Assembly (NCBI RefSeq): GCF_002872335.1
Contig: NZ_NJAG01000002.1
Span: 186,001 to 250,000, forward strand
Source: Siphonobacter sp. BAB-5405
GTDB taxonomy: Bacteria > Bacteroidota > Bacteroidia > Cytophagales > Spirosomataceae
Reading direction: 5' to 3'
Length of the DNA: 64,000 bases
Both the position numbers and the translations under genes were made by a program. Position 1 is the stretch's first letter; every line of letters begins with the position of its first letter. Shown here one piece after another: positions 1 to 64,000 of the stretch. The notes below the pieces were generated by a model. That model was not told where the DNA came from. It did not search any database and saw only the letters and a program-made list of their open reading frames with translations.

Positions 1-75
1 GCTCTATGATATCTTTATTTTGCATTTTGCACAAAATGTGCCAAGAGGGTGCCGACAAAACTGACTAAAGTGCCT

Positions 76-1185
76 CTACTCTTCCTTCACTTTACCATTA
101 GAATATGCTCCTACTACCGCCTCTAATTCTGCCGCGTAGTTGTAGATGTCATCTAGCGACTTGATCTCTACCTTGGTCTCTTTCTTAGTTGCGTCAAACG
201 TTCCCAGATACTTCTTGGACTGACCGTTCAGATACAGCCGGCAGATGGGACGTCGGTTATTATCATCCAGAAAGATGGCAAAGTAGGAAAGAGCGTCCCG
301 ATGGGTAATCCGGGTAGCGGGTACCTTCGTTCGCAGAATGGACCGTACAATATAGAAGCCTTCCAGTTCCTCTTCCGTAGTGACAATCTCAGCCTTTTCG
401 GCCTGACCTGGAAGACTAGGCGAAGGCATAGCATCGTCAGAAGCGACTGCAACGGGCTCCACAGAGAGCGAATCATCATTAGTGATGGCCATCTTCAACC
501 GGTCGTTCAAGGTGTCGTTAATGAAGTTAGCAATCGTTCGCTTCAACAGGGGCTTGTAGTACTCCAGCACCTTAGCTGTCACTGCCGACGGATAAACCTG
601 CTTGACGAAGTGCTTAGCGAACTCATCCCCTGGATCATTGAACTCTTTCTGCAGCAGGGCTCGCAATTCATTCGAGTTCTTGGATTCAAACGCCGACTGG
701 TATACGCTGTTGACATCAAAGCTCGACTTATGGAATTCCTTTAGCTTTTCAACTTGACCGTCTTTAATGGCTTCCAGGTTGAATTCAAAGAAAGGCTTCT
801 CATCCATCTTGTTGGCGTCCACCAAATCCGTGTAAAAGCGGAAGATGAGGCCATTGGTCAGAATAGAGAATTTTGCCTTGGAAACATGAAAATAACGAAG
901 GAGCTGGCCATCGTGAATGTCTAACGACTGCTTCCAGTGCTTGCATTCGACTAAAATGACCGGATGACCTTCTTTAAATATCGCGTAGTCAATCTTCTCT
1001 CCTTTTTTAATGCCAATGTCACAGATGAACTCAGGAACAACTTCTAGAGGGTTGAACACGTCATAGCCGAGAACTTGAAGGAAAGGCATGATAAAGGCAT
1101 TCTTGGTTGCCTCCTCGGTGTGGATGTTATTCTTTAATTGGGATACGCGTTCGCTCAGCTGGCGAACCTGGTCTTTGAAGTCCAT
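76..1185 (-). CDS. HsdR N-terminal-type nuclease domain protein
   Basis: Predicted 369-aa protein with an N-terminal fold like that of type I restriction R subunits (HSDR_N, the COG4748 type). An amphipathic start (about 1-30) is followed by a PD-(D/E)xK-like core: Asp66 in KIDYAIF, then Glu80 and Lys82 in VILVECKHW. That is the usual catalytic spacing for this family. No helicase motor is present and no HsdM or HsdS gene lies nearby, so this is a solo protein rather than a complete restriction system. The C-terminal part (about 270-365) is a separate small domain that I do not recognise. Start is ATG at 1185. Family assignment is fairly secure; whether it cuts DNA is inference. Confidence 0.8.
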   Translation of the reverse strand: MDFKDQVRQLSERVSQLKNNIHTEEATKNAFIMPFLQVLGYDVFNPLEVVPEFICDIGIKKGEKIDYAIFKEGHPVILVECKHWKQSLDIHDGQLLRYFHVSKAKFSILTNGLIFRFYTDLVDANKMDEKPFFEFNLEAIKDGQVEKLKEFHKSSFDVNSVYQSAFESKNSNELRALLQKEFNDPGDEFAKHFVKQVYPSAVTAKVLEYYKPLLKRTIANFINDTLNDRLKMAITNDDSLSVEPVAVASDDAMPSPSLPGQAEKAEIVTTEEELEGFYIVRSILRTKVPATRITHRDALSYFAIFLDDNNRRPICRLYLNGQSKKYLGTFDATKKETKVEIKSLDDIYNYAAELEAVVGAYSNGKVKEE

Positions 1186-1566
1186 AGCGGTGGTGCAGGG
1201 TTAAGGTACTCAGTTATAAGAGGGACAACTCAATGGCAATAAATAAAGAATTATTTATACTTTATTAACCATTCATCTAATTGTATATCTCAAAGCAGAT
1301 CATAAGGTTATCACTCGACTATGGAAATATTTCGCCTATAGCGTCTCTGCTTTACTTTAGGAGTTGCCAATTTTGGCTACACCCCACCATTAGGCATTTC
1401 ACTTAAAAGTTACATGCTTGATTTACAGTCAATACCCCTTTCGGTAAAGTCCTACTGCCCCATCGACTCCACGAAAAAGGATTTTGTTTGCCCGTCACTT
1501 CTGTCACCTGTGTCCCTTTTAACCTCATCGTTACGTCCTGTGATAATTACAGAACGCTTGTTTAAA
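1186..1566. other. gap, no gene seen
   Basis: Upstream region of the HsdR-N-type gene. No supported coding region on either strand. The rightward 96-residue reading frame that starts inside this gap overlaps a more protein-like small ORF on the other strand and is not supported. Confidence 0.4.
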
Positions 1567-1734
1567 CTATTCCAGAATCGGATCATCTCCCAGATTAATC
1601 ACAAACTGAAAATCGCCGTAGTGCTCCCTAAACAAAAGAAGCCCAACGACTGCCGAGCTTGCTTGATAGAGATTCGACCTAATGTAGAGGGTCTTCACTT
1701 CTAGGTGAAAAGCTTGATAATCGGAGCCTTCCAT
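1567..1734 (-). CDS. small hypothetical protein, 55 aa
   Basis: ATG at 1734, stop TAG at 1567-1569. The translation begins MEGSDYQAFH, contains REHYGDFQFVINLGDD and ends DPILE. Its mix of charged, aromatic and hydrophobic residues looks like a real soluble protein, unlike the opposite-strand frame. No family recognised. It lies between the hybrid kinase (ends 1796) and the HsdR-N-type gene, all on the minus strand. It could also be the end of a longer gene that has been lost. Confidence 0.45.
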   Translation of the reverse strand: MEGSDYQAFHLEVKTLYIRSNLYQASSAVVGLLLFREHYGDFQFVINLGDDPILE

Positions 1735-1795
1735 TTTAAGGAGACCCCTTGTCTTCGTTTAAACGCTTACTTGTTAAATCATTAAGCGAATCAGG

Positions 1796-4700
1796 CTAGG
1801 ATAACCAGGACAGTACCTGAATCAGGGCCTCTATCTCTATTGGCTTGGTTAAATGCTGATCAAAGCCCGCTTCCTGAGCTCGCTGCTGGTCTTCCTTTTG
1901 GCCGTAGCCCGAGACTGCTACAATGAATACTTCGTTGCCCCGGGGCTGCTGACGAATCAGTCGGCAGGTATCGTACCCGTTTAGATCGGGCATCCCAATG
2001 TCTAACAGTATAACGTCGGGCCGCAGGCTTTCTGCCGCTAATACACCTTCCCTGCCGCTGTTTCGGCTGTGTACTTCATAGCCATTAAGTTCTAATAGCA
2101 TCCCTAGCGTGAAGGTAGCATCGGCATTATCATCCACGATCAACAGGCGAAGCGGGGCGGTAGCGACTTCCTCGTTTATTGTAAGGAGGGTTTGTTCTTC
2201 GTTTAGCGTAGGCAAGCGAACGATGAACGTACTACCTTTGCCCAGTCCCTCACTCTGGGCCTCTACGGTTCCGCCGTGTAGTTCGACAATCTGCTTGACC
2301 AAGGTAAGCCCCAGCCCCAGTCCCCCTTCGGAGCGAGCCAGCGAGTTATCAGCCTGCACAAACAATTCAAAGATCGAAGTCAGCTGATCCGGCCTTAGGC
2401 CAATGCCGGTATCCTCAACGCGTAAAATAGCCTTGTAGCCCTGGTGTTCCAGGCTTAAGTGAATCTTGCCCTGTGGGTGGGTATAGCGAGAGGCATTCGT
2501 CAGCAGGTTCATCACCATTTGCACCAACCGCGTGGCATCCCCTTCCATCTCAACCGGACTAGCCGCCAGACTCACCGTCAACTGCTGCTGCTTCTGCTCG
2601 ACTAAGGCCTGTACGGATTCCGCGGCCTGATTGACTAGCTCGTCTAAACTGACGTTCGTTTTGCGGAGTTCGATCTTACCCTGACTAATGCGGCTGACAT
2701 CCAACAGATCATCGACCATGCGTACCAGGTGATTGGTCTGCCGATTCATCATCTCCAGCACGGACTTAGCCTGGGTATTGGTAGAAGCCGTCAGCGAAAG
2801 AATCTGTAAGCCGTTGCGAAGCGTAGCCATGGGATTCCGCAGTTCATGAGCCAGCATGGCCAGAAATTCGTTCTTTCGCCGGTCGGCTTCTTTCAGGGCA
2901 TCTTCGGCCTGTTTCTGACTGGTCAAATCACGCATGACTTTCACAAGACCAATGACCTTGCCCCCCTCATTCAGTAAGGGGCTCGTAATGCCTGAGCCAT
3001 AGAAGCGGGATCCGTCCTTGCGAACATGCCAGCGTTCATTTTCGGCCCAGCCCTGCTGAAGGGCCGTTACTCGTTCCCGTTCGGGAACTCCAGCTGCCCG
3101 ATCTTCCGGCACGAAAAAGAGATCTCCCGACTCTCCTACAATCTCTCGTTCAGCGTATCCGAACACCGCTTCAGCTCCGGCATTCCAGTCCTGAACTCTG
3201 GAGTTTAAATCAAGGGTTAAGATGGCGTAATCCCTTGCACTTTCCAGAATCGCTTTTTGACGTTCTTTGATTCGAAACAACTCCTTCTCCGCTTGCTTTC
3301 GTGCCGTAATATCAAACATGACTCCGCTCATGAGGAGCGGTTCATTGCCCACTCGTTGCATGACCCGCCCATACCCACTCATCCAGCGTTTGGAGCCATC
3401 TGCCCGTAACGCACAAAACTCCGTATCAAAAGTAGCTTCACCCGCCAGGGACTGCTCAAGTAAGTGATTCACTTGCTCCCGGTCATCGGGATGAACATGT
3501 TCAAAAAAGAGTTCAGGACGTACCGGGTTAGTTTCTGGTTCCAGGCCAAAGAGTCGGAAGTGCTGCTCGTTCCAGTACACCTCATTGGTTGGCAGGTTCC
3601 ACTCCCAGGTAGCCAAGTCGGTGGCTTCAATCGCTAACCGCAGCCGTTTTTCTGATTGCTGCAAAGCTTGCTCGGCTTCGACTTTTACTAGGGCTGCCCA
3701 GGTCCGATCAGCGACGTCTTCCAGCAATGCCCGCTCGCTATCCGTCCACTGACGAGGGGTAGTCATGGCCGCACAGAGTGCCCAGATAACCTGGCTGGGG
3801 CCTTTTCGTAGCGGCGTGACTAACAGAGCCCCCAGTTGTAACCCAGCCAGCAGCTTTTTCTCGGAATCGGAGAACCGTACATCCTTAGCAACGTCTTCAA
3901 TACGCATGGGCTGTGTTGACAACTGTCGCATCGTTTCCGGATAATCCGACAACTGAAAGACCCCTGACATGGGCAAAAGACTCGGGTCAATATGCTCGGG
4001 ACCAACGGTAGAAATACCTTGGTGCTCAAATACTTCGCTAATCCAGCAGCGATCCAGTTCCAGGTGCTCAGCAATCATTTGAACGGTTTGATGTTGGATA
4101 ATCTGCTTATTTGGCCAATCCCGCAACGCATCACTAAAGGAAAGCAGAAATGCCTGCCGCTTTTCCATATTTTTTCGTTCGGTGATGTCATCGTACACGC
4201 AGGCAATGTAGGGACTGCCTTCTTCGCCTACCCGGGAGAGATAACAGGTGTACCACTGACCCAGCTGATGCACGGGATATTCGGTACGCATCGATTGACC
4301 CGTGTAATAAACCTCTTCCAGCATTTGATGCCATCCGGGTTCCAGATTAGGTACCAGCTCACTCATTCGTTTGCCCACCGGATCGTGAATACCGGTCATT
4401 CGGGTAAAGGCCGGATTGTCTTCCCGATGCCAGTAATCAACCACCCTTCCCTGCTCGTCAAAAATCAATTCAAGCAAGCTGAAACCCTCATCAATGGAGT
4501 TAAATAGTATCTGGTATTTATCCGTTACTCGCTGGGCGATTTCATCTTTTAGCCGATGGTTTTCCGCTTCGGCTTGTTTCTTCTCCGTGATATCTTCAGT
4601 AGTCATCACAAAGCCATCCCCCATTTTCACCAGAGTTTGATGAAACCACTGATCCTGAAACTGTTCATGGGAATAATACTGCTCGTGCTCGATGGGAATG

Positions 4701-5779
4701 CCCGTTTGGGTAACCTGAACAAACTCTTCAAACAAGCCGGTTTCTATTACGCCGGGGTTTTGCTGAAGCAGGCTTTGGCCCATGACTTCACCATTCTGCC
4801 TGATGCCCCGCTCATTATTCATAATCCAGATAAAATCAATGATGCTTCCGCTACCATCTCTTATTGCCTCAAAAGCCTGAATGATGTAGGGCGTACTATC
4901 CAGAACCGCCTGCAACAATTCTTTCGTAGACGCTAACTCGGCTTTTGCTTGCTTACGAGCCGTTATATCGATGGTCGTTGTCGCTACGCCGTCACCCAGC
5001 TTTACCGTGGATTGATCAAACCAGCCATCAAACTGTTCATGGACGTAGTGCCGCTCGGATTGATCCGGGACGCCCGTTTCGCATACCTGTTTGAACGTAT
5101 CAAAGATGCCGGCTTCTTTCACGCCGGGATTGAGCGTGAGCAGGCTCTGGCCGATTACATCTCCGTACTGCTGCTCGCTACTCTGGTTGTTAAGGATCCA
5201 GACGAAATCAACGATTTCTCCGGCCTGATTGCGTACGGCCCTGAACACCTGAATCATTTCCAGCGTACTGTCCAGGGTGGCCTTGAGTAAAGCCCGGCTT
5301 TCCTCCAACTGCTGGGTTCGCTCGGCTACCTGCTGTTCAAGCCCTTGCTGATAGGTTTGCTGAGCCTGCTCTAAAGCTGCTTCGGCTTCTTTTTTGTCCT
5401 GAATATCAATATTGATGCCCAGCCATTTTCTGATGCTCCCGTCGGGGCTTAGGATGGGCGTCGCCCGCACGTTGGTCCACCGCCAGCCACCACCAGGTCT
5501 TTGTAAACGAAATTCGGCGTTTACGGGCTGAAGCCGTAGAGCCGCCTCCTGCCACCGCGAAAGGGCGTAGGACTGATCGTCGGGATGCACTGCCTGGGCC
5601 CAGCCCTCGCCCAGCCATTCTTCCAGGGTTTGACCGGTGTAGGCCCGCCAGCTGGGCGAATCAGTAACGACCATACCCTGGGCATCGGTTTCCCAGAAGG
5701 CCTGAGCAAAAGATTCAAATAAGACCTGATACTCATCCGGCTGAATAGAGGCATATAAACTACCTTTAGTAGCATTCAT
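1796..5779 (-). CDS. hybrid sensor histidine kinase, multi-PAS, GAF and receiver
   Basis: A 1327-aa soluble hybrid kinase with no membrane segment. Order by eye: PAS/PAC (about 16-130), coiled linker, two related PAS units with HEQF motifs (about 165-410), PAS (about 425-550), GAF (about 555-710), two more PAS/PAC units (about 725-965), HisKA with phospho-acceptor His978 in MLAHELRNP, HATPase_c with N and G boxes (NLLTNASRY, GGLGLGLTLVKQ), and a C-terminal receiver with acceptor Asp1260 in LLDIGMPD. The expected role is a cytoplasmic multi-input sensor passing phosphate to its own receiver; the input signal and output partner are unknown. No DNA-binding regulator is adjacent. It is a paralogue of the kinase at 19528-23427, which shares the first PAS and the whole transmitter/receiver end. 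Confidence 0.93.
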   Translation of the reverse strand: MNATKGSLYASIQPDEYQVLFESFAQAFWETDAQGMVVTDSPSWRAYTGQTLEEWLGEGWAQAVHPDDQSYALSRWQEAALRLQPVNAEFRLQRPGGGWRWTNVRATPILSPDGSIRKWLGINIDIQDKKEAEAALEQAQQTYQQGLEQQVAERTQQLEESRALLKATLDSTLEMIQVFRAVRNQAGEIVDFVWILNNQSSEQQYGDVIGQSLLTLNPGVKEAGIFDTFKQVCETGVPDQSERHYVHEQFDGWFDQSTVKLGDGVATTTIDITARKQAKAELASTKELLQAVLDSTPYIIQAFEAIRDGSGSIIDFIWIMNNERGIRQNGEVMGQSLLQQNPGVIETGLFEEFVQVTQTGIPIEHEQYYSHEQFQDQWFHQTLVKMGDGFVMTTEDITEKKQAEAENHRLKDEIAQRVTDKYQILFNSIDEGFSLLELIFDEQGRVVDYWHREDNPAFTRMTGIHDPVGKRMSELVPNLEPGWHQMLEEVYYTGQSMRTEYPVHQLGQWYTCYLSRVGEEGSPYIACVYDDITERKNMEKRQAFLLSFSDALRDWPNKQIIQHQTVQMIAEHLELDRCWISEVFEHQGISTVGPEHIDPSLLPMSGVFQLSDYPETMRQLSTQPMRIEDVAKDVRFSDSEKKLLAGLQLGALLVTPLRKGPSQVIWALCAAMTTPRQWTDSERALLEDVADRTWAALVKVEAEQALQQSEKRLRLAIEATDLATWEWNLPTNEVYWNEQHFRLFGLEPETNPVRPELFFEHVHPDDREQVNHLLEQSLAGEATFDTEFCALRADGSKRWMSGYGRVMQRVGNEPLLMSGVMFDITARKQAEKELFRIKERQKAILESARDYAILTLDLNSRVQDWNAGAEAVFGYAEREIVGESGDLFFVPEDRAAGVPERERVTALQQGWAENERWHVRKDGSRFYGSGITSPLLNEGGKVIGLVKVMRDLTSQKQAEDALKEADRRKNEFLAMLAHELRNPMATLRNGLQILSLTASTNTQAKSVLEMMNRQTNHLVRMVDDLLDVSRISQGKIELRKTNVSLDELVNQAAESVQALVEQKQQQLTVSLAASPVEMEGDATRLVQMVMNLLTNASRYTHPQGKIHLSLEHQGYKAILRVEDTGIGLRPDQLTSIFELFVQADNSLARSEGGLGLGLTLVKQIVELHGGTVEAQSEGLGKGSTFIVRLPTLNEEQTLLTINEEVATAPLRLLIVDDNADATFTLGMLLELNGYEVHSRNSGREGVLAAESLRPDVILLDIGMPDLNGYDTCRLIRQQPRGNEVFIVAVSGYGQKEDQQRAQEAGFDQHLTKPIEIEALIQVLSWLS

Positions 5780-6026
5780 AACAATACAGTAGGGTTGGAA
5801 CAGCTCAAGCGGTAATCGTGCGTACTAGTAAGTAAGTAGCAAAGGAAGTTTTCTTCTGGCGGGAATTGACGCCTAAATAAACCTATCTTAACTACCTTTT
5901 CTAGTACGGCCACATTTCTTGCCATAAGTCAATGAAAACTATACTACTGAGGAGTCAAACCCGTATGGTTCTACCCCTCCGTGCCTACTACTTCTAATTA
6001 CGCTTATTACTATACGAGCTACCCTT
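5780..6026. other. upstream region of hybrid kinase
   Basis: Non-coding stretch between the kinase start and the hairpin at 6027. It should hold the kinase promoter and leader. I could not identify a convincing TAnnTTTG element on the minus strand. Confidence 0.3.
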
Positions 6027-6055
6027 AAACCCGCCCTGCAATGCCAGACGGGTTT
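6027..6055. terminator. AAACCCG/CGGGTTT hairpin, copy 1
   Basis: Perfect 7-bp inverted repeat (6027-6033 and 6049-6055) around the loop CCCTGCAATGCCAGA, followed by TTTT on the plus strand. A nearly identical element lies at 23533-23561, upstream of the paralogous kinase. It may be a terminator or a leader hairpin of the kinase transcript. Confidence 0.6.
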
Positions 6056-6078
6056 TGATAACCTCCCCGCAGCAAAAC

Positions 6079-6525
6079 CTAAGCGGCAGCCAGTACCTGA
6101 CACGGCCCCATCTCCATGTAGTCTTCTGCGGGCAGGTCCGGGATCCAGTCCGTAAGCTGCTTGATGAGATGACTCACGTCCATAAACATCTGAGCTACAC
6201 CATGGGCTGGAATGTCATGAAGAACTACAGCCGGGATAGCGGCTACGTAGCAGGCAAACATCTGCCCCAATGCTCCTGTTCGTTCCGGAAGGCATGACTG
6301 CTAATGCATGTAATCTGCCGACTAGAGGAACCTGTCATAAAGGGTTTAGTACTCATAGAGGCTTCTACATGTCGGTAAAGGGGCTTGAGCAATTCCATTA
6401 CCGCCAGGTAATATTCGACTGCATGTTGCAGTTAACTCGCCTTTCTTTTCATCCGGGGGAAGGTTTTTGCAGCTATTCTCCAGAAACCATTCGAAGGCTT
6501 CTTCAACACTTGTAAATATTTGCAT
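6079..6525 (-). pseudogene. frameshifted remnant of a ~150-aa gene
   Basis: Three successive minus-strand frames are protein-like and end to end. The first, from ATG at 6525, begins MQIFTSVEEAFEWFLEN and reads to about 6425. A second frame continues as LQHAVEYYLAVMELLKP. A third runs from about 6300 to a stop at 6079 and contains FACYVAAIPAVVLHDIP and IKQLTDWIPDLPAEDY. Together they read as one gene of about 150 codons broken by two frame changes. The last frame could still be expressed from the ATG at 6261 (60 aa). I do not recognise the family. The lesions could be genuine decay or sequencing indels. Confidence 0.5.
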
Positions 6526-6686
6526 GTGTTAAAGACATGCTCTTTGTATGAATATTTTTCATTCTCATCAAAAGCTGCATTGCTAGCTTACCAAAAAGCA
6601 TCAACACCTTTTAACGTATATTCTGCTTGGCTGATTGAAGGCTAAACAGTAGCTTTCAGCCCTGAACCACCCAACCTCATTTTCTA

Positions 6687-7400
6687 ATGAAGTCCTTCTA
6701 CCTCTTTGCTCTTTTGTTACTTAGCTTGACGGCCTGCCAATCCGATGAACCGGAGATTATTACTCCTGCTCCTGTTGCACCCCTTGAATTCAATGACTGG
6801 ATTATACTTACAGCCCCTGAAAACGGTTTTGTTGAGGCCGTCTACGGCAACATTGACAGTACGTTAATTATTTCCCTAGGTAATCAATTGTATCGTACCC
6901 TTGATCAGGGGAAGACTTGGCAGACAACCAAATATGCTAGCAATGAATCCATATTCGGATTTTCTGCCTCAGGAGATACGATTAATGCTTATTCAAGCTT
7001 ATTGAAAATTCAGGACAATCCTGAGCTTTACATTGCCGGTCCCAGATACTATAGCTTGGATTATGGCAAGACCTGGAAGAAACGTACCTCGGACGATTCG
7101 TTTAGCCGTCCTCATGGCGGACTCAAAAAGGCGGTTACGGCAGCCAATGGCATTACGTATAAGCCTGTAGAGGAATACAAGGTTGATCCCTCCTATACAA
7201 TACCTCCTTATGTGGACAAATCAGGCCTACAAACGTCTGATGGTCGAGTGGTATACCTTCCCCAGGTGGTAAATGTCAAGGGTATTAGTCTGGACTCTCG
7301 GCAACGTGTCTATCTGGCCTGTTCGGCTGTCTTATGCCAGGGAAAATATTGTAGCAGCAGGCATGGCCAAGTCTTTATTTCTAAAAAGCCATTACCCTAA
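6687..7400 (+). CDS. Asp-box (BNR-like) lipoprotein
   Basis: A 237-aa predicted outer-membrane lipoprotein. The signal is MKSFYLFALLLLSLTAC with the lipobox LTAC (Cys17). The mature part holds two Asp-box-like motifs, TLDQGKTW (about 73-80) and SLDYGKTW (about 115-122), typical of beta-propeller blades in sialidase-like or YCF48-like proteins. It is too short for a full propeller, so the domain must be partial or atypical. It ends in ISKKPLP, as does its paralogue at 24815-25513 (ISKKALP). Function unknown; surface or periplasmic binding is inferred. It is divergent from the hybrid kinase and followed by a strong terminator. Confidence 0.85.
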   Translation: MKSFYLFALLLLSLTACQSDEPEIITPAPVAPLEFNDWIILTAPENGFVEAVYGNIDSTLIISLGNQLYRTLDQGKTWQTTKYASNESIFGFSASGDTINAYSSLLKIQDNPELYIAGPRYYSLDYGKTWKKRTSDDSFSRPHGGLKKAVTAANGITYKPVEEYKVDPSYTIPPYVDKSGLQTSDGRVVYLPQVVNVKGISLDSRQRVYLACSAVLCQGKYCSSRHGQVFISKKPLP

Positions 7401-7418
7401 CCTGGATAGCAGTCAATG

Positions 7419-7453
7419 AAAAAGCCTACCCACTATCACGGGTAGGCTTTTTT
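7419..7453 (+). terminator. rho-independent terminator
   Basis: Stem AAAAAGCCTACCC against GGGTAGGCTTTTTT, 19 bases after the lipoprotein stop. The same GCCTAC/GTAGGC design recurs at 29288, and a weaker relative at 16812. Confidence 0.85.
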
Positions 7454-7596
7454 GTAGCCGGTCGTCTCCATGGACTATATAGCTAAGTTGTTTTTGCTCG
7501 ATTGCTGGACTGATTTCCTTCGGAAAAGGTGCGTTTTACACCTAACTTTGGCCTTGATACCCCTTCCAGCTATCCGACTTAGCTATCTACTATCTA

Positions 7597-7803
7597 TTAG
7601 GCCTCCACAAAGAGGGCTTGAGTGCGAAGGTGGAGAAATGAAGGGCTTTCGGGTAGGTACTTGCGTACGAATGCAATCACTTCCATGAATAGCAAGTAGG
7701 CATTGTTAGCCCTATAGCTTTGTATACGGCTTAATCCTGCTTTCATTGCTCTGCAAGCATTTATCAGCCCGAGGTCCCTTTTATAGAATAGCATCAAACT
7801 GTT
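7597..7803 (-). pseudogene. possible gene remnant
   Basis: An open minus-strand frame without an ATG contains INACRAMKAGLSRI and EVIAFVRKYLPESPSF, which look like real protein. A different frame just upstream (about 7850-7807) gives IEYTKVEQFDAIL before a stop. This may be a frameshifted fragment of an unidentified gene; no family was recognised. The rest of 7454-7978 shows nothing else I can support. Confidence 0.25.
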
Positions 7804-7978
7804 CAACCTTCGTGTACTCTATTGATTTAAACACCTAAGTAATGAACATTATGCAGCTTGGTTTCATTGAACAATTATGTAAATCAACAATTTACCAAAT
7901 GCTATCTTAACGCAGCAGTATGACAACCCACACTTGCTGCTCAAGAGCGGTTGTTTGCCTCTTAGCTTTTTCTTTACA

Positions 7979-10723
7979 ATGAACGGTGATCAAAACGCAT
8001 TTGATTCTATCCAGAATTTATCTGGACAACTTGATATCCAGTTTGCCTTAGTAGCCACAGGATTAGGCGTCTGGGAACTTAACATTTCGACCAACCAAGT
8101 CCTATGGGATGATCGCTGCCGGGCCTTGTTTGGACTGGCACAGGATCACGTTATTCCTTACGAACAGGCCGTCCAATTTATCCATCCAGATGATGTAGAT
8201 CGCGTCAACACGGCTGTGCAGCAAGCCTTGACGGGTGAGTCAAATGGGAACTACGATCAAACCTACCGCACTATTGGAGCTGATGATGGCATCCTGCGGT
8301 GGGTACGCTTCCACGGTAGAGCCTATTTTAGCCAAACCGGCGATCCGTATCGCTTTGGTGGGGTAGCCCAGGATGTCACCCAACAAGTATACACTCAACA
8401 GTCACTGGTAGCCAGCGAAGCCCGGTTTAAAAACTTAGTGGCGGCTACCCCAGCGGCTACAGCCGTCTTCGTCGGCAGGGATATGCTCATTCAGCAGGTG
8501 AACGCCCCGATGCTGGCTATCTGGGGTAGGGACAAATCGGTACTTGGTAAAACACTCCTGGTAGCAATGCCTGAATTGGAACAACAGCCATTTTTAGCCC
8601 AGCTTCAGCATGTTTTTGATACCGGTGAACCGTTTCGGCACTCGGAAGGGGTGGCATATCTACTAACAGACGGACAACCCAAGACGGTTTATTTCAATCA
8701 TGCGTATAATCCACTCTATGATCAGGACGGATTTGTTTACGGAGTGATTAATACGGCCATTGACGTTACGGAGCAAGTAAGGGCCCGGCAGGCACTTCAA
8801 GATAGCGAAGCCCGCTTTAGCAACATCATCCAGCAGTCGCCAGCCGCCACGCTGGTGTTACGAGGGAATAAGTTTGTGATTGATCAGATCAACACCTCCA
8901 TGCTCGCCTTTTTTGGGAGGGGTGAGGAAGTGATTGGGCAGCCCCTGCTCGCCGTGATGCCGGAACAGAAGGAGCAGTTTGCCTGGCAACAGGCACAGCG
9001 GGTTTATTATGAAGGCATCACTTTTGATGAAAAAGAGGTCTTGGTGACTCATAAACGAACGGGAGTCATGCAGGAATACTATTATGATGTTGCGTATCGC
9101 CCTTTGCTGGAGGGCGGCCACATCACGGGTATGATTCAGGTCATCACGGACGTGACGGCACACGTACAGGCTCGCCGACAGCTCGAAGAAAGTGAAGCAA
9201 AGCTGAGCCTATTGAGCAACACGGTGCCCTCGATGATTTTTTACCTGGATCAGCAGCAACGTTACGTTTCTTATAATAAAACCTTTCAGGACTGGTTCGA
9301 CGTCGATGCCGATGAGGTCATTGGCCAAAGCGTACGGGAATTCATTGGTGAACAGGCCTATCAACAAGTAGCCCCACATTTGGCGGTTGCCTATGCAGGC
9401 CAGCCCGAACGCTATGAGCTGGCAGCTCCTTCCCGCGTAGGAACACAGCGGTGGCTGGATATTACTTATACACCTCACCATAACGAAGTAGGAGAACTGC
9501 TGGGAGTGATTGTACTGGCTAGCGACATCAGTACCCAGATGCAGGTTCGCAGAGCTTTGGAAGAGAGTAGCAATTCGTTGCAAAGTGCAATTGAGGTGGC
9601 CGGGCTAGGCACCTTTAGTGTGGATATTGCCAGTAATCTGTTAACCTGCTCGGCTCCCGTAGCCGAATGGTTTGGTTTTGATAGCCTAACGGCGGATACT
9701 GAAACGTTCATTGGCGGAGTGGGCGAAGCCGAGCAGGATTACGTGCGTGATCATCTGCAAAACACCATTCTAGCAGGACCTGAGGCCCGCTACAACGTGA
9801 CCCACTCGATCATTAACAGTAAAACGGGCCACCGAACGCTGATTCACGCCTTAGGACGGGTTTATTTCGATGCAAACGGGAAGCCGCTTAAAGTCCTCGG
9901 TATCGCTCAGGACATCACCGCCCAACGGGAGTTGCAGCAGGTCCTCGAGAACCAGGTTCAGCAACGAACCCAGGAGCTGACCTTGGCCAATCAGGACCTC
10001 AAACGCTCCAATGACAATTTACAGCAGTTTGCTTACGTAGCCTCACACGATCTTCAGGAGCCCCTACGCAAGATTCTGTCCTTTAGCAATTTGCTTAGTC
10101 TACGCCTGGGCGATAGACTCGATTCCAACATCACCGACTATCTGGATCGCATCAATAAGTCCAGTGAACGGATGTCTAGCCTGATCAAAGACCTGCTAGA
10201 ATTCTCCCGCATCGCGGTACGTCAACAGGAATTTGGTCCTGTCTCGGTAGATGCGGTAGTAGCGGGCGTATTGGATACGCTTTCCCTGGAAATTGAACAA
10301 CGTCAGGCCTACATTCATATAGACGATCTGCCCGTTGTTAAAGGAGATGCTCAACAACTCAGTCAGCTGTTTCAAAACTTGCTTTCCAATGCACTAAAAT
10401 TCACGCCTGCGGGGCAAGCTCCTCAGGTGCGGATAGAATATTTTCAACGGCAGCTTCATGAATTGCCGCCCGAAGTATTACCCCAACGTACAGCTCCTTA
10501 TTATCACCAGTTCAGTGTGAGCGACCAGGGCGTAGGCTTTGACACCAAGTATCTGGACCGAATCTTCCAGGTATTTCAGCGGCTGCATACTAAAAGTGAA
10601 TTTGCAGGAACAGGGGTTGGTCTGGCCATTTGCCAACGCGTGGTAGAAAACCATGGAGGGGGCATCACGGCAAACAGTGAACTCGGTCAGGGAGCCACGT
10701 TCTGTGTGTATTTACCCGCCTAG
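7979..10723 (+). CDS. sensor histidine kinase, five PAS domains
   Basis: A 914-aa soluble kinase. ATG at 7979 (MNGDQNAFDS) is preferred over the in-frame TTG at 7934, because the extra residues are unlike the family. Five PAS/PAC units cover about 25-650, with repeated joints such as DVTEQVRARQAL. A short coiled linker (QVQQRTQELTLANQ) leads to a phytochrome-type HisKA with His690 in YVASHDLQEPLRK. HATPase_c follows, with N box NLLSNALKF and G boxes DQGVGF and GTGVGLAICQRV. There is no receiver, so a separate response regulator is required; none is adjacent. This type belongs to the phytochrome-like kinases common in Cytophagales. Signal unknown. Confidence 0.93.
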   Translation: MNGDQNAFDSIQNLSGQLDIQFALVATGLGVWELNISTNQVLWDDRCRALFGLAQDHVIPYEQAVQFIHPDDVDRVNTAVQQALTGESNGNYDQTYRTIGADDGILRWVRFHGRAYFSQTGDPYRFGGVAQDVTQQVYTQQSLVASEARFKNLVAATPAATAVFVGRDMLIQQVNAPMLAIWGRDKSVLGKTLLVAMPELEQQPFLAQLQHVFDTGEPFRHSEGVAYLLTDGQPKTVYFNHAYNPLYDQDGFVYGVINTAIDVTEQVRARQALQDSEARFSNIIQQSPAATLVLRGNKFVIDQINTSMLAFFGRGEEVIGQPLLAVMPEQKEQFAWQQAQRVYYEGITFDEKEVLVTHKRTGVMQEYYYDVAYRPLLEGGHITGMIQVITDVTAHVQARRQLEESEAKLSLLSNTVPSMIFYLDQQQRYVSYNKTFQDWFDVDADEVIGQSVREFIGEQAYQQVAPHLAVAYAGQPERYELAAPSRVGTQRWLDITYTPHHNEVGELLGVIVLASDISTQMQVRRALEESSNSLQSAIEVAGLGTFSVDIASNLLTCSAPVAEWFGFDSLTADTETFIGGVGEAEQDYVRDHLQNTILAGPEARYNVTHSIINSKTGHRTLIHALGRVYFDANGKPLKVLGIAQDITAQRELQQVLENQVQQRTQELTLANQDLKRSNDNLQQFAYVASHDLQEPLRKILSFSNLLSLRLGDRLDSNITDYLDRINKSSERMSSLIKDLLEFSRIAVRQQEFGPVSVDAVVAGVLDTLSLEIEQRQAYIHIDDLPVVKGDAQQLSQLFQNLLSNALKFTPAGQAPQVRIEYFQRQLHELPPEVLPQRTAPYYHQFSVSDQGVGFDTKYLDRIFQVFQRLHTKSEFAGTGVGLAICQRVVENHGGGITANSELGQGATFCVYLPA

Positions 10724-10755
10724 CTGGGTTCATACCTTATTTTTCTTTTTCCTTA

Positions 10756-10793
10756 AGCAGATTAAGACTTAGGAAGCGAAGCCTTAATCTGCT
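10756..10793. terminator. hairpin terminator after kinase
   Basis: Perfect 11-bp inverted repeat, AGCAGATTAAG (10756-10766) and CTTAATCTGCT (10783-10793), about 30 bases after the kinase stop. The T-tract is weak on the plus strand. It sits between convergent genes and may serve both. Confidence 0.6.
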
Positions 10794-10979
10794 GGTTTGT
10801 TGGCTTAGATCGAAGCAAGCCTTTCGATTAGTTGGGTTCATTCAATGGGATAAGGTATCTGTGCATTCCAGGTAGAGGTATAAGATGGGGCATTTTAAAC
10901 ATCGTACTGGCGTCAGATAAAAGGTTAATCCTAATCACCTGTAAGGAGTCCTCTGCTAATGAGCGAAGCGAATGGCCAA

Positions 10980-11447
10980 TCAAGGCACAGACATGTGATC
11001 TCGCTTCACCATATAAAGGGCAAAACTTTTCGGTCGATCCATTTCGTTAATCACTTCTTCCGGAGTGAAGCTTTTACGTAAAAGAGCCTTTGTTTCTTCA
11101 GAAATTGAATCAAAACTAAAACTCACGAACACATGCTGCACCGTGTCACTGGCCATGAAGGTTGTGTCCAAGGACACGCCATTTTGAATACTCTTAAACT
11201 GCAATCGATGAAAGCCTTTTCTTAAGTGACATTCATGCGTATCCCAATAGTCTGCGATGCCTGTATAGGTCAAGGTATCTTTCAAAAGCAACTGCCCGTC
11301 CAAGTAGACTTCGAAGTCCGTCCGAGTGATTTTAGGGCTGCCATTTTCATACCAGATAACGAGCCGACTGTTTAAGGGATTGGACTCACAGGCTAAGAAG
11401 ACAGCAAGGCCTATGATCAGAGTTGATAAGAACACAAAGCGTTTCAT
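10980..11447 (-). CDS. hypothetical lipoprotein, 155 aa
   Basis: MKRF start with a hydrophobic signal and lipobox VFLAC (Cys20), then a mature part of about 135 residues containing FEVYLDGQLLLKDTL and GFHRLQFKS. The pattern suggests a small beta-rich envelope protein. No family recognised. It stands alone between the plus-strand kinase and a membrane protein. Confidence 0.75.
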   Translation of the reverse strand: MKRFVFLSTLIIGLAVFLACESNPLNSRLVIWYENGSPKITRTDFEVYLDGQLLLKDTLTYTGIADYWDTHECHLRKGFHRLQFKSIQNGVSLDTTFMASDTVQHVFVSFSFDSISEETKALLRKSFTPEEVINEMDRPKSFALYMVKRDHMSVP

Positions 11448-11699
11448 TGCAAAGGTTAGCGGTTATCTGTTGCATAATACATGATGCCTTGCTTATCATC
11501 AACTTTTTAACTTAGCTATATAACTCCACTGTGGAGGCTCGTCATGATGAAGCACGTCAAAGCCCCGCCCGGAGGAAAAATCACATCGTTGATTATCAGG
11601 CAATTGTGGTTTGCTAGATTTGGTTTAGCTATATAATACACTTAAGCGAATGCCGGGATTGATTAGCTTAAGGCCAGGTTTAATACTCCCTAACAGTAG
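11448..11699. other. intergenic, repeated TTAGCTATATAA
   Basis: The 12-mer TTAGCTATATAA occurs at about 11513 and again at about 11625. It could be a promoter or operator repeat for the divergent flanking genes; there is no other support. Confidence 0.2.
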
Positions 11700-12029
11700 A
11701 TGAACATTAATCTTCGGCTTTCGTACTTCTCTTGGCTGTTAATTATAGTCTCAACCCTAGCTACTGCATTACTCTCTTTTGTTTTTTACCTAGGCTCTGA
11801 AGAGAATGCACAGACTATGCTTGATGAACAGGGGTGGGTTTTAGTTCTACTAGCTAGATGGGGCGGGTTTTCAATATTGGCAGTACTATTTTCCGTTGTC
11901 ATTGCCATCTTTGGCACTGCCCTGTCAGATGTAGCAAGCTTTAGGCAAACGTTTCGAATTTCAGTGGTTTGTAACAGTATGGGAGCTTTCTTAGGAACTG
12001 TAGCTTTTGTTATAGCTATCATATTTTGA
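11700..12029 (+). CDS. small integral membrane protein, 109 aa
   Basis: Three predicted membrane helices: about 10-32 (LLIIVSTLATALLSFVF), 45-70 (LVLLARWGGFSILAVLFSV) and 85-108 (MGAFLGTVAFVIAIIF). No family motif recognised. ATG start at 11700 after a purine-poor leader, as is usual in this phylum. Function unknown. Confidence 0.6.
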   Translation: MNINLRLSYFSWLLIIVSTLATALLSFVFYLGSEENAQTMLDEQGWVLVLLARWGGFSILAVLFSVVIAIFGTALSDVASFRQTFRISVVCNSMGAFLGTVAFVIAIIF

Positions 12030-12137
12030 AAGTCCCTATAGGAACACCCCGGGGATGGGTCAGACGCTTTTGCCTACCGGGGAGGGTTTGACAGGTACTC
12101 TTTCACGCTCGAAGGTATACAACACTCGGGTAGCCGT

Positions 12138-12533
12138 TTATGGACAGGGCTGCCAGGAGGCCGATTCACCAACAATGAGTGGACTAGGTCCTATAATGGC
12201 TGGGCAGATTACATTGGATATACCCGCCTTTTCCTTGTTCTCTCGGCTTTCATCGTAATGAAAGGTTAGATAGAAAACCGTGTCTCTTTTCTTGAATTCG
12301 TCTGGGAGATTCAGTACCGCTGCCTGAGAGGTATAGATCGTACTTGCGTACACCGGAAGAGGAAGGTCTGTGCGTGGTTCCAGAAAGGTCACTAAGGAAG
12401 CTTTAACGGGGCAGTACTCCATAGTATAGCGAACCGCTACACAGGCACTCTTCGTCCGAACGGCAGCGTCGTCTTTTGAGCAGGATAAAAGGGCTAAAAC
12501 CAGCAGGGGTACGATCAGTATAGGGTATTTCAT
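12138..12533 (-). CDS. hypothetical lipoprotein, 131 aa
   Basis: I prefer the ATG at 12533 (MKYPILIVPLLVLALLSC) because it opens a standard lipoprotein signal with lipobox LLSC (Cys18). A longer frame back to 12623 adds 30 residues with no signal character. The mature part has paired cysteines (SACVAVRYTMEYC and a C-terminal CP), which suggests a disulphide-stabilised envelope protein. No family recognised. Confidence 0.65.
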   Translation of the reverse strand: MKYPILIVPLLVLALLSCSKDDAAVRTKSACVAVRYTMEYCPVKASLVTFLEPRTDLPLPVYASTIYTSQAAVLNLPDEFKKRDTVFYLTFHYDESRENKEKAGISNVICPAIIGPSPLIVGESASWQPCP

Positions 12534-12671
12534 AGGTGTAGATTTTATTCGTAGTGCATAGACCCTGAATGCTACGCATAGGTTGCAAAGCCGTTCATCC
12601 GAATTCCGTTCATAACTATCCACAGCAGCACGATCTTAGGCCAACCAACGTCTACCCTTAACCATCTGCCT

Positions 12672-12896
12672 ATGCACGTCTACAAAGAGTTCATCAAAAC
12701 CTTCCTGGTTACCCTCGTGGGCATGTTCGCCTGCGTTTTCACGATCGAAGTTCTTTACCGAGTGATTAAAGGCTTATCCTTTCAAGAAGCGATGGCACTC
12801 TATCAGCCTGACTATAGCCACGTAGGAGTCGCTTGTGTGATCGCTATTGCCGTGACGTATGGAAGGAAAAAGCCTGCTTCTGAGGAGAAGCAATAG
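12672..12896 (+). CDS. small membrane protein, 74 aa
   Basis: Two hydrophobic helices, about 8-28 (FLVTLVGMFACVFTIEVLY) and 48-64 (VGVACVIAIAVTYG), with a basic C-terminus (GRKKPASEEKQ). Unknown function; supported by its ATG and its composition. Confidence 0.5.
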   Translation: MHVYKEFIKTFLVTLVGMFACVFTIEVLYRVIKGLSFQEAMALYQPDYSHVGVACVIAIAVTYGRKKPASEEKQ

Positions 12897-13200
12897 TACC
12901 GGATGCTCTTCTAGTAGGATGTAGGATTTTTAACGCCCTTGCTAATCAGGAGTATGCAGTTTTCACCAAATCCGGGGAAAACTCTTTTAGTGGTTGATAA
13001 ACTTTCCCCTGCTCCGCTGATAGGCTATTAGAGGAATAGCTTGCCTGCGTTTATCCAGCCCTTTAACTTCAGCATTTTGCACTAGTTAACCTTTTTTGTC
13101 ACCACCTGAAGCACCTTTCCTTACTACTGCCGCCCGTTGAACCCCTTCTATTTTACTCAGAAAATACCTTTGTGTAAAGGGCCATTCAAGAAAGAGCCAG
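12897..13200. other. gap with a possible promoter element
   Basis: No gene seen. A TACCTTTG element (13165-13172) fits the Bacteroidota -7 consensus but lacks a well-spaced TTG. It would drive a short plus-strand ORF from ATG 13201 that is antisense to the 3' end of the next gene. This could be an antisense promoter or chance. Confidence 0.25.
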
Positions 13201-13225
13201 ATGAAAATACGTGCATCCTCATCTT

Positions 13226-13480
13226 TTAAAGAACCGTGTTTCTGCGGTTTATTTCCGCCTGAAGATTTTTTATTTCTTCAGAATTCCTGTACCCAATTAG
13301 AAAAGAAATAACTATTAAAATCACCGGTAAAAGAAAACCCTTATTTATAGCAGCGTACACCGCAATACCGATAAGTACACCGATGTACACAGCCGTTGTG
13401 ATCTTTTTTGAGTTTATTTTCTTTTCTTCCGACACTAATTCTTCGCGTGTCATGGTCGCATAATCTTTACTTGATAACAT
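13226..13480 (-). CDS. small membrane protein, 84 aa
   Basis: A charged N-terminal helix (TREELVSEEKKINSKK) is followed by two adjacent membrane segments (about 31-45 and 50-65) and a charged C-terminal helix (NSEEIKNLQAEINRR). The hairpin membrane topology with cytoplasmic ends is inferred. No family recognised. Confidence 0.6.
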   Translation of the reverse strand: MLSSKDYATMTREELVSEEKKINSKKITTAVYIGVLIGIAVYAAINKGFLLPVILIVISFLIGYRNSEEIKNLQAEINRRNTVL

Positions 13481-13697
13481 AGGACTGGTTGGGTTAAGGG
13501 AAACAGTTAGATAGGTTTTTGTAACGAATGGGTATACAGCCTATCAGTCGTCTTGTACGGAATACGAACGATCAGGCTCCAGGGTACCCCTTGTCACAAG
13601 ATAGTTAATTTCTGTCATCTCGCAAAAAGAGCTTCTACGGGTATGGTAAACAGTAGTTAATTGACTGTGTTTTGCGTGGGCCAGTGTGTGATTGCAC

Positions 13698-14273
13698 CTA
13701 ATAACGACTGTCAATGACAGGCTCCCTGCCCGGAACGAGTGGCTCGCTTCCCATCATTTCAACGTTCGAGTACAGTTGCTTTTTGATTGCAGGATACGAA
13801 GCTTTTACCAGTAGCCAGATCCGTTGGTTTAAATCCTCATCGGAAGATTGAAGTATGGCATATTCAGGCCAGAAACTTGCTCTCCGAAAAAACATCCCCA
13901 ACTCGTCGCACCAGTAGAAATTCGCTCCGCTGTCGCTACTGGCCGTGGGTAACCTGAACCGCTCTACCGGATAGCTCCTCCCCTTTACCAAATATGACTG
14001 ACTTTCCAGGTGCCACAAGGTATCGAAAGCAGCATAAGAATGCTTCCGAAAAAGAAGCCGATTAGCTACCGTGTCCCGGATGTATTCGATCGTATCGAAG
14101 GAGGTTTGGTAAGCTATGGTGTAGCCCTTTCTGAAGGCCGTCTTTATACTAGTGGTATGAGTAGTGTCGAATTGTGCCGCTCCACGAATCCTGATGCTTT
14201 GCCAATAGTAGCGATGCTCGTTAGGCTGACAGGCGAGCAGAAGAAAGCCCAGAAAAAAACAGATAACCTTCAT
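13698..14273 (-). CDS. hypothetical lipoprotein, 191 aa
   Basis: ATG at 14273 gives MKVICFFLGFLLLACQ with lipobox LLAC (Cys15). A longer frame to 14420 would overlap the upstream kinase and has no signal, so it is rejected. The mature protein includes FDTTHTTSIKTAF and FYWCDELGMFFRRA. It lies 61 bases after the histidine kinase on the same strand and is probably the last gene of that operon. Function unknown. Confidence 0.75.
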   Translation of the reverse strand: MKVICFFLGFLLLACQPNEHRYYWQSIRIRGAAQFDTTHTTSIKTAFRKGYTIAYQTSFDTIEYIRDTVANRLLFRKHSYAAFDTLWHLESQSYLVKGRSYPVERFRLPTASSDSGANFYWCDELGMFFRRASFWPEYAILQSSDEDLNQRIWLLVKASYPAIKKQLYSNVEMMGSEPLVPGREPVIDSRY

Positions 14274-14334
14274 CCGTTCGTAGACATCTAAAGCTAAATC
14301 GGAACGTTCCTGCCCGGCATTCATTTCTTTGCCT

Positions 14335-15129
14335 TTAAGCCGAGATAGGTACGTCAATGGTAACCCGTGTGCCCTGCTGGGGTTTGCTGTCGATATGCAA
14401 ATTGCCTTTGAGCAAATCAACGCGTCGATGTAGGTTTTTTAATCCGAGTCCGCTAGTGGACAGGGAGGCGGGCTGATGAAGCAGAAAGCCTTCTCCATTA
14501 TCCGCAATACGAATAGCCAGGGTATGGGGCCGATACGAAAAGTGAACTTCAATCTGACTGGCTCTGGCGTGTTTAAGGGCATTAGAGAGAATCTCCTGCA
14601 CCATACGAAACAGCATCAAATCCTGCCGGTCGGGCAAGGCATAAGGGGTGCCATCCAGCTTTACTTCGATGGCCTTTTGACTCGCTTTCCGAATGCGGTC
14701 CGTTTCAAACACCACACTTTCGTAAAGGCCAAACGATTCGATCGCCTCACTATTCAAGGTTTTGGTAACGTCCCGAACGGCCTGTACGGCTACCTGCAGG
14801 AGGTCATTTACCTCATTGACCTCCTGCTTAAGGGTAACATCCGATGTTTTATTTCGTAAGGTGTACAGGCCCAGTCGAACGACGGTTAATAACTGGCCAA
14901 TGTTATCGTGTAACTCTTCACTGATGTGCTGCAGGGTAGAATTCTGGATCTCGATCTGGGATTCCAGTAACTCCCGATTGAAAGCCTCCTTCAGTGACTG
15001 CTGCTGCTCCTGATGCTGCCGATACCGTTGTTGATGGCGAATGGTCATGAAAATGATAAAGCCTGCCAGAATGACCAGCAGGACTGAAACCACAACGGTA
15101 GTAATCAGAAAGCCCAGTGAAAAGGTCAT
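14335..15129 (-). CDS. NarL-partner type sensor histidine kinase (HisKA_3)
   Basis: A 264-aa membrane kinase. One N-terminal helix (about 5-28, GFLITTVVVSVLLVILAG) is followed by a coiled linker rich in Gln, HisKA_3 with His74 in ISEELHDNIGQLL, and HATPase_c with ADNGEGF and GLGLKNLHRRVDLL. This class phosphorylates LuxR-type response regulators, but none is adjacent. The start ATG overlaps the stop of the upstream 7TM frame (ATGA), which implies translational coupling. The external domain is missing, so the 7TM partner or the lipoproteins may supply the sensing part (inference). Confidence 0.9.
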   Translation of the reverse strand: MTFSLGFLITTVVVSVLLVILAGFIIFMTIRHQQRYRQHQEQQQSLKEAFNRELLESQIEIQNSTLQHISEELHDNIGQLLTVVRLGLYTLRNKTSDVTLKQEVNEVNDLLQVAVQAVRDVTKTLNSEAIESFGLYESVVFETDRIRKASQKAIEVKLDGTPYALPDRQDLMLFRMVQEILSNALKHARASQIEVHFSYRPHTLAIRIADNGEGFLLHQPASLSTSGLGLKNLHRRVDLLKGNLHIDSKPQQGTRVTIDVPISA

Positions 15130-15790
15130 ATCCCAGGGTTGAGCTCAGGCTTTTCCTGCTTGCGTAGAAAAGTGATGGCGAAACAGACATACAAAAACAC
15201 ATTGGCCACATCCCGAATGATTTGAAACCAGTAGTGTGCCCGCAGGTCATTACCCATGGCATTATGCAATGCATTTTGAGGTAGACAGGTTGCTATATAA
15301 AGCAGATGACCACAGCAAATCCAAAATAAAGAATAGTTAAACACGGAACGAGTTGCCGGCAGTTGTAAAATGCGGTAAAATACCAAAGTGACCACATACT
15401 CGTGAACACCATGGAAGTCATCCAAGCATTGCTTGCAAAGATGGTTGTAAGGGGCTGCCAGAAAACCATATTGACAAAATAAAAAACCCAGAAGGCTACC
15501 AGAACTCGTAACAACCACCGGCTACGAAGCTCCTGATAGAATCCCAGTGTCGTTAAGGTAAAGTTTATAGGTACATAGGTTGTATAGACCACTATGTTAT
15601 TATGATACCTAATACGAGCATAGCTGGCGATCATTTCAGTGATAAAAGATTGCAGCACTACCAACCAAAAGTAACGAAGACTAGGTGGTAAACTTTTAAA
15701 GCGGAAGATACCTGCGATAATGGCTGTGATCATAAATATGAGCCACGGAAGCATGGTTAAATCAAAAGCCATCGGATCAATTATTGGCAC
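15126..15790 (-). pseudogene. 7TM-like membrane protein, frameshifted
   Basis: Two overlapping frames form one membrane protein. The first, from ATG 15790 (or 15772), has about five helices and reads into MVFTSMWSLWYFTAF. The second frame takes over in the 15350-15400 zone with VVTLVFYRILQLPA and SVFNYSLFWICCGHLLY, and ends in DVANVFLYVCFAITFL. The joined product would be about 220 aa, the size of the multi-helix proteins that often precede kinases in Cytophagales. The second frame ends exactly at ATGA with the kinase start, so the original C-terminus is the second frame. The break could be a real mutation or a one-base assembly error. Confidence 0.7.
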
Positions 15791-16542
15791 GTGTTAGGTG
15801 GTGGACAAAGTTTACCCAAGTTATAGTATTCATCCGAAGAAGATTTTTCTGTATTGCTTGATTTAGAACTGTGGACCGAATAAATGATTGTCAGATGAGC
15901 CTCACCCGCATCCGTTTTTCGCATGGCGGGCGACAAATAGATGAATTCCGGATAAGGGCCTGTACCAAAAAGATTTTTCAGCCACTCTTCTAAACCAGCA
16001 ATGGGCGTAGGAATGCTGCAATAAAAGTAATTGCGGTAAAAATCGGGAGGCAGAAGTAATTTCTCGACGCCCGTACTGATGAGTTGATAGCGGAAATTCT
16101 CTTTGTAAAGGCTGGCCTCATCAGCCGTCACTTTACCGAAGTAACTGGCATTAAGCGTATCCGCTTCCCCCGTAGTACCAAAGATAAATTCCAGGGGTGA
16201 TTCCAGTGAGGTGAATACAGGATAGACGACCAGATTCCGTTGTCCTTTGTAGAAATCGCGAAGCTCCGCCAGCTTGACTTTGAATCGTTTATGAAAAACG
16301 CTCGTATCTCCACTCGTTTCGTTGAGAAGACGATAGGCCTTTTCACCCCTGATTTCTTTTTGAAGTGTTGCACTCAACAGGCTAATTTCCTCCCAGGCTT
16401 GTTTAGCTGAAATGGGGGCTCCGGTCGCTTCTACAACAGTCGGGTCTGCTAGTTTCGACGCGGATACCGAAGATTCGGTTTTTTTTGTCTCACACGACCA
16501 GAACAGCCCGATGAGGAGTCCGGCTAATAGATACTTTTTCAC
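15781..16542 (-). CDS. hypothetical lipoprotein, 253 aa
   Basis: Signal MKKYLLAGLLIGLFWSC, Cys17 as the lipidation site. Mature part about 236 residues, mostly helical, ending in CPPPNTC. No family recognised. It starts the likely operon lipoprotein, 7TM protein, kinase, lipoprotein, and overlaps the next frame by about 10 bases. A role in sensing for the kinase is only inferred from position. Confidence 0.8.
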   Translation of the reverse strand: MKKYLLAGLLIGLFWSCETKKTESSVSASKLADPTVVEATGAPISAKQAWEEISLLSATLQKEIRGEKAYRLLNETSGDTSVFHKRFKVKLAELRDFYKGQRNLVVYPVFTSLESPLEFIFGTTGEADTLNASYFGKVTADEASLYKENFRYQLISTGVEKLLLPPDFYRNYFYCSIPTPIAGLEEWLKNLFGTGPYPEFIYLSPAMRKTDAGEAHLTIIYSVHSSKSSNTEKSSSDEYYNLGKLCPPPNTCQ

Positions 16543-16668
16543 AATGGATTTTAAACTAGGTGATAAAACGGGTGGGAAATTACTTAAAATTTACGATATA
16601 TTAAGTGTAGATATGATTTCAAAGTAGTATTAAAGCAAATTTTTACAACACATCAGTAAAAACAAAAG

Positions 16669-16690
16669 AAGCCCGACTGCTGTCGAGCTT
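16669..16690. terminator. AAGCCCGAC hairpin
   Basis: AAGCCCGAC / GTCGAGCTT around TGCT with one mismatch, preceded by ACAAAAG. A relative with the same flanks occurs at about 1633-1660 (ACAAAAGAAGCCCAACGA). Confidence 0.5.
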
Positions 16691-16717
16691 TTGAATTCCT
16701 CCTGAACGTTGTCTAAC

Positions 16718-16758
16718 GTCTGCAAATAAGTTTAGTATTGATAAACTTATTTGCAGAC
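16718..16758. repeat. perfect 17-bp inverted repeat
   Basis: GTCTGCAAATAAGTTTA (16718-16734) and its exact reverse complement (16742-16758) around the 7-base loop GTATTGA. It lies in the 475-base gap 16543-17017 between two minus-strand transcription units. No T-tract, so it is not a typical terminator. Confidence 0.85.
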
Positions 16759-16811
16759 ATCATGAATAAGTATTGACTTTATTTAAGAACCTATTGTTTT
16801 AAGTTACGATC

Positions 16812-16922
16812 AAAAAAAGCCTATCCGTCGTCACGTACAGGCTTTGCATGAACCTGTCTTCAAAGCCGCCACTTTTCTGACCGATTCAGTGATACAAACC
16901 TACGGCAGAGAGCCTACCTAAG
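16812..16922. repeat. dispersed ~110-bp repeat, copy 1
   Basis: A terminator-like hairpin (AAAGCCT...AGGCTTT) followed by about 74 bases starting TGAACCTGTCTTCAAAGC and ending near GAGAGCC. The same order of hairpin and tail occurs at 29288-29397 with about 85-90% identity by eye. Confidence 0.75.
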
Positions 16923-17017
16923 CCTTTTACTTTCGATCAATGAACTGATTTTCACCACAAACCGCAGCTTTTGCCTATTTAAAAAAACCAGTTAACAGGT
17001 TACTATATTTATTTTTA

Positions 17018-17578
17018 TTAACTGTAGATTCTGTCTGGCTCTGCTACTTTAAATTTCCTGATCATTCGTTGTAACCTTGGCCGCGTGTAGCGTTGTAATA
17101 AGATGGGATAAATGTTAAAAAAGAGGTTAAATACGATCAGCCACAAGGCATCCCGAATGGAATAGACCGCCACCACATAGCCGGTAATGAGTAAGATAAT
17201 ACCTGCCATCACTACATGACCTGCTTCGGCCACCCGGGAGGCTTGTTCGTAGGCTAAAAACGCCTGTAAATCCTTTTTAATGGGTGTTTGTTGCTGTCTC
17301 AGCTTCTCCCATCCGCTTTTGGTCAAAATTGCCTGGTACCCCTCTACGCCCAGCCAGCGATACACCTTGCCCTGCTTTTCGAAAGGATAGGGATTGAAGT
17401 AAGCTGATTGTAAACCGGGCTTCCATTGGGATTCAAACAGGGTAACCCAGAACATCAGAAAAAAATTAAGGGCCACGCTAAAGGCTGCCGAAGTAACTTC
17501 CAGATACCGAAACATGAAGCTCGTACTGATCGCCCCTCTACTGACAATCGGCACTAGTTTTACCCATTTAAGAAACAT
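17018..17578 (-). CDS. CrtO-acyltransferase-like membrane protein
   Basis: A 186-aa protein with helices at about 28-50 and 120-165. Landmarks are NPYPFEKQGKVYRWLGV in the middle and NIYPILLQRYTRPRLQRM near the end. The small membrane family of glycosyl-4,4'-diaponeurosporenoate acyltransferase (CrtO) has this layout, including the terminal N-x-QRYNRxR motif. No other carotenoid genes are in the window, so the substrate is uncertain. It follows a DoxX-like gene by 57 bases on the same strand. Confidence 0.55.
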   Translation of the reverse strand: MFLKWVKLVPIVSRGAISTSFMFRYLEVTSAAFSVALNFFLMFWVTLFESQWKPGLQSAYFNPYPFEKQGKVYRWLGVEGYQAILTKSGWEKLRQQQTPIKKDLQAFLAYEQASRVAEAGHVVMAGIILLITGYVVAVYSIRDALWLIVFNLFFNIYPILLQRYTRPRLQRMIRKFKVAEPDRIYS

Positions 17579-17635
17579 ATGCGGTGTGTTGATTAGGTGA
17601 TTTCACTTTTGTATGAAGGATCTCCAATGGCACGT

Positions 17636-18208
17636 TCAGACCCTGCTCATTCGGATCAGATTGAAGAGTAACGTAGGAATGGCTCCTACTAACTCTACTC
17701 CCAAAGCAGCCACGGGGAGGGTCAGGTAGAGCCAGTAGGGATAGGATGAAGTCAGGGGTTTGACCTGCGTAATTTTGACCAATGCCGGGAATACGAACTC
17801 TTTTTGCTGGTAAACGATCAGGAAAGTAATGAACAGGTAAAAGGTAAGCCGAAACGTGAAAGCCCAGGCCATTCCCTCCATAAAAGTCCAGTCCCACACC
17901 AGGATATTTAACCAGATTGGTATGGACATAAAACAGCCCAGAATAACGGTTCGATTATAAAGGAGTAAAGCAGCGGTACTTATTTGGGAATATCCGATAA
18001 AGCTCCTGAAGGGCTCATGATCTGCCAAATACCAGGATAACCTGAAAAGATCAACGTCTTTCAAAGGCGTCTGCAGCGTTTTCTCACTAACACCAAATTG
18101 ATTACCCGTTAATTTACTCCAGCCATAGCTGGCCAGCGTCCAGGCTAATAATACCCGGCAGGCTAGTAGAAAATAGGCCTGAACCTGTTCTTTGGTTAGA
18201 TTTTTCAT
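17636..18208 (-). CDS. DoxX-like integral membrane protein
   Basis: ATG 18208 (MKNLTKEQVQAYFLL) is preferred; the longer frame to 18322 adds 38 residues of non-membrane, basic sequence. The 190-aa product has about five helices, including LACRVLLAWTLASYGWSKL, which resembles the first helix of DoxX/DoxD-family proteins (arginine and Gly-x-x-Lys in the helix). Function in this family is poorly known. It is probably co-transcribed with the downstream CrtO-like gene. Confidence 0.6.
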   Translation of the reverse strand: MKNLTKEQVQAYFLLACRVLLAWTLASYGWSKLTGNQFGVSEKTLQTPLKDVDLFRLSWYLADHEPFRSFIGYSQISTAALLLYNRTVILGCFMSIPIWLNILVWDWTFMEGMAWAFTFRLTFYLFITFLIVYQQKEFVFPALVKITQVKPLTSSYPYWLYLTLPVAALGVELVGAIPTLLFNLIRMSRV

Positions 18209-18492
18209 CGGATGAGCCTGTGGTCGCGTCAACCCTGCTATTTCTTTTAGAAGTGAACGCGATGACAAGGTAACCAACGTAATGAATTCAGGCAAACGGG
18301 CCCGCTTACGCAGGCGTAACAATCAAACAGCAGTCTTTACACCATGCTTCAATACCCTTTGTGAATCACGCGTATTTTCGGCAGAACCACCCCAATGGAT
18401 GGATACGTGCGGCGTACTTTAGGCCCCGCTTCATACCGCTGGCAAGACTTTTGAGTAAAGAGATACCAAAGCCCAATGACACCTCTAAACCG

Positions 18493-18759
18493 ATGAAGCT
18501 TACGCTCTCCTATGGCCTGCTCCTGCTGGCCTTGTTGTTCCCTGTGGTAACCGTGTGTTTGGGCGTCCACATTGCCTCCTGGTTAAGCCTCTATGCCCTG
18601 GCCTGTGGTAGTATAGGTTTAATGGTATACGGTGCGATATTGCTGTGGATGAAAACCCGCTTTCCTGGTAGACGCTGGATGGCGATTGTATCCTTACTGG
18701 CGGGACTAGGCTGGCTGGTCGTTCAGCTTTACATTGCCAGTGGCTGGAGCGAGAGTTGA
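18493..18759 (+). CDS. small membrane protein, 88 aa
   Basis: ATG 18493 (MKLTLSYGLLLLALLFP) is chosen because the longer frame from 18361 is not membrane-like. Three hydrophobic helices (about 5-22, 28-52, 62-80). No recognised family. Confidence 0.55.
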   Translation: MKLTLSYGLLLLALLFPVVTVCLGVHIASWLSLYALACGSIGLMVYGAILLWMKTRFPGRRWMAIVSLLAGLGWLVVQLYIASGWSES

Positions 18760-18837
18760 TGTAATTTTCAAGTACGGAAAGAAAAACCTGCCGTTGATGG
18801 CGGACACTTTTTCATTTATATCTTAAGGGCTTTATTT

Positions 18838-19368
18838 ATGAAAAGACTACTCCCCATCGCCTGTCTACTGACGGCCTGTACAACGCCTTCGCAAAAGCCC
18901 ATCCAGCCCGTTTTCGACACCCTCGACTATTCGTACAGTTATGCTTGGCAGCCACGTCGCAGCTACTCGTTAAAAATTGCCAAAGATGGTGAAGCCTGGC
19001 TGGCAATTCGAGCCAGACGTGAGTGGGAATATTTTCAGGGACACCTCTCTGACGAATCCTTACAGATTCTGCATCGGCAAGCCAGAGTCCTATTTTCTTC
19101 ATCCTTTCCGAAAAGCTTTCGCTCCTCAACGCCTGATCTGGATTGTTATCAGCTACTCCTGACTAGCCCAAAAGGTCAAAGAAAAGCCTTTCAGGTATCT
19201 GAAAAGTCGCTCCCTCCTGTCGACTCTCTTTCCTTTCTATTACAGGATGTTCAGTCCCGTACGTCATTTAGAGTAATCAAACGTTCGATTCACTTTGAAA
19301 GTCAGAAAGGCGTCATTCTCCCATTGAAAACAATTAATAACGTTAAAGATTACTTACCACCACCATAG
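18838..19368 (+). CDS. hypothetical lipoprotein, 176 aa
   Basis: Short lipoprotein signal MKRLLPIACLLTAC with lipobox LTAC (Cys14). The mature part contains SYSLKIAKDGEAWL and ends in DYLPPP. Unknown family. It is convergent with the second hybrid kinase. Confidence 0.75.
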   Translation: MKRLLPIACLLTACTTPSQKPIQPVFDTLDYSYSYAWQPRRSYSLKIAKDGEAWLAIRARREWEYFQGHLSDESLQILHRQARVLFSSSFPKSFRSSTPDLDCYQLLLTSPKGQRKAFQVSEKSLPPVDSLSFLLQDVQSRTSFRVIKRSIHFESQKGVILPLKTINNVKDYLPPP

Positions 19369-19527
19369 TAAGGTGTTTTCAATTCCAAGAAAGAGATTTC
19401 CCCTGAACTCGTTATACGTAGGAGTATTTTTAAAATTGGGCTGAGTACTCGCTAGCTGAGTAACGAGGCTATGCGTAGAACAGTCTTGTCTAAAACTTGA
19501 TTTTATTCCAATCGCTTTACCTCATCC

Positions 19528-22500
19528 CTATCGACTATTCAGCATTTGAATGAGTACGTTCAGTTCTACTGGTTTGGTGAGGTGCTGGTTAAAGCCCGCT
19601 TCCTTGCCTTTTTGCAGGTCTTCTTTTTGTCCGTAACCGGAGACCGCAATGATATACATATTCTTTCCCCAGGCTTGCTGGCGAATCTGCCGACAGGTCT
19701 CATATCCATCCAGATCAGGCATTCCGATGTCCAGTAAAATGACGTCAGGTTTTAATTCCTGGGCGGCCTGGATTCCTGCCCTGCCCTCATTTCTCACATC
19801 CACCGTGTAGCCTTTCAGTTCCAGCAACATTCCCAGCGTAAAGGTTACGTCGGGGTTGTCATCCACGAGTAATAAGCGAGGCAGATGAGCTGAATTTGAG
19901 AAGTCGATCCGATTTTCTTCCGAACTAGCAGCACGCTCAGGCGTGGGCAGGTAAACGGTAAACGTACTGCCCTGGCCTAAGCCCTCACTTTCAGCAATTA
20001 CATGACCGCCGTGTAAGTCCACGATCTGCTTCACCAGGGTCAGCCCCAATCCCAGGCCACCCTGCGACCGGGCGAGTGAATTATCTACCTGAACGAATAA
20101 ATCAAAAATGACCGTAAGCTGATCCGCTGCCAGGCCAATGCCATTGTCCCGTACCTGTAGAATGGCTTCGGTCTCCCGCTGCTCCAGACTCAACTGAATG
20201 GTTCCCTGAGGCCCCGTATAGCGGGATGCATTGGTCAGCAAATTGATACCTACCTGTACCAGTCGCGTCGCATCTCCATTCAATTGGATAGAAACCGGCG
20301 GTAAGCTCACCTCCAGAGTCTGTTGCTTATTGACAAACAGAGAGCGTGAGGATTCGGTGGCTTGTCGAACCACCTCCACCAGGTTCACTGGCTCTTTTCG
20401 CAGTACAATTTTCCCCCGACTGATCCGGCTGACATCCAGCAGATCTTCGACCATCCGTACCAGATGATCGGTCTGGGTAATCATCCTCTGTACCACCGTG
20501 CTAGCCTGGGGATTGGTTGCGGCCGTTAGCGACAGAATTTGCAGACCATTACTAAGCGTAGACATTGGATTACGCAGTTCATGAGCCAGCATGGCCAGAA
20601 ATTCATCCTTTCGACGGTCCGCTTCCTGAAGGGCCTGCTGGGTGAGTTTTGATTCATTAATATCTGTGACCACCGTTACTACGCCTTTCACCGAACCATT
20701 TTCGTCCCGAATTGCTACCGCAGCGACCCGCGTCCAGACGGGATTTCCTTCCTCAGGCGTGTATAAGATCTCAATACCAGGAACCACCCGCTCCCCCTGA
20801 AGGGCCCGGGCCGCCGGAAAATTCTCTGCACTCACCAGGTTTCCGTCGGCCTCATAAGCCTGCCAGCGATTAACCTGGAGCCGGTCACGCGAAGGAATGA
20901 TACCCGTGGGGAGATAGTACGGCATGGCCTGGTTAGCCAGTACGAGTTTTCCCCTAACATCGATAACGCCTACCCCTACCGGCAGGCTTTCGAACATGGC
21001 CATTAACTGAGCCTCACTTTCCCGAAGGGCCTGCTCGGCTTCTTTGCGGTCAGTAATATCAAACATTACGCCACTCACCTGGATTGCCTGACCATCATGT
21101 TCTGCGGTCACTTTCCCATAACCACTCATCCATCGAACCTGTCCATTTTGGCGTATGATCCGGAACTGCTCATCGTAGGGAACTCGCTCCTGAACGGTCT
21201 GTTTTAGTCGGCTTTGTATCCGGCCCAGATCTTCGGGATGAATGTGTTTAACAAAAGTCTCCACCGGTTCGGGTACGGTAGATACCGTTAAACCCAGGAG
21301 CTGAAAGTGCTGTTCATTGCCATGAATCAAATCTCGCTCCAGGTCCCATTCCCAAGTGCCCAATTCTGCAGCTTCGATGGCCAGACGAGTACGTAATTCC
21401 TGCTTCCGCAACGCTTCTTCTGCTTCTTTACGCTGGGTTAAATCAACAGTGATGGCCAGAATGGTAGGGACCTGGCTGCTGGTATTCTGTCGAAGTAAAG
21501 AGATGGAACTATTCGCCCACAGGCCGGTTCCATCCGGTTTAAGATACCGTTTGTCCAGGGATACTACTTCACCCGTCGTGATGAGTTTTCGCAGGGCCTG
21601 ACGACTGGAAGGTATATCGTCGGCGAAGGTTATATCCAGAATGCTTAGCCCGATCAGCTGGTTCGGTTCGCGTTCCAGAAGCTGGCATAGTTTATCATTC
21701 ACGCGTAGAAAACGGCCGTCGAGCGAGATCTCCGAAATACCCACCTGAGCCGTCTGAAAGATCGACTGCAAATGAACCTGATTCCGATGGAGCATTACTT
21801 CGGTTTGGGCCCGTTCCACCGCCGCCCAGGTACGTTCAGCCGTATCTTTCACCAGGCTAACTTCTGCCGGAGTCCAGGGTCTGGCGGTCCGCTGGCTGGT
21901 TACGAACGCCGCCGCCAGCCGCTGTTGCTTCAAAAGGGGTACAACGACAGCGGCTCCAATCCCATGGTCCAGATAGGCGGATCGCTGTTCATCGAGCAGG
22001 ACCGGATCAGAAGCGGTATCGTTCATCACCCAGGTTTGACCCTCCTGCAGCCCGGGCATCGGCCAGTCATCCCAGGGATCGTACCTCACCCAATTCGTGG
22101 AACCAGCCCGGTGCCAGTCTCTCACGATCACAAATGCGTTCGCCCCGATTTCCGCGTAATACACGCGATCGGTCCCCAGCTGTTCGCCCAGAAGGCGGGT
22201 AGCCGTAGCCTGGATAGCCCCTGGATCTACCAAAGGCCGAAGGGCATCACCCAGCTTCAGTAGAAAAGCCTGCCTTGCCTCTGCTTCTTTACGGGAAGTA
22301 ATGTCGCGAAAGAACACCGATAGCCCTCCATCTTTACCTGGGTAAATACTGACATCAATCCAGCGGCCGATGATGGGTGAAACGGTTTCAAACTGAATCA
22401 GCTGCCGTTTTTCAAAAACCTCGTAGTGTTTCTCATATGTCTCACTGGCCACCGCATTCGGGAATTCCGTCCAGTAATGTTTACCCATAAGTGCGTGGCG

Positions 22501-23427
22501 ATCACGACCCCAGAGCTGAGCCGCTTTTTTGTTTACGTACGTGAACTGAAAATGGACATCGAGGGCATAAAAGGCATCACTGGTACCTTCCAGAATGTCG
22601 ATCATTCGCTCATGAGCTTCCCGCAGGGCATCTTCACTCTGTTTCTGAGCGGTCAAATCCCGCATCACTTTCGTCAGGCCAAAAAGCACGCCCTGTTCAT
22701 TGCGTAAGGGAGTGGTCATGCCCGACCCGTAAAACCGGGTCCCATCCTTCCGTATATGCCAGCGTTCATTTTCGGCTCGCCCTTCGCGAATGGCTTTTTC
22801 GGCTTCGCGTTCAGGAGCTCCCATCGCCCGATCTTCGGGTACAAAAAAGACGTCGCACAACTGGCCTGTAATTTCTTCTTCTTCATAGCCTAAAATAGCC
22901 TGGGCTCCACTACTCCAGCTCGTTACGCGTCGGTTTAGATCCAGGGTAATAAAGGCATAGTCTTTGGCACTTTCCAGCACGATCCGCTGTTTGGCTTCGC
23001 TAGTGCGTAGGGCTTGTTCGGTCCGTTTCAGATTCGTAATATCCAGGTTGATGCCCACCCATTTGATGATTGCTCCCGTCTGATCGTGAATGGCCATTGC
23101 CCGCAGGTTCGTCCAACGCCAGGTACCATCGGGACTTTTCAATCGAAATTCAGCATTCATTGGTTTCTGAAGCTCCATTGCCTGTTTCCACTGACTGGCG
23201 ACAAACGGCCGATCCTCCGGATGCACCGCACTTACCCAGCCCCCCGCCAGCCATTCGTCGAGGGTTTGACCCGTATAAGCCCGCCAACTAGGCGAATCTT
23301 TGATGATCTTCCCTTCGGCGTCGGTTTCCCAAAAAGCCTGAGCGAACGATTCAATCAAGGCCTGGTATTCGATCGCTGCGATGGGACTAGGGGATCCACT
23401 TTCATGGGATAGATCCGAGGTATTCAT
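19528..23427 (-). CDS. hybrid sensor histidine kinase, multi-PAS, GAF and receiver
   Basis: 1299 aa from ATG 23427 (MNTSDLSHES); the in-frame start at 23478 adds 17 poorly fitting residues. Domains by eye: PAS (about 20-135), PAS/PAC (about 145-260), PAS (about 265-380), GAF (about 395-550), PAS (about 555-675), PAS (about 685-805), PAS (about 815-930), HisKA with His949 in AHELRNPMSTL, HATPase_c (NLLTNASRY, GGLGLGLTLVKQ) and receiver with Asp1233 in LLDIGMPD. No membrane helices. It is close to the kinase at 1796-5779 at both ends, but the middle PAS/GAF order differs, which indicates duplication followed by sensor shuffling. Output partner unknown. Confidence 0.93.
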   Translation of the reverse strand: MNTSDLSHESGSPSPIAAIEYQALIESFAQAFWETDAEGKIIKDSPSWRAYTGQTLDEWLAGGWVSAVHPEDRPFVASQWKQAMELQKPMNAEFRLKSPDGTWRWTNLRAMAIHDQTGAIIKWVGINLDITNLKRTEQALRTSEAKQRIVLESAKDYAFITLDLNRRVTSWSSGAQAILGYEEEEITGQLCDVFFVPEDRAMGAPEREAEKAIREGRAENERWHIRKDGTRFYGSGMTTPLRNEQGVLFGLTKVMRDLTAQKQSEDALREAHERMIDILEGTSDAFYALDVHFQFTYVNKKAAQLWGRDRHALMGKHYWTEFPNAVASETYEKHYEVFEKRQLIQFETVSPIIGRWIDVSIYPGKDGGLSVFFRDITSRKEAEARQAFLLKLGDALRPLVDPGAIQATATRLLGEQLGTDRVYYAEIGANAFVIVRDWHRAGSTNWVRYDPWDDWPMPGLQEGQTWVMNDTASDPVLLDEQRSAYLDHGIGAAVVVPLLKQQRLAAAFVTSQRTARPWTPAEVSLVKDTAERTWAAVERAQTEVMLHRNQVHLQSIFQTAQVGISEISLDGRFLRVNDKLCQLLEREPNQLIGLSILDITFADDIPSSRQALRKLITTGEVVSLDKRYLKPDGTGLWANSSISLLRQNTSSQVPTILAITVDLTQRKEAEEALRKQELRTRLAIEAAELGTWEWDLERDLIHGNEQHFQLLGLTVSTVPEPVETFVKHIHPEDLGRIQSRLKQTVQERVPYDEQFRIIRQNGQVRWMSGYGKVTAEHDGQAIQVSGVMFDITDRKEAEQALRESEAQLMAMFESLPVGVGVIDVRGKLVLANQAMPYYLPTGIIPSRDRLQVNRWQAYEADGNLVSAENFPAARALQGERVVPGIEILYTPEEGNPVWTRVAAVAIRDENGSVKGVVTVVTDINESKLTQQALQEADRRKDEFLAMLAHELRNPMSTLSNGLQILSLTAATNPQASTVVQRMITQTDHLVRMVEDLLDVSRISRGKIVLRKEPVNLVEVVRQATESSRSLFVNKQQTLEVSLPPVSIQLNGDATRLVQVGINLLTNASRYTGPQGTIQLSLEQRETEAILQVRDNGIGLAADQLTVIFDLFVQVDNSLARSQGGLGLGLTLVKQIVDLHGGHVIAESEGLGQGSTFTVYLPTPERAASSEENRIDFSNSAHLPRLLLVDDNPDVTFTLGMLLELKGYTVDVRNEGRAGIQAAQELKPDVILLDIGMPDLDGYETCRQIRQQAWGKNMYIIAVSGYGQKEDLQKGKEAGFNQHLTKPVELNVLIQMLNSR

Positions 23428-23532
23428 GTGCAAGTGAATTAGTAGGTGGTTGAATTCCGGCAAAAATTGTTGTACCACTTTAAAAAACTACGGAAAGACA
23501 CCGAACCTACCCTCGCCAAGGGAAACCAGTAA

Positions 23533-23561
23533 AAACCCGCCCGGCAATACCAGACGGGTTT
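23533..23561. terminator. AAACCCG/CGGGTTT hairpin, copy 2
   Basis: Perfect 7-bp inverted repeat around CCCGGCAATACCAGA, 106 bases upstream of the kinase start. It matches the element at 6027-6055 except for two loop bases. Confidence 0.6.
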
Positions 23562-24041
23562 CTTTGAATTAACCCACACCATTACATAGGTGAACCGCAA
23601 AGGTATCATCAGAAATGAAATCGAAAAATTACGCAGTTACTTGATTTAGCTCATCTTTAGCCGTCAGGGTCTGTTCGCTTTCAGATGCACTGACTGAGAT
23701 AACTATACGCTGCCTTGAATCAAACCAGTATCCATGATTGATCAGCCTAATGAATCATCCCTCAAGCTGGGGCCTATCTGTCGTGAGAAGAGACCTGAAC
23801 GTCAATAGTTTGTTTCATTAGCAGAATCCCGTTGGTCAGCGGACCGACAAGGGTACCTTTGTTCTCCTACAAAATATAGATATTCCGAACGCCCTTCGTT
23901 AGTCGGAATGGTTCATGGGATTATCAAAAAGCCTGACAACGTTGCAGCAAGAGGATAATTTCCTGTTCGACGGTCCATTCCATCCCTCTTTTTTGATGGA
24001 AACACCCCAAAGCATCAAACACCCAGCATCACGGCCAGGTG

Positions 24042-24254
24042 TTATCCCAGAAAAGGATGGATGGGATGGCTGGCTCCAGCACCTACGTTACCATTACGTT
24101 CAAACCCTGAACCGGCATAGTCTCCCGGCTTTACCCGAACCACGTTTGTAGCCAGCACCGGCTCTTGCCGTAAATCATCCGTATGTACCAGGTCACCCAG
24201 GTCACTCGCGTGCAACTGCCAGCCTGCCCAGCGGGCAATGCCTGTCTGCTTCAT
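24042..24254 (-). CDS. hypothetical protein, 70 aa
   Basis: ATG 24254, translation MKQTGIARWAGWQLHASD and later VVRVKPGDYAGSGF. Moderately protein-like, no family recognised. A weak hairpin (AACACC/GGTGTT) follows its stop. It occupies the same place relative to the hybrid kinase and Asp-box lipoprotein as the remnant at 6079-6525, but I see no clear sequence similarity between the two. The stretch 23562-24041 otherwise shows nothing supported. Confidence 0.3.
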   Translation of the reverse strand: MKQTGIARWAGWQLHASDLGDLVHTDDLRQEPVLATNVVRVKPGDYAGSGFERNGNVGAGASHPIHPFLG

Positions 24255-24814
24255 GTAGAATAGGGTGTACGCTTTCTTAATCAGCAGTTATTCATTCACC
24301 CAGCCCGCTAAATCATCTACAGCCCGGGAAGGATAGCCTAAATAACCGTTTGATAGCCCTGATACGGAGGTTCTGTAAGCGGTTCTTTTTTGCAAGAGCT
24401 AAGTCGTAATGTAGCAAAAGTCGTAATCGATAGCGTTGAAAATTTTAAAATAGTATGCAGGGGCCTGCTTGAATTGCAAACGTAATACAGTCATCCATTA
24501 ACCAGACTATTACTCATTTCCAGTCACGCCTAAGCATTTTAATTTATACCTTTTTTTCACAACCTAATTGCCTGCATTTAACTACTTACAATAAAGCTAT
24601 TTACATAAATACCAATTATCACCATAAGACTATTTTCACTACCTGATCCGTAGCCTACTTTTCAATAGTAAAATATTAATTTTCAAAAAACTGATCCTAT
24701 TCAGATACGTTATATGATTCAAATCCTGCTTAACTTCTTTTAACGAACGATTCGTTGTTTACTGCGGCATTAACTATTAATTTTCCATTTTAAAGCAATA
24801 CATCCGAATCTAGT
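24255..24814. other. AT-rich gap, no gene seen
   Basis: Increasingly AT-rich toward 24800. It must hold the promoter of the lipoprotein at 24815; no clear TAnnTTTG site found. Confidence 0.35.
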
Positions 24815-25513
24815 ATGAAACATTTCTGCCTCGTTATTTTACTATTAGCTTTAGTTACGGCCTGTTCCCGAGATGCAGTAAACGGTCCTGTTGAAAACAG
24901 TGACTGGATCAGGCTTACCTCCCCGGAAAACAGCGATGTTCAGGCCGTTTATGGTACGATAGACAGCACGCTGATCATGATTTCAAATTTCAAAATCTAT
25001 CACACGAAAGATCAGGGAAAAACCTGGACTTCTTCGCCTTACCCGGTTATGGTTGGGCTTACGGGCTTTCTGGCTACTACAGATACTTTATTTGCATTGA
25101 CTGCTACTTCAGGTATTCAGAAAGATGGGACCATTTATGCCAATGCTCCGCGGTATTATAGTTTAGATCAGGGCATAACCTGGCAGGCGTACAACGGTTT
25201 TTCGTTGACCAAACACTATACCCCGCTCAATAAGCTACACGCCAGCAATGGAGTCGTATACAGCGTGGATGAACTTCGGACGCCTATTAATGGCGGTAGT
25301 ACCAATTATTATTTACAAACGGTTGGTTTACAGACATCTACTGGCAAAAAGATTCCGCTGCCTCAGGAGCACCAGATAAAATCGATTACTATGGATTCCC
25401 GCGGCAGACTTTATGTCGCTGGTTCAGCGGCTGTTTGCGGGGGCCTTCGTGATTTTCATTTTTGTAATGGACAACGCGGCGTCATTTATATATCTAAAAA
25501 GGCGTTACCTTAG
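24815..25513 (+). CDS. Asp-box (BNR-like) lipoprotein, paralogue
   Basis: A 232-aa lipoprotein: MKHFCLVILLLALVTAC signal with lipobox VTAC (Cys17). Asp-box motifs TKDQGKTW (about 68-75) and SLDQGITW (about 115-122). It shares the frame NDWI/SDWIRLT, AVYGTIDSTLI and the end ISKKALP with the protein at 6687-7400, so the two are paralogues. It is followed by a long perfect terminator. Function unknown. Confidence 0.85.
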   Translation: MKHFCLVILLLALVTACSRDAVNGPVENSDWIRLTSPENSDVQAVYGTIDSTLIMISNFKIYHTKDQGKTWTSSPYPVMVGLTGFLATTDTLFALTATSGIQKDGTIYANAPRYYSLDQGITWQAYNGFSLTKHYTPLNKLHASNGVVYSVDELRTPINGGSTNYYLQTVGLQTSTGKKIPLPQEHQIKSITMDSRGRLYVAGSAAVCGGLRDFHFCNGQRGVIYISKKALP

Positions 25514-25531
25514 CAAATACTACCGATCTTT

Positions 25532-25571
25532 ACGACAGAGCCTACGCTTCTTCAGGCGTAGGCTCTGTCGT
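25532..25571. terminator. perfect 16-bp hairpin terminator
   Basis: ACGACAGAGCCTACGC and its exact complement GCGTAGGCTCTGTCGT around an 8-base loop, just after the lipoprotein stop and between convergent genes. Confidence 0.75.
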
Positions 25572-25602
25572 TTGTGAACCGTAGGAAAGTTTTGTAAATC
25601 GA

Positions 25603-25934
25603 CTATCCGAAATATAAATCGAGTGAATTATAACCAGGATTATATTCGAATCTAACGAGCATATCCAGGTTATAATAGTTATCCTTAATCTTGATAAAAT
25701 TGCTATCCGCAAACATATCGGTTTTTCCGTCCTGAATCTGGAGTCTCGCTAGTTCAGATCCATCATGAAATTTCCTGATGTAAATCGTTAAGCTAGTAGC
25801 GTTTTTAATAATGGACTCTATCCGTTTTCTGTTCTTACTGGATACCGTTTCGACATCCGGTTTAAGAGAATCGTTAGCTTTCTGGCAACTGACCACTAAC
25901 ATACTCAGGGCAAGTATCAATAGGATTTTTTCAT
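25603..25934 (-). pseudogene. small lipoprotein with start-site frameshift
   Basis: The main frame encodes a lipoprotein whose lipobox VVSC is preceded by LILALSML, but the only in-frame start is TTG at 25920, which leaves a signal too short and with no basic residues. The ATG at 25934 followed by six A's is one base out of frame. With seven A's it would read MKKILLILALSMLVVSC, a perfect lipoprotein signal. A one-base loss in the A-tract is the simple explanation: true mutation, phase-variable tract or read error. The mature part is about 90 residues with no known family. Confidence 0.6.
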
Positions 25935-26465
25935 TTGCATGGGCAGTAAAAAATAGGGCTTACTAGTTATTGAAGACACATCGTTACCTATTAGATTTGA
26001 ATTTTTTAAAGACATTGTACGCTACTTGTTCTCTTCCGTTCTTTACCAGCTCTATTTCAGCTGTCTATCCTTAAACATTGACTGATAAATTGGCTTATCA
26101 ATGTAATCCGAATGCTTATTACTGATCAGGTATGATCAATACCTTGATTTATACATAGCTCCTAGCAGTATCGTGTACGAAGCAGGCAGGTAATCGATAC
26201 GAACTTCTTTTCCATTTGTAGAGGTTCATCAAGCTGTTTTAACTTCTGCCAGTCCTACTGCTCGCCTTATGAGATGACGGGCCAAGAAACACGCCGATAC
26301 ACTTTCATCTTTTGAGTAAGTAAAAGAAAGTATCCGGACCATCCTGAAGATCTGATTTTTAACAACAGAATCTTACAAGTACTTATTTTTCAAGGAGATA
26401 CACCTGAATTCTAGGGGTTGTTTTATGGACAGATTAGGCCTGATTTTCTTCTTAAAATCTACTCT
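25935..26465. other. gap upstream of ncRNA A
   Basis: No convincing gene. The minus strand has short protein-like pieces (for example KQLDEPLQMEKKFV near 26220) interrupted by stops; too little to call. Confidence 0.3.
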
Positions 26466-26473
26466 ACTTTTGT
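26466..26473 (+). promoter_or_regulatory. -7 promoter element of ncRNA A
   Basis: TACTTTTG followed by T, an exact match to the Bacteroidota -7 consensus TAnnTTTGY. The same octamer stands at the same place in copy B (29645). No clear -33 TTG. Confidence 0.55.
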
Positions 26474-26479
26474 AAAGTC

Positions 26480-26737
26480 TCGTTTAATGAAGGTTCGTCA
26501 GACAACCTTTATTTCTTCAAGCAGGTTGAGGCTCTTTATCGGCGGTTTAGAGCCTCCTCCGTCAGTTGGATTGGTCATTCGGGGGATTTGAACAAAACAA
26601 CTGACGGAGTTCTGCAAGAAGGTCGTTCACGAGCCCTACAAGCTGTATCTTCTATCCAATCATCCGTTATCCTTCAACTTGCTTTAAACAAGTAAAAGAG
26701 GCTTTCTCAACTCATGCTGAGAAAACCTCTTTTTTTG
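26480..26737 (+). ncRNA. candidate structured RNA, copy A
   Basis: Non-coding element of about 255 nt with a homologue at 29659-29914. Structures read directly: hairpin I GAAGGTT/AACCTTT (near 26490-26512); hairpin II GAGGCTCT (26528-26535) with AGAGCCTC (26549-26556) around the 13-base loop TTATCGGCGGTTT; hairpin III CTCCGTCAGTTG (26557-26568) with CAACTGACGGAG (26598-26609); the conserved strings CTGCAAGAAGG and CGTTATCCTTCA; and a terminator hairpin (26694-26730) followed by seven T's. The 5' end is inferred from the -7 element. No ORF of note. Not recognised as 6S RNA, tmRNA, RNase P or SRP RNA. Confidence 0.65.
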
Positions 26738-26793
26738 CGTTTGAGCGGATCAATGCGGTACATCTTCACGGATTCACACCCGGAAAGTCAGCC

Positions 26794-27441
26794 CTATTTT
26801 ACAGTACTCAAAGCATGTTGCGTGAGTTTAACGGAAGCCTGATTGTAGTGAGAAATACCTTTCCACGTACCACTTACCGGGTAACGTTCTCCCGTTGTTT
26901 CATTTTCCAGAACGGCACTAAAAGAACAGCTCAGGTGATACGCTTCGATCTGACGATCAACCACGATGGTAGACTTAGGCGGAATCGCAATGTTCAGGGT
27001 TTCTTTCTGATACGATCCATACGGTTTTTGCTGCTCCCGGTTACTCAGGGGAAATGTTTCAGAAAATAATCCGTATGAATTGTCAGAGTACCACCGTTCC
27101 GGCACCCGAACGGAAAATTCACTCAGCTTTACCTCCTTCGGCAATGCATTGGGGGGCGTGACTTCAAAGGTTGACGTTTTAACCAGCTCGTCAAATGTAG
27201 TCGTGACTGTTTGCGTAGACACCTGTTCTCCTGGGTTCGAAACCGTTAGGCCTTTCAGTTTCACGGCTACCGTATCGAATCCACCCGAAGCCGGTTTAAA
27301 GTAGCGAACGTCCTTGAGTGCAAACGTGGCTGGAATCACTTCCTCCGGTTCAACGTTCGATGATTTGGAACACGAAAAGAACAATACCGAACACCATCCA
27401 CTTACTAGAATGAAGGATCGAAGAAAACCTGATTTTTTCAT
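26794..27441 (-). CDS. hypothetical lipoprotein, 215 aa
   Basis: ATG 27441 (MKKSGFLRSFIL) is preferred over 27453. The signal ends in a lipobox LFFSC. Mature sequence is beta-rich, with VTTTFDELVKTSTFEV and a C-terminal part GERYPVSGTWKGIS. Possibly a small Ig-like or lipocalin-like envelope protein, but no family is recognised. It is convergent with ncRNA A, whose terminator may serve both. Confidence 0.75.
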   Translation of the reverse strand: MKKSGFLRSFILVSGWCSVLFFSCSKSSNVEPEEVIPATFALKDVRYFKPASGGFDTVAVKLKGLTVSNPGEQVSTQTVTTTFDELVKTSTFEVTPPNALPKEVKLSEFSVRVPERWYSDNSYGLFSETFPLSNREQQKPYGSYQKETLNIAIPPKSTIVVDRQIEAYHLSCSFSAVLENETTGERYPVSGTWKGISHYNQASVKLTQHALSTVK

Positions 27442-28174
27442 GGCTGGAAACATAAAATGATTAAGCGTTTAGAGCATTCCTGCTCAAGATACGTGTAAAG
27501 GCTAAGAACGTAACCCTTAGGCTGAAAACTATTCGACGAAAGCGGATAAAAAACGACCATGCTCTGCGTAGAATCCTGCCCTTCTTCCGGATTGATCCGT
27601 TTGACTGAATCCTTCATTTGTGCGTAATGCCTTCGATCCGTAGCAGGTATACGCCGGGTTTGATCGTCTGTTAGGGATAGATCGCGGGACCTGATCACTG
27701 ATGCGGCTTCGGTCAAACAATAAGTTTTATTCCCGCCACGTGTTTATCTGTACGGACATCTGCTTATTGGTCTGAACATAGGTCGATAGCTCTTTTTGCT
27801 AGCGACGCGAGTGGGTTGTTCACGTCTGCTAAAAGAAAAGACAGCACAAGCAGCCTATCAACGCCAATGAAAGATGGATAGACAAGGGAGGCACAAACGG
27901 TTTTAGTACTGGAGCATGGTGTGATCAAGGGCTTATAACCAGACAAGGAACGCCAGATGAAGCATGCTTTTAATCACGTTTCGTTTCTGATTGCGTTCCA
28001 GCGTAATCAGACATCCCCGAAACCGGAACTTCCCCGTATGCAGCGTAAGAACGCTGCTTCACCCACCTCCTGAGAAATAGTTGAAATTCCTGGGTAACAT
28101 CCTGTTAATCAAAAGATTTTCATGGTATATTCGAAGAATCGCTTACCCATTTCTCCTCTCATCTGCTCATTACT
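27442..28174. other. gap, no supported gene
   Basis: Overlapping short minus-strand frames between 27438 and 27946 lack signals, family motifs or plausible composition. The last 100 bases upstream of 28175 should hold the promoter of the S74 protein. Nothing else seen. Confidence 0.35.
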
Positions 28175-29269
28175 ATGAAACCTCTTTTTTACACCATTGG
28201 ACTGATCGCCTGTTCTTTTTCTGCCCTTGCTCAAGTGGGGATCGGTACGGGTACTCCAAAAGCATTCCTGAACGTACCCGCTGGCAAAACGGTACTCTTT
28301 GGCGAGGATACCCTGGGGGCGGGTACCAAACTCATCTGGTATGCGAACAAGGGTGCCTTTCGAGCCGGATCCATCAGCGGACCGCAATGGAACGACGCCA
28401 ATGTGGGCATCAATTCGTTTTCAGTAGGTAAAAACACACTGGCTATCGGCAGCTCCAGTGTAGCCATTGGCGAAAATGCTTCTGCTTCGGGTACGCAATC
28501 CTTCGCGATTGGCTTCAGTGCAATCGCCGGTAATGACAATGCCGTAGCCATTGGTACCGGCAGTTCGGTAGCGGGTATGGGCTCCATCGCCATCGGTAAT
28601 AGTCAGGCTCGGGGAGCCTACGCGGTAGCCATTGGCTTACAAAACCGAGTGATTGCGAACTATAGCCTGGCCCTGGGTAGCAATGCCCGAGCCAATAAGC
28701 AGGGCTCCTGCGTGATTGGCGATGGTGCATATCTGTACGAGGCCGATAGCGTGTACAGTACCGCCATGAATCAAATGACCATGCGATTTTCGGGCGGGTA
28801 TCATTTATTCACTTCCGGAGGACCCCAGGCCCAGGCCGTGGGCGTACAGATTCTTCCGGGTGGTAATGCCTGGCAGACCATTTCTGACTCGACCCGAAAA
28901 GAGCATTTTCGCCCCGTGAACGGAGCCGCCTTTCTGGATAAAATTCGCCAGTTACGGCTGGGGTCCTGGAATTACAAAGGGCAGGATTCCAAACAATACC
29001 GACACTACGGTCCGATGGCTCAGGACTTTTTTGCGGCCTTCGGTAAGGATGAGTTAGGAACCATTGGCGAAGATAAATCGATTAATCAGGCGGATTTCGA
29101 TGGCGTAAACCTGATTGCCATTCAGGCACTGCTGGCTAAAATCGAAAGACTGGAGACGATGAACCAGGCCTTGCAGCAGGAAAACGCCAGTTTGCAACAG
29201 GAAACTGCCTCGCTAAAATCAGATGTTGACTGGATCAAGAAACAACTGGGCGGTATAGTCAAAAAGTAA
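28175..29269 (+). CDS. YadA-head-like repeat and S74 tail-fibre domain protein
   Basis: A 364-aa exported protein. Signal MKPLFYTIGLIACSFSALAQ, then a run of 14-16-residue repeats of the form xAxAIGxxSxAxG (about 80-175: LAIGSSSVAIGENASASG, NAVAIGTGSSVAG), as in trimeric adhesin heads. Next comes a Peptidase_S74 intramolecular chaperone domain (about 235-310: SDSTRKEHFRPVNG, HYGPMAQDFFAAFG) and a C-terminal coiled coil (about 315-360). In Bacteroidota such tail-fibre-domain proteins are usually surface or secreted trimers rather than phage genes, and no phage genes are near. Self-cleavage at the S74 domain is known in the family, but the catalytic residues cannot be checked here. Confidence 0.88.
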   Translation: MKPLFYTIGLIACSFSALAQVGIGTGTPKAFLNVPAGKTVLFGEDTLGAGTKLIWYANKGAFRAGSISGPQWNDANVGINSFSVGKNTLAIGSSSVAIGENASASGTQSFAIGFSAIAGNDNAVAIGTGSSVAGMGSIAIGNSQARGAYAVAIGLQNRVIANYSLALGSNARANKQGSCVIGDGAYLYEADSVYSTAMNQMTMRFSGGYHLFTSGGPQAQAVGVQILPGGNAWQTISDSTRKEHFRPVNGAAFLDKIRQLRLGSWNYKGQDSKQYRHYGPMAQDFFAAFGKDELGTIGEDKSINQADFDGVNLIAIQALLAKIERLETMNQALQQENASLQQETASLKSDVDWIKKQLGGIVKK

Positions 29270-29287
29270 GAAAGGTATATGCCAACG

Positions 29288-29397
29288 AAAAAGCCTACGC
29301 GTCGTCACGGGTAGGCTTTTTTGTGAACCCGTCTTCAAAGCCGCCACTTCTCTGACTGATTCAGTAGTACAAACGTATAGCCGAGAGCCCAGCTAAG
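29288..29397. repeat. dispersed ~110-bp repeat, copy 2, with terminator
   Basis: AAAAAGCCTAC/GTAGGCTTTTTT terminator (29288-29321) after the S74 gene, then the 74-base tail TGAACCCGTCTTCAAAGC to GAGAGCC, which is also found at 16812-16922. Confidence 0.75.
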
Positions 29398-29644
29398 TTA
29401 TGTGAATTCGACCAACGGGTTCATTTTCCCCCTGAAGCGTAAACTTTACCTGGTGTTGTGTACGCATCTTAAACGGCTTGTCTACTGAGGCTAATCCGCA
29501 TTTTTCGTTCTGAAAAGTGAAACCCATGGGTGATTTGACCCTTCGCCCCGATACCAGATGATGTTTTTTGATGCGGGAATACAGCTAAAACTGGGGGTAT
29601 AGATCCGGACAAATTAAGCCGGCGTGTGGTACCTTAAAGTCCGC
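29398..29644. other. gap upstream of ncRNA B
   Basis: No gene seen. The last 40 bases (GGACAAATTAAGCC and TTAAAGTC) match the region upstream of ncRNA A. Confidence 0.35.
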
Positions 29645-29652
29645 TACTTTTG
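29645..29652 (+). promoter_or_regulatory. -7 promoter element of ncRNA B
   Basis: TACTTTTG followed by T, identical to the element at 26466; consensus TAnnTTTGY. Confidence 0.55.
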
Positions 29653-29658
29653 TAGGGT

Positions 29659-29914
29659 CTCAATTAGCAGAGGTTCATTTACGTAGCCTTTGCTCCTGTG
29701 AAGCAGGGAGGTTCTTTATCGGCGGTTGGGAACCTCACCCGTACGTTCACTGGTTAGGCAGGGGAATAACTACCCAGTGAACCGATGGCAGCCTGCAGGA
29801 AGGATTTTGAGCAGCAAGCAGGTATTGAATACTATCCAACTTCGTTATCCTTCAGCTTGGATTCATTCCCCGATAAGGCTCCCTCTGCACTGCCTGAGGG
29901 AGCCTTACTTTTTT
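29659..29914 (+). ncRNA. candidate structured RNA, copy B
   Basis: Homologue of 26480-26737. Hairpin II is GAGGTTC (29708-29714) with GAACCTC (29730-29736): a C-G pair in copy A is T-A here, while the loop TTATCGGCGGTT is unchanged. Hairpin III is GTTCACTGG (29745-29753) with CCAGTGAAC (29774-29782), a different sequence from copy A but the same pairing. CTGCAGGAAGG and CGTTATCCTTCA are conserved. The terminator is TAAGGCTCCCTC/GAGGGAGCCTTA (29874-29907) followed by CTTTTTT. Compensatory changes support an RNA structure under selection. Confidence 0.65.
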
Positions 29915-29994
29915 GCCTAACCTTGTTCAGGCTACGGATCGCATGGATTTAAAAACTCCTCTTTTTGTAAATGATTCGCGAAAGTTTATACTAA

Positions 29995-30477
29995 TCATTC
30001 CGTAATTAAATGAGGGGCTTTGTAGGGATTATAATCGGCTGCTTCTTCCCATGATTCCAAACATTCGACTACGTACCGGATTTCGTCTACACGACTAAAG
30101 TATTTCTTTTTGATACCTAAGTAAGAAATAGAATCATTATCAAAAGCCCATAAGATCATTTGAATAATGTCGCTGTCTTCGTCTTCGTGCACGTTTCGCT
30201 CCACCAGATACGAGTTTACAATATCCCCTATTTGTAGCTGACAGCCTATTTCAAAGGGTATGGTTAAATAAAATGGCTTTTCAATAATCTTCACGATTCG
30301 GGGGCTTAATTCTCCATATGCTTCCTCCCTGCTATGATTTTTAAAGGTCTGCTCGATACTATCAAGCCCGTCTAATGCTCCCTTTTCAAATAAACCCTGA
30401 GCATAGTCTATAATCATGGAAACAACTTTGTCTGTATTGACAAATCTCAAATAGTGTTTTACTTTTGCAGGGACCAT
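29995..30477 (-). CDS. hypothetical protein, 160 aa
   Basis: Soluble, acidic protein with no signal peptide or membrane helix. It contains GLFEKGALDGLDSIEQTF and YVVECLESWEEAADYNP. The composition is coherent and ATG 30477 is a clean start. No family recognised. It lies beside an AT-rich, gene-poor zone. Confidence 0.65.
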   Translation of the reverse strand: MVPAKVKHYLRFVNTDKVVSMIIDYAQGLFEKGALDGLDSIEQTFKNHSREEAYGELSPRIVKIIEKPFYLTIPFEIGCQLQIGDIVNSYLVERNVHEDEDSDIIQMILWAFDNDSISYLGIKKKYFSRVDEIRYVVECLESWEEAADYNPYKAPHLITE

Positions 30478-31045
30478 AACAATAGTGGTTTATTATGATT
30501 AGTTAAGCCCGACTGGGTGTTTACAGCACTTGATCGAACAGTTTATTTTCACAAATGTAAAAGACCCTTCGTGGGAAGCAAATATTAAAAGTTTTATTTC
30601 TTATAATCTGAATTTCAATGAATTAAATAAAAATTTTTAATAACCCTAAAGTCTTGTTATTGATTTAAAATCTTCTAATAATTTATTTTAACAGGAATTT
30701 TACACTAACCAATCATCTTTTTCCCATTCCTGATTAAATTACACGAAATCAACCTAATACTCTAGCCAATAGAATGGTAAATTTCGTTTGATTAGCTAGT
30801 ATTTAACGAATCCTATTTACTAAATCTTATATATTTAATCTAACAACAACTTACATCTAATTACTACTTATCAACTTGATATTGATCATTATTTAATATT
30901 TCCGTAAAAATTAGATTCTTTAGACTCATAGTAGCCTTTACCCTGTAAAACATACCTCTGGATTAAATTATTCATTTATAACCTGCCGTATAGCTTAACT
31001 CCTGTTAAAATTGTATTTATACATTACACGTTAAGGTTTTTAGAT
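30478..31045. other. AT-rich gene-free stretch
   Basis: About 570 bases of strongly AT-rich sequence with many TTAAT and AATTA runs and no supported ORF. Possibly a regulatory or formerly mobile region; nothing specific seen. Confidence 0.4.
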
Positions 31046-31470
31046 TTGCAAGGATCAACACGGTTAAACTTTGCACCACGCTCTTTTAAGTACGTCCGCA
31101 GACTCGCCGGGCAAAGCCATACATTGAAACCAATCGGAAGCCATTGCTCCGGTACAAACCTCGGAACACAGAGTCACCCCGCGGTTGATGATTATGAAAA
31201 GCTCGTCGGCGAGCGGATCAATCCGTCGGGATACTCTCCTAAGCGATGATACGAAGCAGGTAAGTTCATCCCCGAATCAAGACGTGCGGGATCGTTCAGG
31301 ACCTCTGATTGCATTTTGACTACGCATTGCCCTAATCTTTGCCTTGTGACCCAACCTGTGGGTTCGAACGCTGTCCCCCTCAACGCACCATCGAAATAGC
31401 CTAGCCTGGCATGTGATTTGAGGTAAGGGCTGCATACGGGACAAACCGTGAACCCTATCTTTAATCATTC
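31046..31470. other. GC-richer island of unknown nature
   Basis: An abrupt rise in GC between AT-rich DNA and a small gene. Short hairpins are visible (GCTCG/CGAGC near 31200, ACCCA/TGGGT near 31350), with a T-loop-like GGTTCGAAC and a CGCACCA string, but no tRNA, tmRNA, RNase P or SRP fold. Short frames on both strands do not resemble known proteins. It may be an RNA or a gene remnant. Confidence 0.3.
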
Positions 31471-31473
31471 GCT

Positions 31474-31683
31474 ATGACCGAGCAACAGATCGAACAATTG
31501 GCCAGAAAAGAACTCCCCACGTATAGCTTACTGGATGGTTCGTTTCAAAACGTCCCCATCCACTTTACGACGGAGGATGGTACGGAGAAGACATTCGAAG
31601 TTACCTTTATCTGGAGAGGTACCGAAGCCCCGCCTCAGTGGGTATATGAGCACATGAAGGAAATTGGCAACCCCTTGATTTGA
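31474..31683 (+). CDS. small hypothetical protein, 69 aa
   Basis: ATG 31474, MTEQQIEQLARKEL and then VTFIWRGTEAPPQWVYEHM. Compact soluble protein, no recognised family, followed directly by a clean terminator, which supports it as an expressed gene. Confidence 0.6.
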   Translation: MTEQQIEQLARKELPTYSLLDGSFQNVPIHFTTEDGTEKTFEVTFIWRGTEAPPQWVYEHMKEIGNPLI

Positions 31684-31687
31684 TGGT

Positions 31688-31715
31688 AGCCCGGCACGAT
31701 ACCGGGCTCTTTTTT
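31688..31715 (+). terminator. rho-independent terminator
   Basis: AGCCCGG (31688-31694) and CCGGGCT (31702-31708) followed by CTTTTTT. Confidence 0.9.
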
Positions 31716-32111
31716 ACCCCTCTTATTTCTTCCGTTTTGGTAGTTGCCTGTGCTTTGCCCAGCACCGTATCTGCTTAACTTTTGATATTCGTATACTCCT
31801 ATCCGTGATTTGTTCCCATTTTCCTGGAAATTCCGGGTATTCTCTACTAGGCGACGTTTTTTCTTTGTTTACTACGTTACCTATCGCTAGCTATCGCCTG
31901 CTAGTGAGTATGAGCCTTTTGGGGTTTCGTTTATCCAATCACATTTTGTAAGTAATTTTCAAACTCCTGTTTTCACTGGAATGCCATAAAAAAGCCCCAT
32001 CACCAAAGGTAATGGGGAAGGTAGCTCACAGCTCCGGTAACGAATGGTACTAGTCTAGCGGGACTTATAATCTGGTTAGAAATGTATTAAAAAATCTTAT
32101 GAATTGAAAAA
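31716..32111. other. gap, no gene seen
   Basis: Contains a small hairpin (CCCCAT at 31995, ATGGGG at 32012) preceded by AAAAAAG, possibly a minus-strand terminator for the remnant at 32112. No supported gene. Confidence 0.35.
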
Positions 32112-32282
32112 TTATGAGAATAAATATTCATTTAAGATTAGAAATTCTTCAGGAAAGTTCTGGTACACTTTATTCATCCATTCACTGAACCTCTGTTTGC
32201 ACGATTTATACTTACCCGTAAGCAGTCCAACCCTTTTACGTTTAAGTATTTTGTAGCTCTTGCATTCCTCTTCGATGTCAGA
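32112..32282 (-). pseudogene. C-terminal gene remnant
   Basis: Open minus-strand frame of 56 codons ending at TAA 32112-32114, with protein-like text DIEEECKSYKILKRKR and VYQNFPEEFLILNEY. No start codon at the front; a stop precedes it. The next frame upstream (to about 32340) gives SGQKPGKNEPIV immediately before the junction, so a one-base shift near 32283 would join them. The family is unknown. Confidence 0.35.
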
Positions 32283-32449
32283 CTATAGGTTCGTTTTTGC
32301 CTGGCTTCTGGCCACTTTGCCTGAAACTGGTTCGATTTTTTTTTGAGACTATACGTATTCCAAACCCGCTTTTACATCAAGTGAGTGGGTTCTTGTTTCA
32401 GGCAGTGCTTTTCAAAAGCACGCATTTCACCTATAACCCAACGTACTGT

Positions 32450-33604
32450 ATGCTTGCCATGAACTACCGGGGACCCTTCAGGGTACGTGTAGACCACAAA
32501 CCCTATCCCGAAATTCAACATCCCAATGATGCCATCGTACGCGTCACTCGTTCGTGTATCTGTGGCTCCGACTTGCACCTCTACCACGGTCTGGTACCGG
32601 ATACACGAGTAGGTATGACCTTCGGCCACGAGTTTATTGGTATCGTCGAAGAAATCGGACCCTCCGTACAAAACCTGAAAGTGGGCGATCACGTACTGGT
32701 TCCGTTCAACATTGCCTGCGGCACCTGCTCGTTCTGTAAGCAGGGGCTCTACGGCAATTGCCATGAATCCAATCCGGAAGCTACCGCCGTGGGTGGTATT
32801 TTTGGGTACTCCCACACGGCGGGCGGCTACGACGGCGGACAGGCTGAGTACGTACGGGTACCTTACGCCGATGTAGGCCCCATGGTGATTCCGGCCGATA
32901 TGCACCCGGATGATGCCGTATTGCTGACCGACGTAGTACCCACGGGTTATCAGGCGGCTGAAATGGGCGGCATTAAACCCGGTGACACCGTCGTTGTTTT
33001 CGGAGCGGGCCCCGTGGGCATTATGGCGGCTAAATGTGCCTGGCTGTTTGGAGCGGGCCGCGTCATTGTGATTGACCACCTGGAATACCGACTCGATTTC
33101 GTTCGTACCTACGCCCAGTGCGAAGCCTACAATTTCCGTTCGATGCAGGACCCGGTTCTATTCCTGAAAAAAGCAACGGATTTCTACGGAGCAGACGTTT
33201 GTATTGATGCCGTTGGCGGCGATGCGGCGGGAAGTGCCTTACAAACGATTACGGGTCGTAAAATGATGCTTCAGGCAGGATCGGCCACGGCCTTGCACTG
33301 GGCCATTAACTCCGTAAAAAAAGGGGGCATCGTTTCGATCGTCGGCGTATACGGCCCTACGGATAATCTCATTCCCATTGGGAATGTCGTCAACAAAGGC
33401 ATTACGATTCGGGCGAACCAGGCCTCGGTCAAACGCCTGTTGCCCAGACTCATTGAGCACGTACAAGCGGGAAGGATTGACCCGAAAGGCATCATTACGC
33501 ACCGCGTTCCGCTGGAGGAAGTTTCTGATGCCTATCACATCTTTTCGGCCAAGCTGGATAATTGTATCAAGCCGATTCTTATTCCACCTTCTGCACGGGT
33601 ATAA
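32450..33604 (+). CDS. zinc-dependent alcohol dehydrogenase (MDR family)
   Basis: About 384 aa from ATG 32450 (alternative 32459); the longer frame from 32297 is not family-like. GroES-like domain with the catalytic zinc motif CICGSDLHLYH and GHEFIGIVEE, then the structural zinc lobe CGTCSFCKQGLYGNC, then the Rossmann domain with GAGPVGIMAA and the acidic end of beta-2 (VIVID), so NAD is likely. It resembles the glutathione-independent formaldehyde dehydrogenase branch. Reaction: oxidation of an alcohol or aldehyde adduct with NAD+; the exact substrate cannot be told. It is followed 11 bases later by a small gene that may be co-transcribed. Confidence 0.88.
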   Translation: MLAMNYRGPFRVRVDHKPYPEIQHPNDAIVRVTRSCICGSDLHLYHGLVPDTRVGMTFGHEFIGIVEEIGPSVQNLKVGDHVLVPFNIACGTCSFCKQGLYGNCHESNPEATAVGGIFGYSHTAGGYDGGQAEYVRVPYADVGPMVIPADMHPDDAVLLTDVVPTGYQAAEMGGIKPGDTVVVFGAGPVGIMAAKCAWLFGAGRVIVIDHLEYRLDFVRTYAQCEAYNFRSMQDPVLFLKKATDFYGADVCIDAVGGDAAGSALQTITGRKMMLQAGSATALHWAINSVKKGGIVSIVGVYGPTDNLIPIGNVVNKGITIRANQASVKRLLPRLIEHVQAGRIDPKGIITHRVPLEEVSDAYHIFSAKLDNCIKPILIPPSARV

Positions 33605-33615
33605 ACAAACATTGT

Positions 33616-34116
33616 ATGGAAGATTTAGCGAGTCATTACGCACATATTAAGGGTTGGGGGATCGACGCGGATCCTAAAAATGAACCCACGTACCCCATGA
33701 AAAACTACACGGGGGATGATCACCGGCGGCTCAATTACGAAAAACCGCCGCAGCAACCCGTCAACGTGGAAGTGCTTCATTCCAACGAACGGCCCGGGAT
33801 AACGGCCGTTTTCGGAACTTCAAGTCCCCCTTCCGGACTGAGCGGAGCCATCCGTCGGTATGCCTTTAAATTCAGCGAATCGGAATACGGTCACTGGTTA
33901 CCGCTCCTGTTTGCGGACCGCGTTAACGTAGTCGAAGGAATCATTGATGATTTGAAGCGAGGACACATTCCGAATATTCTGGCGGAGAAAGGCTGGAACG
34001 CAGAATGGAAATACAATCGCAAAGGACTCATTACCAAGCTGGCCGTTGGTGCTCTGGTTACGGCCACCGCCGTAGCGTTGCTTTGCCGGAGCAATTCGAA
34101 TGAGGACGAAGACTAA
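33616..34116 (+). CDS. hypothetical protein with C-terminal TM anchor, 166 aa
   Basis: ATG 33616 (MEDLASHYAHIKGWG). Polar N-terminal region with proline-rich text (EKPPQQPVNVEV), a middle block SGAIRRYAFKFSESEYGHW, and one C-terminal membrane helix (about 142-158, LAVGALVTATAVALL) with a short acidic tail. No family recognised. It is probably in an operon with the alcohol dehydrogenase and ends at a strong shared terminator. Confidence 0.7.
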   Translation: MEDLASHYAHIKGWGIDADPKNEPTYPMKNYTGDDHRRLNYEKPPQQPVNVEVLHSNERPGITAVFGTSSPPSGLSGAIRRYAFKFSESEYGHWLPLLFADRVNVVEGIIDDLKRGHIPNILAEKGWNAEWKYNRKGLITKLAVGALVTATAVALLCRSNSNEDED

Positions 34117-34129
34117 TACGTCTAGATGT

Positions 34130-34180
34130 AAAGCAAAAAAGGCTGAACAATAGATTCTGTTGCTCAGCCTTTTTTGCTTT
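34130..34180. terminator. bidirectional terminator
   Basis: AAAGCAAAAAAGGCTGA and its complement TCAGCCTTTTTTGCTTT with a stem of about 25 bp including two mismatches. A/T tracts on both sides serve the converging gene pair. Confidence 0.9.
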
Positions 34181-35357
34181 ATAAACTACTCAGGGTACGA
34201 ACGGCCATCCACCCCATCACAACCATGATGACCACCCCCACCAGCGTAAGCCAGAGCGGATGACGATAGGTTTTTCCAAAAGGAAGTCGGTGTACTGCAA
34301 TGAGCAAGATCAGTAAGGCTACGGGCAGGATCATGCCGTTCAGGGCTCCGGCAGCTACCAGAATCGTTACGGGGTTGCCGACCAGCATAAAAATAAGAGC
34401 TGACAGGGCGATGAATCCTACCGTGACGGCTTTGGTTTGATCGTTCAGCCGTGCATGCATCGTACGAACAAAGGTCACCGACGTATACGCCGAACCTACT
34501 ACCGAGGTAATGGCGGCACTCCACATCACAAGTCCAAAGAGCTTGTACCCCAGCAAGCCAGCTGCCTGCTGAAACATGGAAGCGGGCGGATTGGCCGCAT
34601 CAATCGGTAAGCCCTGCATCACGACGCCCAAAGCGGCCAGAAACAGTAAAATCCGCATGACTGAAGCAACCGCAATGCCCGTAACTGCTCCCCGGTTGGT
34701 TTGTGGAATAGCTTCCGGACCACTCATTCCGGCCTCAAGCAGACGGTGAGCACCGGCAAAGGTGATGTACCCTCCTACGGTTCCGCCCACTAGCGTAATG
34801 ATGGCCGTGGTGTCGATGGTATCAGGCAGAAAGGTTTTTTCTACGGCTACGCCCAGCGGCGGGTGGGCCGTCCAAACCACGTACAGCGTCAGGGCAATCA
34901 TCAACAGACCCAGTATTTTTGAAAACTGATCCATGGCCCGCAGGGCGTCTTTCACCAGAAATAATACAATGGCTAATCCCGCACTCAGTCCCGCTCCAAC
35001 GGCGACGGGCATTCCCAGCAAAACCTGCAATCCCATCCCTGCTCCGGCAATATTTCCGATGTTGAAAACCAACCCGCCCAAAGCAATCAGGATGGATAAA
35101 AAATGCCCGACGCCCGGTAAAAGAGCATTCGCCAGATCGGGAGCCCGCTGACCGGAAGCAATGACGATTCGCCAGATGTTGAGTTGCACACCAATATCCA
35201 GCAGAATGGACAGCAAAATCACAAAGCCGAAACTGGCTTTTAACTGTACCGTGAAAAGCGTGGTTTGGGTGAGGAAACCCGGTCCAATGGCGGAAGTAGC
35301 CATCAGAAAAGCGGCTCCGAGTAACGTGGATAAGGTAGAGGTAGGCTTAGCTGCCAT
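34179..35357 (-). CDS. NRAMP-like transporter of the 5-oxoprolinase operon
   Basis: 392 aa from ATG 35357 (MAAKPTSTLSTLLG); a longer frame to 35483 overlaps pxpA and is rejected. About 11 membrane helices with the NRAMP fold. In helix 1 the sequence reads GPGFLTQTTLF, so the DPGN metal-binding motif of true Mn/Fe transporters is missing. This matches the Bacillus YcsG-like branch that sits with pxpA (ycsF) and pxpBC (kipIA). It is the last gene of pxpB-pxpC-pxpA-transporter, 26 bases after pxpA. Transport of 5-oxoproline or a related acid is an inference from context. Confidence 0.85.
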   Translation of the reverse strand: MAAKPTSTLSTLLGAAFLMATSAIGPGFLTQTTLFTVQLKASFGFVILLSILLDIGVQLNIWRIVIASGQRAPDLANALLPGVGHFLSILIALGGLVFNIGNIAGAGMGLQVLLGMPVAVGAGLSAGLAIVLFLVKDALRAMDQFSKILGLLMIALTLYVVWTAHPPLGVAVEKTFLPDTIDTTAIITLVGGTVGGYITFAGAHRLLEAGMSGPEAIPQTNRGAVTGIAVASVMRILLFLAALGVVMQGLPIDAANPPASMFQQAAGLLGYKLFGLVMWSAAITSVVGSAYTSVTFVRTMHARLNDQTKAVTVGFIALSALIFMLVGNPVTILVAAGALNGMILPVALLILLIAVHRLPFGKTYRHPLWLTLVGVVIMVVMGWMAVRTLSSL

Positions 35358-35383
35358 GTAGGAAAGGGAAAGGGGTAATTTAC

Positions 35384-36112
35384 TTACAAAAGGGGTGACT
35401 GCGGCTGAATGCCTTGTTCCTGAAAATGGGTGTACAGAGCCTGAGCAAAGGAAACGGCCTGCGGGCCATCCCCGTGAACGCATACTGTTTCGGCCCAGTT
35501 TTCTTTTTCCCGGATGAATTGCATCACCTGCCCAACAGCCTGAGCCGGATCGTGAATCAAGGCATTCGGGCTGGTGCGGGGCGTAAGCGTCCCATCCGGC
35601 TGGTAGGTTCGATCAGCAAAAATTTCACTACAGGTTCGTACGCCCAGTCGCTTCGCCTCTTCCACGAGAGCACTGCCCGCCAGTCCGTATAAAAACAGTT
35701 GAGAGTCAAAATCTTTCACCGCCCGGGCAATGGCTTCGGCCAGAGCGGGATCTTTGGCCGCCTGATTGTACAGAGCTCCGTGGGGTTTGACGTGGTGCAG
35801 CCGGGCTCCGGCCGCTTTCACGAATCCGTACAAAGCTCCGATCTGATAGAGTACCAGATCATAAGCTTCGGCGGGACTGATTCCCATGTTTCTTCGGCCA
35901 AAACCGGATAAATCCGCAAAGCCCGGATGGGCCCCGATGGCTACACCCTGCCGTACGCAGGTCTGCACGGACTGGTGCATGATTCGCGGATCACCCGCGT
36001 GCATGCCGCAGGCAATATTCGCAGAGGTAATAAACGGCATCAGGGCTTCGTCGTTGCCCAGGGTATAGGCTCCAAAACTTTCGCCCAGATCACAATTAAT
36101 ATCAATAAACAT
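35384..36112 (-). CDS. pxpA: 5-oxoprolinase subunit PxpA
   Basis: A 242-aa LamB/YcsF family protein. N-terminal INCDLGESFG, then ANIACGMHAGDP, GAHPGFADLSGFGRR and VKPHGALYN, all standard landmarks of the family's metal/catalytic centre. With PxpB and PxpC it forms the ATP-dependent 5-oxoprolinase that opens pyroglutamate to glutamate. The start overlaps the end of pxpC by 11 bases, which indicates coupling. Confidence 0.95.
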   Translation of the reverse strand: MFIDINCDLGESFGAYTLGNDEALMPFITSANIACGMHAGDPRIMHQSVQTCVRQGVAIGAHPGFADLSGFGRRNMGISPAEAYDLVLYQIGALYGFVKAAGARLHHVKPHGALYNQAAKDPALAEAIARAVKDFDSQLFLYGLAGSALVEEAKRLGVRTCSEIFADRTYQPDGTLTPRTSPNALIHDPAQAVGQVMQFIREKENWAETVCVHGDGPQAVSFAQALYTHFQEQGIQPQSPLL

Positions 36113-37076
36113 CAGTAGTAGGGTCTAAGCGTTGGGTCAACGTTTCTTCCAGTTTCCGGGTAAATTCCTGATACTGTATGTATTTATCCTCGGCCTGTTC
36201 CGGACTTAACAACGAGAATTGAACCTGATTTCCAGGCACCAGCTGGGACATTACGCTCAAATCCGGCTCGATGACCTGAGCAATCCGGGGATAGCCCCCG
36301 GTCGTGGGAGCATCATTCATGAGGACCACTAAATTTCCATCGGGTAAGACCTGTATCGTTCCCGCCGTTACGGCTGTAGAGATCAATTCGGTCGTTCGTA
36401 GTTTTTGCATCCGGGCTTCCAGCCGATACCCCATCCGATTACTCTGGGGCAATACTTCATGCGACTGGCTGCTAAACGCTCGCTGACTTTCAGGCGTAAA
36501 GAATTTCCATTCAGGCCCGCGAATCACGCGTACCGTAGGATGCGTCTGGTACGCAGGCAGAGCCGCTGGTGCCAGCGACCAGTTTAACGAGGGATGCAGC
36601 GGTGGCAGGTTTGGCCCGTAAGTCAGCACATCGTCGGCCCGTAGAGCCCTGCCCTCGTACCCGCCCCAGCCAGCGGGCAAATAGGTACTGTAACTTCCCA
36701 GCACTTCGGGTACCTGCCAACCACCCCGTATGGCAACATAACTTCGACAGCCCTGCCCCGTATAAACGAGTTGCAGGCGGCTACCCGCCCCTATTCGCAA
36801 CGGCCGCCAACAATCAGCCTCGGTATCATCGATCCGTACGGCGACACCATGCCCGGTAATGGCAATCCAACTCTCTGCTTCGAAGTATAACTCCAGTCCG
36901 CCGAAGGTCACTTCCAGCGTGGCCCATTCAGCGGAGTTTCCCACCAACGAATTACTGATGCGATGGGCAAATCCGTCCATGGCCCCTCCAACGACTACCC
37001 CCTGGGATCGATAACTCGCTCGACCCAGGTCCTGTACCGTGGTCAGTACGCCAGCTTTTACGACACGTGCGATCAT
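36102..37076 (-). CDS. pxpC: 5-oxoprolinase subunit PxpC
   Basis: 324 aa from ATG 37076 (MIARVVKAGVLTTVQD); the longer frame to 37256 overlaps pxpB and is not family-like. It contains the opening GVLTTVQDLGR, the SYVAIRGGW block and the late NRMGYRLEA motif of the biotin-dependent carboxylase-like KipA/PxpC family. It lies four bases after pxpB. Acts with PxpB in the ATPase part of 5-oxoprolinase. Confidence 0.93.
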   Translation of the reverse strand: MIARVVKAGVLTTVQDLGRASYRSQGVVVGGAMDGFAHRISNSLVGNSAEWATLEVTFGGLELYFEAESWIAITGHGVAVRIDDTEADCWRPLRIGAGSRLQLVYTGQGCRSYVAIRGGWQVPEVLGSYSTYLPAGWGGYEGRALRADDVLTYGPNLPPLHPSLNWSLAPAALPAYQTHPTVRVIRGPEWKFFTPESQRAFSSQSHEVLPQSNRMGYRLEARMQKLRTTELISTAVTAGTIQVLPDGNLVVLMNDAPTTGGYPRIAQVIEPDLSVMSQLVPGNQVQFSLLSPEQAEDKYIQYQEFTRKLEETLTQRLDPTTDVY

Positions 37077-37080
37077 GGGC

Positions 37081-37764
37081 TTACGAAATCGGTACAAAGG
37101 TAACGGAATCCCCCGCCTGCAAACGGGCCGGGGGATTCTCCCGTACATCAAAAAGAGTAAGCGGAGTACGACCAATGATTTGCCAGCCTCCCGTAATTGG
37201 GACGGGATAGATACCCGTCTGAGCACCCGCGATCCCCACCGACCCCGCGGGCACACCCTGACGGGGCGTATCCTTTCGGGGAGTCGCCAGTTTTTCGTTC
37301 AGGCCGCCCAGGTAAGCAAAGCCCGGTACAAAGCCCAGCAGATAAACCTGGTACACGGCCCGACTGTGCCAGTCAATCACTTCGGCTTCGCTCAGACCAC
37401 AGTATTGAGCAACGTAAGGCAAATCCGGCCCGTTCAGGCCACCATACTGCACGGGAATTTCGATGTGCCGACTTGCCGAAGTAACCACCTGATCCTGTAC
37501 CTTTTCGATATTTTGCCAAAGGTAAGCCTCCACCCAACGCTGGCTGTTTGAGGTGGCGTACTGGTTCCGTACCCGTAAGGGATCGTAGAAAACAGTGAGG
37601 GATGCGTACGCAGGCACAAGTTCCAGCATTCCCTCGAAGGGTTGGTTGGTCAGTTGCTTTTGAAGCTTTCGTATCGAGGCGGCAATGGCTGGATCGATTC
37701 GCTGATCCCAGGTAATGACCAGGGCCCGTTCCGATAGTATGTAGCAGTGTACAGGAGGTATCAT
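37081..37764 (-). CDS. pxpB: 5-oxoprolinase subunit PxpB
   Basis: A 227-aa KipI/PxpB family protein. The C-terminal half carries the family core GFVPGFAYLGGL, PRQGVPAGSVGIAG and GGWQIIGRTPLTLFD. First gene of the four-gene operon. Only 16 bases separate its ATG from the hairpin at 37781-37812, so its promoter must overlap the hairpin or transcription reads through from the desaturase gene. Confidence 0.93.
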   Translation of the reverse strand: MIPPVHCYILSERALVITWDQRIDPAIAASIRKLQKQLTNQPFEGMLELVPAYASLTVFYDPLRVRNQYATSNSQRWVEAYLWQNIEKVQDQVVTSASRHIEIPVQYGGLNGPDLPYVAQYCGLSEAEVIDWHSRAVYQVYLLGFVPGFAYLGGLNEKLATPRKDTPRQGVPAGSVGIAGAQTGIYPVPITGGWQIIGRTPLTLFDVRENPPARLQAGDSVTFVPIS

Positions 37765-37780
37765 GAGGGCAAACTACAAA

Positions 37781-37812
37781 AAAAGGTGCAACGCTGCAGC
37801 GTTACACCTTTT
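37781..37812 (-). terminator. terminator between desaturase and pxp operon
   Basis: AAAAGGTGCAACGC/GCGTTACACCTTTT around TGCA; pairs along 13 of 14 positions. On the minus strand it follows the desaturase stop. Confidence 0.8.
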
Positions 37813-37829
37813 CCAATGGGATTCGTGCC

Positions 37830-38756
37830 TTAGGCCACTTCGCTTATTTTTCGCTCGGCGGCATTCCGTTTTTTCTCTTCGTCTACCTTAATCGGACTAC
37901 CAAAGATGTAGAACAGTTTCTTTCGCAGCCCTTTGGCTCCCTTGACGTCTTTAATAATATCGGCCACTTCGTGAAAATTAATCATCAGCGGGTTGGCCTT
38001 GTTACTGATATTCGTGGTGATGCCGTAAATGGGTGGCTCTTCCTCTAGCTGATACGTTCCGAAAATCCGGTCCCAGAATATAAAGGTAGCTCCGTAGTTT
38101 TTATCAATGTACTTGGGTTGCGAACCGTGGTGGACCCGGTGATTGGAAGGCGTCGCAAAAATGTACTCCACCCATCGGGGCATGCGGCGAATGTACTCGG
38201 TATGTACCCAGAACTGGAACAGTACCGCTACCTGATTGGTAGTAAAGAAGATGATCGGGTGAAAGCCAATCAGGGCAACGGGCAGGAAGAAAATGGTCTT
38301 CAGGTTTTGAATCCAGCTCAGGCGGAAGGATACGCTCAGGTTGTACCGCTCGCCCGAATGGTGTACGACGTGCGTAGCCCACCAGAAACGCTGCTCGTGC
38401 GAAATGCGGTGAGCCCAGTAACTACAGAGGTCAAAAATAACGTAACAGGGAATGAATGTCCACCAGTTGAGCGACATTCGCCAGGGCAACTGATTGTACA
38501 GCCATACCACCGCAAAAAGCAGGGCAAATTTCAGGGAAGCTCCCACCGCCAGTGAACCGAGTCCTACCAGTACGGAACCAATGGTTTCCTGTTTTTCATA
38601 ATAGGGCTTTTCCTGAACATACGTAATGAGAATTTCGATAGCGGTGAAAAGGATCATCGCTGGCACCGCCCACAAAATCAGGTTTGGGGCGTCTTTTTCA
38701 ATCAGCGAAAGATTGTCTAACGGGATTTTGGGTGCACCAAATAATGATTCAGTCAT
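37830..38756 (-). CDS. sterol desaturase / fatty acid hydroxylase family protein
   Basis: A 308-aa membrane di-iron enzyme. Helices at about 28-48, 60-85 and 95-115, then the histidine clusters HRISH (about 117), HVVHHS (about 129) and NHRVHHG (about 204), which bind the two irons. The family inserts oxygen or a double bond in sterols, carotenoids or acyl chains using O2; the substrate cannot be told here. A second, larger member is encoded at 51658-52881. The C-terminus is a charged tail. Confidence 0.9.
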   Translation of the reverse strand: MTESLFGAPKIPLDNLSLIEKDAPNLILWAVPAMILFTAIEILITYVQEKPYYEKQETIGSVLVGLGSLAVGASLKFALLFAVVWLYNQLPWRMSLNWWTFIPCYVIFDLCSYWAHRISHEQRFWWATHVVHHSGERYNLSVSFRLSWIQNLKTIFFLPVALIGFHPIIFFTTNQVAVLFQFWVHTEYIRRMPRWVEYIFATPSNHRVHHGSQPKYIDKNYGATFIFWDRIFGTYQLEEEPPIYGITTNISNKANPLMINFHEVADIIKDVKGAKGLRKKLFYIFGSPIKVDEEKKRNAAERKISEVA

Positions 38757-38811
38757 GCGATCAAGGTGTTAATGCTGAAGCTCAAAACGTTTGAGTCAGT
38801 TGATACGACAT

Positions 38812-38863
38812 ACCCAGTACTGCTTCGGCTTCATTTCTTCCAAAAACCGAAGCAGTACTGGGT
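38812..38863. repeat. perfect 17-bp inverted repeat in divergent promoter region
   Basis: ACCCAGTACTGCTTCGG (38812-38828) and CCGAAGCAGTACTGGGT (38847-38863) around an 18-base loop, in the 347-base gap between the desaturase and the HipA-like gene. No T-tract follows in either direction, so it is not an ordinary terminator. Confidence 0.85.
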
Positions 38864-39103
38864 TTAAACAAGTGTGTAAGCCTGAATTATTTCAAAATAA
38901 CGAACGTCGTTCGCTGATAGGCAATTGATTACGCCATTTTTCAAAATTCAGTTCTTTCGTATTTACTCATATTCTCTGAATTTGTTTTGTCAAATTCATA
39001 TTTGTAAACAGTAACGAAAGGGTATACACGCCTACGCTTTTTCAGCAATGACCCGGTATGGCTACGTACCTTTGCAACTTTTCAGTTTTTAAATGAACCA
39101 CTC

Positions 39104-39895
39104 GTGACCGAATCTCCACTCCGAACCGTACGGGTTACCCGGTACGTTACGCCCCTGCGGGAAGGGGGTTCTTTGCCCGCCATTGTTGAAGCCGATGATG
39201 GTTTTCTGTATGTACTGAAATTTCGCGGGGCTGGCCAGGGCGTTAAGGCTCTGATTGCGGAACTGATTGCCGGAGAAATTGCCCGTACGCTGGGCTTGCG
39301 GGTACCCGAGATTGTGTTTTGTGAACTCGACCCTATCCTCAGCCGTACCGAACCTGACGAGGAAATACAGGACCTGCTCAAGTTCAGTGCGGGCCTCAAT
39401 CTGGCCCTGCATTACCTCTCGGGAGCCATCACGTTCGACGCCCTGGTCAATACCGTCGATGCCCGCACGGCTTCCGCAATTGTCTGGCTCGATAGCCTGG
39501 TCATGAACGTGGATCGTACGCCCCGTAATACTAATATGCTCATCTGGCACAAGGAACTCTGGCTGATCGATCACGGAGCTTCGCTGTACTTCCACCATTC
39601 CTGGCAAAACTGGGAACAACAGCACCAACGGCCTTTCCCTTCCATTAAAGACCACGTGCTGTTACCCTGGGCTTCGGAACTCGAAGCCGTCAACGCGGAT
39701 TTTCGTACCCGACTCAGCTCCGAACGCATCCGGGCCATTGTTTCGCTCATTCCCGACGACTGGCTGACGGGCGAATCGCCCTTTGCCTCGGCTGCCGAGC
39801 AGCGACAGGCCTACATCCAGTTTTTAGAAGCCCGACTCGCTTCGTCAGAACTCTTTGTTAAAGAAGCACAACATGCCAGAAATGCACTTATTTGA
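39104..39895 (+). CDS. HipA-like kinase family protein
   Basis: 263 aa, GTG start at 39104. N-terminal TRYVTPLREGGSLPA and YVLKFRGAGQGVKALIAEL (lysine likely contacts ATP), then the catalytic-type VMNVDRTPRNTNML (Asp/Asn as in HipA-type kinases) and LWLIDHGASLYFHH (DHG in the DFG position). It is smaller than HipA and has no HipB partner. A four-codon ATG frame (MNHS) ends over the GTG as GTGA and may couple initiation. It overlaps the next gene by 23 bases; this pairing with DUF3037 recurs in bacteria. Target unknown. Confidence 0.85.
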   Translation: MTESPLRTVRVTRYVTPLREGGSLPAIVEADDGFLYVLKFRGAGQGVKALIAELIAGEIARTLGLRVPEIVFCELDPILSRTEPDEEIQDLLKFSAGLNLALHYLSGAITFDALVNTVDARTASAIVWLDSLVMNVDRTPRNTNMLIWHKELWLIDHGASLYFHHSWQNWEQQHQRPFPSIKDHVLLPWASELEAVNADFRTRLSSERIRAIVSLIPDDWLTGESPFASAAEQRQAYIQFLEARLASSELFVKEAQHARNALI

Positions 39896-40256
39896 ATACG
39901 CTGTTATCCGCGTTATGCCCCGCGTGGAACGGGAAGAGTTTCTGAACGTAGGCGTCATTCTATATTGTCCAGCCGAAGGATTCCTGCAAACCAAATTTAG
40001 TTTGATTGAAGATCGATTACGGGCTTTCGGCGAAACGATTGACCGGGAAGAACTGACCGAACGACTCGTTGCCTTTCAGAAAATATGCAAGGGCCGGCAC
40101 GAAGGTGGCGTCATTGGGCAACTGCCCGTAGCGTCGCGTTTTCGCTGGCTAACGGCCAATCGGAGTACGGTGGTGCAAACCTCGCCGGTACACACAGGCC
40201 TGTGCCACGATGCTCAGGAAACGCTGCATCGTCTGCACGAGAAACTCGTTTTATGA
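39873..40256 (+). CDS. DUF3037 family protein
   Basis: 127 aa from ATG 39873 (MPEMHLFEYAVIRVMPR). The early text FEYAVIRVMPRVEREEF and NVGVILYCP is typical of DUF3037. Function unknown; the overlap with the HipA-like kinase suggests the two act together, possibly as kinase and modulator or substrate (inference). A clean terminator follows. Confidence 0.85.
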   Translation: MPEMHLFEYAVIRVMPRVEREEFLNVGVILYCPAEGFLQTKFSLIEDRLRAFGETIDREELTERLVAFQKICKGRHEGGVIGQLPVASRFRWLTANRSTVVQTSPVHTGLCHDAQETLHRLHEKLVL

Positions 40257-40257
40257 G

Positions 40258-40293
40258 AAAAAGAGGTACGAATCTGTTTTCGTACCTCTTTTT
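40258..40293. terminator. rho-independent terminator
   Basis: AAAAGAGGTACGAA and its complement TTCGTACCTCTTTT, then further T's. Works in both directions. Confidence 0.9.
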
Positions 40294-40623
40294 ACGTAGT
40301 TGTGAACAAAAATAAACCCAGGCTGTAAGCTCCTAAGGGTTACTTCCTTCCTGCCTGCCCGCTCAAGTCTTACTCGAAGGGGCGATTCTTTTTTTTGCAT
40401 TCTTTTGAATTACTTTGACCTAATTGCTTGTTATTCAGATAAATGCTATACCTTTAGAACGCCTTTCTCCTTAGTTCAGCTCTATTGAAGGTTTTATACG
40501 CTACCGCCTTATTTCAGGAATGGTTGTCGTGCATGATTCACTTCCAGTTCTCGAGTAGCATCAATTGGTATCCACCCGTGACCCTTACAGCCTGGAAGTA
40601 CTGGTCACACATTCCTATTTCCA
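40294..40623. other. gap upstream of response regulator
   Basis: No gene and no convincing -7 element found in about 330 bases. Confidence 0.3.
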
Positions 40624-41061
40624 ATGGCTACAAAACCGCTTTTTTTAATCGTTGATGATGACGCCGATGATCGCGATTTATTGAATCTGGCTTATCAGGA
40701 AGGATCGTATCAATGTGATCTGGTTTTTGCTGAAGACGGACGTGAAGCGTTGAAATTACTCGAACAATCGCCGGTACGCCCTTCCGTCATGCTGGTCGAT
40801 ATTAACATGCCGGGCATGAACGGTCTGGAATTGCTTCAAAAACTCAAATCTTCGGCTCGCTGGAAAGGTATGCCCGTAGTTATGCTGACGACTTCCAACA
40901 GTCCCCGGCTGATTCACGACGCTTATTCCATGGGAGCGAATTCGTATCTGGTCAAACCCGATAATTATCGTACACTCTCCTCCCTCTGGGATGCCCTGTA
41001 TGGCTTCTGGACGAATACGGCCAAATTGCCTACCTATCCCGTACCGCAAGGTGTGTCATAA
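40624..41061 (+). CDS. single-domain response regulator
   Basis: A 145-aa CheY-like receiver without an output domain. Acidic pocket DDDADD (11-16), phospho-acceptor Asp59 in LVDINMPG, Thr in MLTTSN, Lys in YLVKPDN. It probably relays phosphate from one of the hybrid or PAS kinases, such as the receiver-less kinase at 7979, but that is inference. Paralogue of the next gene. Confidence 0.93.
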   Translation: MATKPLFLIVDDDADDRDLLNLAYQEGSYQCDLVFAEDGREALKLLEQSPVRPSVMLVDINMPGMNGLELLQKLKSSARWKGMPVVMLTTSNSPRLIHDAYSMGANSYLVKPDNYRTLSSLWDALYGFWTNTAKLPTYPVPQGVS

Positions 41062-41178
41062 CTGATTTTATACTATCTTGCTACCTTGATTCGTTAAGTG
41101 TTCTGACTATCACAGACATTCAACGCGTAGATTTTTGCTAGGAAGTTAGTGAAGCTGACCATAAATTATAAATCAGGT

Positions 41179-41589
41179 ATGAAGCCTAAGCCGCTTTTTC
41201 TGGTTGTAGAAGATAATCCAGATCATCGTTTTTTACTGGAATGGAGTTACCAGAAAAGTAACCAGACCTGTAATATTCTTTTTGCGGAAGATGGCGTGCA
41301 GGCCCTCGAACTCCTGGAAAGCTCGCCAGTAAAACCGGCCTTGCTGCTACTGGATTACGAGCTACCCCGCATGAATGGACTGGAACTGGTGATGACGTTG
41401 AAAGCATCTCCAAAATGGAAACATCTGCCCATCGTTATGATGTCTTCCAGCGATGATCCGCACATTGTAAACAAGGCTTATTTTAATGGAGCCAGTTCAT
41501 TCCTGGAAAAACCGCAGAGTTATCAGGATTTTAAGAACGTCTGGAGCCTGGTTTTTGACTTCTGGTCGCTAACGGCCCGATTACCCTAA
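41179..41589 (+). CDS. single-domain response regulator
   Basis: 136 aa from ATG 41179 (MKPKPLFLVVEDNPDH); an in-frame GTG at 41149 is less likely. Receiver with Asp59 in LLLDYELPR, Ser in MMSSSDD and Lys in FLEKPQS. Arose by tandem duplication with the preceding gene (118-base gap). No output domain. Confidence 0.93.
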   Translation: MKPKPLFLVVEDNPDHRFLLEWSYQKSNQTCNILFAEDGVQALELLESSPVKPALLLLDYELPRMNGLELVMTLKASPKWKHLPIVMMSSSDDPHIVNKAYFNGASSFLEKPQSYQDFKNVWSLVFDFWSLTARLP

Positions 41590-41611
41590 TCTTACAGCAC
41601 ATGGCTATAGA

Positions 41612-41643
41612 AAGCTCAGACGAGGGTCTGGGCTTTTTTTTTT
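41612..41643 (+). terminator. rho-independent terminator
   Basis: AAGCTCAGAC/GTCTGGGCTT around GAGG followed by a long T-tract. Confidence 0.9.
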
Positions 41644-41705
41644 GACGTATAATCTTGAATGGTACAGTTTTTTATTTCTATAGTACAAATTTACAAGACA
41701 CTGCC

Positions 41706-41834
41706 ATGTTACTCTTCATCGTTATCCTGCTCGTAATTCTGGTGTTGTTTTCCCTGATCAACACGCTGCGAATCATTGATCAGGACGTTCCACGCCCTTC
41801 AAAAAAATTCAAACAGCCGATTTCTTCCAAGTAA
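41706..41834 (+). CDS. small single-helix membrane protein, 42 aa
   Basis: ATG 41706, stop TAA 41832-41834. One strong membrane helix (MLLFIVILLVILVLFSLI) followed by a polar basic tail (RPSKKFKQPISSK). It sits between a terminator and paoA. The helix plus basic tail is coherent for a micro-membrane protein. No family recognised. Confidence 0.5.
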   Translation: MLLFIVILLVILVLFSLINTLRIIDQDVPRPSKKFKQPISSK

Positions 41835-41987
41835 TGTTAGGGTAGTTTTTACTTCACGTATTCCTGGCTTCAGGTTCTTTCGGATTCTTTAAATTATTCA
41901 TTAGCTGGCACATCAATTTTAAGGGTTTGGACAAAAACGCTTCCGACCGTCCTCATCGGAATTCATCCATCCAAACATCTTGAACGT

Positions 41988-42536
41988 ATGTCTGCGATTT
42001 TAGAAACCGAAATGCTACCGGGTGTTTCATCCCCTGGGGTGGCTGCACCCAGCGTTTCGCCAACGAGCCTCATTACCTTAAAAATTAACGGTGTAGAAAA
42101 AAAACTCCCGCTGGCCCCGTGGACTACCCTACTGGACGCCCTGCGGGAGCACATGGACCTGACGGGTACCAAAAAAGGCTGCGATCACGGTCAGTGCGGA
42201 GCCTGCACGGTACTCGTGAACGGTAAACGCATTAACTCCTGCCTGACGCTGGCCGTGATGCAGGAAGGAAATGAAATTACGACCATCGAAGGGCTGGCCA
42301 AAGGCGAAGAACTCCATCCATTGCAGGAAGCCTTTGTTGAACACGACGCATTCCAGTGTGGGTACTGCACGCCCGGACAGATTTGTTCGGCCATTGGCTT
42401 GATGAACGAAGGCAAAGCTCAGTCCAGAGCGGATATTCGGGAATTGATGAGCGGTAATCTCTGCCGTTGCGGAGCTTATTCCAACATTGTAGATGCCATT
42501 GATCAGGTAATGAATGAAAGGGGGAAACACGCATGA
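41988..42536 (+). CDS. paoA: molybdenum hydroxylase, 2Fe-2S subunit (PaoA-type)
   Basis: A 182-aa iron-sulphur subunit of an aldehyde oxidoreductase/xanthine dehydrogenase-like enzyme. A plant-ferredoxin domain has GCDHGQCGACTVLVNG (first cluster). A helical domain has FQCGYCTPGQICSA and GNLCRCGAYSNI (second cluster). An extra Pro/Ser-rich N-terminus of about 28 residues lacks the Arg-Arg of a Tat signal, so the enzyme is likely cytoplasmic, unlike E. coli PaoA. It overlaps paoB by 4 bases. Confidence 0.93.
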   Translation: MSAILETEMLPGVSSPGVAAPSVSPTSLITLKINGVEKKLPLAPWTTLLDALREHMDLTGTKKGCDHGQCGACTVLVNGKRINSCLTLAVMQEGNEITTIEGLAKGEELHPLQEAFVEHDAFQCGYCTPGQICSAIGLMNEGKAQSRADIRELMSGNLCRCGAYSNIVDAIDQVMNERGKHA

Positions 42537-43522
42537 ATCCTTTCTCATATACCCGTGCCTACGGACTTGATACAGCCGTAGAAGAAAAGGTTGACGGAGC
42601 TGATTTTGTGGCGGGCGGTACCAACCTCATCGACCTGATGAAGGAAAACGTAACGCATCCACAGCACCTGATCGATATTAATCACCTGCCTTTGCAGGAA
42701 ATTGAAGAAACCGAGTCGGGCGGCATCCGTATGGGAGCTTTGATGCGTAATGCCGACACGGCGTACCATCCCCTCGTGGAGCAACGTTACCCGCTGCTGG
42801 CTCAGGCCATTCTGGCCGGGGCTTCTCCGCAATTACGGAACATGGCTACCGACGGCGGCAACCTGATGCAGCGAACCCGTTGCTATTATTTCTACGATAC
42901 CGCTACTCCTTGCAACAAGCGGGAACCGGGTTCGGGCTGTTCGGCTATCAATGGATTCAACCGGATTCACGCCATTTTAGGTCATAGTGAATCCTGCATT
43001 GCTACTCATCCTTCGGACATGTGCGTGGCTCTGGCCGCTCTTGATGCAACGGTACACGTCAAGAGTAAACGCGGCGAACGAAGTATTCCTTTTCTGGAGT
43101 TTCACCGTCTACCCGGCGATACGCCGCACCTGGACAATACCCTGCAAGCCGACGAACTGATTACGGCCATTGAATTGCCCGCGAAAGGCTTCGCGGACCA
43201 TTATACCTACGTTAAGATTCGCGACCGCCAGTCGTATGCGTTTGCTCTGGTTTCTGTAGCGGCAGCTCTGGAACTTGACGGTACCACCATCACGGATGTA
43301 CGGCTGGCCCTGGGCGGCGTCGCTCACAAACCCTGGCGGGATACGCAGGCCGAAACCCTGCTGAAAGGCAAACAGGCGACGCGGGAGAATTTTCAGCAGG
43401 TAGCCGAAAGTATTCTGGCGAATGCCCAGGGTTTTGGTCACAACACCTTTAAAATTGAACTGGCGAAGCGAGCCATTGTACGGGCCTTGCTGGAAGCTAC
43501 GCAAAACGAGCACAAGTCATGA
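42533..43522 (+). CDS. paoB: molybdenum hydroxylase, FAD subunit (PaoB-type)
   Basis: A 329-aa FAD-binding subunit. FAD motifs ADFVAGGTNLIDLMK and ATDGGNLMQRTRCYYF. The cysteine-bearing insert (RCYYFYD, TPCNKREPGSGCSA, SESCIATHPSD) is the extra 4Fe-4S-binding segment found in PaoB-like subunits. Start and stop overlap neighbours by ATGA-type junctions, so the three subunits are coupled. Confidence 0.93.
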   Translation: MNPFSYTRAYGLDTAVEEKVDGADFVAGGTNLIDLMKENVTHPQHLIDINHLPLQEIEETESGGIRMGALMRNADTAYHPLVEQRYPLLAQAILAGASPQLRNMATDGGNLMQRTRCYYFYDTATPCNKREPGSGCSAINGFNRIHAILGHSESCIATHPSDMCVALAALDATVHVKSKRGERSIPFLEFHRLPGDTPHLDNTLQADELITAIELPAKGFADHYTYVKIRDRQSYAFALVSVAAALELDGTTITDVRLALGGVAHKPWRDTQAETLLKGKQATRENFQQVAESILANAQGFGHNTFKIELAKRAIVRALLEATQNEHKS

Positions 43523-45783
43523 ATACGCAATATATCGGAAAGCCTACCTCCCGCGTGGATGGCCGGGCGAAAGTAACCGGACAGGCCAAGTACGCCGGCG
43601 AATTTCAGGTACCCGGCTTAGCCTACGGGGTCGTTGTATCCAGTGCCATTGCCAAAGGAACGATCGCCACAATCGACACGTCGAAAGCCCTGGCTCTCGA
43701 AGGCGTGATTCAGGTGTTCACTCACGAAAATGTATCGGGACTGGCCTGGTTTGACAAGAGCTACAAAGACCAGGACTCCCCACCGGGTTCGCCCTTTCGA
43801 CCGCTGCACAATTCAGAAATCAAATTTAGTCAGCAACCGATCGCACTGGTCGTTGCTGAAAGTTTTGAACTGGCCCGGTACGCGGCTTCGCTAGTGCACG
43901 TGGAATACGAACATTCCGAAAAACCCATCGAAGCCGAATTGCGGGCTCACCTCGACAAAGCTTTTGATCCGGGCAAAGGAAAGCAGGGTTACAAGAAGCC
44001 GAAAAATCGGGGAAACTTCGCGAAAGAATTCGCCAAAGCCCCCATTCACTTCAACTCGGAGTACTACCACGGAGCGGAGCACCACAATCCGATGGAAATG
44101 CACGCCTCGACGGTTATTTACGACGAAGACGATCACCTCACCATCTACGACAAAACCCAGGGTGTTTTCAATAGTCAGAGTTACGTTGCGGGTATTTTCG
44201 GCTTGTCGAAAAAACGGGTTCGTATTCTTTCACCCTTTGTGGGCGGTGCCTTCGGTTCGGGTTTACGGCCCCAGTATCAGCTTTTCATGGCGGTACTGGC
44301 CGCGTTAGAACTCAAGCGTTCGGTTCGCGTGACGCTGACCCGGCAGCAAATGTTCTCCTTTGGCCACCGTCCGGCTACCTTACAGAAAATGTCCCTGGCC
44401 GCGACCGAGGATGGCACTTTACAGGCCATGCGTCACGAGGCCATTTCGGAAACGTCCCGTTTTGAAAATTACACCGAAACAATTGTGGACTGGTCGGGAG
44501 CCATGTACAAATGTGACAACGTGGCCTACGATTACCAGCTGGTTAAACTGGATGCGTATACACCATTGGACATGCGGGCTCCGGGAGCAGCGACGGGCGT
44601 GTACGCAATTGAATGTGCGATGGACGAGCTGGCCCATAAGCTCAACATGGACCCCGTGGCCTTACGCCTGAAAAACTACACGGAAGAAGACGCCAACAAG
44701 GGAAAACCCTATTCCAGTAAGGAACTCAAAGCCTGTTACCAGCAAGGAGCCGACCGCTTTGGCTGGTCCCAGCGAAACCCGGAGCCGCGTTCGATGCGGG
44801 ATGGCAACACGCTGATTGGCTGGGGTATGGCGACGGGGATGTGGGATTCCATGTTTGTACCCTGCCGGGCGAAGGCCTTTCTGTCCGCGGATGGGAAGTT
44901 GACCGTCAGCAGTGGTACGTCCGATATTGGTACGGGTACCTATACCATCATGACGCAGATTGCCGCTGAAACGGTAGGCCTTCCCATCGAACAGGTGACC
45001 TTTAAGCTGGGTGACTCTTCCCTCCCACTGGCGTACCTCGAAGGAGGTTCCGCAACGGCAGCATCGGTTGGAAACGCGGTACGCATTGCCTGCGAAAACA
45101 TTCGCGAAAAGCTGATCCGACTGCTGAGCAAAACCAGTTACGCTCCCCTGGCCGATGTACCGGCGGAAGAACTTGTATTTGGCGATGGGAAAATTCAGCT
45201 CAAATCCGATCCTCAGATCAGTATTTCTATGAGCGATCTGATGAAACTGGCGGGCGAAAATTATTTGGAAGACACGGCTACGGCCATTCCGAATATGATT
45301 AAGCAAATGCCCTATGCCCGTAACGTACACTCTGCCGTATTTGTGGAAGTACGCGTGGATGAAGATTTCGGTACCGTTAGGGTGAGTCGCATGGTGAGTG
45401 CGATTGCGGGAGGTCGGATTCTGAATCCGAAAACGGCCCGCAGTCAGATTCTCGGCGGGATGGTTTGGGGACTAAGTAAGGCTCTGGAGGAAACGAGTGA
45501 AGTGGATTCCAACTTCGGTCGTTTCATGAACCACAATTACGCGGAATACCACATTCCGGTTAACGCCGACATCCCCGAAGAATTTGAAGTCATTTTCGTC
45601 GAAGAACAGGACGATATTGTGAACCCGATGGGTACAAAAGGCCTGGGTGAAATCGGGATCGTAGGGGTAGCTCCGGCGATTGCTAATGCGGTCTTCCACG
45701 CCACGGGCAAACGCGTACACGTGCTGCCGATTACGCTGGATAAGCTGATTGTGGAGCACGAAGATTCGGCAGTGCCTTTATAA
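43519..45783 (+). CDS. paoC: molybdenum hydroxylase, molybdopterin subunit (PaoC-type)
   Basis: A 754-aa catalytic subunit. N-terminal substrate-channel domain (GRAKVTGQAKYAGEF), Moco-binding segments GGAFGSGLRPQ and RAPGAATGVYA, SDIGTGTYTIMTQIAAE, and the C-terminal GTKGLGEIGIVG with the catalytic glutamate. It oxidises aldehydes or heterocycles with water as oxygen donor. No Moco chaperone (PaoD/XdhC) is in the window. Confidence 0.94.
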   Translation: MNTQYIGKPTSRVDGRAKVTGQAKYAGEFQVPGLAYGVVVSSAIAKGTIATIDTSKALALEGVIQVFTHENVSGLAWFDKSYKDQDSPPGSPFRPLHNSEIKFSQQPIALVVAESFELARYAASLVHVEYEHSEKPIEAELRAHLDKAFDPGKGKQGYKKPKNRGNFAKEFAKAPIHFNSEYYHGAEHHNPMEMHASTVIYDEDDHLTIYDKTQGVFNSQSYVAGIFGLSKKRVRILSPFVGGAFGSGLRPQYQLFMAVLAALELKRSVRVTLTRQQMFSFGHRPATLQKMSLAATEDGTLQAMRHEAISETSRFENYTETIVDWSGAMYKCDNVAYDYQLVKLDAYTPLDMRAPGAATGVYAIECAMDELAHKLNMDPVALRLKNYTEEDANKGKPYSSKELKACYQQGADRFGWSQRNPEPRSMRDGNTLIGWGMATGMWDSMFVPCRAKAFLSADGKLTVSSGTSDIGTGTYTIMTQIAAETVGLPIEQVTFKLGDSSLPLAYLEGGSATAASVGNAVRIACENIREKLIRLLSKTSYAPLADVPAEELVFGDGKIQLKSDPQISISMSDLMKLAGENYLEDTATAIPNMIKQMPYARNVHSAVFVEVRVDEDFGTVRVSRMVSAIAGGRILNPKTARSQILGGMVWGLSKALEETSEVDSNFGRFMNHNYAEYHIPVNADIPEEFEVIFVEEQDDIVNPMGTKGLGEIGIVGVAPAIANAVFHATGKRVHVLPITLDKLIVEHEDSAVPL

Positions 45784-45811
45784 TCTGGTTTAGGATCAGA
45801 TTCTGAGTAAC

Positions 45812-45843
45812 AAAAAGTCCCGCAGGATCCTGCGGGACTTTTT
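45812..45843. terminator. rho-independent terminator of pao operon
   Basis: Perfect 14-bp stem AAAAAGTCCCGCAG/CTGCGGGACTTTTT with loop GATC. Confidence 0.95.
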
Positions 45844-45954
45844 GTTGGGTCAGGCTGAACGTTTAGAAATTATTTCCAGCCTGCGACTTCGTTTCTATAC
45901 GTTTGAACGACCTATGCATTTTTATTTTCCGTTTGAATGCGGGATTTTTGTCGC

Positions 45955-46431
45955 ATGATTACACTTCGTCAAACGGATTTTTCTGCGGCTGATCTGGATC
46001 AAATCCGGTTTATCTTCCAGGAGTACGCCGACGCACTCGGCATTAATTTATCCTTCCAGAATTTTGAACAGGAATTACAAACGCTGGCTCAGGTGTACGG
46101 TCCACCCCGGGGCTGTGTATTACTGGCCGAAGACGAAAGTCAACGGGTAGTCGGTTGCGTAGCCGTAAAACCTTTGAAAGAAGCGGGCGTTTGTGAGATG
46201 AAACGCCTGTACGTATCGCCCTCGCAGCGGAACACGGGTTTGGGCCGGCAACTGGCTGAAGCCATTATTGCTTTCGCTCGCGAAGCGGGTTATACGACTA
46301 TGAAACTCGACAGCTTACAGAGTCTGACCGCCGCCCTGCGACTGTACGAACAACTCGGCTTTGTGTCGACGGCCCCGTATGTCTACAACCCCTTACCGGA
46401 AGCCGTGTATCTGGAAAAGTCCTTGCGTTAA
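45955..46431 (+). CDS. GNAT family N-acetyltransferase
   Basis: 158 aa from ATG 45955 (MITLRQTDFSAADL). Acetyl-CoA binding segment KRLYVSPSQRNTGLGRQL (R/Q-x-x-G-x-G/A) after CEMKRLYV, then LYEQLGFVSTAPY near the end. Acceptor unknown. Its 3' end overlaps the converging kinase gene by 4 bases. Confidence 0.9.
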   Translation: MITLRQTDFSAADLDQIRFIFQEYADALGINLSFQNFEQELQTLAQVYGPPRGCVLLAEDESQRVVGCVAVKPLKEAGVCEMKRLYVSPSQRNTGLGRQLAEAIIAFAREAGYTTMKLDSLQSLTAALRLYEQLGFVSTAPYVYNPLPEAVYLEKSLR

Positions 46432-47897
46432 ATCGCTTTTGTGGCTTCGTACAACTTCATAAACCGTTCAAAAATACGCTGGTACTGGGCGGTATGATTC
46501 AGGTCTGGATTAAAAGTCTTCCGAATTTTCAGGCTATTCATCCGCTCCTGGTAATCGTCAATAACCTGCTCGGCTTTCATCCCCATCAATGCGGCACCCC
46601 AGGCACCGGCTTCTACGGTTTCGGGCAGACATACGGGTTTACCGCATACATCCGCCAGCAGTTGTACCCAGAAAGGGCTTTTGGCAAAGCCGCCGGACGC
46701 GTAGATTTCGGTAATCTGTTCGCGGTCTTCCAGGATTTTGACGATGGAATACGTGTGCAGACAAATACCTTCGAGTACCGCCCGAACCAGATGCGAAGCG
46801 GTATGCTGTAAGGTCAATCCGTGAAAGCCGCCCTTGGCGTGTACATTCCAGATGGGAGCCCGTTCACCGAGCAGGTACGGCAAGAAGAGTAAATCATTGG
46901 CTCCAGTTGGACTTTCAGCCGCCAGCGTACTGAGTTCTTCTTCCGATTTATCGGGAAAAAGGGTTTCGCCCAGCCACTGAAAAATGACGCCTCCTGAATT
47001 CGTACCTCCCCCAATGATAAAGGTTTCCGTATCGAGTAGATAACAAAAGGTTCGCATGTGTTCGTCCAGCAGGGGTTGCCGGGCACTCACCCGTACCGCC
47101 CCGCTCGTACCGATGGTTACGGCCACCCGACCCGGTACCACCGCTCCGGTACCCAGGTTTGCCACACAGCCATCGGACGCTCCAATGATCAGTTTGGTCT
47201 GCTCCGTTACTACTGCATCACTGGTGATCTGTAACTGTTGTTTCAGGGGATCCGAAACAGGAAAACTGTGATAGGGAGAGACGGTCGCAGAGAGTTTTTC
47301 CGCCGGAATACCCGCCGTTTTCAGTGCCTGTTCATTCCATTTTAACTCCCGCAAATCAAACATGGCCGTTGCCGAAGCGATCGAATAATCCACCACCCAT
47401 TCGCCCGTCAATCGGTACCAGATTAATTCTTTAATTCCGACGAATTTATAAGCCTTGTGTACCAGTTCGGGTTCGTACTTCTGCAACCACATCAGTTTAC
47501 AGAGCGGCACCATGGGATGCAGGGGTGTCCCACAAGCCTGAAACAATTCTTTTCCCAGGGGTGTACCAATCAGCGATTCAGCCTCTTCCGTAGCCCGATT
47601 ATCCGCCCAGATGATCAGGTTGCTAAGCGGCTGGCCTGCTTCATCAACGGCCAGCACACTATGCATGGCCGAGCAAAACGTGATGGTACGTACGGGAGCA
47701 TCTAAGGCATGGAGAACGGTCTGCAGACACGTATGCACCGCCTGATAAATGACTTCGGCATCCAGTTCGCTGTAATCCGGTTGCGGGTGAATCATTTCGT
47801 AGCCCACACTATGATGACCCTTCACTTCACCCCCTTCGGTGAAAGCCACTACTTTTGTATTGGTGGTTCCGATGTCTACTCCAATCCAGTATTCCAA
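46428..47897 (-). CDS. FGGY carbohydrate kinase, gluconokinase-like
   Basis: A 489-aa two-domain sugar kinase. N-terminal phosphate loop GVDIGTTNTKVVAF, CSAMHSVLAVD and WADNRATEEA, central GASDGCVANLGTG, GTSGAVRV and late GGFAKSPFWVQLLADV with GAWGAALMG. It resembles the gluconate branch of FGGY kinases, but xylulose cannot be excluded. Catalyses ATP-dependent sugar or sugar-acid phosphorylation. Single gene. Confidence 0.85.
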   Translation of the reverse strand: MEYWIGVDIGTTNTKVVAFTEGGEVKGHHSVGYEMIHPQPDYSELDAEVIYQAVHTCLQTVLHALDAPVRTITFCSAMHSVLAVDEAGQPLSNLIIWADNRATEEAESLIGTPLGKELFQACGTPLHPMVPLCKLMWLQKYEPELVHKAYKFVGIKELIWYRLTGEWVVDYSIASATAMFDLRELKWNEQALKTAGIPAEKLSATVSPYHSFPVSDPLKQQLQITSDAVVTEQTKLIIGASDGCVANLGTGAVVPGRVAVTIGTSGAVRVSARQPLLDEHMRTFCYLLDTETFIIGGGTNSGGVIFQWLGETLFPDKSEEELSTLAAESPTGANDLLFLPYLLGERAPIWNVHAKGGFHGLTLQHTASHLVRAVLEGICLHTYSIVKILEDREQITEIYASGGFAKSPFWVQLLADVCGKPVCLPETVEAGAWGAALMGMKAEQVIDDYQERMNSLKIRKTFNPDLNHTAQYQRIFERFMKLYEATKAI

Positions 47898-48022
47898 CTT
47901 TTTTATCTTTTAAGCGGTTTTAACGTTTTACCGGGCATCGCCAACGTCTTTGTAAGTATTTGAAATCAATGATTCCCACGTATTTTTTCCAAACTTAGCA
48001 GTTTCATTTAGTTCTTAAAGCC

Positions 48023-48894
48023 ATGACCTACCCAGCCTCCGAATTAATTCTCAACGCCGACGGGAGTATTTATCACCTTCGGTTGTTGCCCGAAGATGTA
48101 GCCGATACCGTGCTTGTGGTAGGCGATCCGACCGCGTAAGTATGATTTCCCAGTTCTTTGACCGAATTGAAGTAAAAAAACAGCATCGAGAATTTGTCAC
48201 GCACACGGGCTCCATTGGCAAGAAGCGATTTACCGTCGTTTCCTCCGGCATCGGTGCCGATAATGTGGAAATTGTCATGACGGAACTTGACGCGGTCCGT
48301 AATATTGATTTAAAACGCCGGGAACCCCTGTCGGGTTTGAATCCGCTCAAAATTATCCGTATTGGTACCTCGGGCAGTTTGCAACAGGACATCCCGCTGG
48401 GCTCGGTGGTGGCCTCTTCTGCGGGGGTGGGTCTGGATGGACTGCTCGACTTTTATGCTACGGATGAGTCCTTGTGGGCTCCGGAATTTTGTGCGGAAAT
48501 TCGACAGACCCTCCAGCTACGGTTGCAACCCTATGCGGTAGAAGCCTCTACTCCCCTGCTCAACGGCATCACGTCGCGACTCATTCCGAATCTGTATACG
48601 GGCATTACGCTGACCTGTCCCGGTTTTTACGCTCCGCAGGGACGAGCCCTGCGTCTTTCCCCGCAGGTACCTAACTCTATTTCCTTACTCCAGCAATTCA
48701 GCTGGAATGGTAACCGCATTACCAACTTCGAAATGGAAACGGCGGCGTATTACCTCTTTGGTAAACTTCTGGGCCACGAAATGCTCTCGCTCAGTGCCAT
48801 TGTTGCCAACCGGGTCAGTAATGAATTTGCTTCGGAACCGGAGAAGATTGTCCAGAAACTGATTCGTGATACCTTAGACTGGTTAGTAGCCTAA
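48023..48894 (+). pseudogene. nucleoside phosphorylase, frameshifted near N-terminus
   Basis: ATG 48023 begins MTYPASELILNADGS and reads to VVGDPTA then a stop. Restoring one base near 48130 gives VVGDPDRVSMISQFF, the usual phosphorylase motif, and joins the frame that runs on to 48894 (ATG 48142). That part has VVSSGIGADNVEIVMTEL, GTSGSLQQDIPLGS and NFEMETAAYYLFG, landmarks of the PNP/uridine phosphorylase superfamily. The full protein would be about 290 aa. The single-base loss is either a real inactivation or an assembly error; an intact family protein is expected. Confidence 0.85.
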
Positions 48895-48909
48895 GCCATG
48901 CCAGCCCGA

Positions 48910-48948
48910 AATAACTCCCTTCTACTTTCTATGAGCAGGGAGTTATTT
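48910..48948. terminator. rho-independent terminator
   Basis: AATAACTCCCT/AGGGAGTTATT around a 16-base loop, just after the phosphorylase gene. Confidence 0.85.
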
Positions 48949-49204
48949 GACTTTTTACCAGCGGCTATTTATTCTTTCGTCATGCCTGGTAAAGCTAATT
49001 TTCCAACGCTTTAAAAAATTTAAGGAGACGAAACATCCTGAAAATCAATACAAGGCACTTTTTTTAAAAAAATATTAGTCTACTTATTCTATAGAGTATA
49101 AATTATAATATATCTTTGTAGCCGTAATCAAAGACCCTTTACCAAACTTTAATCCTATCAAACCTCAAACTCTTTAAACGTTTTCAGACCAATTATCCAA
49201 TACG
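48949..49204. other. AT-rich region upstream of tRNA
   Basis: Contains TATCTTTG (49111-49118), a good -7 element that would start transcription about 80 bases before the tRNA. No ORF seen. Confidence 0.45.
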
Positions 49205-49275
49205 GGCTGTGTGGTCGAGTGGAGAGGCAGAGGCCTGCAAAGCCTCCGACGCGGGTTCGACTCCCGCCGCAGCCA
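49205..49275 (+). tRNA. tRNA-Cys (GCA)
   Basis: Acceptor GGCTGTG/CGCAGCC, anticodon stem GAGGC/GCCTC with loop CTGCAAA (anticodon GCA), T arm GCGGG-TTCGACT-CCCGC. The D stem is short (GTC/GGC). The discriminator base appears to be A, not the U usual for tRNA-Cys; CCA is not encoded. Confidence 0.93.
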
Positions 49276-49302
49276 CTACCTAAAGCTTAATCCCCACGAG
49301 AC

Positions 49303-49917
49303 ATGCTGTACGAAATTGAAGATGAATCAGGTGTAATTACTGCGGTACAAGTAAAGCCACTACCCCATCGCCGTCCGGAACGGGTTCTTCCTTTAAACCA
49401 GGGTCATACGGCTCCTTCTTTTCAGCTGAAAGCCAGCTCCGGTGTTTGGAACGCGACCCTCGCCGACCGGTTTCAAACGCAATCCGAACTGACCCTGGGA
49501 GAGTTAGTACAGCAACGTCCGCTGGTGTTGAGTTTTTATTGCCCCTGCTGGAATGCCTATGCGACTTCGCATTTGAGCTTTTTGCAGACTTTGCATCAAA
49601 ATATTCGGGGTTTGGGTGGCGATCTGCTCGTCTTATCCAACGAGCCCGCTCCGATGCTCCAGCAACTCGCCGACACGAAGGATCTGGATTTTAATCTGGC
49701 CTATGATCGGTATAATCAGATTGCCCGGAGTTTTGGGGTGTATTCAGACTCCCATCCGCTGTGGGAACGCGTGTCGGGCATTTCCGATGACGCCTATATC
49801 CCAGCCGTGTACGTCATTAATCGGCAGCGGCAAATCGTGTTTGATTTCATTGATGAAAATCTGACGAATACCTGCAACAGCCGTGCGTTACTGACGGCCC
49901 TGTACGACAATCGTTAG
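49303..49917 (+). CDS. peroxiredoxin-like (AhpC/TSA) family protein
   Basis: 204 aa, thioredoxin fold: hydrophobic strand PLVLSFYCPCWNAYATSHL carries a CPC pair where classical peroxiredoxins have PxxxTxxC, then LVLSNEPAP, LAYDRYNQIARSFGVY and a cis-Pro region IPAVYVINRQRQIVFDF. Redox-active by family, substrate unknown. It is 27 bases after the tRNA, so the two may share a promoter. Confidence 0.85.
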   Translation: MLYEIEDESGVITAVQVKPLPHRRPERVLPLNQGHTAPSFQLKASSGVWNATLADRFQTQSELTLGELVQQRPLVLSFYCPCWNAYATSHLSFLQTLHQNIRGLGGDLLVLSNEPAPMLQQLADTKDLDFNLAYDRYNQIARSFGVYSDSHPLWERVSGISDDAYIPAVYVINRQRQIVFDFIDENLTNTCNSRALLTALYDNR

Positions 49918-49975
49918 GATTCGATATAGTCCCTTTGGGGCAAGAGTTTAAGTAAGTGTGTATGCAATCAAGGTG

Positions 49976-50008
49976 AAAAATGCCGCTGGATTTTCCGGAG
50001 GCATTTTT
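49976..50008 (+). terminator. terminator of peroxiredoxin-like gene
   Basis: AAAAATGCC/GGCATTTTT with inner CCG pairing. Confidence 0.75.
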
Positions 50009-50052
50009 AGTTTTTGGGCCTACCTTCCTCAGAGAATAGTACCCTTATGAAT

Positions 50053-50083
50053 GAAAAAAGCGGTCCGTGTGCTACAGACCGCT
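50053..50083 (-). terminator. terminator of aminotransferase gene
   Basis: AGCGGTC/GACCGCT with an 11-base loop; on the minus strand it is followed by TTTTTT. Confidence 0.8.
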
Positions 50084-50104
50084 GTATTTTTAAAAGGTAT
50101 CAAA

Positions 50105-51268
50105 TCAGCTCACAAAGCCGGGCCACTGGCACAGGCGTTCAGCGGCTTTTTCTAAGGTTTCTTCGTCTTTGGCAAAGCAGAATCGCAGCAGCTTATGGTC
50201 GTTTTTCTGATGAAAAAACACGGACGTCGGAATGGAAGCTACGCCAATTTCTTTGGTCAGCCGCACCGCCAGTTCATAGTCCGGCACTTCGGTTTGGTAA
50301 GATAAATTCTGGAAAAACGTTCCCTGCGAAGGTTTCCATTGAAACGTTGATCCGGCCAGTTGCCGCAGGAAAAAGTCCCGCTTCTGCTGATAAAAAGCTG
50401 CCACGGATTCGTAGTGCTCGGGTTCATTCAGGTACTCGGCCAGGGCGTACTGGATGGGTGTCACCGTACTAAAGGTCAAATACTGATGCACTTTACGAAA
50501 CTCCGTACTCAGCTCAGCCGGAGCCAGGCAGTACCCTACTTTCCAGCCCGTTACGTGAAAAGTTTTCCCGAAGGACCCACACACAAACGTACGCTCCCGC
50601 AATTGCGGATGCTGAGCCAGCGATACATGCTTATAAGTATCGAAGGTGATGTGTTCATAAACTTCATCGGCAACCACCCAGATGTCGCGGTACTGAATGA
50701 GTGCAGCCAGCTGATCGAGGTCATTACGAGTCCAGACATAGCCCGTCGGGTTGTGGGGTGTGTTCAAGATGATCAGTCGCGTACGGTCAGTGATCTTGCG
50801 ACGTACCTCTTCCCAGTCGACCGCAAAATCAGGAGCGTCCAGGGTGACAAAGACGGGCGTTCCGCCATTGAGTTCGATGGCAGGAACGTAACTATCGTAC
50901 GCCGGTTCGAATACCAGTACCTCATCACCCGGCCGTACTACCGCCGTGATGGCTGCGAACAGAGCCTCAGTAGCTCCCGACGTGATGGTGATTTCCCGTT
51001 CCGGATGATACCCTTGCCCGTACTGGACTTCCGTTTTACGGGCCAGGGCCTCCCGGAGGGGCTGTACGCCCGTCATGGGAGCGTATTGATTGAAGCCTTT
51101 TCGTAGATACTTTTCAACCAGTGCCAGTAAGGCGGGTGACCCGTCGAAACCCGGAAATCCCTGCGATAAATTCAGGGCACCGTGTTCGGCGGCCAACTGG
51201 GACATGGTCGTAAAAATCGTGGTGCCGACTTTCGGCAATTTGGTTGTCAGGGAAGAAACAAGGGACAT
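50105..51268 (-). CDS. methionine aminotransferase-type PLP enzyme
   Basis: A 387-aa class I/II aminotransferase. N-terminal LNLSQGFPGFDG, NQYAPMTGVQPLREAL, SGATEALFAAI, LNTPHNPTG, VVADEVYEHITFD, and the PLP lysine in SFGKTFHVTGWKVGYC. Closest in pattern to YbdL-like methionine aminotransferases, which act in methionine recycling with aromatic or methionine keto acids; kynurenine aminotransferase activity is also possible. It ends one base before the next minus-strand gene's coordinates and is likely in an operon with it. Confidence 0.9.
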   Translation of the reverse strand: MSLVSSLTTKLPKVGTTIFTTMSQLAAEHGALNLSQGFPGFDGSPALLALVEKYLRKGFNQYAPMTGVQPLREALARKTEVQYGQGYHPEREITITSGATEALFAAITAVVRPGDEVLVFEPAYDSYVPAIELNGGTPVFVTLDAPDFAVDWEEVRRKITDRTRLIILNTPHNPTGYVWTRNDLDQLAALIQYRDIWVVADEVYEHITFDTYKHVSLAQHPQLRERTFVCGSFGKTFHVTGWKVGYCLAPAELSTEFRKVHQYLTFSTVTPIQYALAEYLNEPEHYESVAAFYQQKRDFFLRQLAGSTFQWKPSQGTFFQNLSYQTEVPDYELAVRLTKEIGVASIPTSVFFHQKNDHKLLRFCFAKDEETLEKAAERLCQWPGFVS

Positions 51269-51269
51269 A

Positions 51270-51584
51270 CTAGGATCTATTTACCGCAAGTTTAGCGGCT
51301 AGCTCGGCACTGGTGCTGTCTTCCGCGTAAACGCCGTAGGGACTGATCAGCGTACCTTTCTGGCCGCCGTGTGATTCGATTGCGTATACAATGAGATTGT
51401 CGTCCGGATCGGACATGCCTTCCAGACGAACCGTTTCTACAATTTCAAAGTCTTCGGGTTGCAGGCGTAGACGTTCCTGCGGACAGTGCAGAGTATCCGT
51501 TTCCAGGTTAAAATCCAACGTGTAGCCCTGATTTTTTAGCCGATTGAGTACGTCTACGAGGGTTTGTTCGGTAGGTTGTGCCAT
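51270..51584 (-). CDS. small conserved hypothetical protein, 104 aa
   Basis: Landmarks GYTLDFNLETDTLHCP, VRLEGMSDPDDNLIVYAI and SPYGVYAEDS match a small Bacteroidota family often wrongly named phosphoribosylpyrophosphate synthetase. It has no PRPP motif. Function unknown. Two bases separate it from the aminotransferase. Confidence 0.8.
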   Translation of the reverse strand: MAQPTEQTLVDVLNRLKNQGYTLDFNLETDTLHCPQERLRLQPEDFEIVETVRLEGMSDPDDNLIVYAIESHGGQKGTLISPYGVYAEDSTSAELAAKLAVNRS

Positions 51585-51606
51585 GGTAGGTTTACGTTAC
51601 ATGAAG

Positions 51607-51639
51607 AACTCCGGGCAAGTTAAGACTTTACCCGGAGTT
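51607..51639 (-). terminator. hairpin after sterol desaturase-like gene
   Basis: AACTCCGGG/CCCGGAGTT with a 15-base loop, between two minus-strand genes. Confidence 0.7.
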
Positions 51640-51657
51640 CCTGTTTTCGAACCTCCG

Positions 51658-52881
51658 TTATCTGGCTTCATTGTACACCCAATGCACGTACTGACGGCGG
51701 AGGTAATTCGACGTAAAGAGAATTACAATACTGGCCAGATTCAGTGTCAGTAGCCACCAGGGGTTATTGGTCAGGGCGTACGCGGTCAGGATCAGACTGC
51801 ATAAGCGGGCGTATTCCAGGTACAACACCCAGGTTTTCTTTTCCAGAATCGCTCCGATATTAATCAGACTCAGTAGGACAAACACCCCACCACCTACTTG
51901 TAAGGGGAACGGCCAGTACTGGTCCCAGAGAATCAGAAAAAACAGCAGTAGGGATACGACAACCAGTTGCCCAAGAATGTAGCTCCGCATCCGATGACTT
52001 ACCACAACTTCGGGATGCTGGGCAATGAAAATGGCCTCCAGCTCACCCCGTACGTGCGGATCAAAGTTGGCGGGACGACCAAAAATGACCTTCAATTTCG
52101 GGATAAAACCGGGCGTTTTTTTCACCGAAAGGGCAATTTCCAGCAAAAAATGAAAATGTTGCCAGAGGAAACTATAGCTTTTCAAGGGTTTCGTTAGCCC
52201 ATACACGGGTTCTTCGGTTTCCTCGATAAACGTACCGAAGAGCTTATCCCAAATGATCAGTACGTCCCCGTAGTTTTTATCGAGGTATAGCTCATTACTG
52301 GCGTGGTGAACCCGGTGGTGCGAAGGGGTTACGAAAATATACTCCAGCCAGCCCAGTTTGCCGACCAGTCGCGTATGCGTGAAAAAGGGATACGCTCCGT
52401 GAATCAGCAGCAAAGCGGTAATCATCTCGGCGGAGAAGCCCAACAGCGGCAATACGCACCAGAACGCCCCTCGTACCAATGCCTGAAACACCGTAATCCG
52501 AGCAGCTACGGTATAATTAAATTCATCACTCTGGTGGTGTACTACGTGAACGCCCCAAAACAGATTGATTTCGTGGGCAAATCGGTGGTACCAGTACCAG
52601 AGAAAGTCCGTCGCCAGAAAGAGCAGAATGAAGGTCCAGGCGTTTTCATGAATCGTAAACAGACCAAAGTTTCGCTGGATAAAATCAAACACGTAAAAGA
52701 ACAGGCTACTCACGTACAGGTCAGACAGCCGCTCGGCAATCCCAACACCCATATTGGTTACGGAGTCGGCAAAATGGTGCACCTTCCGCTCCATTCGTAA
52801 GGAAAGGTAATACTCAAGTCCAATAAAAAAGACAAACAGGGGAATGGCAAAGGCAAGAATGTTGATCTCCATACTATTCAT
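51658..52881 (-). CDS. sterol desaturase family protein, AGMO-like
   Basis: A 407-aa membrane di-iron enzyme with about eight helices. Histidine clusters HRFAHE (about 99), HVVHHQSDEFN (about 112) and SHHRVHHASNE (about 187). Size and the extra C-terminal membrane part resemble alkylglycerol monooxygenase (TMEM195-like) proteins. Expected reaction: O2-dependent hydroxylation or desaturation of a lipid; substrate unknown. Confidence 0.9.
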   Translation of the reverse strand: MNSMEINILAFAIPLFVFFIGLEYYLSLRMERKVHHFADSVTNMGVGIAERLSDLYVSSLFFYVFDFIQRNFGLFTIHENAWTFILLFLATDFLWYWYHRFAHEINLFWGVHVVHHQSDEFNYTVAARITVFQALVRGAFWCVLPLLGFSAEMITALLLIHGAYPFFTHTRLVGKLGWLEYIFVTPSHHRVHHASNELYLDKNYGDVLIIWDKLFGTFIEETEEPVYGLTKPLKSYSFLWQHFHFLLEIALSVKKTPGFIPKLKVIFGRPANFDPHVRGELEAIFIAQHPEVVVSHRMRSYILGQLVVVSLLLFFLILWDQYWPFPLQVGGGVFVLLSLINIGAILEKKTWVLYLEYARLCSLILTAYALTNNPWWLLTLNLASIVILFTSNYLRRQYVHWVYNEAR

Positions 52882-52908
52882 AGGGAGGCAAAAGATTATA
52901 GTATAAAT

Positions 52909-53151
52909 TTAAAAAGCTGCTACGGAGTTCACCCGAACCACGCCTTCTACCGCCGAAATCCGACGAATGAGTACGTGTTCCGGTTCATGCAGTTCTACGT
53001 TGAGGAACCCTCGCTGGGATTTATCCCGGTAAGCAAAATCCATCTGTCGCACGCGGTTTCCCTTGCGTCGATTGATGGCATTCAATACGTTGAAGACGAG
53101 TTTTTGACTGGCATTGCCAATCACTTGAATACGTAATATCGATTGATTCAT
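52909..53151 (-). CDS. stand-alone ACT-like domain protein, 80 aa
   Basis: Pattern beta-alpha-beta-beta-alpha-beta over the whole length: ILRIQVIGNASQKLVFNVL, then RQMDFAYRDKSQRGFLNVEL and a last strand VEGVVRVNSV. It resembles the IlvM/IlvN-type regulatory ACT domain, but no acetolactate synthase gene is adjacent. Ligand unknown. Confidence 0.65.
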   Translation of the reverse strand: MNQSILRIQVIGNASQKLVFNVLNAINRRKGNRVRQMDFAYRDKSQRGFLNVELHEPEHVLIRRISAVEGVVRVNSVAAF

Positions 53152-53443
53152 GGCTGTAAGGTTATTAGTACACGCAAATTAAATCTATTTATCCTATTAA
53201 TTTAATAGATTATTAAAATTTAACTTTTCATGATTACTAATCGCTACTGGTGAATTGATTTTATGGAGATGAAAAGCACTAAGTACTTTTCTGATGTGTA
53301 TAACACAAAGTATGCTTCATTCGCGAAATTGCCCTACAAATAATAATAGCACATATTTAGTAGTATATACGTATTTTTTTAGTTTATTGTCCCTGTATTA
53401 CCCTTTAACAATCCCTCATCTTTCACCTTACTTACTCACGTGT

Positions 53444-54250
53444 ATGGATTTCACTAATTTAAAAGATCTCATTCTGTTACATGTCTATCAGTACGGCGGC
53501 AAAATTCTTCTGGCCTTAGTCGTTTTTATCATCGGACGGCTGGTCATTGGTAAGCTTACACAATTTCTGGCTGCTCGTATGAATCAGAGTCGTATTGATC
53601 GCGACGTTCAACCCTTTTTACTCTCCTTACTCAGCGTTCTGTTCAATGTGATGCTCTTGTTAAGCTGTGCGGGACTGTTGGGTATCGAAACGACTTCCTT
53701 CGTCGCGATTCTCGGAGCTGCCGGTTTAGCCGTAGGTCTGGCTTTACAGGGCAGCCTGGCCAACTTTGCGGGAGGTGTACTCATTCTCATTTTCAAACCA
53801 TTCCGGGTTGGTGATTTAATCGAAGCTCAGGGCTTCATCGGTGTGGTAGAGGCCATCCAGATTTTCAACACCATTCTGGTAACGCCGGATAATAAAACCA
53901 TCATCCTACCCAACGGCTCCCTATCCACCAGCCCCGTCACGAACATTTCGGGCAAGGGTGTTATTCGCGTGGATATGGTGTACGGCGTAGGAAGTCAGAA
54001 TGATCTGGACGTAACTAAGGCCGCGATTCAAGGTGTCATTGCGACCTGCCCGTATGCACTCAAAGATCGTGGCCATGATGTACTGGTCACCAAACTCACC
54101 CCCGATACAACGAGCTACGATGTACGTGTGTGGACCACGCCAGCCGATTACTGGAACACGTACTACTATATGCACGAGAATCTCAAACGCCAGTTTGACC
54201 GTGATGGCATTCAGGCTCCGGAAAAATTGGTGTACGTCAAGCAGAAATAA
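53444..54250 (+). CDS. mscS: MscS-family mechanosensitive channel
   Basis: 268 aa from ATG 53444 (MDFTNLKDLILLHV); the longer frame to 53294 is AT-rich leader. Three helices, the third being the pore helix ILGAAGLAVGLALQGSLANFAGG with the Gly/Ala packing pattern. Then the beta domain (FKPFRVGDLIEAQG, PNGSLSTSPVTN) and a short C-terminal alpha/beta domain. Relieves osmotic pressure across the inner membrane. Terminator follows. Confidence 0.95.
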   Translation: MDFTNLKDLILLHVYQYGGKILLALVVFIIGRLVIGKLTQFLAARMNQSRIDRDVQPFLLSLLSVLFNVMLLLSCAGLLGIETTSFVAILGAAGLAVGLALQGSLANFAGGVLILIFKPFRVGDLIEAQGFIGVVEAIQIFNTILVTPDNKTIILPNGSLSTSPVTNISGKGVIRVDMVYGVGSQNDLDVTKAAIQGVIATCPYALKDRGHDVLVTKLTPDTTSYDVRVWTTPADYWNTYYYMHENLKRQFDRDGIQAPEKLVYVKQK

Positions 54251-54273
54251 GTATTTTCCTCCTACCTAACCTC

Positions 54274-54297
54274 AAGGCTCTTCGGAGCCTTTTTTTA
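54274..54297 (+). terminator. rho-independent terminator of mscS
   Basis: AAGGCTC/GAGCCTT around TTCG followed by T's. Confidence 0.95.
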
Positions 54298-54365
54298 TTA
54301 GTAATTGATTTACAGACCTTTACTTATTCATCGCGAAGAAATACGGAATTTAATATTCTACTATT

Positions 54366-54397
54366 TTGGTGGAGTAAAAGATAGTCTACTATTTTTG
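54366..54397 (+). promoter_or_regulatory. Bacteroidota promoter for TSUP gene
   Basis: TTG (54366-54368), 21-base spacer, -7 TATTTTTG (54390-54397). The ATG follows 17 bases later, so the leader is very short. Confidence 0.65.
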
Positions 54398-54414
54398 TAG
54401 GCAAACTACACTAC

Positions 54415-55383
54415 ATGGAGTCAACGTCTGAAGTACTTAAGCCCTCCGAAGTCATACCCACTCGTTCCGTCAAAAAGAGCAGTAAAAACCCCTTCGAAGA
54501 GGCCATCATTACGTTGTGGAAACGGGAACGCAAACCCGCTGAGATTTTCATTCACATCGTGAATGCGTTAGCCTTGATGATTGTAGGGCACCTGATCTTT
54601 AAGTTTCTTACCGTCGAAAATATTACTACGGCTTTCAACTCCATTACGGTTGACATTCTCTGGTACGTACTGGGTGGCTTTCTGGCCCAAATGGTAGATG
54701 GAGCCCTGGGCATGGCTTACGGTGTTTCAGCAGCGACTTTTCTGGCGGGCGTAGGGGTTTCTCCCGCCGTCATTTCCATGAGTGTACACACCTCCGAAAT
54801 TTTTACGAGTGGCGTATCGGGCTACATGCACCTGAGATATGGCAATGTGAACGCCAAACTTTTCAAGGTGATCTTGATTCCCGGCGTTATTGGAGCTGTT
54901 TTGGGTGCTTACCTGCTTTCTTCCGTACTGGAAGAGTACATGACGTACGTAAAACCAGCCGTGTCGACATATACCTTGATTCTGGGTATCGTAATCATCC
55001 GGAAAGCCCTGATCAAGCGGCAGAAAAAAAATCCGATCAAGTTGATTGGACCGCTGGCCTGGTTTGGCGGTTTCATGGATTCCATCGGTGGTGGCGGCTG
55101 GGGGCCGATTGTATCCTCGACGCTGATTGCCTCGGGACGTCACCCCCGCTATACGGTTGGCTCGGTGAATCTCGCTGAATTTTTCATTTCTTTCGCGTCG
55201 TCTCTGACCTTCTTTCTGGTCATTGGTTTATCGCAATGGCAGGTGATTCTGGGACTTATTCTGGGAGGCGTGATTGCCGCTCCCATTGCAGCCCGTTTAG
55301 CCAGTAAGCTACCGATTAAAGCCATGATGATTCTGGTCGGTATCGTAGTGATTCTGGCCAGTCTGAAGCGACTGATTGGCTAG
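54415..55383 (+). CDS. TSUP (TauE/SafE) family sulfite/sulfonate exporter
   Basis: A 322-aa membrane protein. A cytoplasmic N-terminal extension of about 45 residues is followed by about eight helices in two related halves, each with a Gly-rich motif: QMVDGALGMAYGVSAATFL and GGFMDSIGGGGWGPIVSSTL. This is the hallmark of the TauE/SafE family. Substrate (sulfite, sulfoacetate or other organic anion) cannot be told. Good promoter and terminator make it a single-gene unit. Confidence 0.92.
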   Translation: MESTSEVLKPSEVIPTRSVKKSSKNPFEEAIITLWKRERKPAEIFIHIVNALALMIVGHLIFKFLTVENITTAFNSITVDILWYVLGGFLAQMVDGALGMAYGVSAATFLAGVGVSPAVISMSVHTSEIFTSGVSGYMHLRYGNVNAKLFKVILIPGVIGAVLGAYLLSSVLEEYMTYVKPAVSTYTLILGIVIIRKALIKRQKKNPIKLIGPLAWFGGFMDSIGGGGWGPIVSSTLIASGRHPRYTVGSVNLAEFFISFASSLTFFLVIGLSQWQVILGLILGGVIAAPIAARLASKLPIKAMMILVGIVVILASLKRLIG

Positions 55384-55404
55384 GAACGCAAAGCTATTGA
55401 TACG

Positions 55405-55454
55405 AAAAACCACCGTGTTGTCTGTCTTAGAAACAGATCAGCACGGTGGTTTTT
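55405..55454 (+). terminator. rho-independent terminator of TSUP gene
   Basis: AAAAACCACCGTG/CACGGTGGTTTTT with inner TCTG/CAGA pairing. Confidence 0.9.
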
Positions 55455-55710
55455 TATTGCTATACAATTTACAAAGGTTCAACCCAACTGGGTTTTCGCT
55501 CGCTTGTTAGCTATTAACTTCGTCGCGAGGGCAGGAAAATTACTCCGTTCTCAGAAGGTTTGTAATGAAAGTTACTGTGGATAATTTGGTGTGTATCTTT
55601 TTTGATTTACTTAAATCGCGTCAGAGACGCGAAACCAGGCTACGCCGATTTTTAATCGGGGTGAGCAGGGTTTGGAAACCTGCATAAATACAGCACATCT
55701 TAGGCATTAT

Positions 55711-55918
55711 AACCCTGAACGGGTTCAATAGCATTAGTCCCGTATGCAATGCGGGGAATCAAATCGGTAAGCTAACCATAGGTTTCACCCATGGCTATTC
55801 GAATGAAACCCCTCCGGGGTTAAATGCTTACACCTGCATATTCATTCAGGATTGCATGCCGACTCGCCAACCCTGAAGGGGTTCAATCTCAATAGCCCCG
55901 TATGCAATGCGGGGTATA
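55711..55918. repeat. cluster of REP-like palindromic units
   Basis: Two full units: AACCCTGAACGGGTTCAAT plus CCCGTATGCAATGCGGGG (55711-55756), and CAACCCTGAAGGGGTTCAAT plus CCCCGTATGCAATGCGGGG (55869-55915). A partial inverted unit, AACCCCTCCGGGGTT, lies near 55808. A related unit is at 61971-62014. The gap 55455-56024 has no gene. No transposase nearby. Confidence 0.8.
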
Positions 55919-56024
55919 GCCAGCCCGGTAGGCACAGCCTACTAATTAAAAAAGTCCGTAGTGAATACTACGGACAACTCGTTCCACTACCCTTACCTGT
56001 TTTACCCTACCAAAACAAAAAACC

Positions 56025-56945
56025 CTACTGCTGAGCCGCCAGCAGATACAACACGGCCATCCGCGTCGCTACGCCATTTTCTACCTGATTCAGAATAATC
56101 GAGTGCTCGCTGGAGTCAGCCGCATCCGAGCTTAATTCTACGCCCCGATTGATCGGTCCGGGGTGCATCAGTACAATCGGCTTGTCCAGTTCATTGAGCA
56201 TGGCTTTGTTGATACCGTAATACAGCGAATACTCCCGCAGACTCGGGAAATACTTCACCTGCAGGCGTTCGAGCTGAATACGCAGTACGTTGGCGACATC
56301 GCACCACTGCAACGCCTGCCGTACATCGTGCGAAACGATCACGCCCAGATCCCGGATATATCGCGGAATCAGCGTACTCGGTCCACACACCATTACTTCT
56401 GCTCCCAGCTTCTTCAGACAGAAAATATTGGATAAAGCTACTCGGGAGTGCAGAATGTCACCAATGATGGCCACTTTCTTACCCGCTACATCGCCGAGTT
56501 TTTCACGAATGGAAAAGGCATCCAGCAAGGCCTGCGTCGGGTGCTCGTGCGTACCGTCACCGGCATTTACCACGCTGGCCGGAATGCGGCTGGATAGGTA
56601 ATGCGGAGCCCCGGGCGAACTGTGCCGCATAACGATTAAGTCTACCTTCATGGCCAGAATGTTATTGACCGTATCCAGTAGCGTTTCTCCTTTCTTAACG
56701 GAACTACTCGACGAGGAAAAATTAACCACGTCAGCCGAAAGTCGTTTTTCAGCCAGCTCAAACGACAGACGCGTACGGGTGGAGTTTTCGAAAAAAACGT
56801 TGGCAATCGTTACGTCCCGCAGCGAGGGTACTTTTTTGATCGGACGGTTGAGCACTTCCTTAAACTCGTCGGCAGTCTGGAAAATGAGCTGAATATCGGC
56901 TTCCGTGAGATCTTTGATGCCTAGTAAATGTCTCGTACTTAGCAC
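56025..56945 (-). CDS. pyrB: aspartate carbamoyltransferase catalytic subunit
   Basis: 306 aa. Carbamoyl-phosphate motif FFENSTRTRLSFELAEKR, VVNAGDGTHEHPTQALLD, KVAIIGDILHSRVALSN and VLMHPGPINRGVEL with the aspartate loop. Catalyses the committed step of pyrimidine synthesis. No pyrI gene beside it. It lies downstream of pyrR but is separated by a strong terminator. Confidence 0.97.
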   Translation of the reverse strand: MLSTRHLLGIKDLTEADIQLIFQTADEFKEVLNRPIKKVPSLRDVTIANVFFENSTRTRLSFELAEKRLSADVVNFSSSSSSVKKGETLLDTVNNILAMKVDLIVMRHSSPGAPHYLSSRIPASVVNAGDGTHEHPTQALLDAFSIREKLGDVAGKKVAIIGDILHSRVALSNIFCLKKLGAEVMVCGPSTLIPRYIRDLGVIVSHDVRQALQWCDVANVLRIQLERLQVKYFPSLREYSLYYGINKAMLNELDKPIVLMHPGPINRGVELSSDAADSSEHSIILNQVENGVATRMAVLYLLAAQQ

Positions 56946-56995
56946 GGCAGTATAAAATTAAGTTTTCGATGAAGAACGAAAACGGGATGTACATT

Positions 56996-57028
56996 CAAAA
57001 AAAGCCCCCTCAACGTTTCCGGAGGGGG
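56996..57028 (-). terminator. terminator/attenuator between pyrR and pyrB
   Basis: On the minus strand CCCCCTC (57022-57028 complement) pairs with GAGGGGG and is followed by CTTTTTTT. A second hairpin, GTTTTCG/CGAAAAC, lies between it and the pyrB start. Confidence 0.85.
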
Positions 57029-57036
57029 AACAAAAA

Positions 57037-57573
57037 CTAATCACTGAGCCAAATACCGTCTTTTTCGTGGCCCTGTTCTTTCCATTCCACGATGACCCGC
57101 TGCGTATCGAGCGTATTGACTTTCAGCCCCACGTAATCCGGAGCGATGGGAATATCCCGGTTATAACTACGATCAATAAGTACCGCCAGTTCTACCTTTT
57201 CCGGACGGCCAAAAAAGGTCATGGCATCCAGAGCGGCCCGTACCATGCGGCCCGTAGCAATCACGTCGTCGACGAGAATGACCCGTTTGCCTTCGACCGT
57301 AAAGGGGATTTTAGTCTGATTGGCCCGTACAATCGATTCCCGACGGCGAAAGTCGTCGCGGTGAAAAGTCGCATCCAGCCAGCCAAACGGAATGGTACTA
57401 CCGGTGGTTTGCTGAAGTTCCTGATGAATTCGTTGAGCCAGATGAATACCTCGCGGTTGCAAACCCAGGATCACTGAATCGGCAAAGAGCTGGTGATTCT
57501 CAATAAGTTGTTGGCATAACCGACTGATGGTGATCTCCAACAAGGGACTGGAAAGAAGCAATCGTCGCTGCAT
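57037..57573 (-). CDS. pyrR: PyrR-type bifunctional regulator / uracil phosphoribosyltransferase
   Basis: A 178-aa type I PRTase. PRPP loop RVILVDDVIATGRMVRAALD, N-terminal ILGLQPRGIHLAQRI, the flexible-loop block DATFHRDDFRRRE, and LIDRSYNRDIPIAPDYVG, all PyrR landmarks. In Bacillus it binds pyr mRNA leaders; no consensus PyrR-binding loop was recognised here, so RNA control is only possible. Confidence 0.93.
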   Translation of the reverse strand: MQRRLLLSSPLLEITISRLCQQLIENHQLFADSVILGLQPRGIHLAQRIHQELQQTTGSTIPFGWLDATFHRDDFRRRESIVRANQTKIPFTVEGKRVILVDDVIATGRMVRAALDAMTFFGRPEKVELAVLIDRSYNRDIPIAPDYVGLKVNTLDTQRVIVEWKEQGHEKDGIWLSD

Positions 57574-57717
57574 ATGCGGGCAAAATTAGGCAAACGAAAT
57601 TAGGATTTAGGAATCCGAAGGGGCGAAATTCGCTTTTCGAATGCGAAATAATTGCGGATGGCTTGATCTTCTGTACAATGACCGAAGAAATTTATCCGTA
57701 TCAATTCATCATCTCCT

Positions 57718-58278
57718 ATGAAGTATCTGGTAGCGGGCTTAGGAAACATTGGCCCGGAATATGCAATGACCCGACACAACGTCGGTTTTATGGTACTGGA
57801 CCGACTGGCGGCTCAGGAAAATCTTAAATTCGATCTGGGTCGGCTGGCGTACGGGGCTGAACTGAAATACAAAGGCCGCACCATTTACCTGATCAAGCCT
57901 ACCACGTACATGAACCTGAGCGGGAAGGCGATTAACTACTGGCTGAAAGAACTGAAAATACCCGTGGAGAATATGTTGACGATTACCGACGACATTGCCC
58001 TACCTTTTGGAAAGCTACGCCTCCGGAGCAAAGGATCGCACGGAGGACACAACGGTTTACGAAATATTCAGGAGGTATTGGGCAATGATCAGTATGCTCG
58101 TCTTCGTTTTGGCGTAAGCGGTGATTTTCCCAAAGGACGTCAGGTAGACCATGTACTTGGGGAGTTTCCCAAGAGCGAAATCGAGCTTTTACCTGAACGG
58201 CTGGACCGCTCCATCGACATTTTATTGAGTTTTTGCACTTTAGGGATTGACAAGACGATGAATAATTTTAACGAATGA
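57718..58278 (+). CDS. pth: peptidyl-tRNA hydrolase
   Basis: 186 aa. LVAGLGNIGPEYAMTRHNVGF (Asn and catalytic His), PTTYMNLSGKAI, ITDDIALPFGKLRLR and KGSHGGHNGLRNI, all canonical. Releases tRNA from prematurely dropped peptidyl-tRNA. Normal length. Confidence 0.97.
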   Translation: MKYLVAGLGNIGPEYAMTRHNVGFMVLDRLAAQENLKFDLGRLAYGAELKYKGRTIYLIKPTTYMNLSGKAINYWLKELKIPVENMLTITDDIALPFGKLRLRSKGSHGGHNGLRNIQEVLGNDQYARLRFGVSGDFPKGRQVDHVLGEFPKSEIELLPERLDRSIDILLSFCTLGIDKTMNNFNE

Positions 58279-58452
58279 TTGTACTAAATAAAGAATTTTA
58301 CAAAAAGTTAAAGTAATATTTTCAGGAACTTTATTGGATATTTAACCATATAAAATTCTAGTTAAAGACATTTTTATATCTTTTTTTTCGTCCACTCGAA
58401 GTCAAAATAGGATATTATTCCGAATAAAATTTTGAAATTGTATTTTCCTAAG

Positions 58453-58484
58453 TTTGGACTTTTAATTTAGTGTATCTACATTTG
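58453..58484 (+). promoter_or_regulatory. strong Bacteroidota promoter without obvious gene
   Basis: TTTG (58453-58456), 20-base spacer, TACATTTG (58477-58484). This is the best promoter match in the window. A second -7-like TAACTTTGC lies at 58543-58551. Confidence 0.65.
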
Positions 58485-58489
58485 TAATG

Positions 58490-58812
58490 TCAAACGACGA
58501 CAAACAAATTGTAAAATACCAGGAAGTAACCAAAATGATTTGTAACTTTGCATCAGAGTAGTTCGATGAAAATCAAATCTAGGGCTTCTGGTTCCACAGC
58601 TGAAAATAAGTTTGTATTTTGGGTCGCTGATTGGAACACATTTTTTGGAACGATACACAAAACTGTAGGGTTCCCGTATTAAACACCAGTCAAGATAGAG
58701 GTAAGGGTTGTGTTTAATCCATTTTCCAAGAGAGGTTAGCGTTTTTTCATAGTAAAATAGGTTTAGAGGTTAAGTGGGATAAGGTTGAGCGTTTCGCTCG
58801 GCCTTATTTTGT
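58490..58812 (+). ncRNA. candidate transcript, ncRNA or micro-ORF mRNA
   Basis: Bounded by the promoter at 58453-58484 and a terminator hairpin, AAGG..GAGCG/CGCTC..CCTT (58781-58805), followed by ATTTTG. The only ORF of note runs from ATG 58566 to TAA 58682 (38 codons, MKIKSRASGSTAENK...TVGFPY), whose reality is uncertain. No known RNA family recognised. The stretch 58279-58452 is very AT-rich and empty. Confidence 0.4.
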
Positions 58813-58938
58813 TTTCAGCCCATTGGTAGCTTTTCTTTCGGCTTTGTAACCCTAAAAGTCGGTTCGCATCTATTCTTGCTTTTACCTCCATAGCGAATAG
58901 CTATCTTGCTTCATTCATTTGCAAACACCAGACCCTAT

Positions 58939-60288
58939 ATGTTTAAACGCTTACTCGCTACGGCCTTTCTGGCAGTGCCTTTGGTCGGCTCTTCCCAACA
59001 AATTCTGAATCGGGATCCTGAAATTGATCGTTACGTCAAAGCCGTTTCCGCCGACTCGATGCGGGCAACCGTTGAAAAGCTCGTTTCCTTTGGCAGCCGA
59101 CATACCCTGAGTTCGGTCAGTGATCCACAGCGGGGGATCGGGGCCGCCCGCCGCTGGACACTCGCTAAATTTCAGTCCTACGCCAAAAATTCCGGCGGTC
59201 GCCTAACGGCCCAGTTACAAAGCTGGACGCTCAAGCCCGACGGCCGTCGGGTGGACAAAGAGCATGAAATTGCCAACGTTGTAGCTACCCTAAAAGGCTC
59301 CGATCCGAATGACGACCGGGTGTTTGTCATCTCGGCTCACATCGACTCCCGGGCTCTGGACATTATGAATCGTGATATTGATTCCCCCGGAGCCAACGAC
59401 GATGGTTCGGGTGTAGCCACGGCTTTGGAACTGGCCCGTATCCTGTCCGCCGCCAAATTCCCGGCTACAATCGTATTTCTGATTGTCAGTGGTGAAGAAC
59501 AAAGCCTGCTCGGGGCCGAGTATTACGCCCAGCAAGCCGTCGATAAAAAGATGAATCTGGAAGCCATTCTGAATAATGATACGATGGGTTCTTCCGCAGG
59601 CAGCGATATTGGCATGATTGACAATACCCGTTTACGCGTCTTTAGCGAAGGGTTACCCGCGTACCAGACTGCCGAACAGGCGGCTAAAATCCGGGCGATT
59701 GGAGCTGAAAGCGACGGGCAGACCCGACAACTGGCCCGATACATGAAAGAAGTGGGTGAACGATACGTAGAAAACCTGGAAGTGGTACTAATCTTTCGCA
59801 ATGACCGTTTTCAACGCGGCGGCGATCACACCCCTTTTGTGAATAAAGGCTTTGCGGCCGTTCGGATTACAGAAATGAACGAAAACTTTGATCACCAACA
59901 CCACGACATTCATACTGAAAACGGCAAAGAGTACGGTGATCTGCAAAAGTTCATGGATTTTGAATACCTCCGTAAAAATGCTGCTGTAAACCTGGCAACG
60001 CTGGCCAACCTGGCGAAAGCTCCGCAAATGCCTCAGGACGTACAGATCGAAGTACGCGGCTCAGCTAGTTACGCCAAACTCAACTGGAAGGCTCCTAAAG
60101 CCGGAAAAGTGAAAGGATACTACGTACTGATTCGGGAAACGTATCAGCCGTTCTGGCAAAAGAAACTGTACACAACCGAAACTTCGATTACACTCCCCTA
60201 CTCCAGGGATTCGTATTTCTTTGCCATCCAGGCGGTTAGTGAGCATGGAAACGAAAGTTTGCCCGTCATTCCCTTGCCTTCGCGTTAA
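58939..60288 (+). CDS. M28 family zinc metallopeptidase, secreted
   Basis: 449 aa from ATG 58939 (MFKRLLATAFLAVPLVG), a signal peptide ending near GSSQQ. Zinc ligands: HID in VISAHIDSRA, GANDDGSGVA, SGEEQSLLGAEYY (Glu-Glu), NNDTMGSSAG, and a late HHDIHTENG. The last 90 residues are a fibronectin-III-like domain (SASYAKLNWKAPKAGKVKGY). An aminopeptidase or carboxypeptidase of the periplasm or surface. A perfect terminator follows. Confidence 0.92.
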   Translation: MFKRLLATAFLAVPLVGSSQQILNRDPEIDRYVKAVSADSMRATVEKLVSFGSRHTLSSVSDPQRGIGAARRWTLAKFQSYAKNSGGRLTAQLQSWTLKPDGRRVDKEHEIANVVATLKGSDPNDDRVFVISAHIDSRALDIMNRDIDSPGANDDGSGVATALELARILSAAKFPATIVFLIVSGEEQSLLGAEYYAQQAVDKKMNLEAILNNDTMGSSAGSDIGMIDNTRLRVFSEGLPAYQTAEQAAKIRAIGAESDGQTRQLARYMKEVGERYVENLEVVLIFRNDRFQRGGDHTPFVNKGFAAVRITEMNENFDHQHHDIHTENGKEYGDLQKFMDFEYLRKNAAVNLATLANLAKAPQMPQDVQIEVRGSASYAKLNWKAPKAGKVKGYYVLIRETYQPFWQKKLYTTETSITLPYSRDSYFFAIQAVSEHGNESLPVIPLPSR

Positions 60289-60297
60289 GCCTTAAGC

Positions 60298-60331
60298 AAA
60301 AACGGCGAGCTGGATTCAGCTCGCCGTTTTT
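60298..60331. terminator. perfect 15-bp terminator
   Basis: AAAAACGGCGAGCTG/CAGCTCGCCGTTTTT with loop GATT, between convergent genes. Confidence 0.95.
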
Positions 60332-60353
60332 GTATGTTCCTGCCTATAAGGTG

Positions 60354-61055
60354 TTACTCCGCTTTTACTTCGCCACCCAAGCTGGAATTGATGTTTTTCT
60401 TGGCCGGATTTCCTTTGTATCGCACCGCTCCGCCGGTACCGGCGTTGGCATCCAGACGTTTGGTTGTAGTGATGCGAGCTACCCCGCCCGTATTGGCTTT
60501 GACAAAGGCATCTTCGCTCGTCAGGTTGAAGGCGTGTACTTCACCGCCCGTGTTCACCGTCACCTGTTGTTCGGAGGCAGTGCCTGACAAATCCAGTACT
60601 GCTCCCTGGACTGCTTTAGCCTTCAGGTTACGTACATCGGCTTCGAGTCGGATCTGGCTGCCCGTAGCCGCCTGTAAATCCAGATCCCGCGTTTGGATGG
60701 GATCGATGACCGTAATTTCGGCTCCGACGCCCGAATAAATGGATTCTACTTCCTTGTATCCCAGTTCCAGTCGAATGTTACTGGCCCGGCAATCGCCTTT
60801 CTGAAAGACCTCTTTTTCCCACTTCTGACGAATAATTAATTCATCATTTTTGGTTTCAACCGTGATTTTGGATTCTTCCAGCGTTCCCGGTGTGGTAATT
60901 TTCAACGAAACATCATTCGCTTTTTTCAGTTCTGCTGTTACACAGCCCAAAATCCGAACTTTACTGAACGACTTAAGGTCAACCGTTTTCGTTTGTTGAG
61001 CGTATCCTGAATATGAGGCCAGTAACCCCAGGACAAGCAATGGCAAATGTTTCAT
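60354..61055 (-). CDS. DUF2807 (head GIN domain) exported protein
   Basis: 233 aa from ATG 61055 (MKHLPLLVLGLLASYSG), signal peptide ending at YAQQ. Right-handed beta-helix-like repeats follow (SGVGAEITVID, ATGSQIRLEAD, QGAVLDLSGTAS, TGGEVHAFNL, TGGVARITTT, TGGAVRYKGNP), typical of DUF2807 proteins, common in Bacteroidota envelopes. Function unknown. A longer frame to 61184 is rejected because it lacks a signal peptide. Confidence 0.88.
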   Translation of the reverse strand: MKHLPLLVLGLLASYSGYAQQTKTVDLKSFSKVRILGCVTAELKKANDVSLKITTPGTLEESKITVETKNDELIIRQKWEKEVFQKGDCRASNIRLELGYKEVESIYSGVGAEITVIDPIQTRDLDLQAATGSQIRLEADVRNLKAKAVQGAVLDLSGTASEQQVTVNTGGEVHAFNLTSEDAFVKANTGGVARITTTKRLDANAGTGGAVRYKGNPAKKNINSSLGGEVKAE

Positions 61056-61162
61056 AGCTATACTCCTTCTTAAATTTTCAATGCAAAGATGCCGTAAAAT
61101 CGGCTCACGTTGCTTGTAAAACCAGTAATTTGAGCCCTTGTTACGAGATAACCTTAAAAAGA

Positions 61163-61807
61163 ATGGCCTCCTATCAAGATTCACATAAGTTTCAGTTGTG
61201 GCAACGTAACCTGCAACGCAATGGTGTCATTATCCACGGTACCAAGGAATTATACACAAAATATCGCTCGGATGGCGACCTGCTCTTTGGGCTTTTCGAT
61301 CTGGATGCAACGGTTCCGGAGGGTCATAAAATTCTTCCGCTTTGTTTCGTAAAAGGAGAAGTCTTATCCGTACTCACCTGCCTGATTGACCGCGATACGC
61401 AGGAAAAGTACCTGTTACTGGTACAGCAGCGACGCATTTGTGACGGCAGCTACATGTACGAACATCCTGCAGGTATGGTCGACGGTACGGACCTGCCCCT
61501 GGACGTAGCCGTACGCGAAATTCAGGAAGAAACGGGTCTGGTAGTACAGCCCGCTCAGATTCACCAACTGAACGAAAAACCTCTGTTTCCGAGCAGTGGT
61601 ACGAGCGACGAGGCGATGTATTTCTTCTACGTGGAGCTTGAATTGAGTAAGGAAGAAATTTTTCAGTACGACGGTCAAACCGCTGGTGCCGACCACGGTG
61701 AATTTATTCTAACCAAAGTCGTACCCTTGAACGAAGCGATGGGTATGATGAGCAATGCCTGTGCGTTACTGAATATTCACTTGTATCTGGCGGCGAAGAA
61801 AATGTAG
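61163..61807 (+). CDS. NUDIX hydrolase
   Basis: 214 aa from ATG 61163 (MASYQDSHKFQLWQR). Nudix box GMVDGTDLPLDVAVREIQEETGL spans about residues 104-126, split here as G-x5-E-free start, then REIQEETGL with the metal-binding glutamates. Preceding strand YMYEHPAG. The position of the box and the size suggest an ADP-sugar or NDP-linked pyrophosphatase, but the substrate is unknown. Its stop codon is the first unit of a heptamer repeat. Confidence 0.88.
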   Translation: MASYQDSHKFQLWQRNLQRNGVIIHGTKELYTKYRSDGDLLFGLFDLDATVPEGHKILPLCFVKGEVLSVLTCLIDRDTQEKYLLLVQQRRICDGSYMYEHPAGMVDGTDLPLDVAVREIQEETGLVVQPAQIHQLNEKPLFPSSGTSDEAMYFFYVELELSKEEIFQYDGQTAGADHGEFILTKVVPLNEAMGMMSNACALLNIHLYLAAKKM

Positions 61808-61851
61808 TTGATAGTTGATAGTTGATAGTTGATAGTTGATAGTTGATAGTT
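61805..61851. repeat. tandem heptamer (TAGTTGA)x6
   Basis: Six exact copies of TAGTTGA starting at the NUDIX stop codon, then TAGTT. Every unit holds TAG and TGA, so all frames close. Confidence 0.95.
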
Positions 61852-61970
61852 TTACAAATTAACTTTCTCTTTTTCAATTGATTATTGACGTTAGACCGGT
61901 ACCCTGGAAGGCGTCCATGGGTGGCACCTACGGCTATGTACATTGAACGCTTCGGAGTTGGTAGCTTTGA

Positions 61971-62014
61971 CCCCAAAGGGGTTCACTGTACATAGCCCCG
62001 TATGCAATGCGGGG
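61971..62014. repeat. REP-like unit
   Basis: CCCCAAAGGGGTTCACTG followed by CCCCGTATGCAATGCGGGG, the same palindrome as the units at 55.7-55.9 kb. Confidence 0.8.
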
Positions 62015-62051
62015 ACATACCAGCATGATAGGTACAAGTCAAGAAGCTTGT

Positions 62052-62087
62052 AACGATAAAGGCAGGTAAAAACCTGCCTTTATCGTT
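62052..62087. terminator. perfect 16-bp terminator after kbl
   Basis: AACGATAAAGGCAGGT/ACCTGCCTTTATCGTT with loop AAAA. Confidence 0.9.
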
Positions 62088-62133
62088 TTCCTAATTATGA
62101 TCAAAGGCTGGTTAGAGACGGCCTGGTTATCGG

Positions 62134-63324
62134 TTACTTAATCACCCCCAGCTCTTTACCAACTTTGGTAAACGCCGCAATGGCTTTTTCGAGGTGTTCG
62201 CGTTCGTGACCGGCGGAGATTTGTACCCGGATCCGGGCTTTTCCCTGTGGTACTACGGGGTAAAAGAAGCCGATCACGTAAATACCCTCTTCCAACAATT
62301 TTGACGCAAACTGCTGAGCCAGCGGAGCATCGTAAAGCATGATGGGAACAATGGGATGTTCGCCGGGCAGAATGTCAAAGCCCGCTGCGGTCATGGCTTC
62401 GCGGAAGAAACGGGTATTCTCTTCCAGCTTGTCGCGTAACGTGGTTGAGGCCCGTAACAGCTCCAGCACTTTCAGGGAGGCTCCAACGACTACCGGGGCC
62501 AGCGTATTCGAGAACAGGTACGGACGAGAGCGTTGACGCAACAGTTCTACAATTTCCTTGCGAGCCGCGGTAAAACCACCCGAAGCACCGCCCAGGGCTT
62601 TTCCGTAGGTACCCGTGATAATGTCAATTCGGCCCAGAACATTCTTGTGCTCAGGTGTACCCCGGCCCGTTTTGCCCACAAAACCACTCGCGTGTGACTC
62701 GTCCACCATCACCATGGCTCCGTACTGATCGGACAGGTCACAGATGACATCAAGTTGAGCAATGGTTCCGTCCATGGAAAATACTCCATCCGTAACAATC
62801 AAAATGCGACGCGATCCCGCTGCAGCTTTTAATTGTTCTTCCAGATCAGCCATGTTATTGTGCTTGTAGCGAAAGCGTTTTGCCTTGCACAAACGAATAC
62901 CGTCGATAATGGACGCGTGATTCAATTCATCGGAAATGATTGCGTCCTGTTCATTCAGCAAGGGTTCGAAAACCCCACCGTTGGCATCAAATGCGGCTGC
63001 GTACAAAATGCAGTCCTCGGCTCCCACAAATTCAGCCGTAGCTTTTTCGAGTTCTTTGTGAATGTCCTGCGTACCACAGATAAACCGAACCGACGACATG
63101 CCATATCCGTGTGAATCGACGGTCTGATGAGCCGCTTCGATAACCGAGGGGTGTGAGGACAGGCCCAGGTAATTGTTCGCACAGAAATTCAGTACATTCT
63201 GTCCGTTATAAGTAGCGATCACCGCCGACTGCGGCGTTACAATGATGCGTTCATTCTTATACAAACCCGCCTCCTGAATGGAAGCCAGCTCTTGCTGAAG
63301 TTCTTCTTTAATCGTTCCGTACAT
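62134..63324 (-). CDS. kbl: glycine C-acetyltransferase (2-amino-3-ketobutyrate CoA ligase)
   Basis: 396 aa, alpha-oxoamine synthase family. [54 protein letters not shown], and the PLP lysine in [14 protein letters not shown]. Splits 2-amino-3-oxobutyrate with CoA into glycine and acetyl-CoA. It lies 12 bases after the threonine dehydrogenase gene, giving a threonine-degradation operon. Confidence 0.95.
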
Positions 63325-63336
63325 AACTCGAAAAGT

Positions 63337-64000
63337 TTACGCCTGCGTGAGTGAAGGCTGATAATATTCAGAAAGATGATGGATCATTTCTTCCGTCATT
63401 CGGGAGAGATCAAAGGCCGGTGCCCAGCCCCAATCCTTGCGGGCAGCCTGATCATCAATCGTTTTGGGCCAGGAATCGGCAATTTGTTGCCGGAAATCCG
63501 GAACGTACTGCGTTCGAAAATTCGGGAAAAATTTCTGAATGGCCGCCGTTAGTTCAGCGGGTGTAAAACTTAGGCCCGCCAGGTTGTAGGCCGTCCGCAC
63601 CTGAATCCGGCTGCTTTCGGCTTCCATCAATTCCAGCGTGGCCCGAATGGCGTCATCCATGTAGATCATGGGCAGCCGCGTATTCTCCGACAGAAAACAG
63701 GTAAAATCCTGCCCCTGTACGGCCTGATGGTAAATGGCAACGGCGTAATCGGTGGTACCGCCGCCGGGTTGCGACTGGTAACTAATCACCCCCGGATACC
63801 GCAGCGAGCGTACATCAAGACCATACTTCACGTGGTAGTAATGCATCCAGTTTTCAGCCGCTACTTTACTGATGCCATAGACCGTCGTGGGATCAAGCTG
63901 CGTTTGCTGGGGCGTATCGAATGCCGGAGCACTGGGACCAAATACAGCAATCGAACTGGGAATAAATACTTTAGAGACGTTCTGGGTACGGGCTACTTCC
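63337..64000 (-). CDS. tdh: SDR-type L-threonine 3-dehydrogenase, partial
   Basis: The 3' part of the gene; it runs past the right edge of the window. The visible frame has the catalytic YGISK (Tyr-x3-Lys), VFIPSSIAVFGPSAPAF, SLRYPGVIS, GGTTDYAV and LPMIYMDDAIRATLELM, as in the UDP-galactose-epimerase-like threonine dehydrogenases of Bacteroidota. Oxidises threonine with NAD+ to the substrate of Kbl. The function is supported by adjacency to kbl. Confidence 0.9.
   Translation of the reverse strand, partial: EVARTQNVSKVFIPSSIAVFGPSAPAFDTPQQTQLDPTTVYGISKVAAENWMHYYHVKYGLDVRSLRYPGVISYQSQPGGGTTDYAVAIYHQAVQGQDFTCFLSENTRLPMIYMDDAIRATLELMEAESSRIQVRTAYNLAGLSFTPAELTAAIQKFFPNFRTQYVPDFRQQIADSWPKTIDDQAARKDWGWAPAFDLSRMTEEMIHHLSEYYQPSLTQA

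Follow-up and report, generated by a model that had tools for sequence, protein, structure and literature searches.

The window analysed here, a stretch of 64,000 nucleotides from Siphonobacter sp. BAB-5405, contains two related intergenic elements (hereafter w1 and w2) that an initial annotation described as twin structured RNAs, and the locus raises the question of what kind of element these are. The positions given for both copies (26480-26737 and 29659-29914) were confirmed, as was the -7 element TACTTTTG in each. However, w1 and w2 do not form a pair of their own but are two of the ten family copies in their genome (G000). Searches of six Siphonobacter genomes returned these ten, six copies in G001 and one each in G002, G003 and G005, a total of 19 copies in five genomes; none was found in G004. 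Likewise, searches of 216 other genomes of the taxonomic family and of an order sample covering 128 further genera found no copy. The weakest members (G5, C97, and C43c) were first found with model R1 at E values of 4e-4 to 7e-4 per genome; model R2 was built from 17 copies, and its matches to those 17 arise by construction. Overall, w1 and w2 are probably members of the sibling, or multicopy, kind of small RNA (sRNA), with several related copies per genome, and the family appears to consist of new, undescribed folded small RNAs, found so far only in Siphonobacter.

In the predicted fold of the RNA, hairpin I is followed by helix P2, inside which lie hairpin II and the long hairpin III. All three hairpins are present in both w1 and w2, as previously noted; helix P2, with closing strands GCAGG/CCTGC, had been absent from that description. 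The claim that the hairpin III stems differ in sequence with their pairing kept proved real, and wider sampling extended it to covariation above controls among further homologues. The covariation set comprised 17 members kept from 20 matches, omitting the hairpin-III-only variants C12 and G1c6 and an antisense self-match of the w1 hairpin III. Two-sided changes were detected in 24 of 33 pairs in the sequence-only alignment, compared with 12.2 in shuffles, in 33 of 41 pairs in the model-fitted alignment, and in 14 of the 15 hairpin III pairs called by RNAalifold. Similarly, the paired fraction reached 85.3%, compared with 35.6 to 49.8% in slid controls, and because G-U cells exceeded A-C cells (82 versus 18), the predicted strand is favoured. 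Hairpin I varies among copies; C12 and G1c6 lack hairpin II, and in some other copies it is reduced. A loop-to-tail pseudoknot was rejected: duplex energies between the apices of hairpins II and III and the 3' linker were on average no better than those of shuffles (mean z of 0.05 for hairpin II and 0.20 for hairpin III over 17 copies, with two single values near -2).

Table 1. Features of the two family copies in the window
Feature	Position	Strand	Basis or remark
w1 upstream box 1 CCTGAATTCTAGGGG (family form CCYNAANNTTAGGGG)	26403..26417	+	fixed-phase column counts, 17 copies; pattern search
w1 upstream box 2 AGATTAGGCC (family form AnATTAngCC)	26431..26440	+	fixed-phase column counts
w1 -7 promoter element TACTTTTG, TAnnTTTG type	26465..26472	+	inferred transcript start near 26478
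w1 hairpin I	26486..26513	+	fold
w1 helix P2 5' strand, TCTTC AA GCAGG	26514..26525	+	fold, pair counts
w1 hairpin II, loop TTTATCGGCGGTTT	26528..26556	+	fold, pair counts
w1 long hairpin III CTCCGTCAGTTG/CAACTGACGGAG, apical GGGGGAT	26557..26609	+	fold, pair counts, RNAalifold
w1 helix P2 3' strand, CTGC AA GAAGG	26612..26622	+	fold, pair counts
w1 terminator-type hairpin, T tract	26694..26736	+	simple scan: other strand only
w2 upstream box 1 AGCTAAAACTGGGGG	29583..29597	+	column counts, pattern search
w2 upstream box 2 AAATTAAGCC	29611..29620	+	column counts
w2 -7 promoter element TACTTTTG	29645..29652	+	column counts
w2 hairpin I	29666..29694	+	fold
w2 helix P2 5' strand end, GCAGG	29703-29707	+	fold, pair counts
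w2 hairpin II, loop TTTATCGGCGGTT	29708..29736	+	fold, pair counts
w2 hairpin III GTTCACTGG/CCAGTGAAC, apical AGGGGAA	29737..29790	+	fold, pair counts
w2 helix P2 3' strand CCTGCAGGAAGG	29792..29803	+	fold, pair counts
w2 terminator-type hairpin, T tract	29875..29915	+	absent from simple scan list

Retron ncRNAs have a similar layout, in which a closing helix surrounds one short and one long hairpin. If the elements were retron-type or other templating RNAs, the a1/a2 repeats would correspond to P2 and the msr to hairpin II, and a reverse transcriptase would copy the long, variable hairpin III as the msd. However, RVT_1 (PF00078) had no match in G000, whereas controls matched in 3 of 14, and no reverse transcriptase was found among the 20 window and neighbour proteins scanned; furthermore, a separate promoter site and terminator-type hairpin are present at most copies. 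We rejected the retron candidate because its own genome lacks an RVT_1 match, and we consider this reading exceedingly improbable.

We compared the loci of all 19 copies, w1 and w2 included, with Rfam 15, and no family reached its gathering score; the 6S families gave no match at all on these loci. Only two matches fell on the elements, both below threshold: in hairpin III of w2, fiv_FSE scored 15.9 bits against a gathering score of 53 (E 5), and in the 3' portion of copy G3, Trp_leader scored 25 bits against 41 (E 0.76). As stated in the initial annotation, no ORF lies at either copy, in that none of at least 80 amino acids covers w1 or w2. No conserved ORF was seen among the copies, and a coding function was rejected: a 34-codon ORF in w1 is absent from the w1 orthologue.

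A terminator-type hairpin is present in both w1 and w2, as the initial annotation noted, but a simple scan found terminator-like sites no more often than expected by chance (3 versus 3.9 in shuffles); it assigned the w1 stem to the minus strand alone and did not list that of w2. In the family, a terminator-type stem of at least 12 pairs with a T-rich tail was detected in 13 of 19 copies, compared with 12 of 380 shuffles. Stems of at least 10 pairs begin 168 to 241 nt past the inferred start; those of C163b and G1w2 are weak, and the script found no 10-pair stem in G1b, G5, or C97. Of these, C97 shows a plausible stem on visual inspection, and G5 ends with its contig. The family thus appears to have its own promoter and terminator and no conserved ORF, and the predicted RNA is about 205 to 275 nt long from inferred start to terminator.

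Several dispersed copies, including a divergent pair on the short contig C45, might also be expected of a mobile or selfish repeat, such as a MITE-like element, an IS end, an IStron, or a transposon guide RNA. Against this, five pairs occupy matching places between species (C163a/G1a, C163b/G1b, C12/G1c6, w1/G1w1, and, on one flank, C97/G3), and the copies have diverged and covary. The comparison of places covers these five pairs, with C37, C45f, C45r, C43c, G1c9, G2, and G5 outside it; w2 and G1w2 have common flanks without aligning to each other. Moreover, the hairpin III pattern had no match in viral contigs, w1 (the sole query) had none in phages or plasmids, and none of the 20 window and neighbour proteins scanned belonged to a transposase family. 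We regard a mobile repeat as very improbable. The covariation over 17 members, the G-U excess, the kept places, and the absence of any Rfam family at its gathering score together support the earlier view that these elements encode a functional RNA and are not mobile DNA repeats. Two of the outcomes that the initial annotation named as refuting, a lack of covarying homologues and a match to a known Rfam family, did not occur.

Upstream of the -7 element we found a two-part site that the initial annotation lacked, consisting of box 1, CCYNAANNTTAGGGG, then 13 bases, and box 2, AnATTAngCC. Column counts over 17 copies revealed that both boxes are conserved at a fixed phase to the TAnnTTTG element; because TAnnTTT[GA] served as the anchor for choosing starts, its own invariance in these counts is by construction. 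A pattern search placed the site within 3 mismatches of the consensus in 15 of 19 copies, missing it in C45r, G2, G3, and G5, and reading by eye showed that the two hairpin-III-only variants also carry it. Family RNAs account for nine of nine matches in G000 and six of seven in G001; since the pattern was derived from the copies, which it matches by construction, only the lack of other matches is informative here. Elsewhere in the genus, the site occurred at chance level only. An upstream site common to most copies suggests that one signal may turn on the whole set.

Kinase genes adjoin several copies, raising the alternative that the elements act in cis on adjoining PAS/hybrid histidine kinases, for example by controlling a kinase gene from its 3' end. 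Consistent with such a link, C163b and its orthologue G1b point at the 3' end of a kinase gene with no clear terminator between. However, when the four loci on the two large contigs, C43 and C163, were placed at random, the P values were 0.055 and 0.085, which are not significant, and the orientation relative to the kinase varies. Further, no copy was found in six other stretches that carry kinases from this subfamily, and the contigs of C97 and C12 had no HATPase_c match. We consider this alternative quite improbable. By eye, the adjacency to histidine kinases is striking, yet by random placement it is not significant.

The hairpin II loop TTATCGGCGGTT, earlier called almost invariant, is not constant across the family: of 19 members, only w1 and its orthologue, w2, and C37 carry the exact sequence, four in all. 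The GGGGA loop of hairpin III is kept more widely, in 15 of 19 copies, with a sixteenth GGGGA, in C97, lying outside the loop. Because hairpin II is lost in some copies and the GGGGA loop is absent in four, no exposed string is universal. Of the strings described as conserved, CTGCARGAAGG and CGTTATCCTTCA both occur in w1 and w2, but CGTTATCCTTCA is exact in no other member, and several of these have a different 3' string.

A GGGGA loop in most copies, structure kept more than sequence, and several copies with one common upstream site, the layout of GacA-controlled rsm RNAs, are what might be expected if the copies were co-expressed to titrate an RNA-binding protein that recognises the hairpin III loop. 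CsrB and RsmZ, co-activated redundant RNAs with GGA-type loops, soak up CsrA in this manner. However, CsrA was found in none of the six Siphonobacter genomes, whereas controls matched in 3 of 14; its absence argues against a CsrA sponge, which we rejected, and the putative protein would have to be another one. In addition, each RNA has one main G-rich loop, in contrast to the many repeated sites of CsrB, and four copies lack the GGGGA loop. Titration of a protein other than CsrA is thus possible but unlikely. We hold as less likely still its specific form, in which an activator dedicated to the RNA genes alone drives about ten redundant RNAs whose hairpin III loop sequesters a Cytophagales RNA-binding protein.

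The predicted fold, the copy number, the common upstream site, and the kept place of five pairs follow from comparison of the sequences, and we infer transcription, co-activation, and action in trans. In our judgement, the elements are probably co-activated sibling regulatory sRNAs, known so far only from Siphonobacter, that answer to one activator and act in trans on mRNAs. A single putative activator would bind both boxes of the upstream site, CCYNAANNTTAGGGG and AnATTAngCC, whose distance to the TAnnTTTG promoters is fixed, and thereby switch on the copies together. Each RNA would then fold into hairpin I and helix P2 around hairpins II and III, and this folded part may serve as a scaffold for stability or protein binding. 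The exposed conserved stretches, namely the 5' end, the GGGGA loop of hairpin III, and the 3' linker before the terminator, could act in trans on mRNAs, with effects that may be additive among copies. As the initial annotation suggested, the elements may be small regulatory RNAs with a loop that binds mRNA or protein.

Among open-licence papers, we found none that treats sRNAs in Siphonobacter or in the Cytophagales more widely, and we recognised the family in none of those on Bacteroidetes structured RNAs, Bacteroidetes sRNAs, or multicopy sRNAs. As far as surveyed, sRNA work in the phylum centres on Bacteroides. New here are the structured multicopy sRNA family, as predicted from its sequences, and its common two-part upstream site. 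The family is an example of RNA paralogues whose sequence diverges with a constant fold and control region, and the kept fold, about ten copies, and the common site offer a handle: the site to trace the activator and the RNA to pull down its partner.

Among known systems, FopS, as described in Bacteroides thetaiotaomicron, is similar in being a set of paralogous, multicopy sRNAs within the phylum, with 14 in the genome, 9 of them intergenic, and with canonical sigma-ABfr promoters (PMC11697453). However, FopS RNAs are described as ~65 to 70 nt long and as present across the Bacteroidaceae (PMC11697453), whereas the Siphonobacter RNAs have a predicted length of ~205 to 275 nt and an extensive fold, are found only in Siphonobacter, and have a common upstream site; with terminator-type stems that begin 168 nt or more past the inferred start, they fall outside the FopS length and are set apart from FopS by description. 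FopS features also include an R1' seed and RbpB binding. Bacteroides is reported to have no obvious homologue of Hfq or ProQ (PMC7366714). LhrC of Listeria, described as several sRNA genes under the LisRK two-component system (PMC4132741), belongs to another phylum and has another promoter type, and we claim no homology; the likeness lies in several sRNA genes standing under one regulator, which in Siphonobacter is putative.

As the initial annotation had described, two copies of the structured RNA, w1 and w2, were confirmed in the window by inspection of sequence and fold. The window spans bases 186001 to 250000 of contig C43 in a 6.49-Mb genome of 246 contigs (G000), and a DNA search of this genome with w1 as the query found further places of similar sequence on three contigs. 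A covariance model built from six sequences (R1) identified ten copies in G000 (w1, w2, C37, C163a, C163b, C45f, C45r, C97, C43c, and C12; C numbers denote contigs). Among five other Siphonobacter genomes, it found six copies in G001 and a single copy in each of G002, G003, and G005; G004 had none. For C12 and its orthologue G1c6, the match to the model was confined to hairpin III. With R2, a model built from 17 members, the same set was recovered, except that C43c was lost under stricter filters and present again in a later search. R2 matches occurred in 5 of 222 genomes of the taxonomic family, all within 1 of 36 genera, and in 2 of 390 sampled genomes of the order (1 of 129 genera), in runs that used stricter filters and an initial screen able to miss distant relatives; E-values are rough because calibration was shortened. 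A hairpin III stem and loop pattern matched one record, a metagenome-assembled uncultured Siphonobacter sp., in a genome collection that may omit records very near the window; viral contigs had no match to this pattern, and phages and plasmids had none to w1. The evidence for the RNA family comes from five genomes of one genus, several of them drafts, and members within one genome are paralogues.

In the fold, hairpin I precedes helix P2, whose two 5-pair parts surround hairpins II and III. In the model-fitted alignment (A4), 88.9% of 649 cells were paired versus 75.5% in shuffles, with two-sided change in 33 of 41 pairs versus 15.9, and the sequence-only alignment (A5) gave 85.3% versus 78.0%, with two-sided change in 24 of 33 pairs versus 12.2, the shuffles taking no account of relatedness. 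When the partner was slid by 1 to 3 columns on A5, the paired share fell to 35.6 to 49.8%, a control biased toward the structure because the structure counted there was derived from w1. Unaided, RNAalifold on A5 recovered hairpin III only (two-sided changes in 14 of 15 pairs), and P2 and hairpin II are supported by the pair counts on A4 and A5 rather than by RNAalifold. The pair cells of A4 contained 82 G-U versus 18 A-C, which favors the plus strand of the window as the RNA strand. A variant without hairpin II retains hairpin III, the upstream site, and the 3' string ATCCACCCACCTATA, which resembles that of several full members.

Upstream, a gap-free alignment of 17 copies on a chosen anchor, TAnnTTT[GA], showed two common boxes: with the first T of the anchor as the reference point, CCYNAANNTTAGGGG occupies -62 to -48 and AnATTAngCC -34 to -25. 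By eye, the two variant copies, which the script anchored elsewhere, also have the two boxes, spaced identically from a TATGTTTG. A 20-position pattern of the site, allowing at most 3 mismatches, gave 17 matches over the six genomes: nine in G000, all of them family RNAs; seven in G001, six of them family RNAs; and one in G005, with no R2 match. The site was not picked up at this limit for C45r, G2, G3, and G5. The reversed pattern had seven matches in the same genomes, so the site is at chance level outside the RNAs. We infer that a regulator serves these RNAs specifically; any gene whose site is weaker would have gone unseen by the pattern search. In G005, a palindrome around CCCCCTAATATTAGGGGG resembles box 1 of the RNA promoters, and a 358-aa open frame begins ∼80 bases beyond it; this palindrome, where R2 has no match, may be recognized by a related regulator or may match by chance.

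At the 3' end, a stem of at least 12 pairs followed by a T-rich tail was found in 13 of 19 copies versus 12 of 380 shuffles, ending 206 to 275 nt past the inferred start. Three further copies have a 10-pair stem, that of C163b falling in a kinase gene region, and G1b, G5, and C97 are below 10 pairs, C97 having a plausible stem by eye. A ready-made terminator scan found terminator-like sites in the w1/w2 region at the shuffled rate, without excess, and assigned the w1 stem to the minus strand alone. A pair of orthologous copies, neither of which has a clear terminator, is directed at a PAS hybrid histidine kinase gene whose 3' end lies <100 bases past their modelled core, so that transcription reading through would yield RNA complementary to the last codons of the kinase. 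In a test, the association of the RNAs with neighboring histidine kinases was not significant.

Coordinates of features at and around the RNA copies
Feature	Location	Remark
Variant without hairpin II	L032:9140-9450; L050:9600-9950	
Long palindrome	L054:1485-1528	G005, C27 near 9397
Two family members, head to head	L033:1714-2171	4.4-kb contig; upstream sites adjacent, in between the two copies
Orthologous copies facing kinase gene	L029:7941-8135; L036:8024-8225	
tRNA gene, G3 and C97 loci	L011:2876-2959; L023:107-190	∼1.3 kb upstream of RNA
Gene between w1 and w2	window:28175-29269	YadA-head and Peptidase_S74 (endosialidase chaperone) matches
Gene in same interval, G001	L035:8814-11537	907-aa FG-GAP repeat protein

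Aligned DNA between species covers the pairs C163a/G1a, C163b/G1b, C12/G1c6, and w1/G1w1, and w2 and G1w2 have the same flanks on either side, though the copies themselves do not align. On one flank of both C97 and the G003 copy (G3), the same aligned genes end ∼1.2 kb away, and the tRNA gene upstream of both is a further sign of a probable common place. Judged from sequence, the place is kept between species for the copies examined, which is the behavior of old chromosomal genes. Different genes lie between the RNA copies in G000 and G001, so that the RNAs frame a slot of variable content.

No ORF in the RNA copies is kept between orthologues, and the initial reading of a functional RNA outside the Rfam families was judged right. 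By analogy, antisense action through exposed stretches of the RNAs would be our first choice of mechanism, ahead of protein titration by the RNAs, which ranks second. A CsrA sponge is contradicted, no CsrA being found in six genomes, as is a retron, no RVT_1 being found in G000. With multiple copies, a similar fold, and apparent joint control, they fit the pattern of sibling sRNAs, exemplified by FopS (PMC11697453) and LhrC (PMC4132741). Overall, the sequence evidence indicates that the RNAs are a new family of this established type, and the upstream site that they share is unusually clear.
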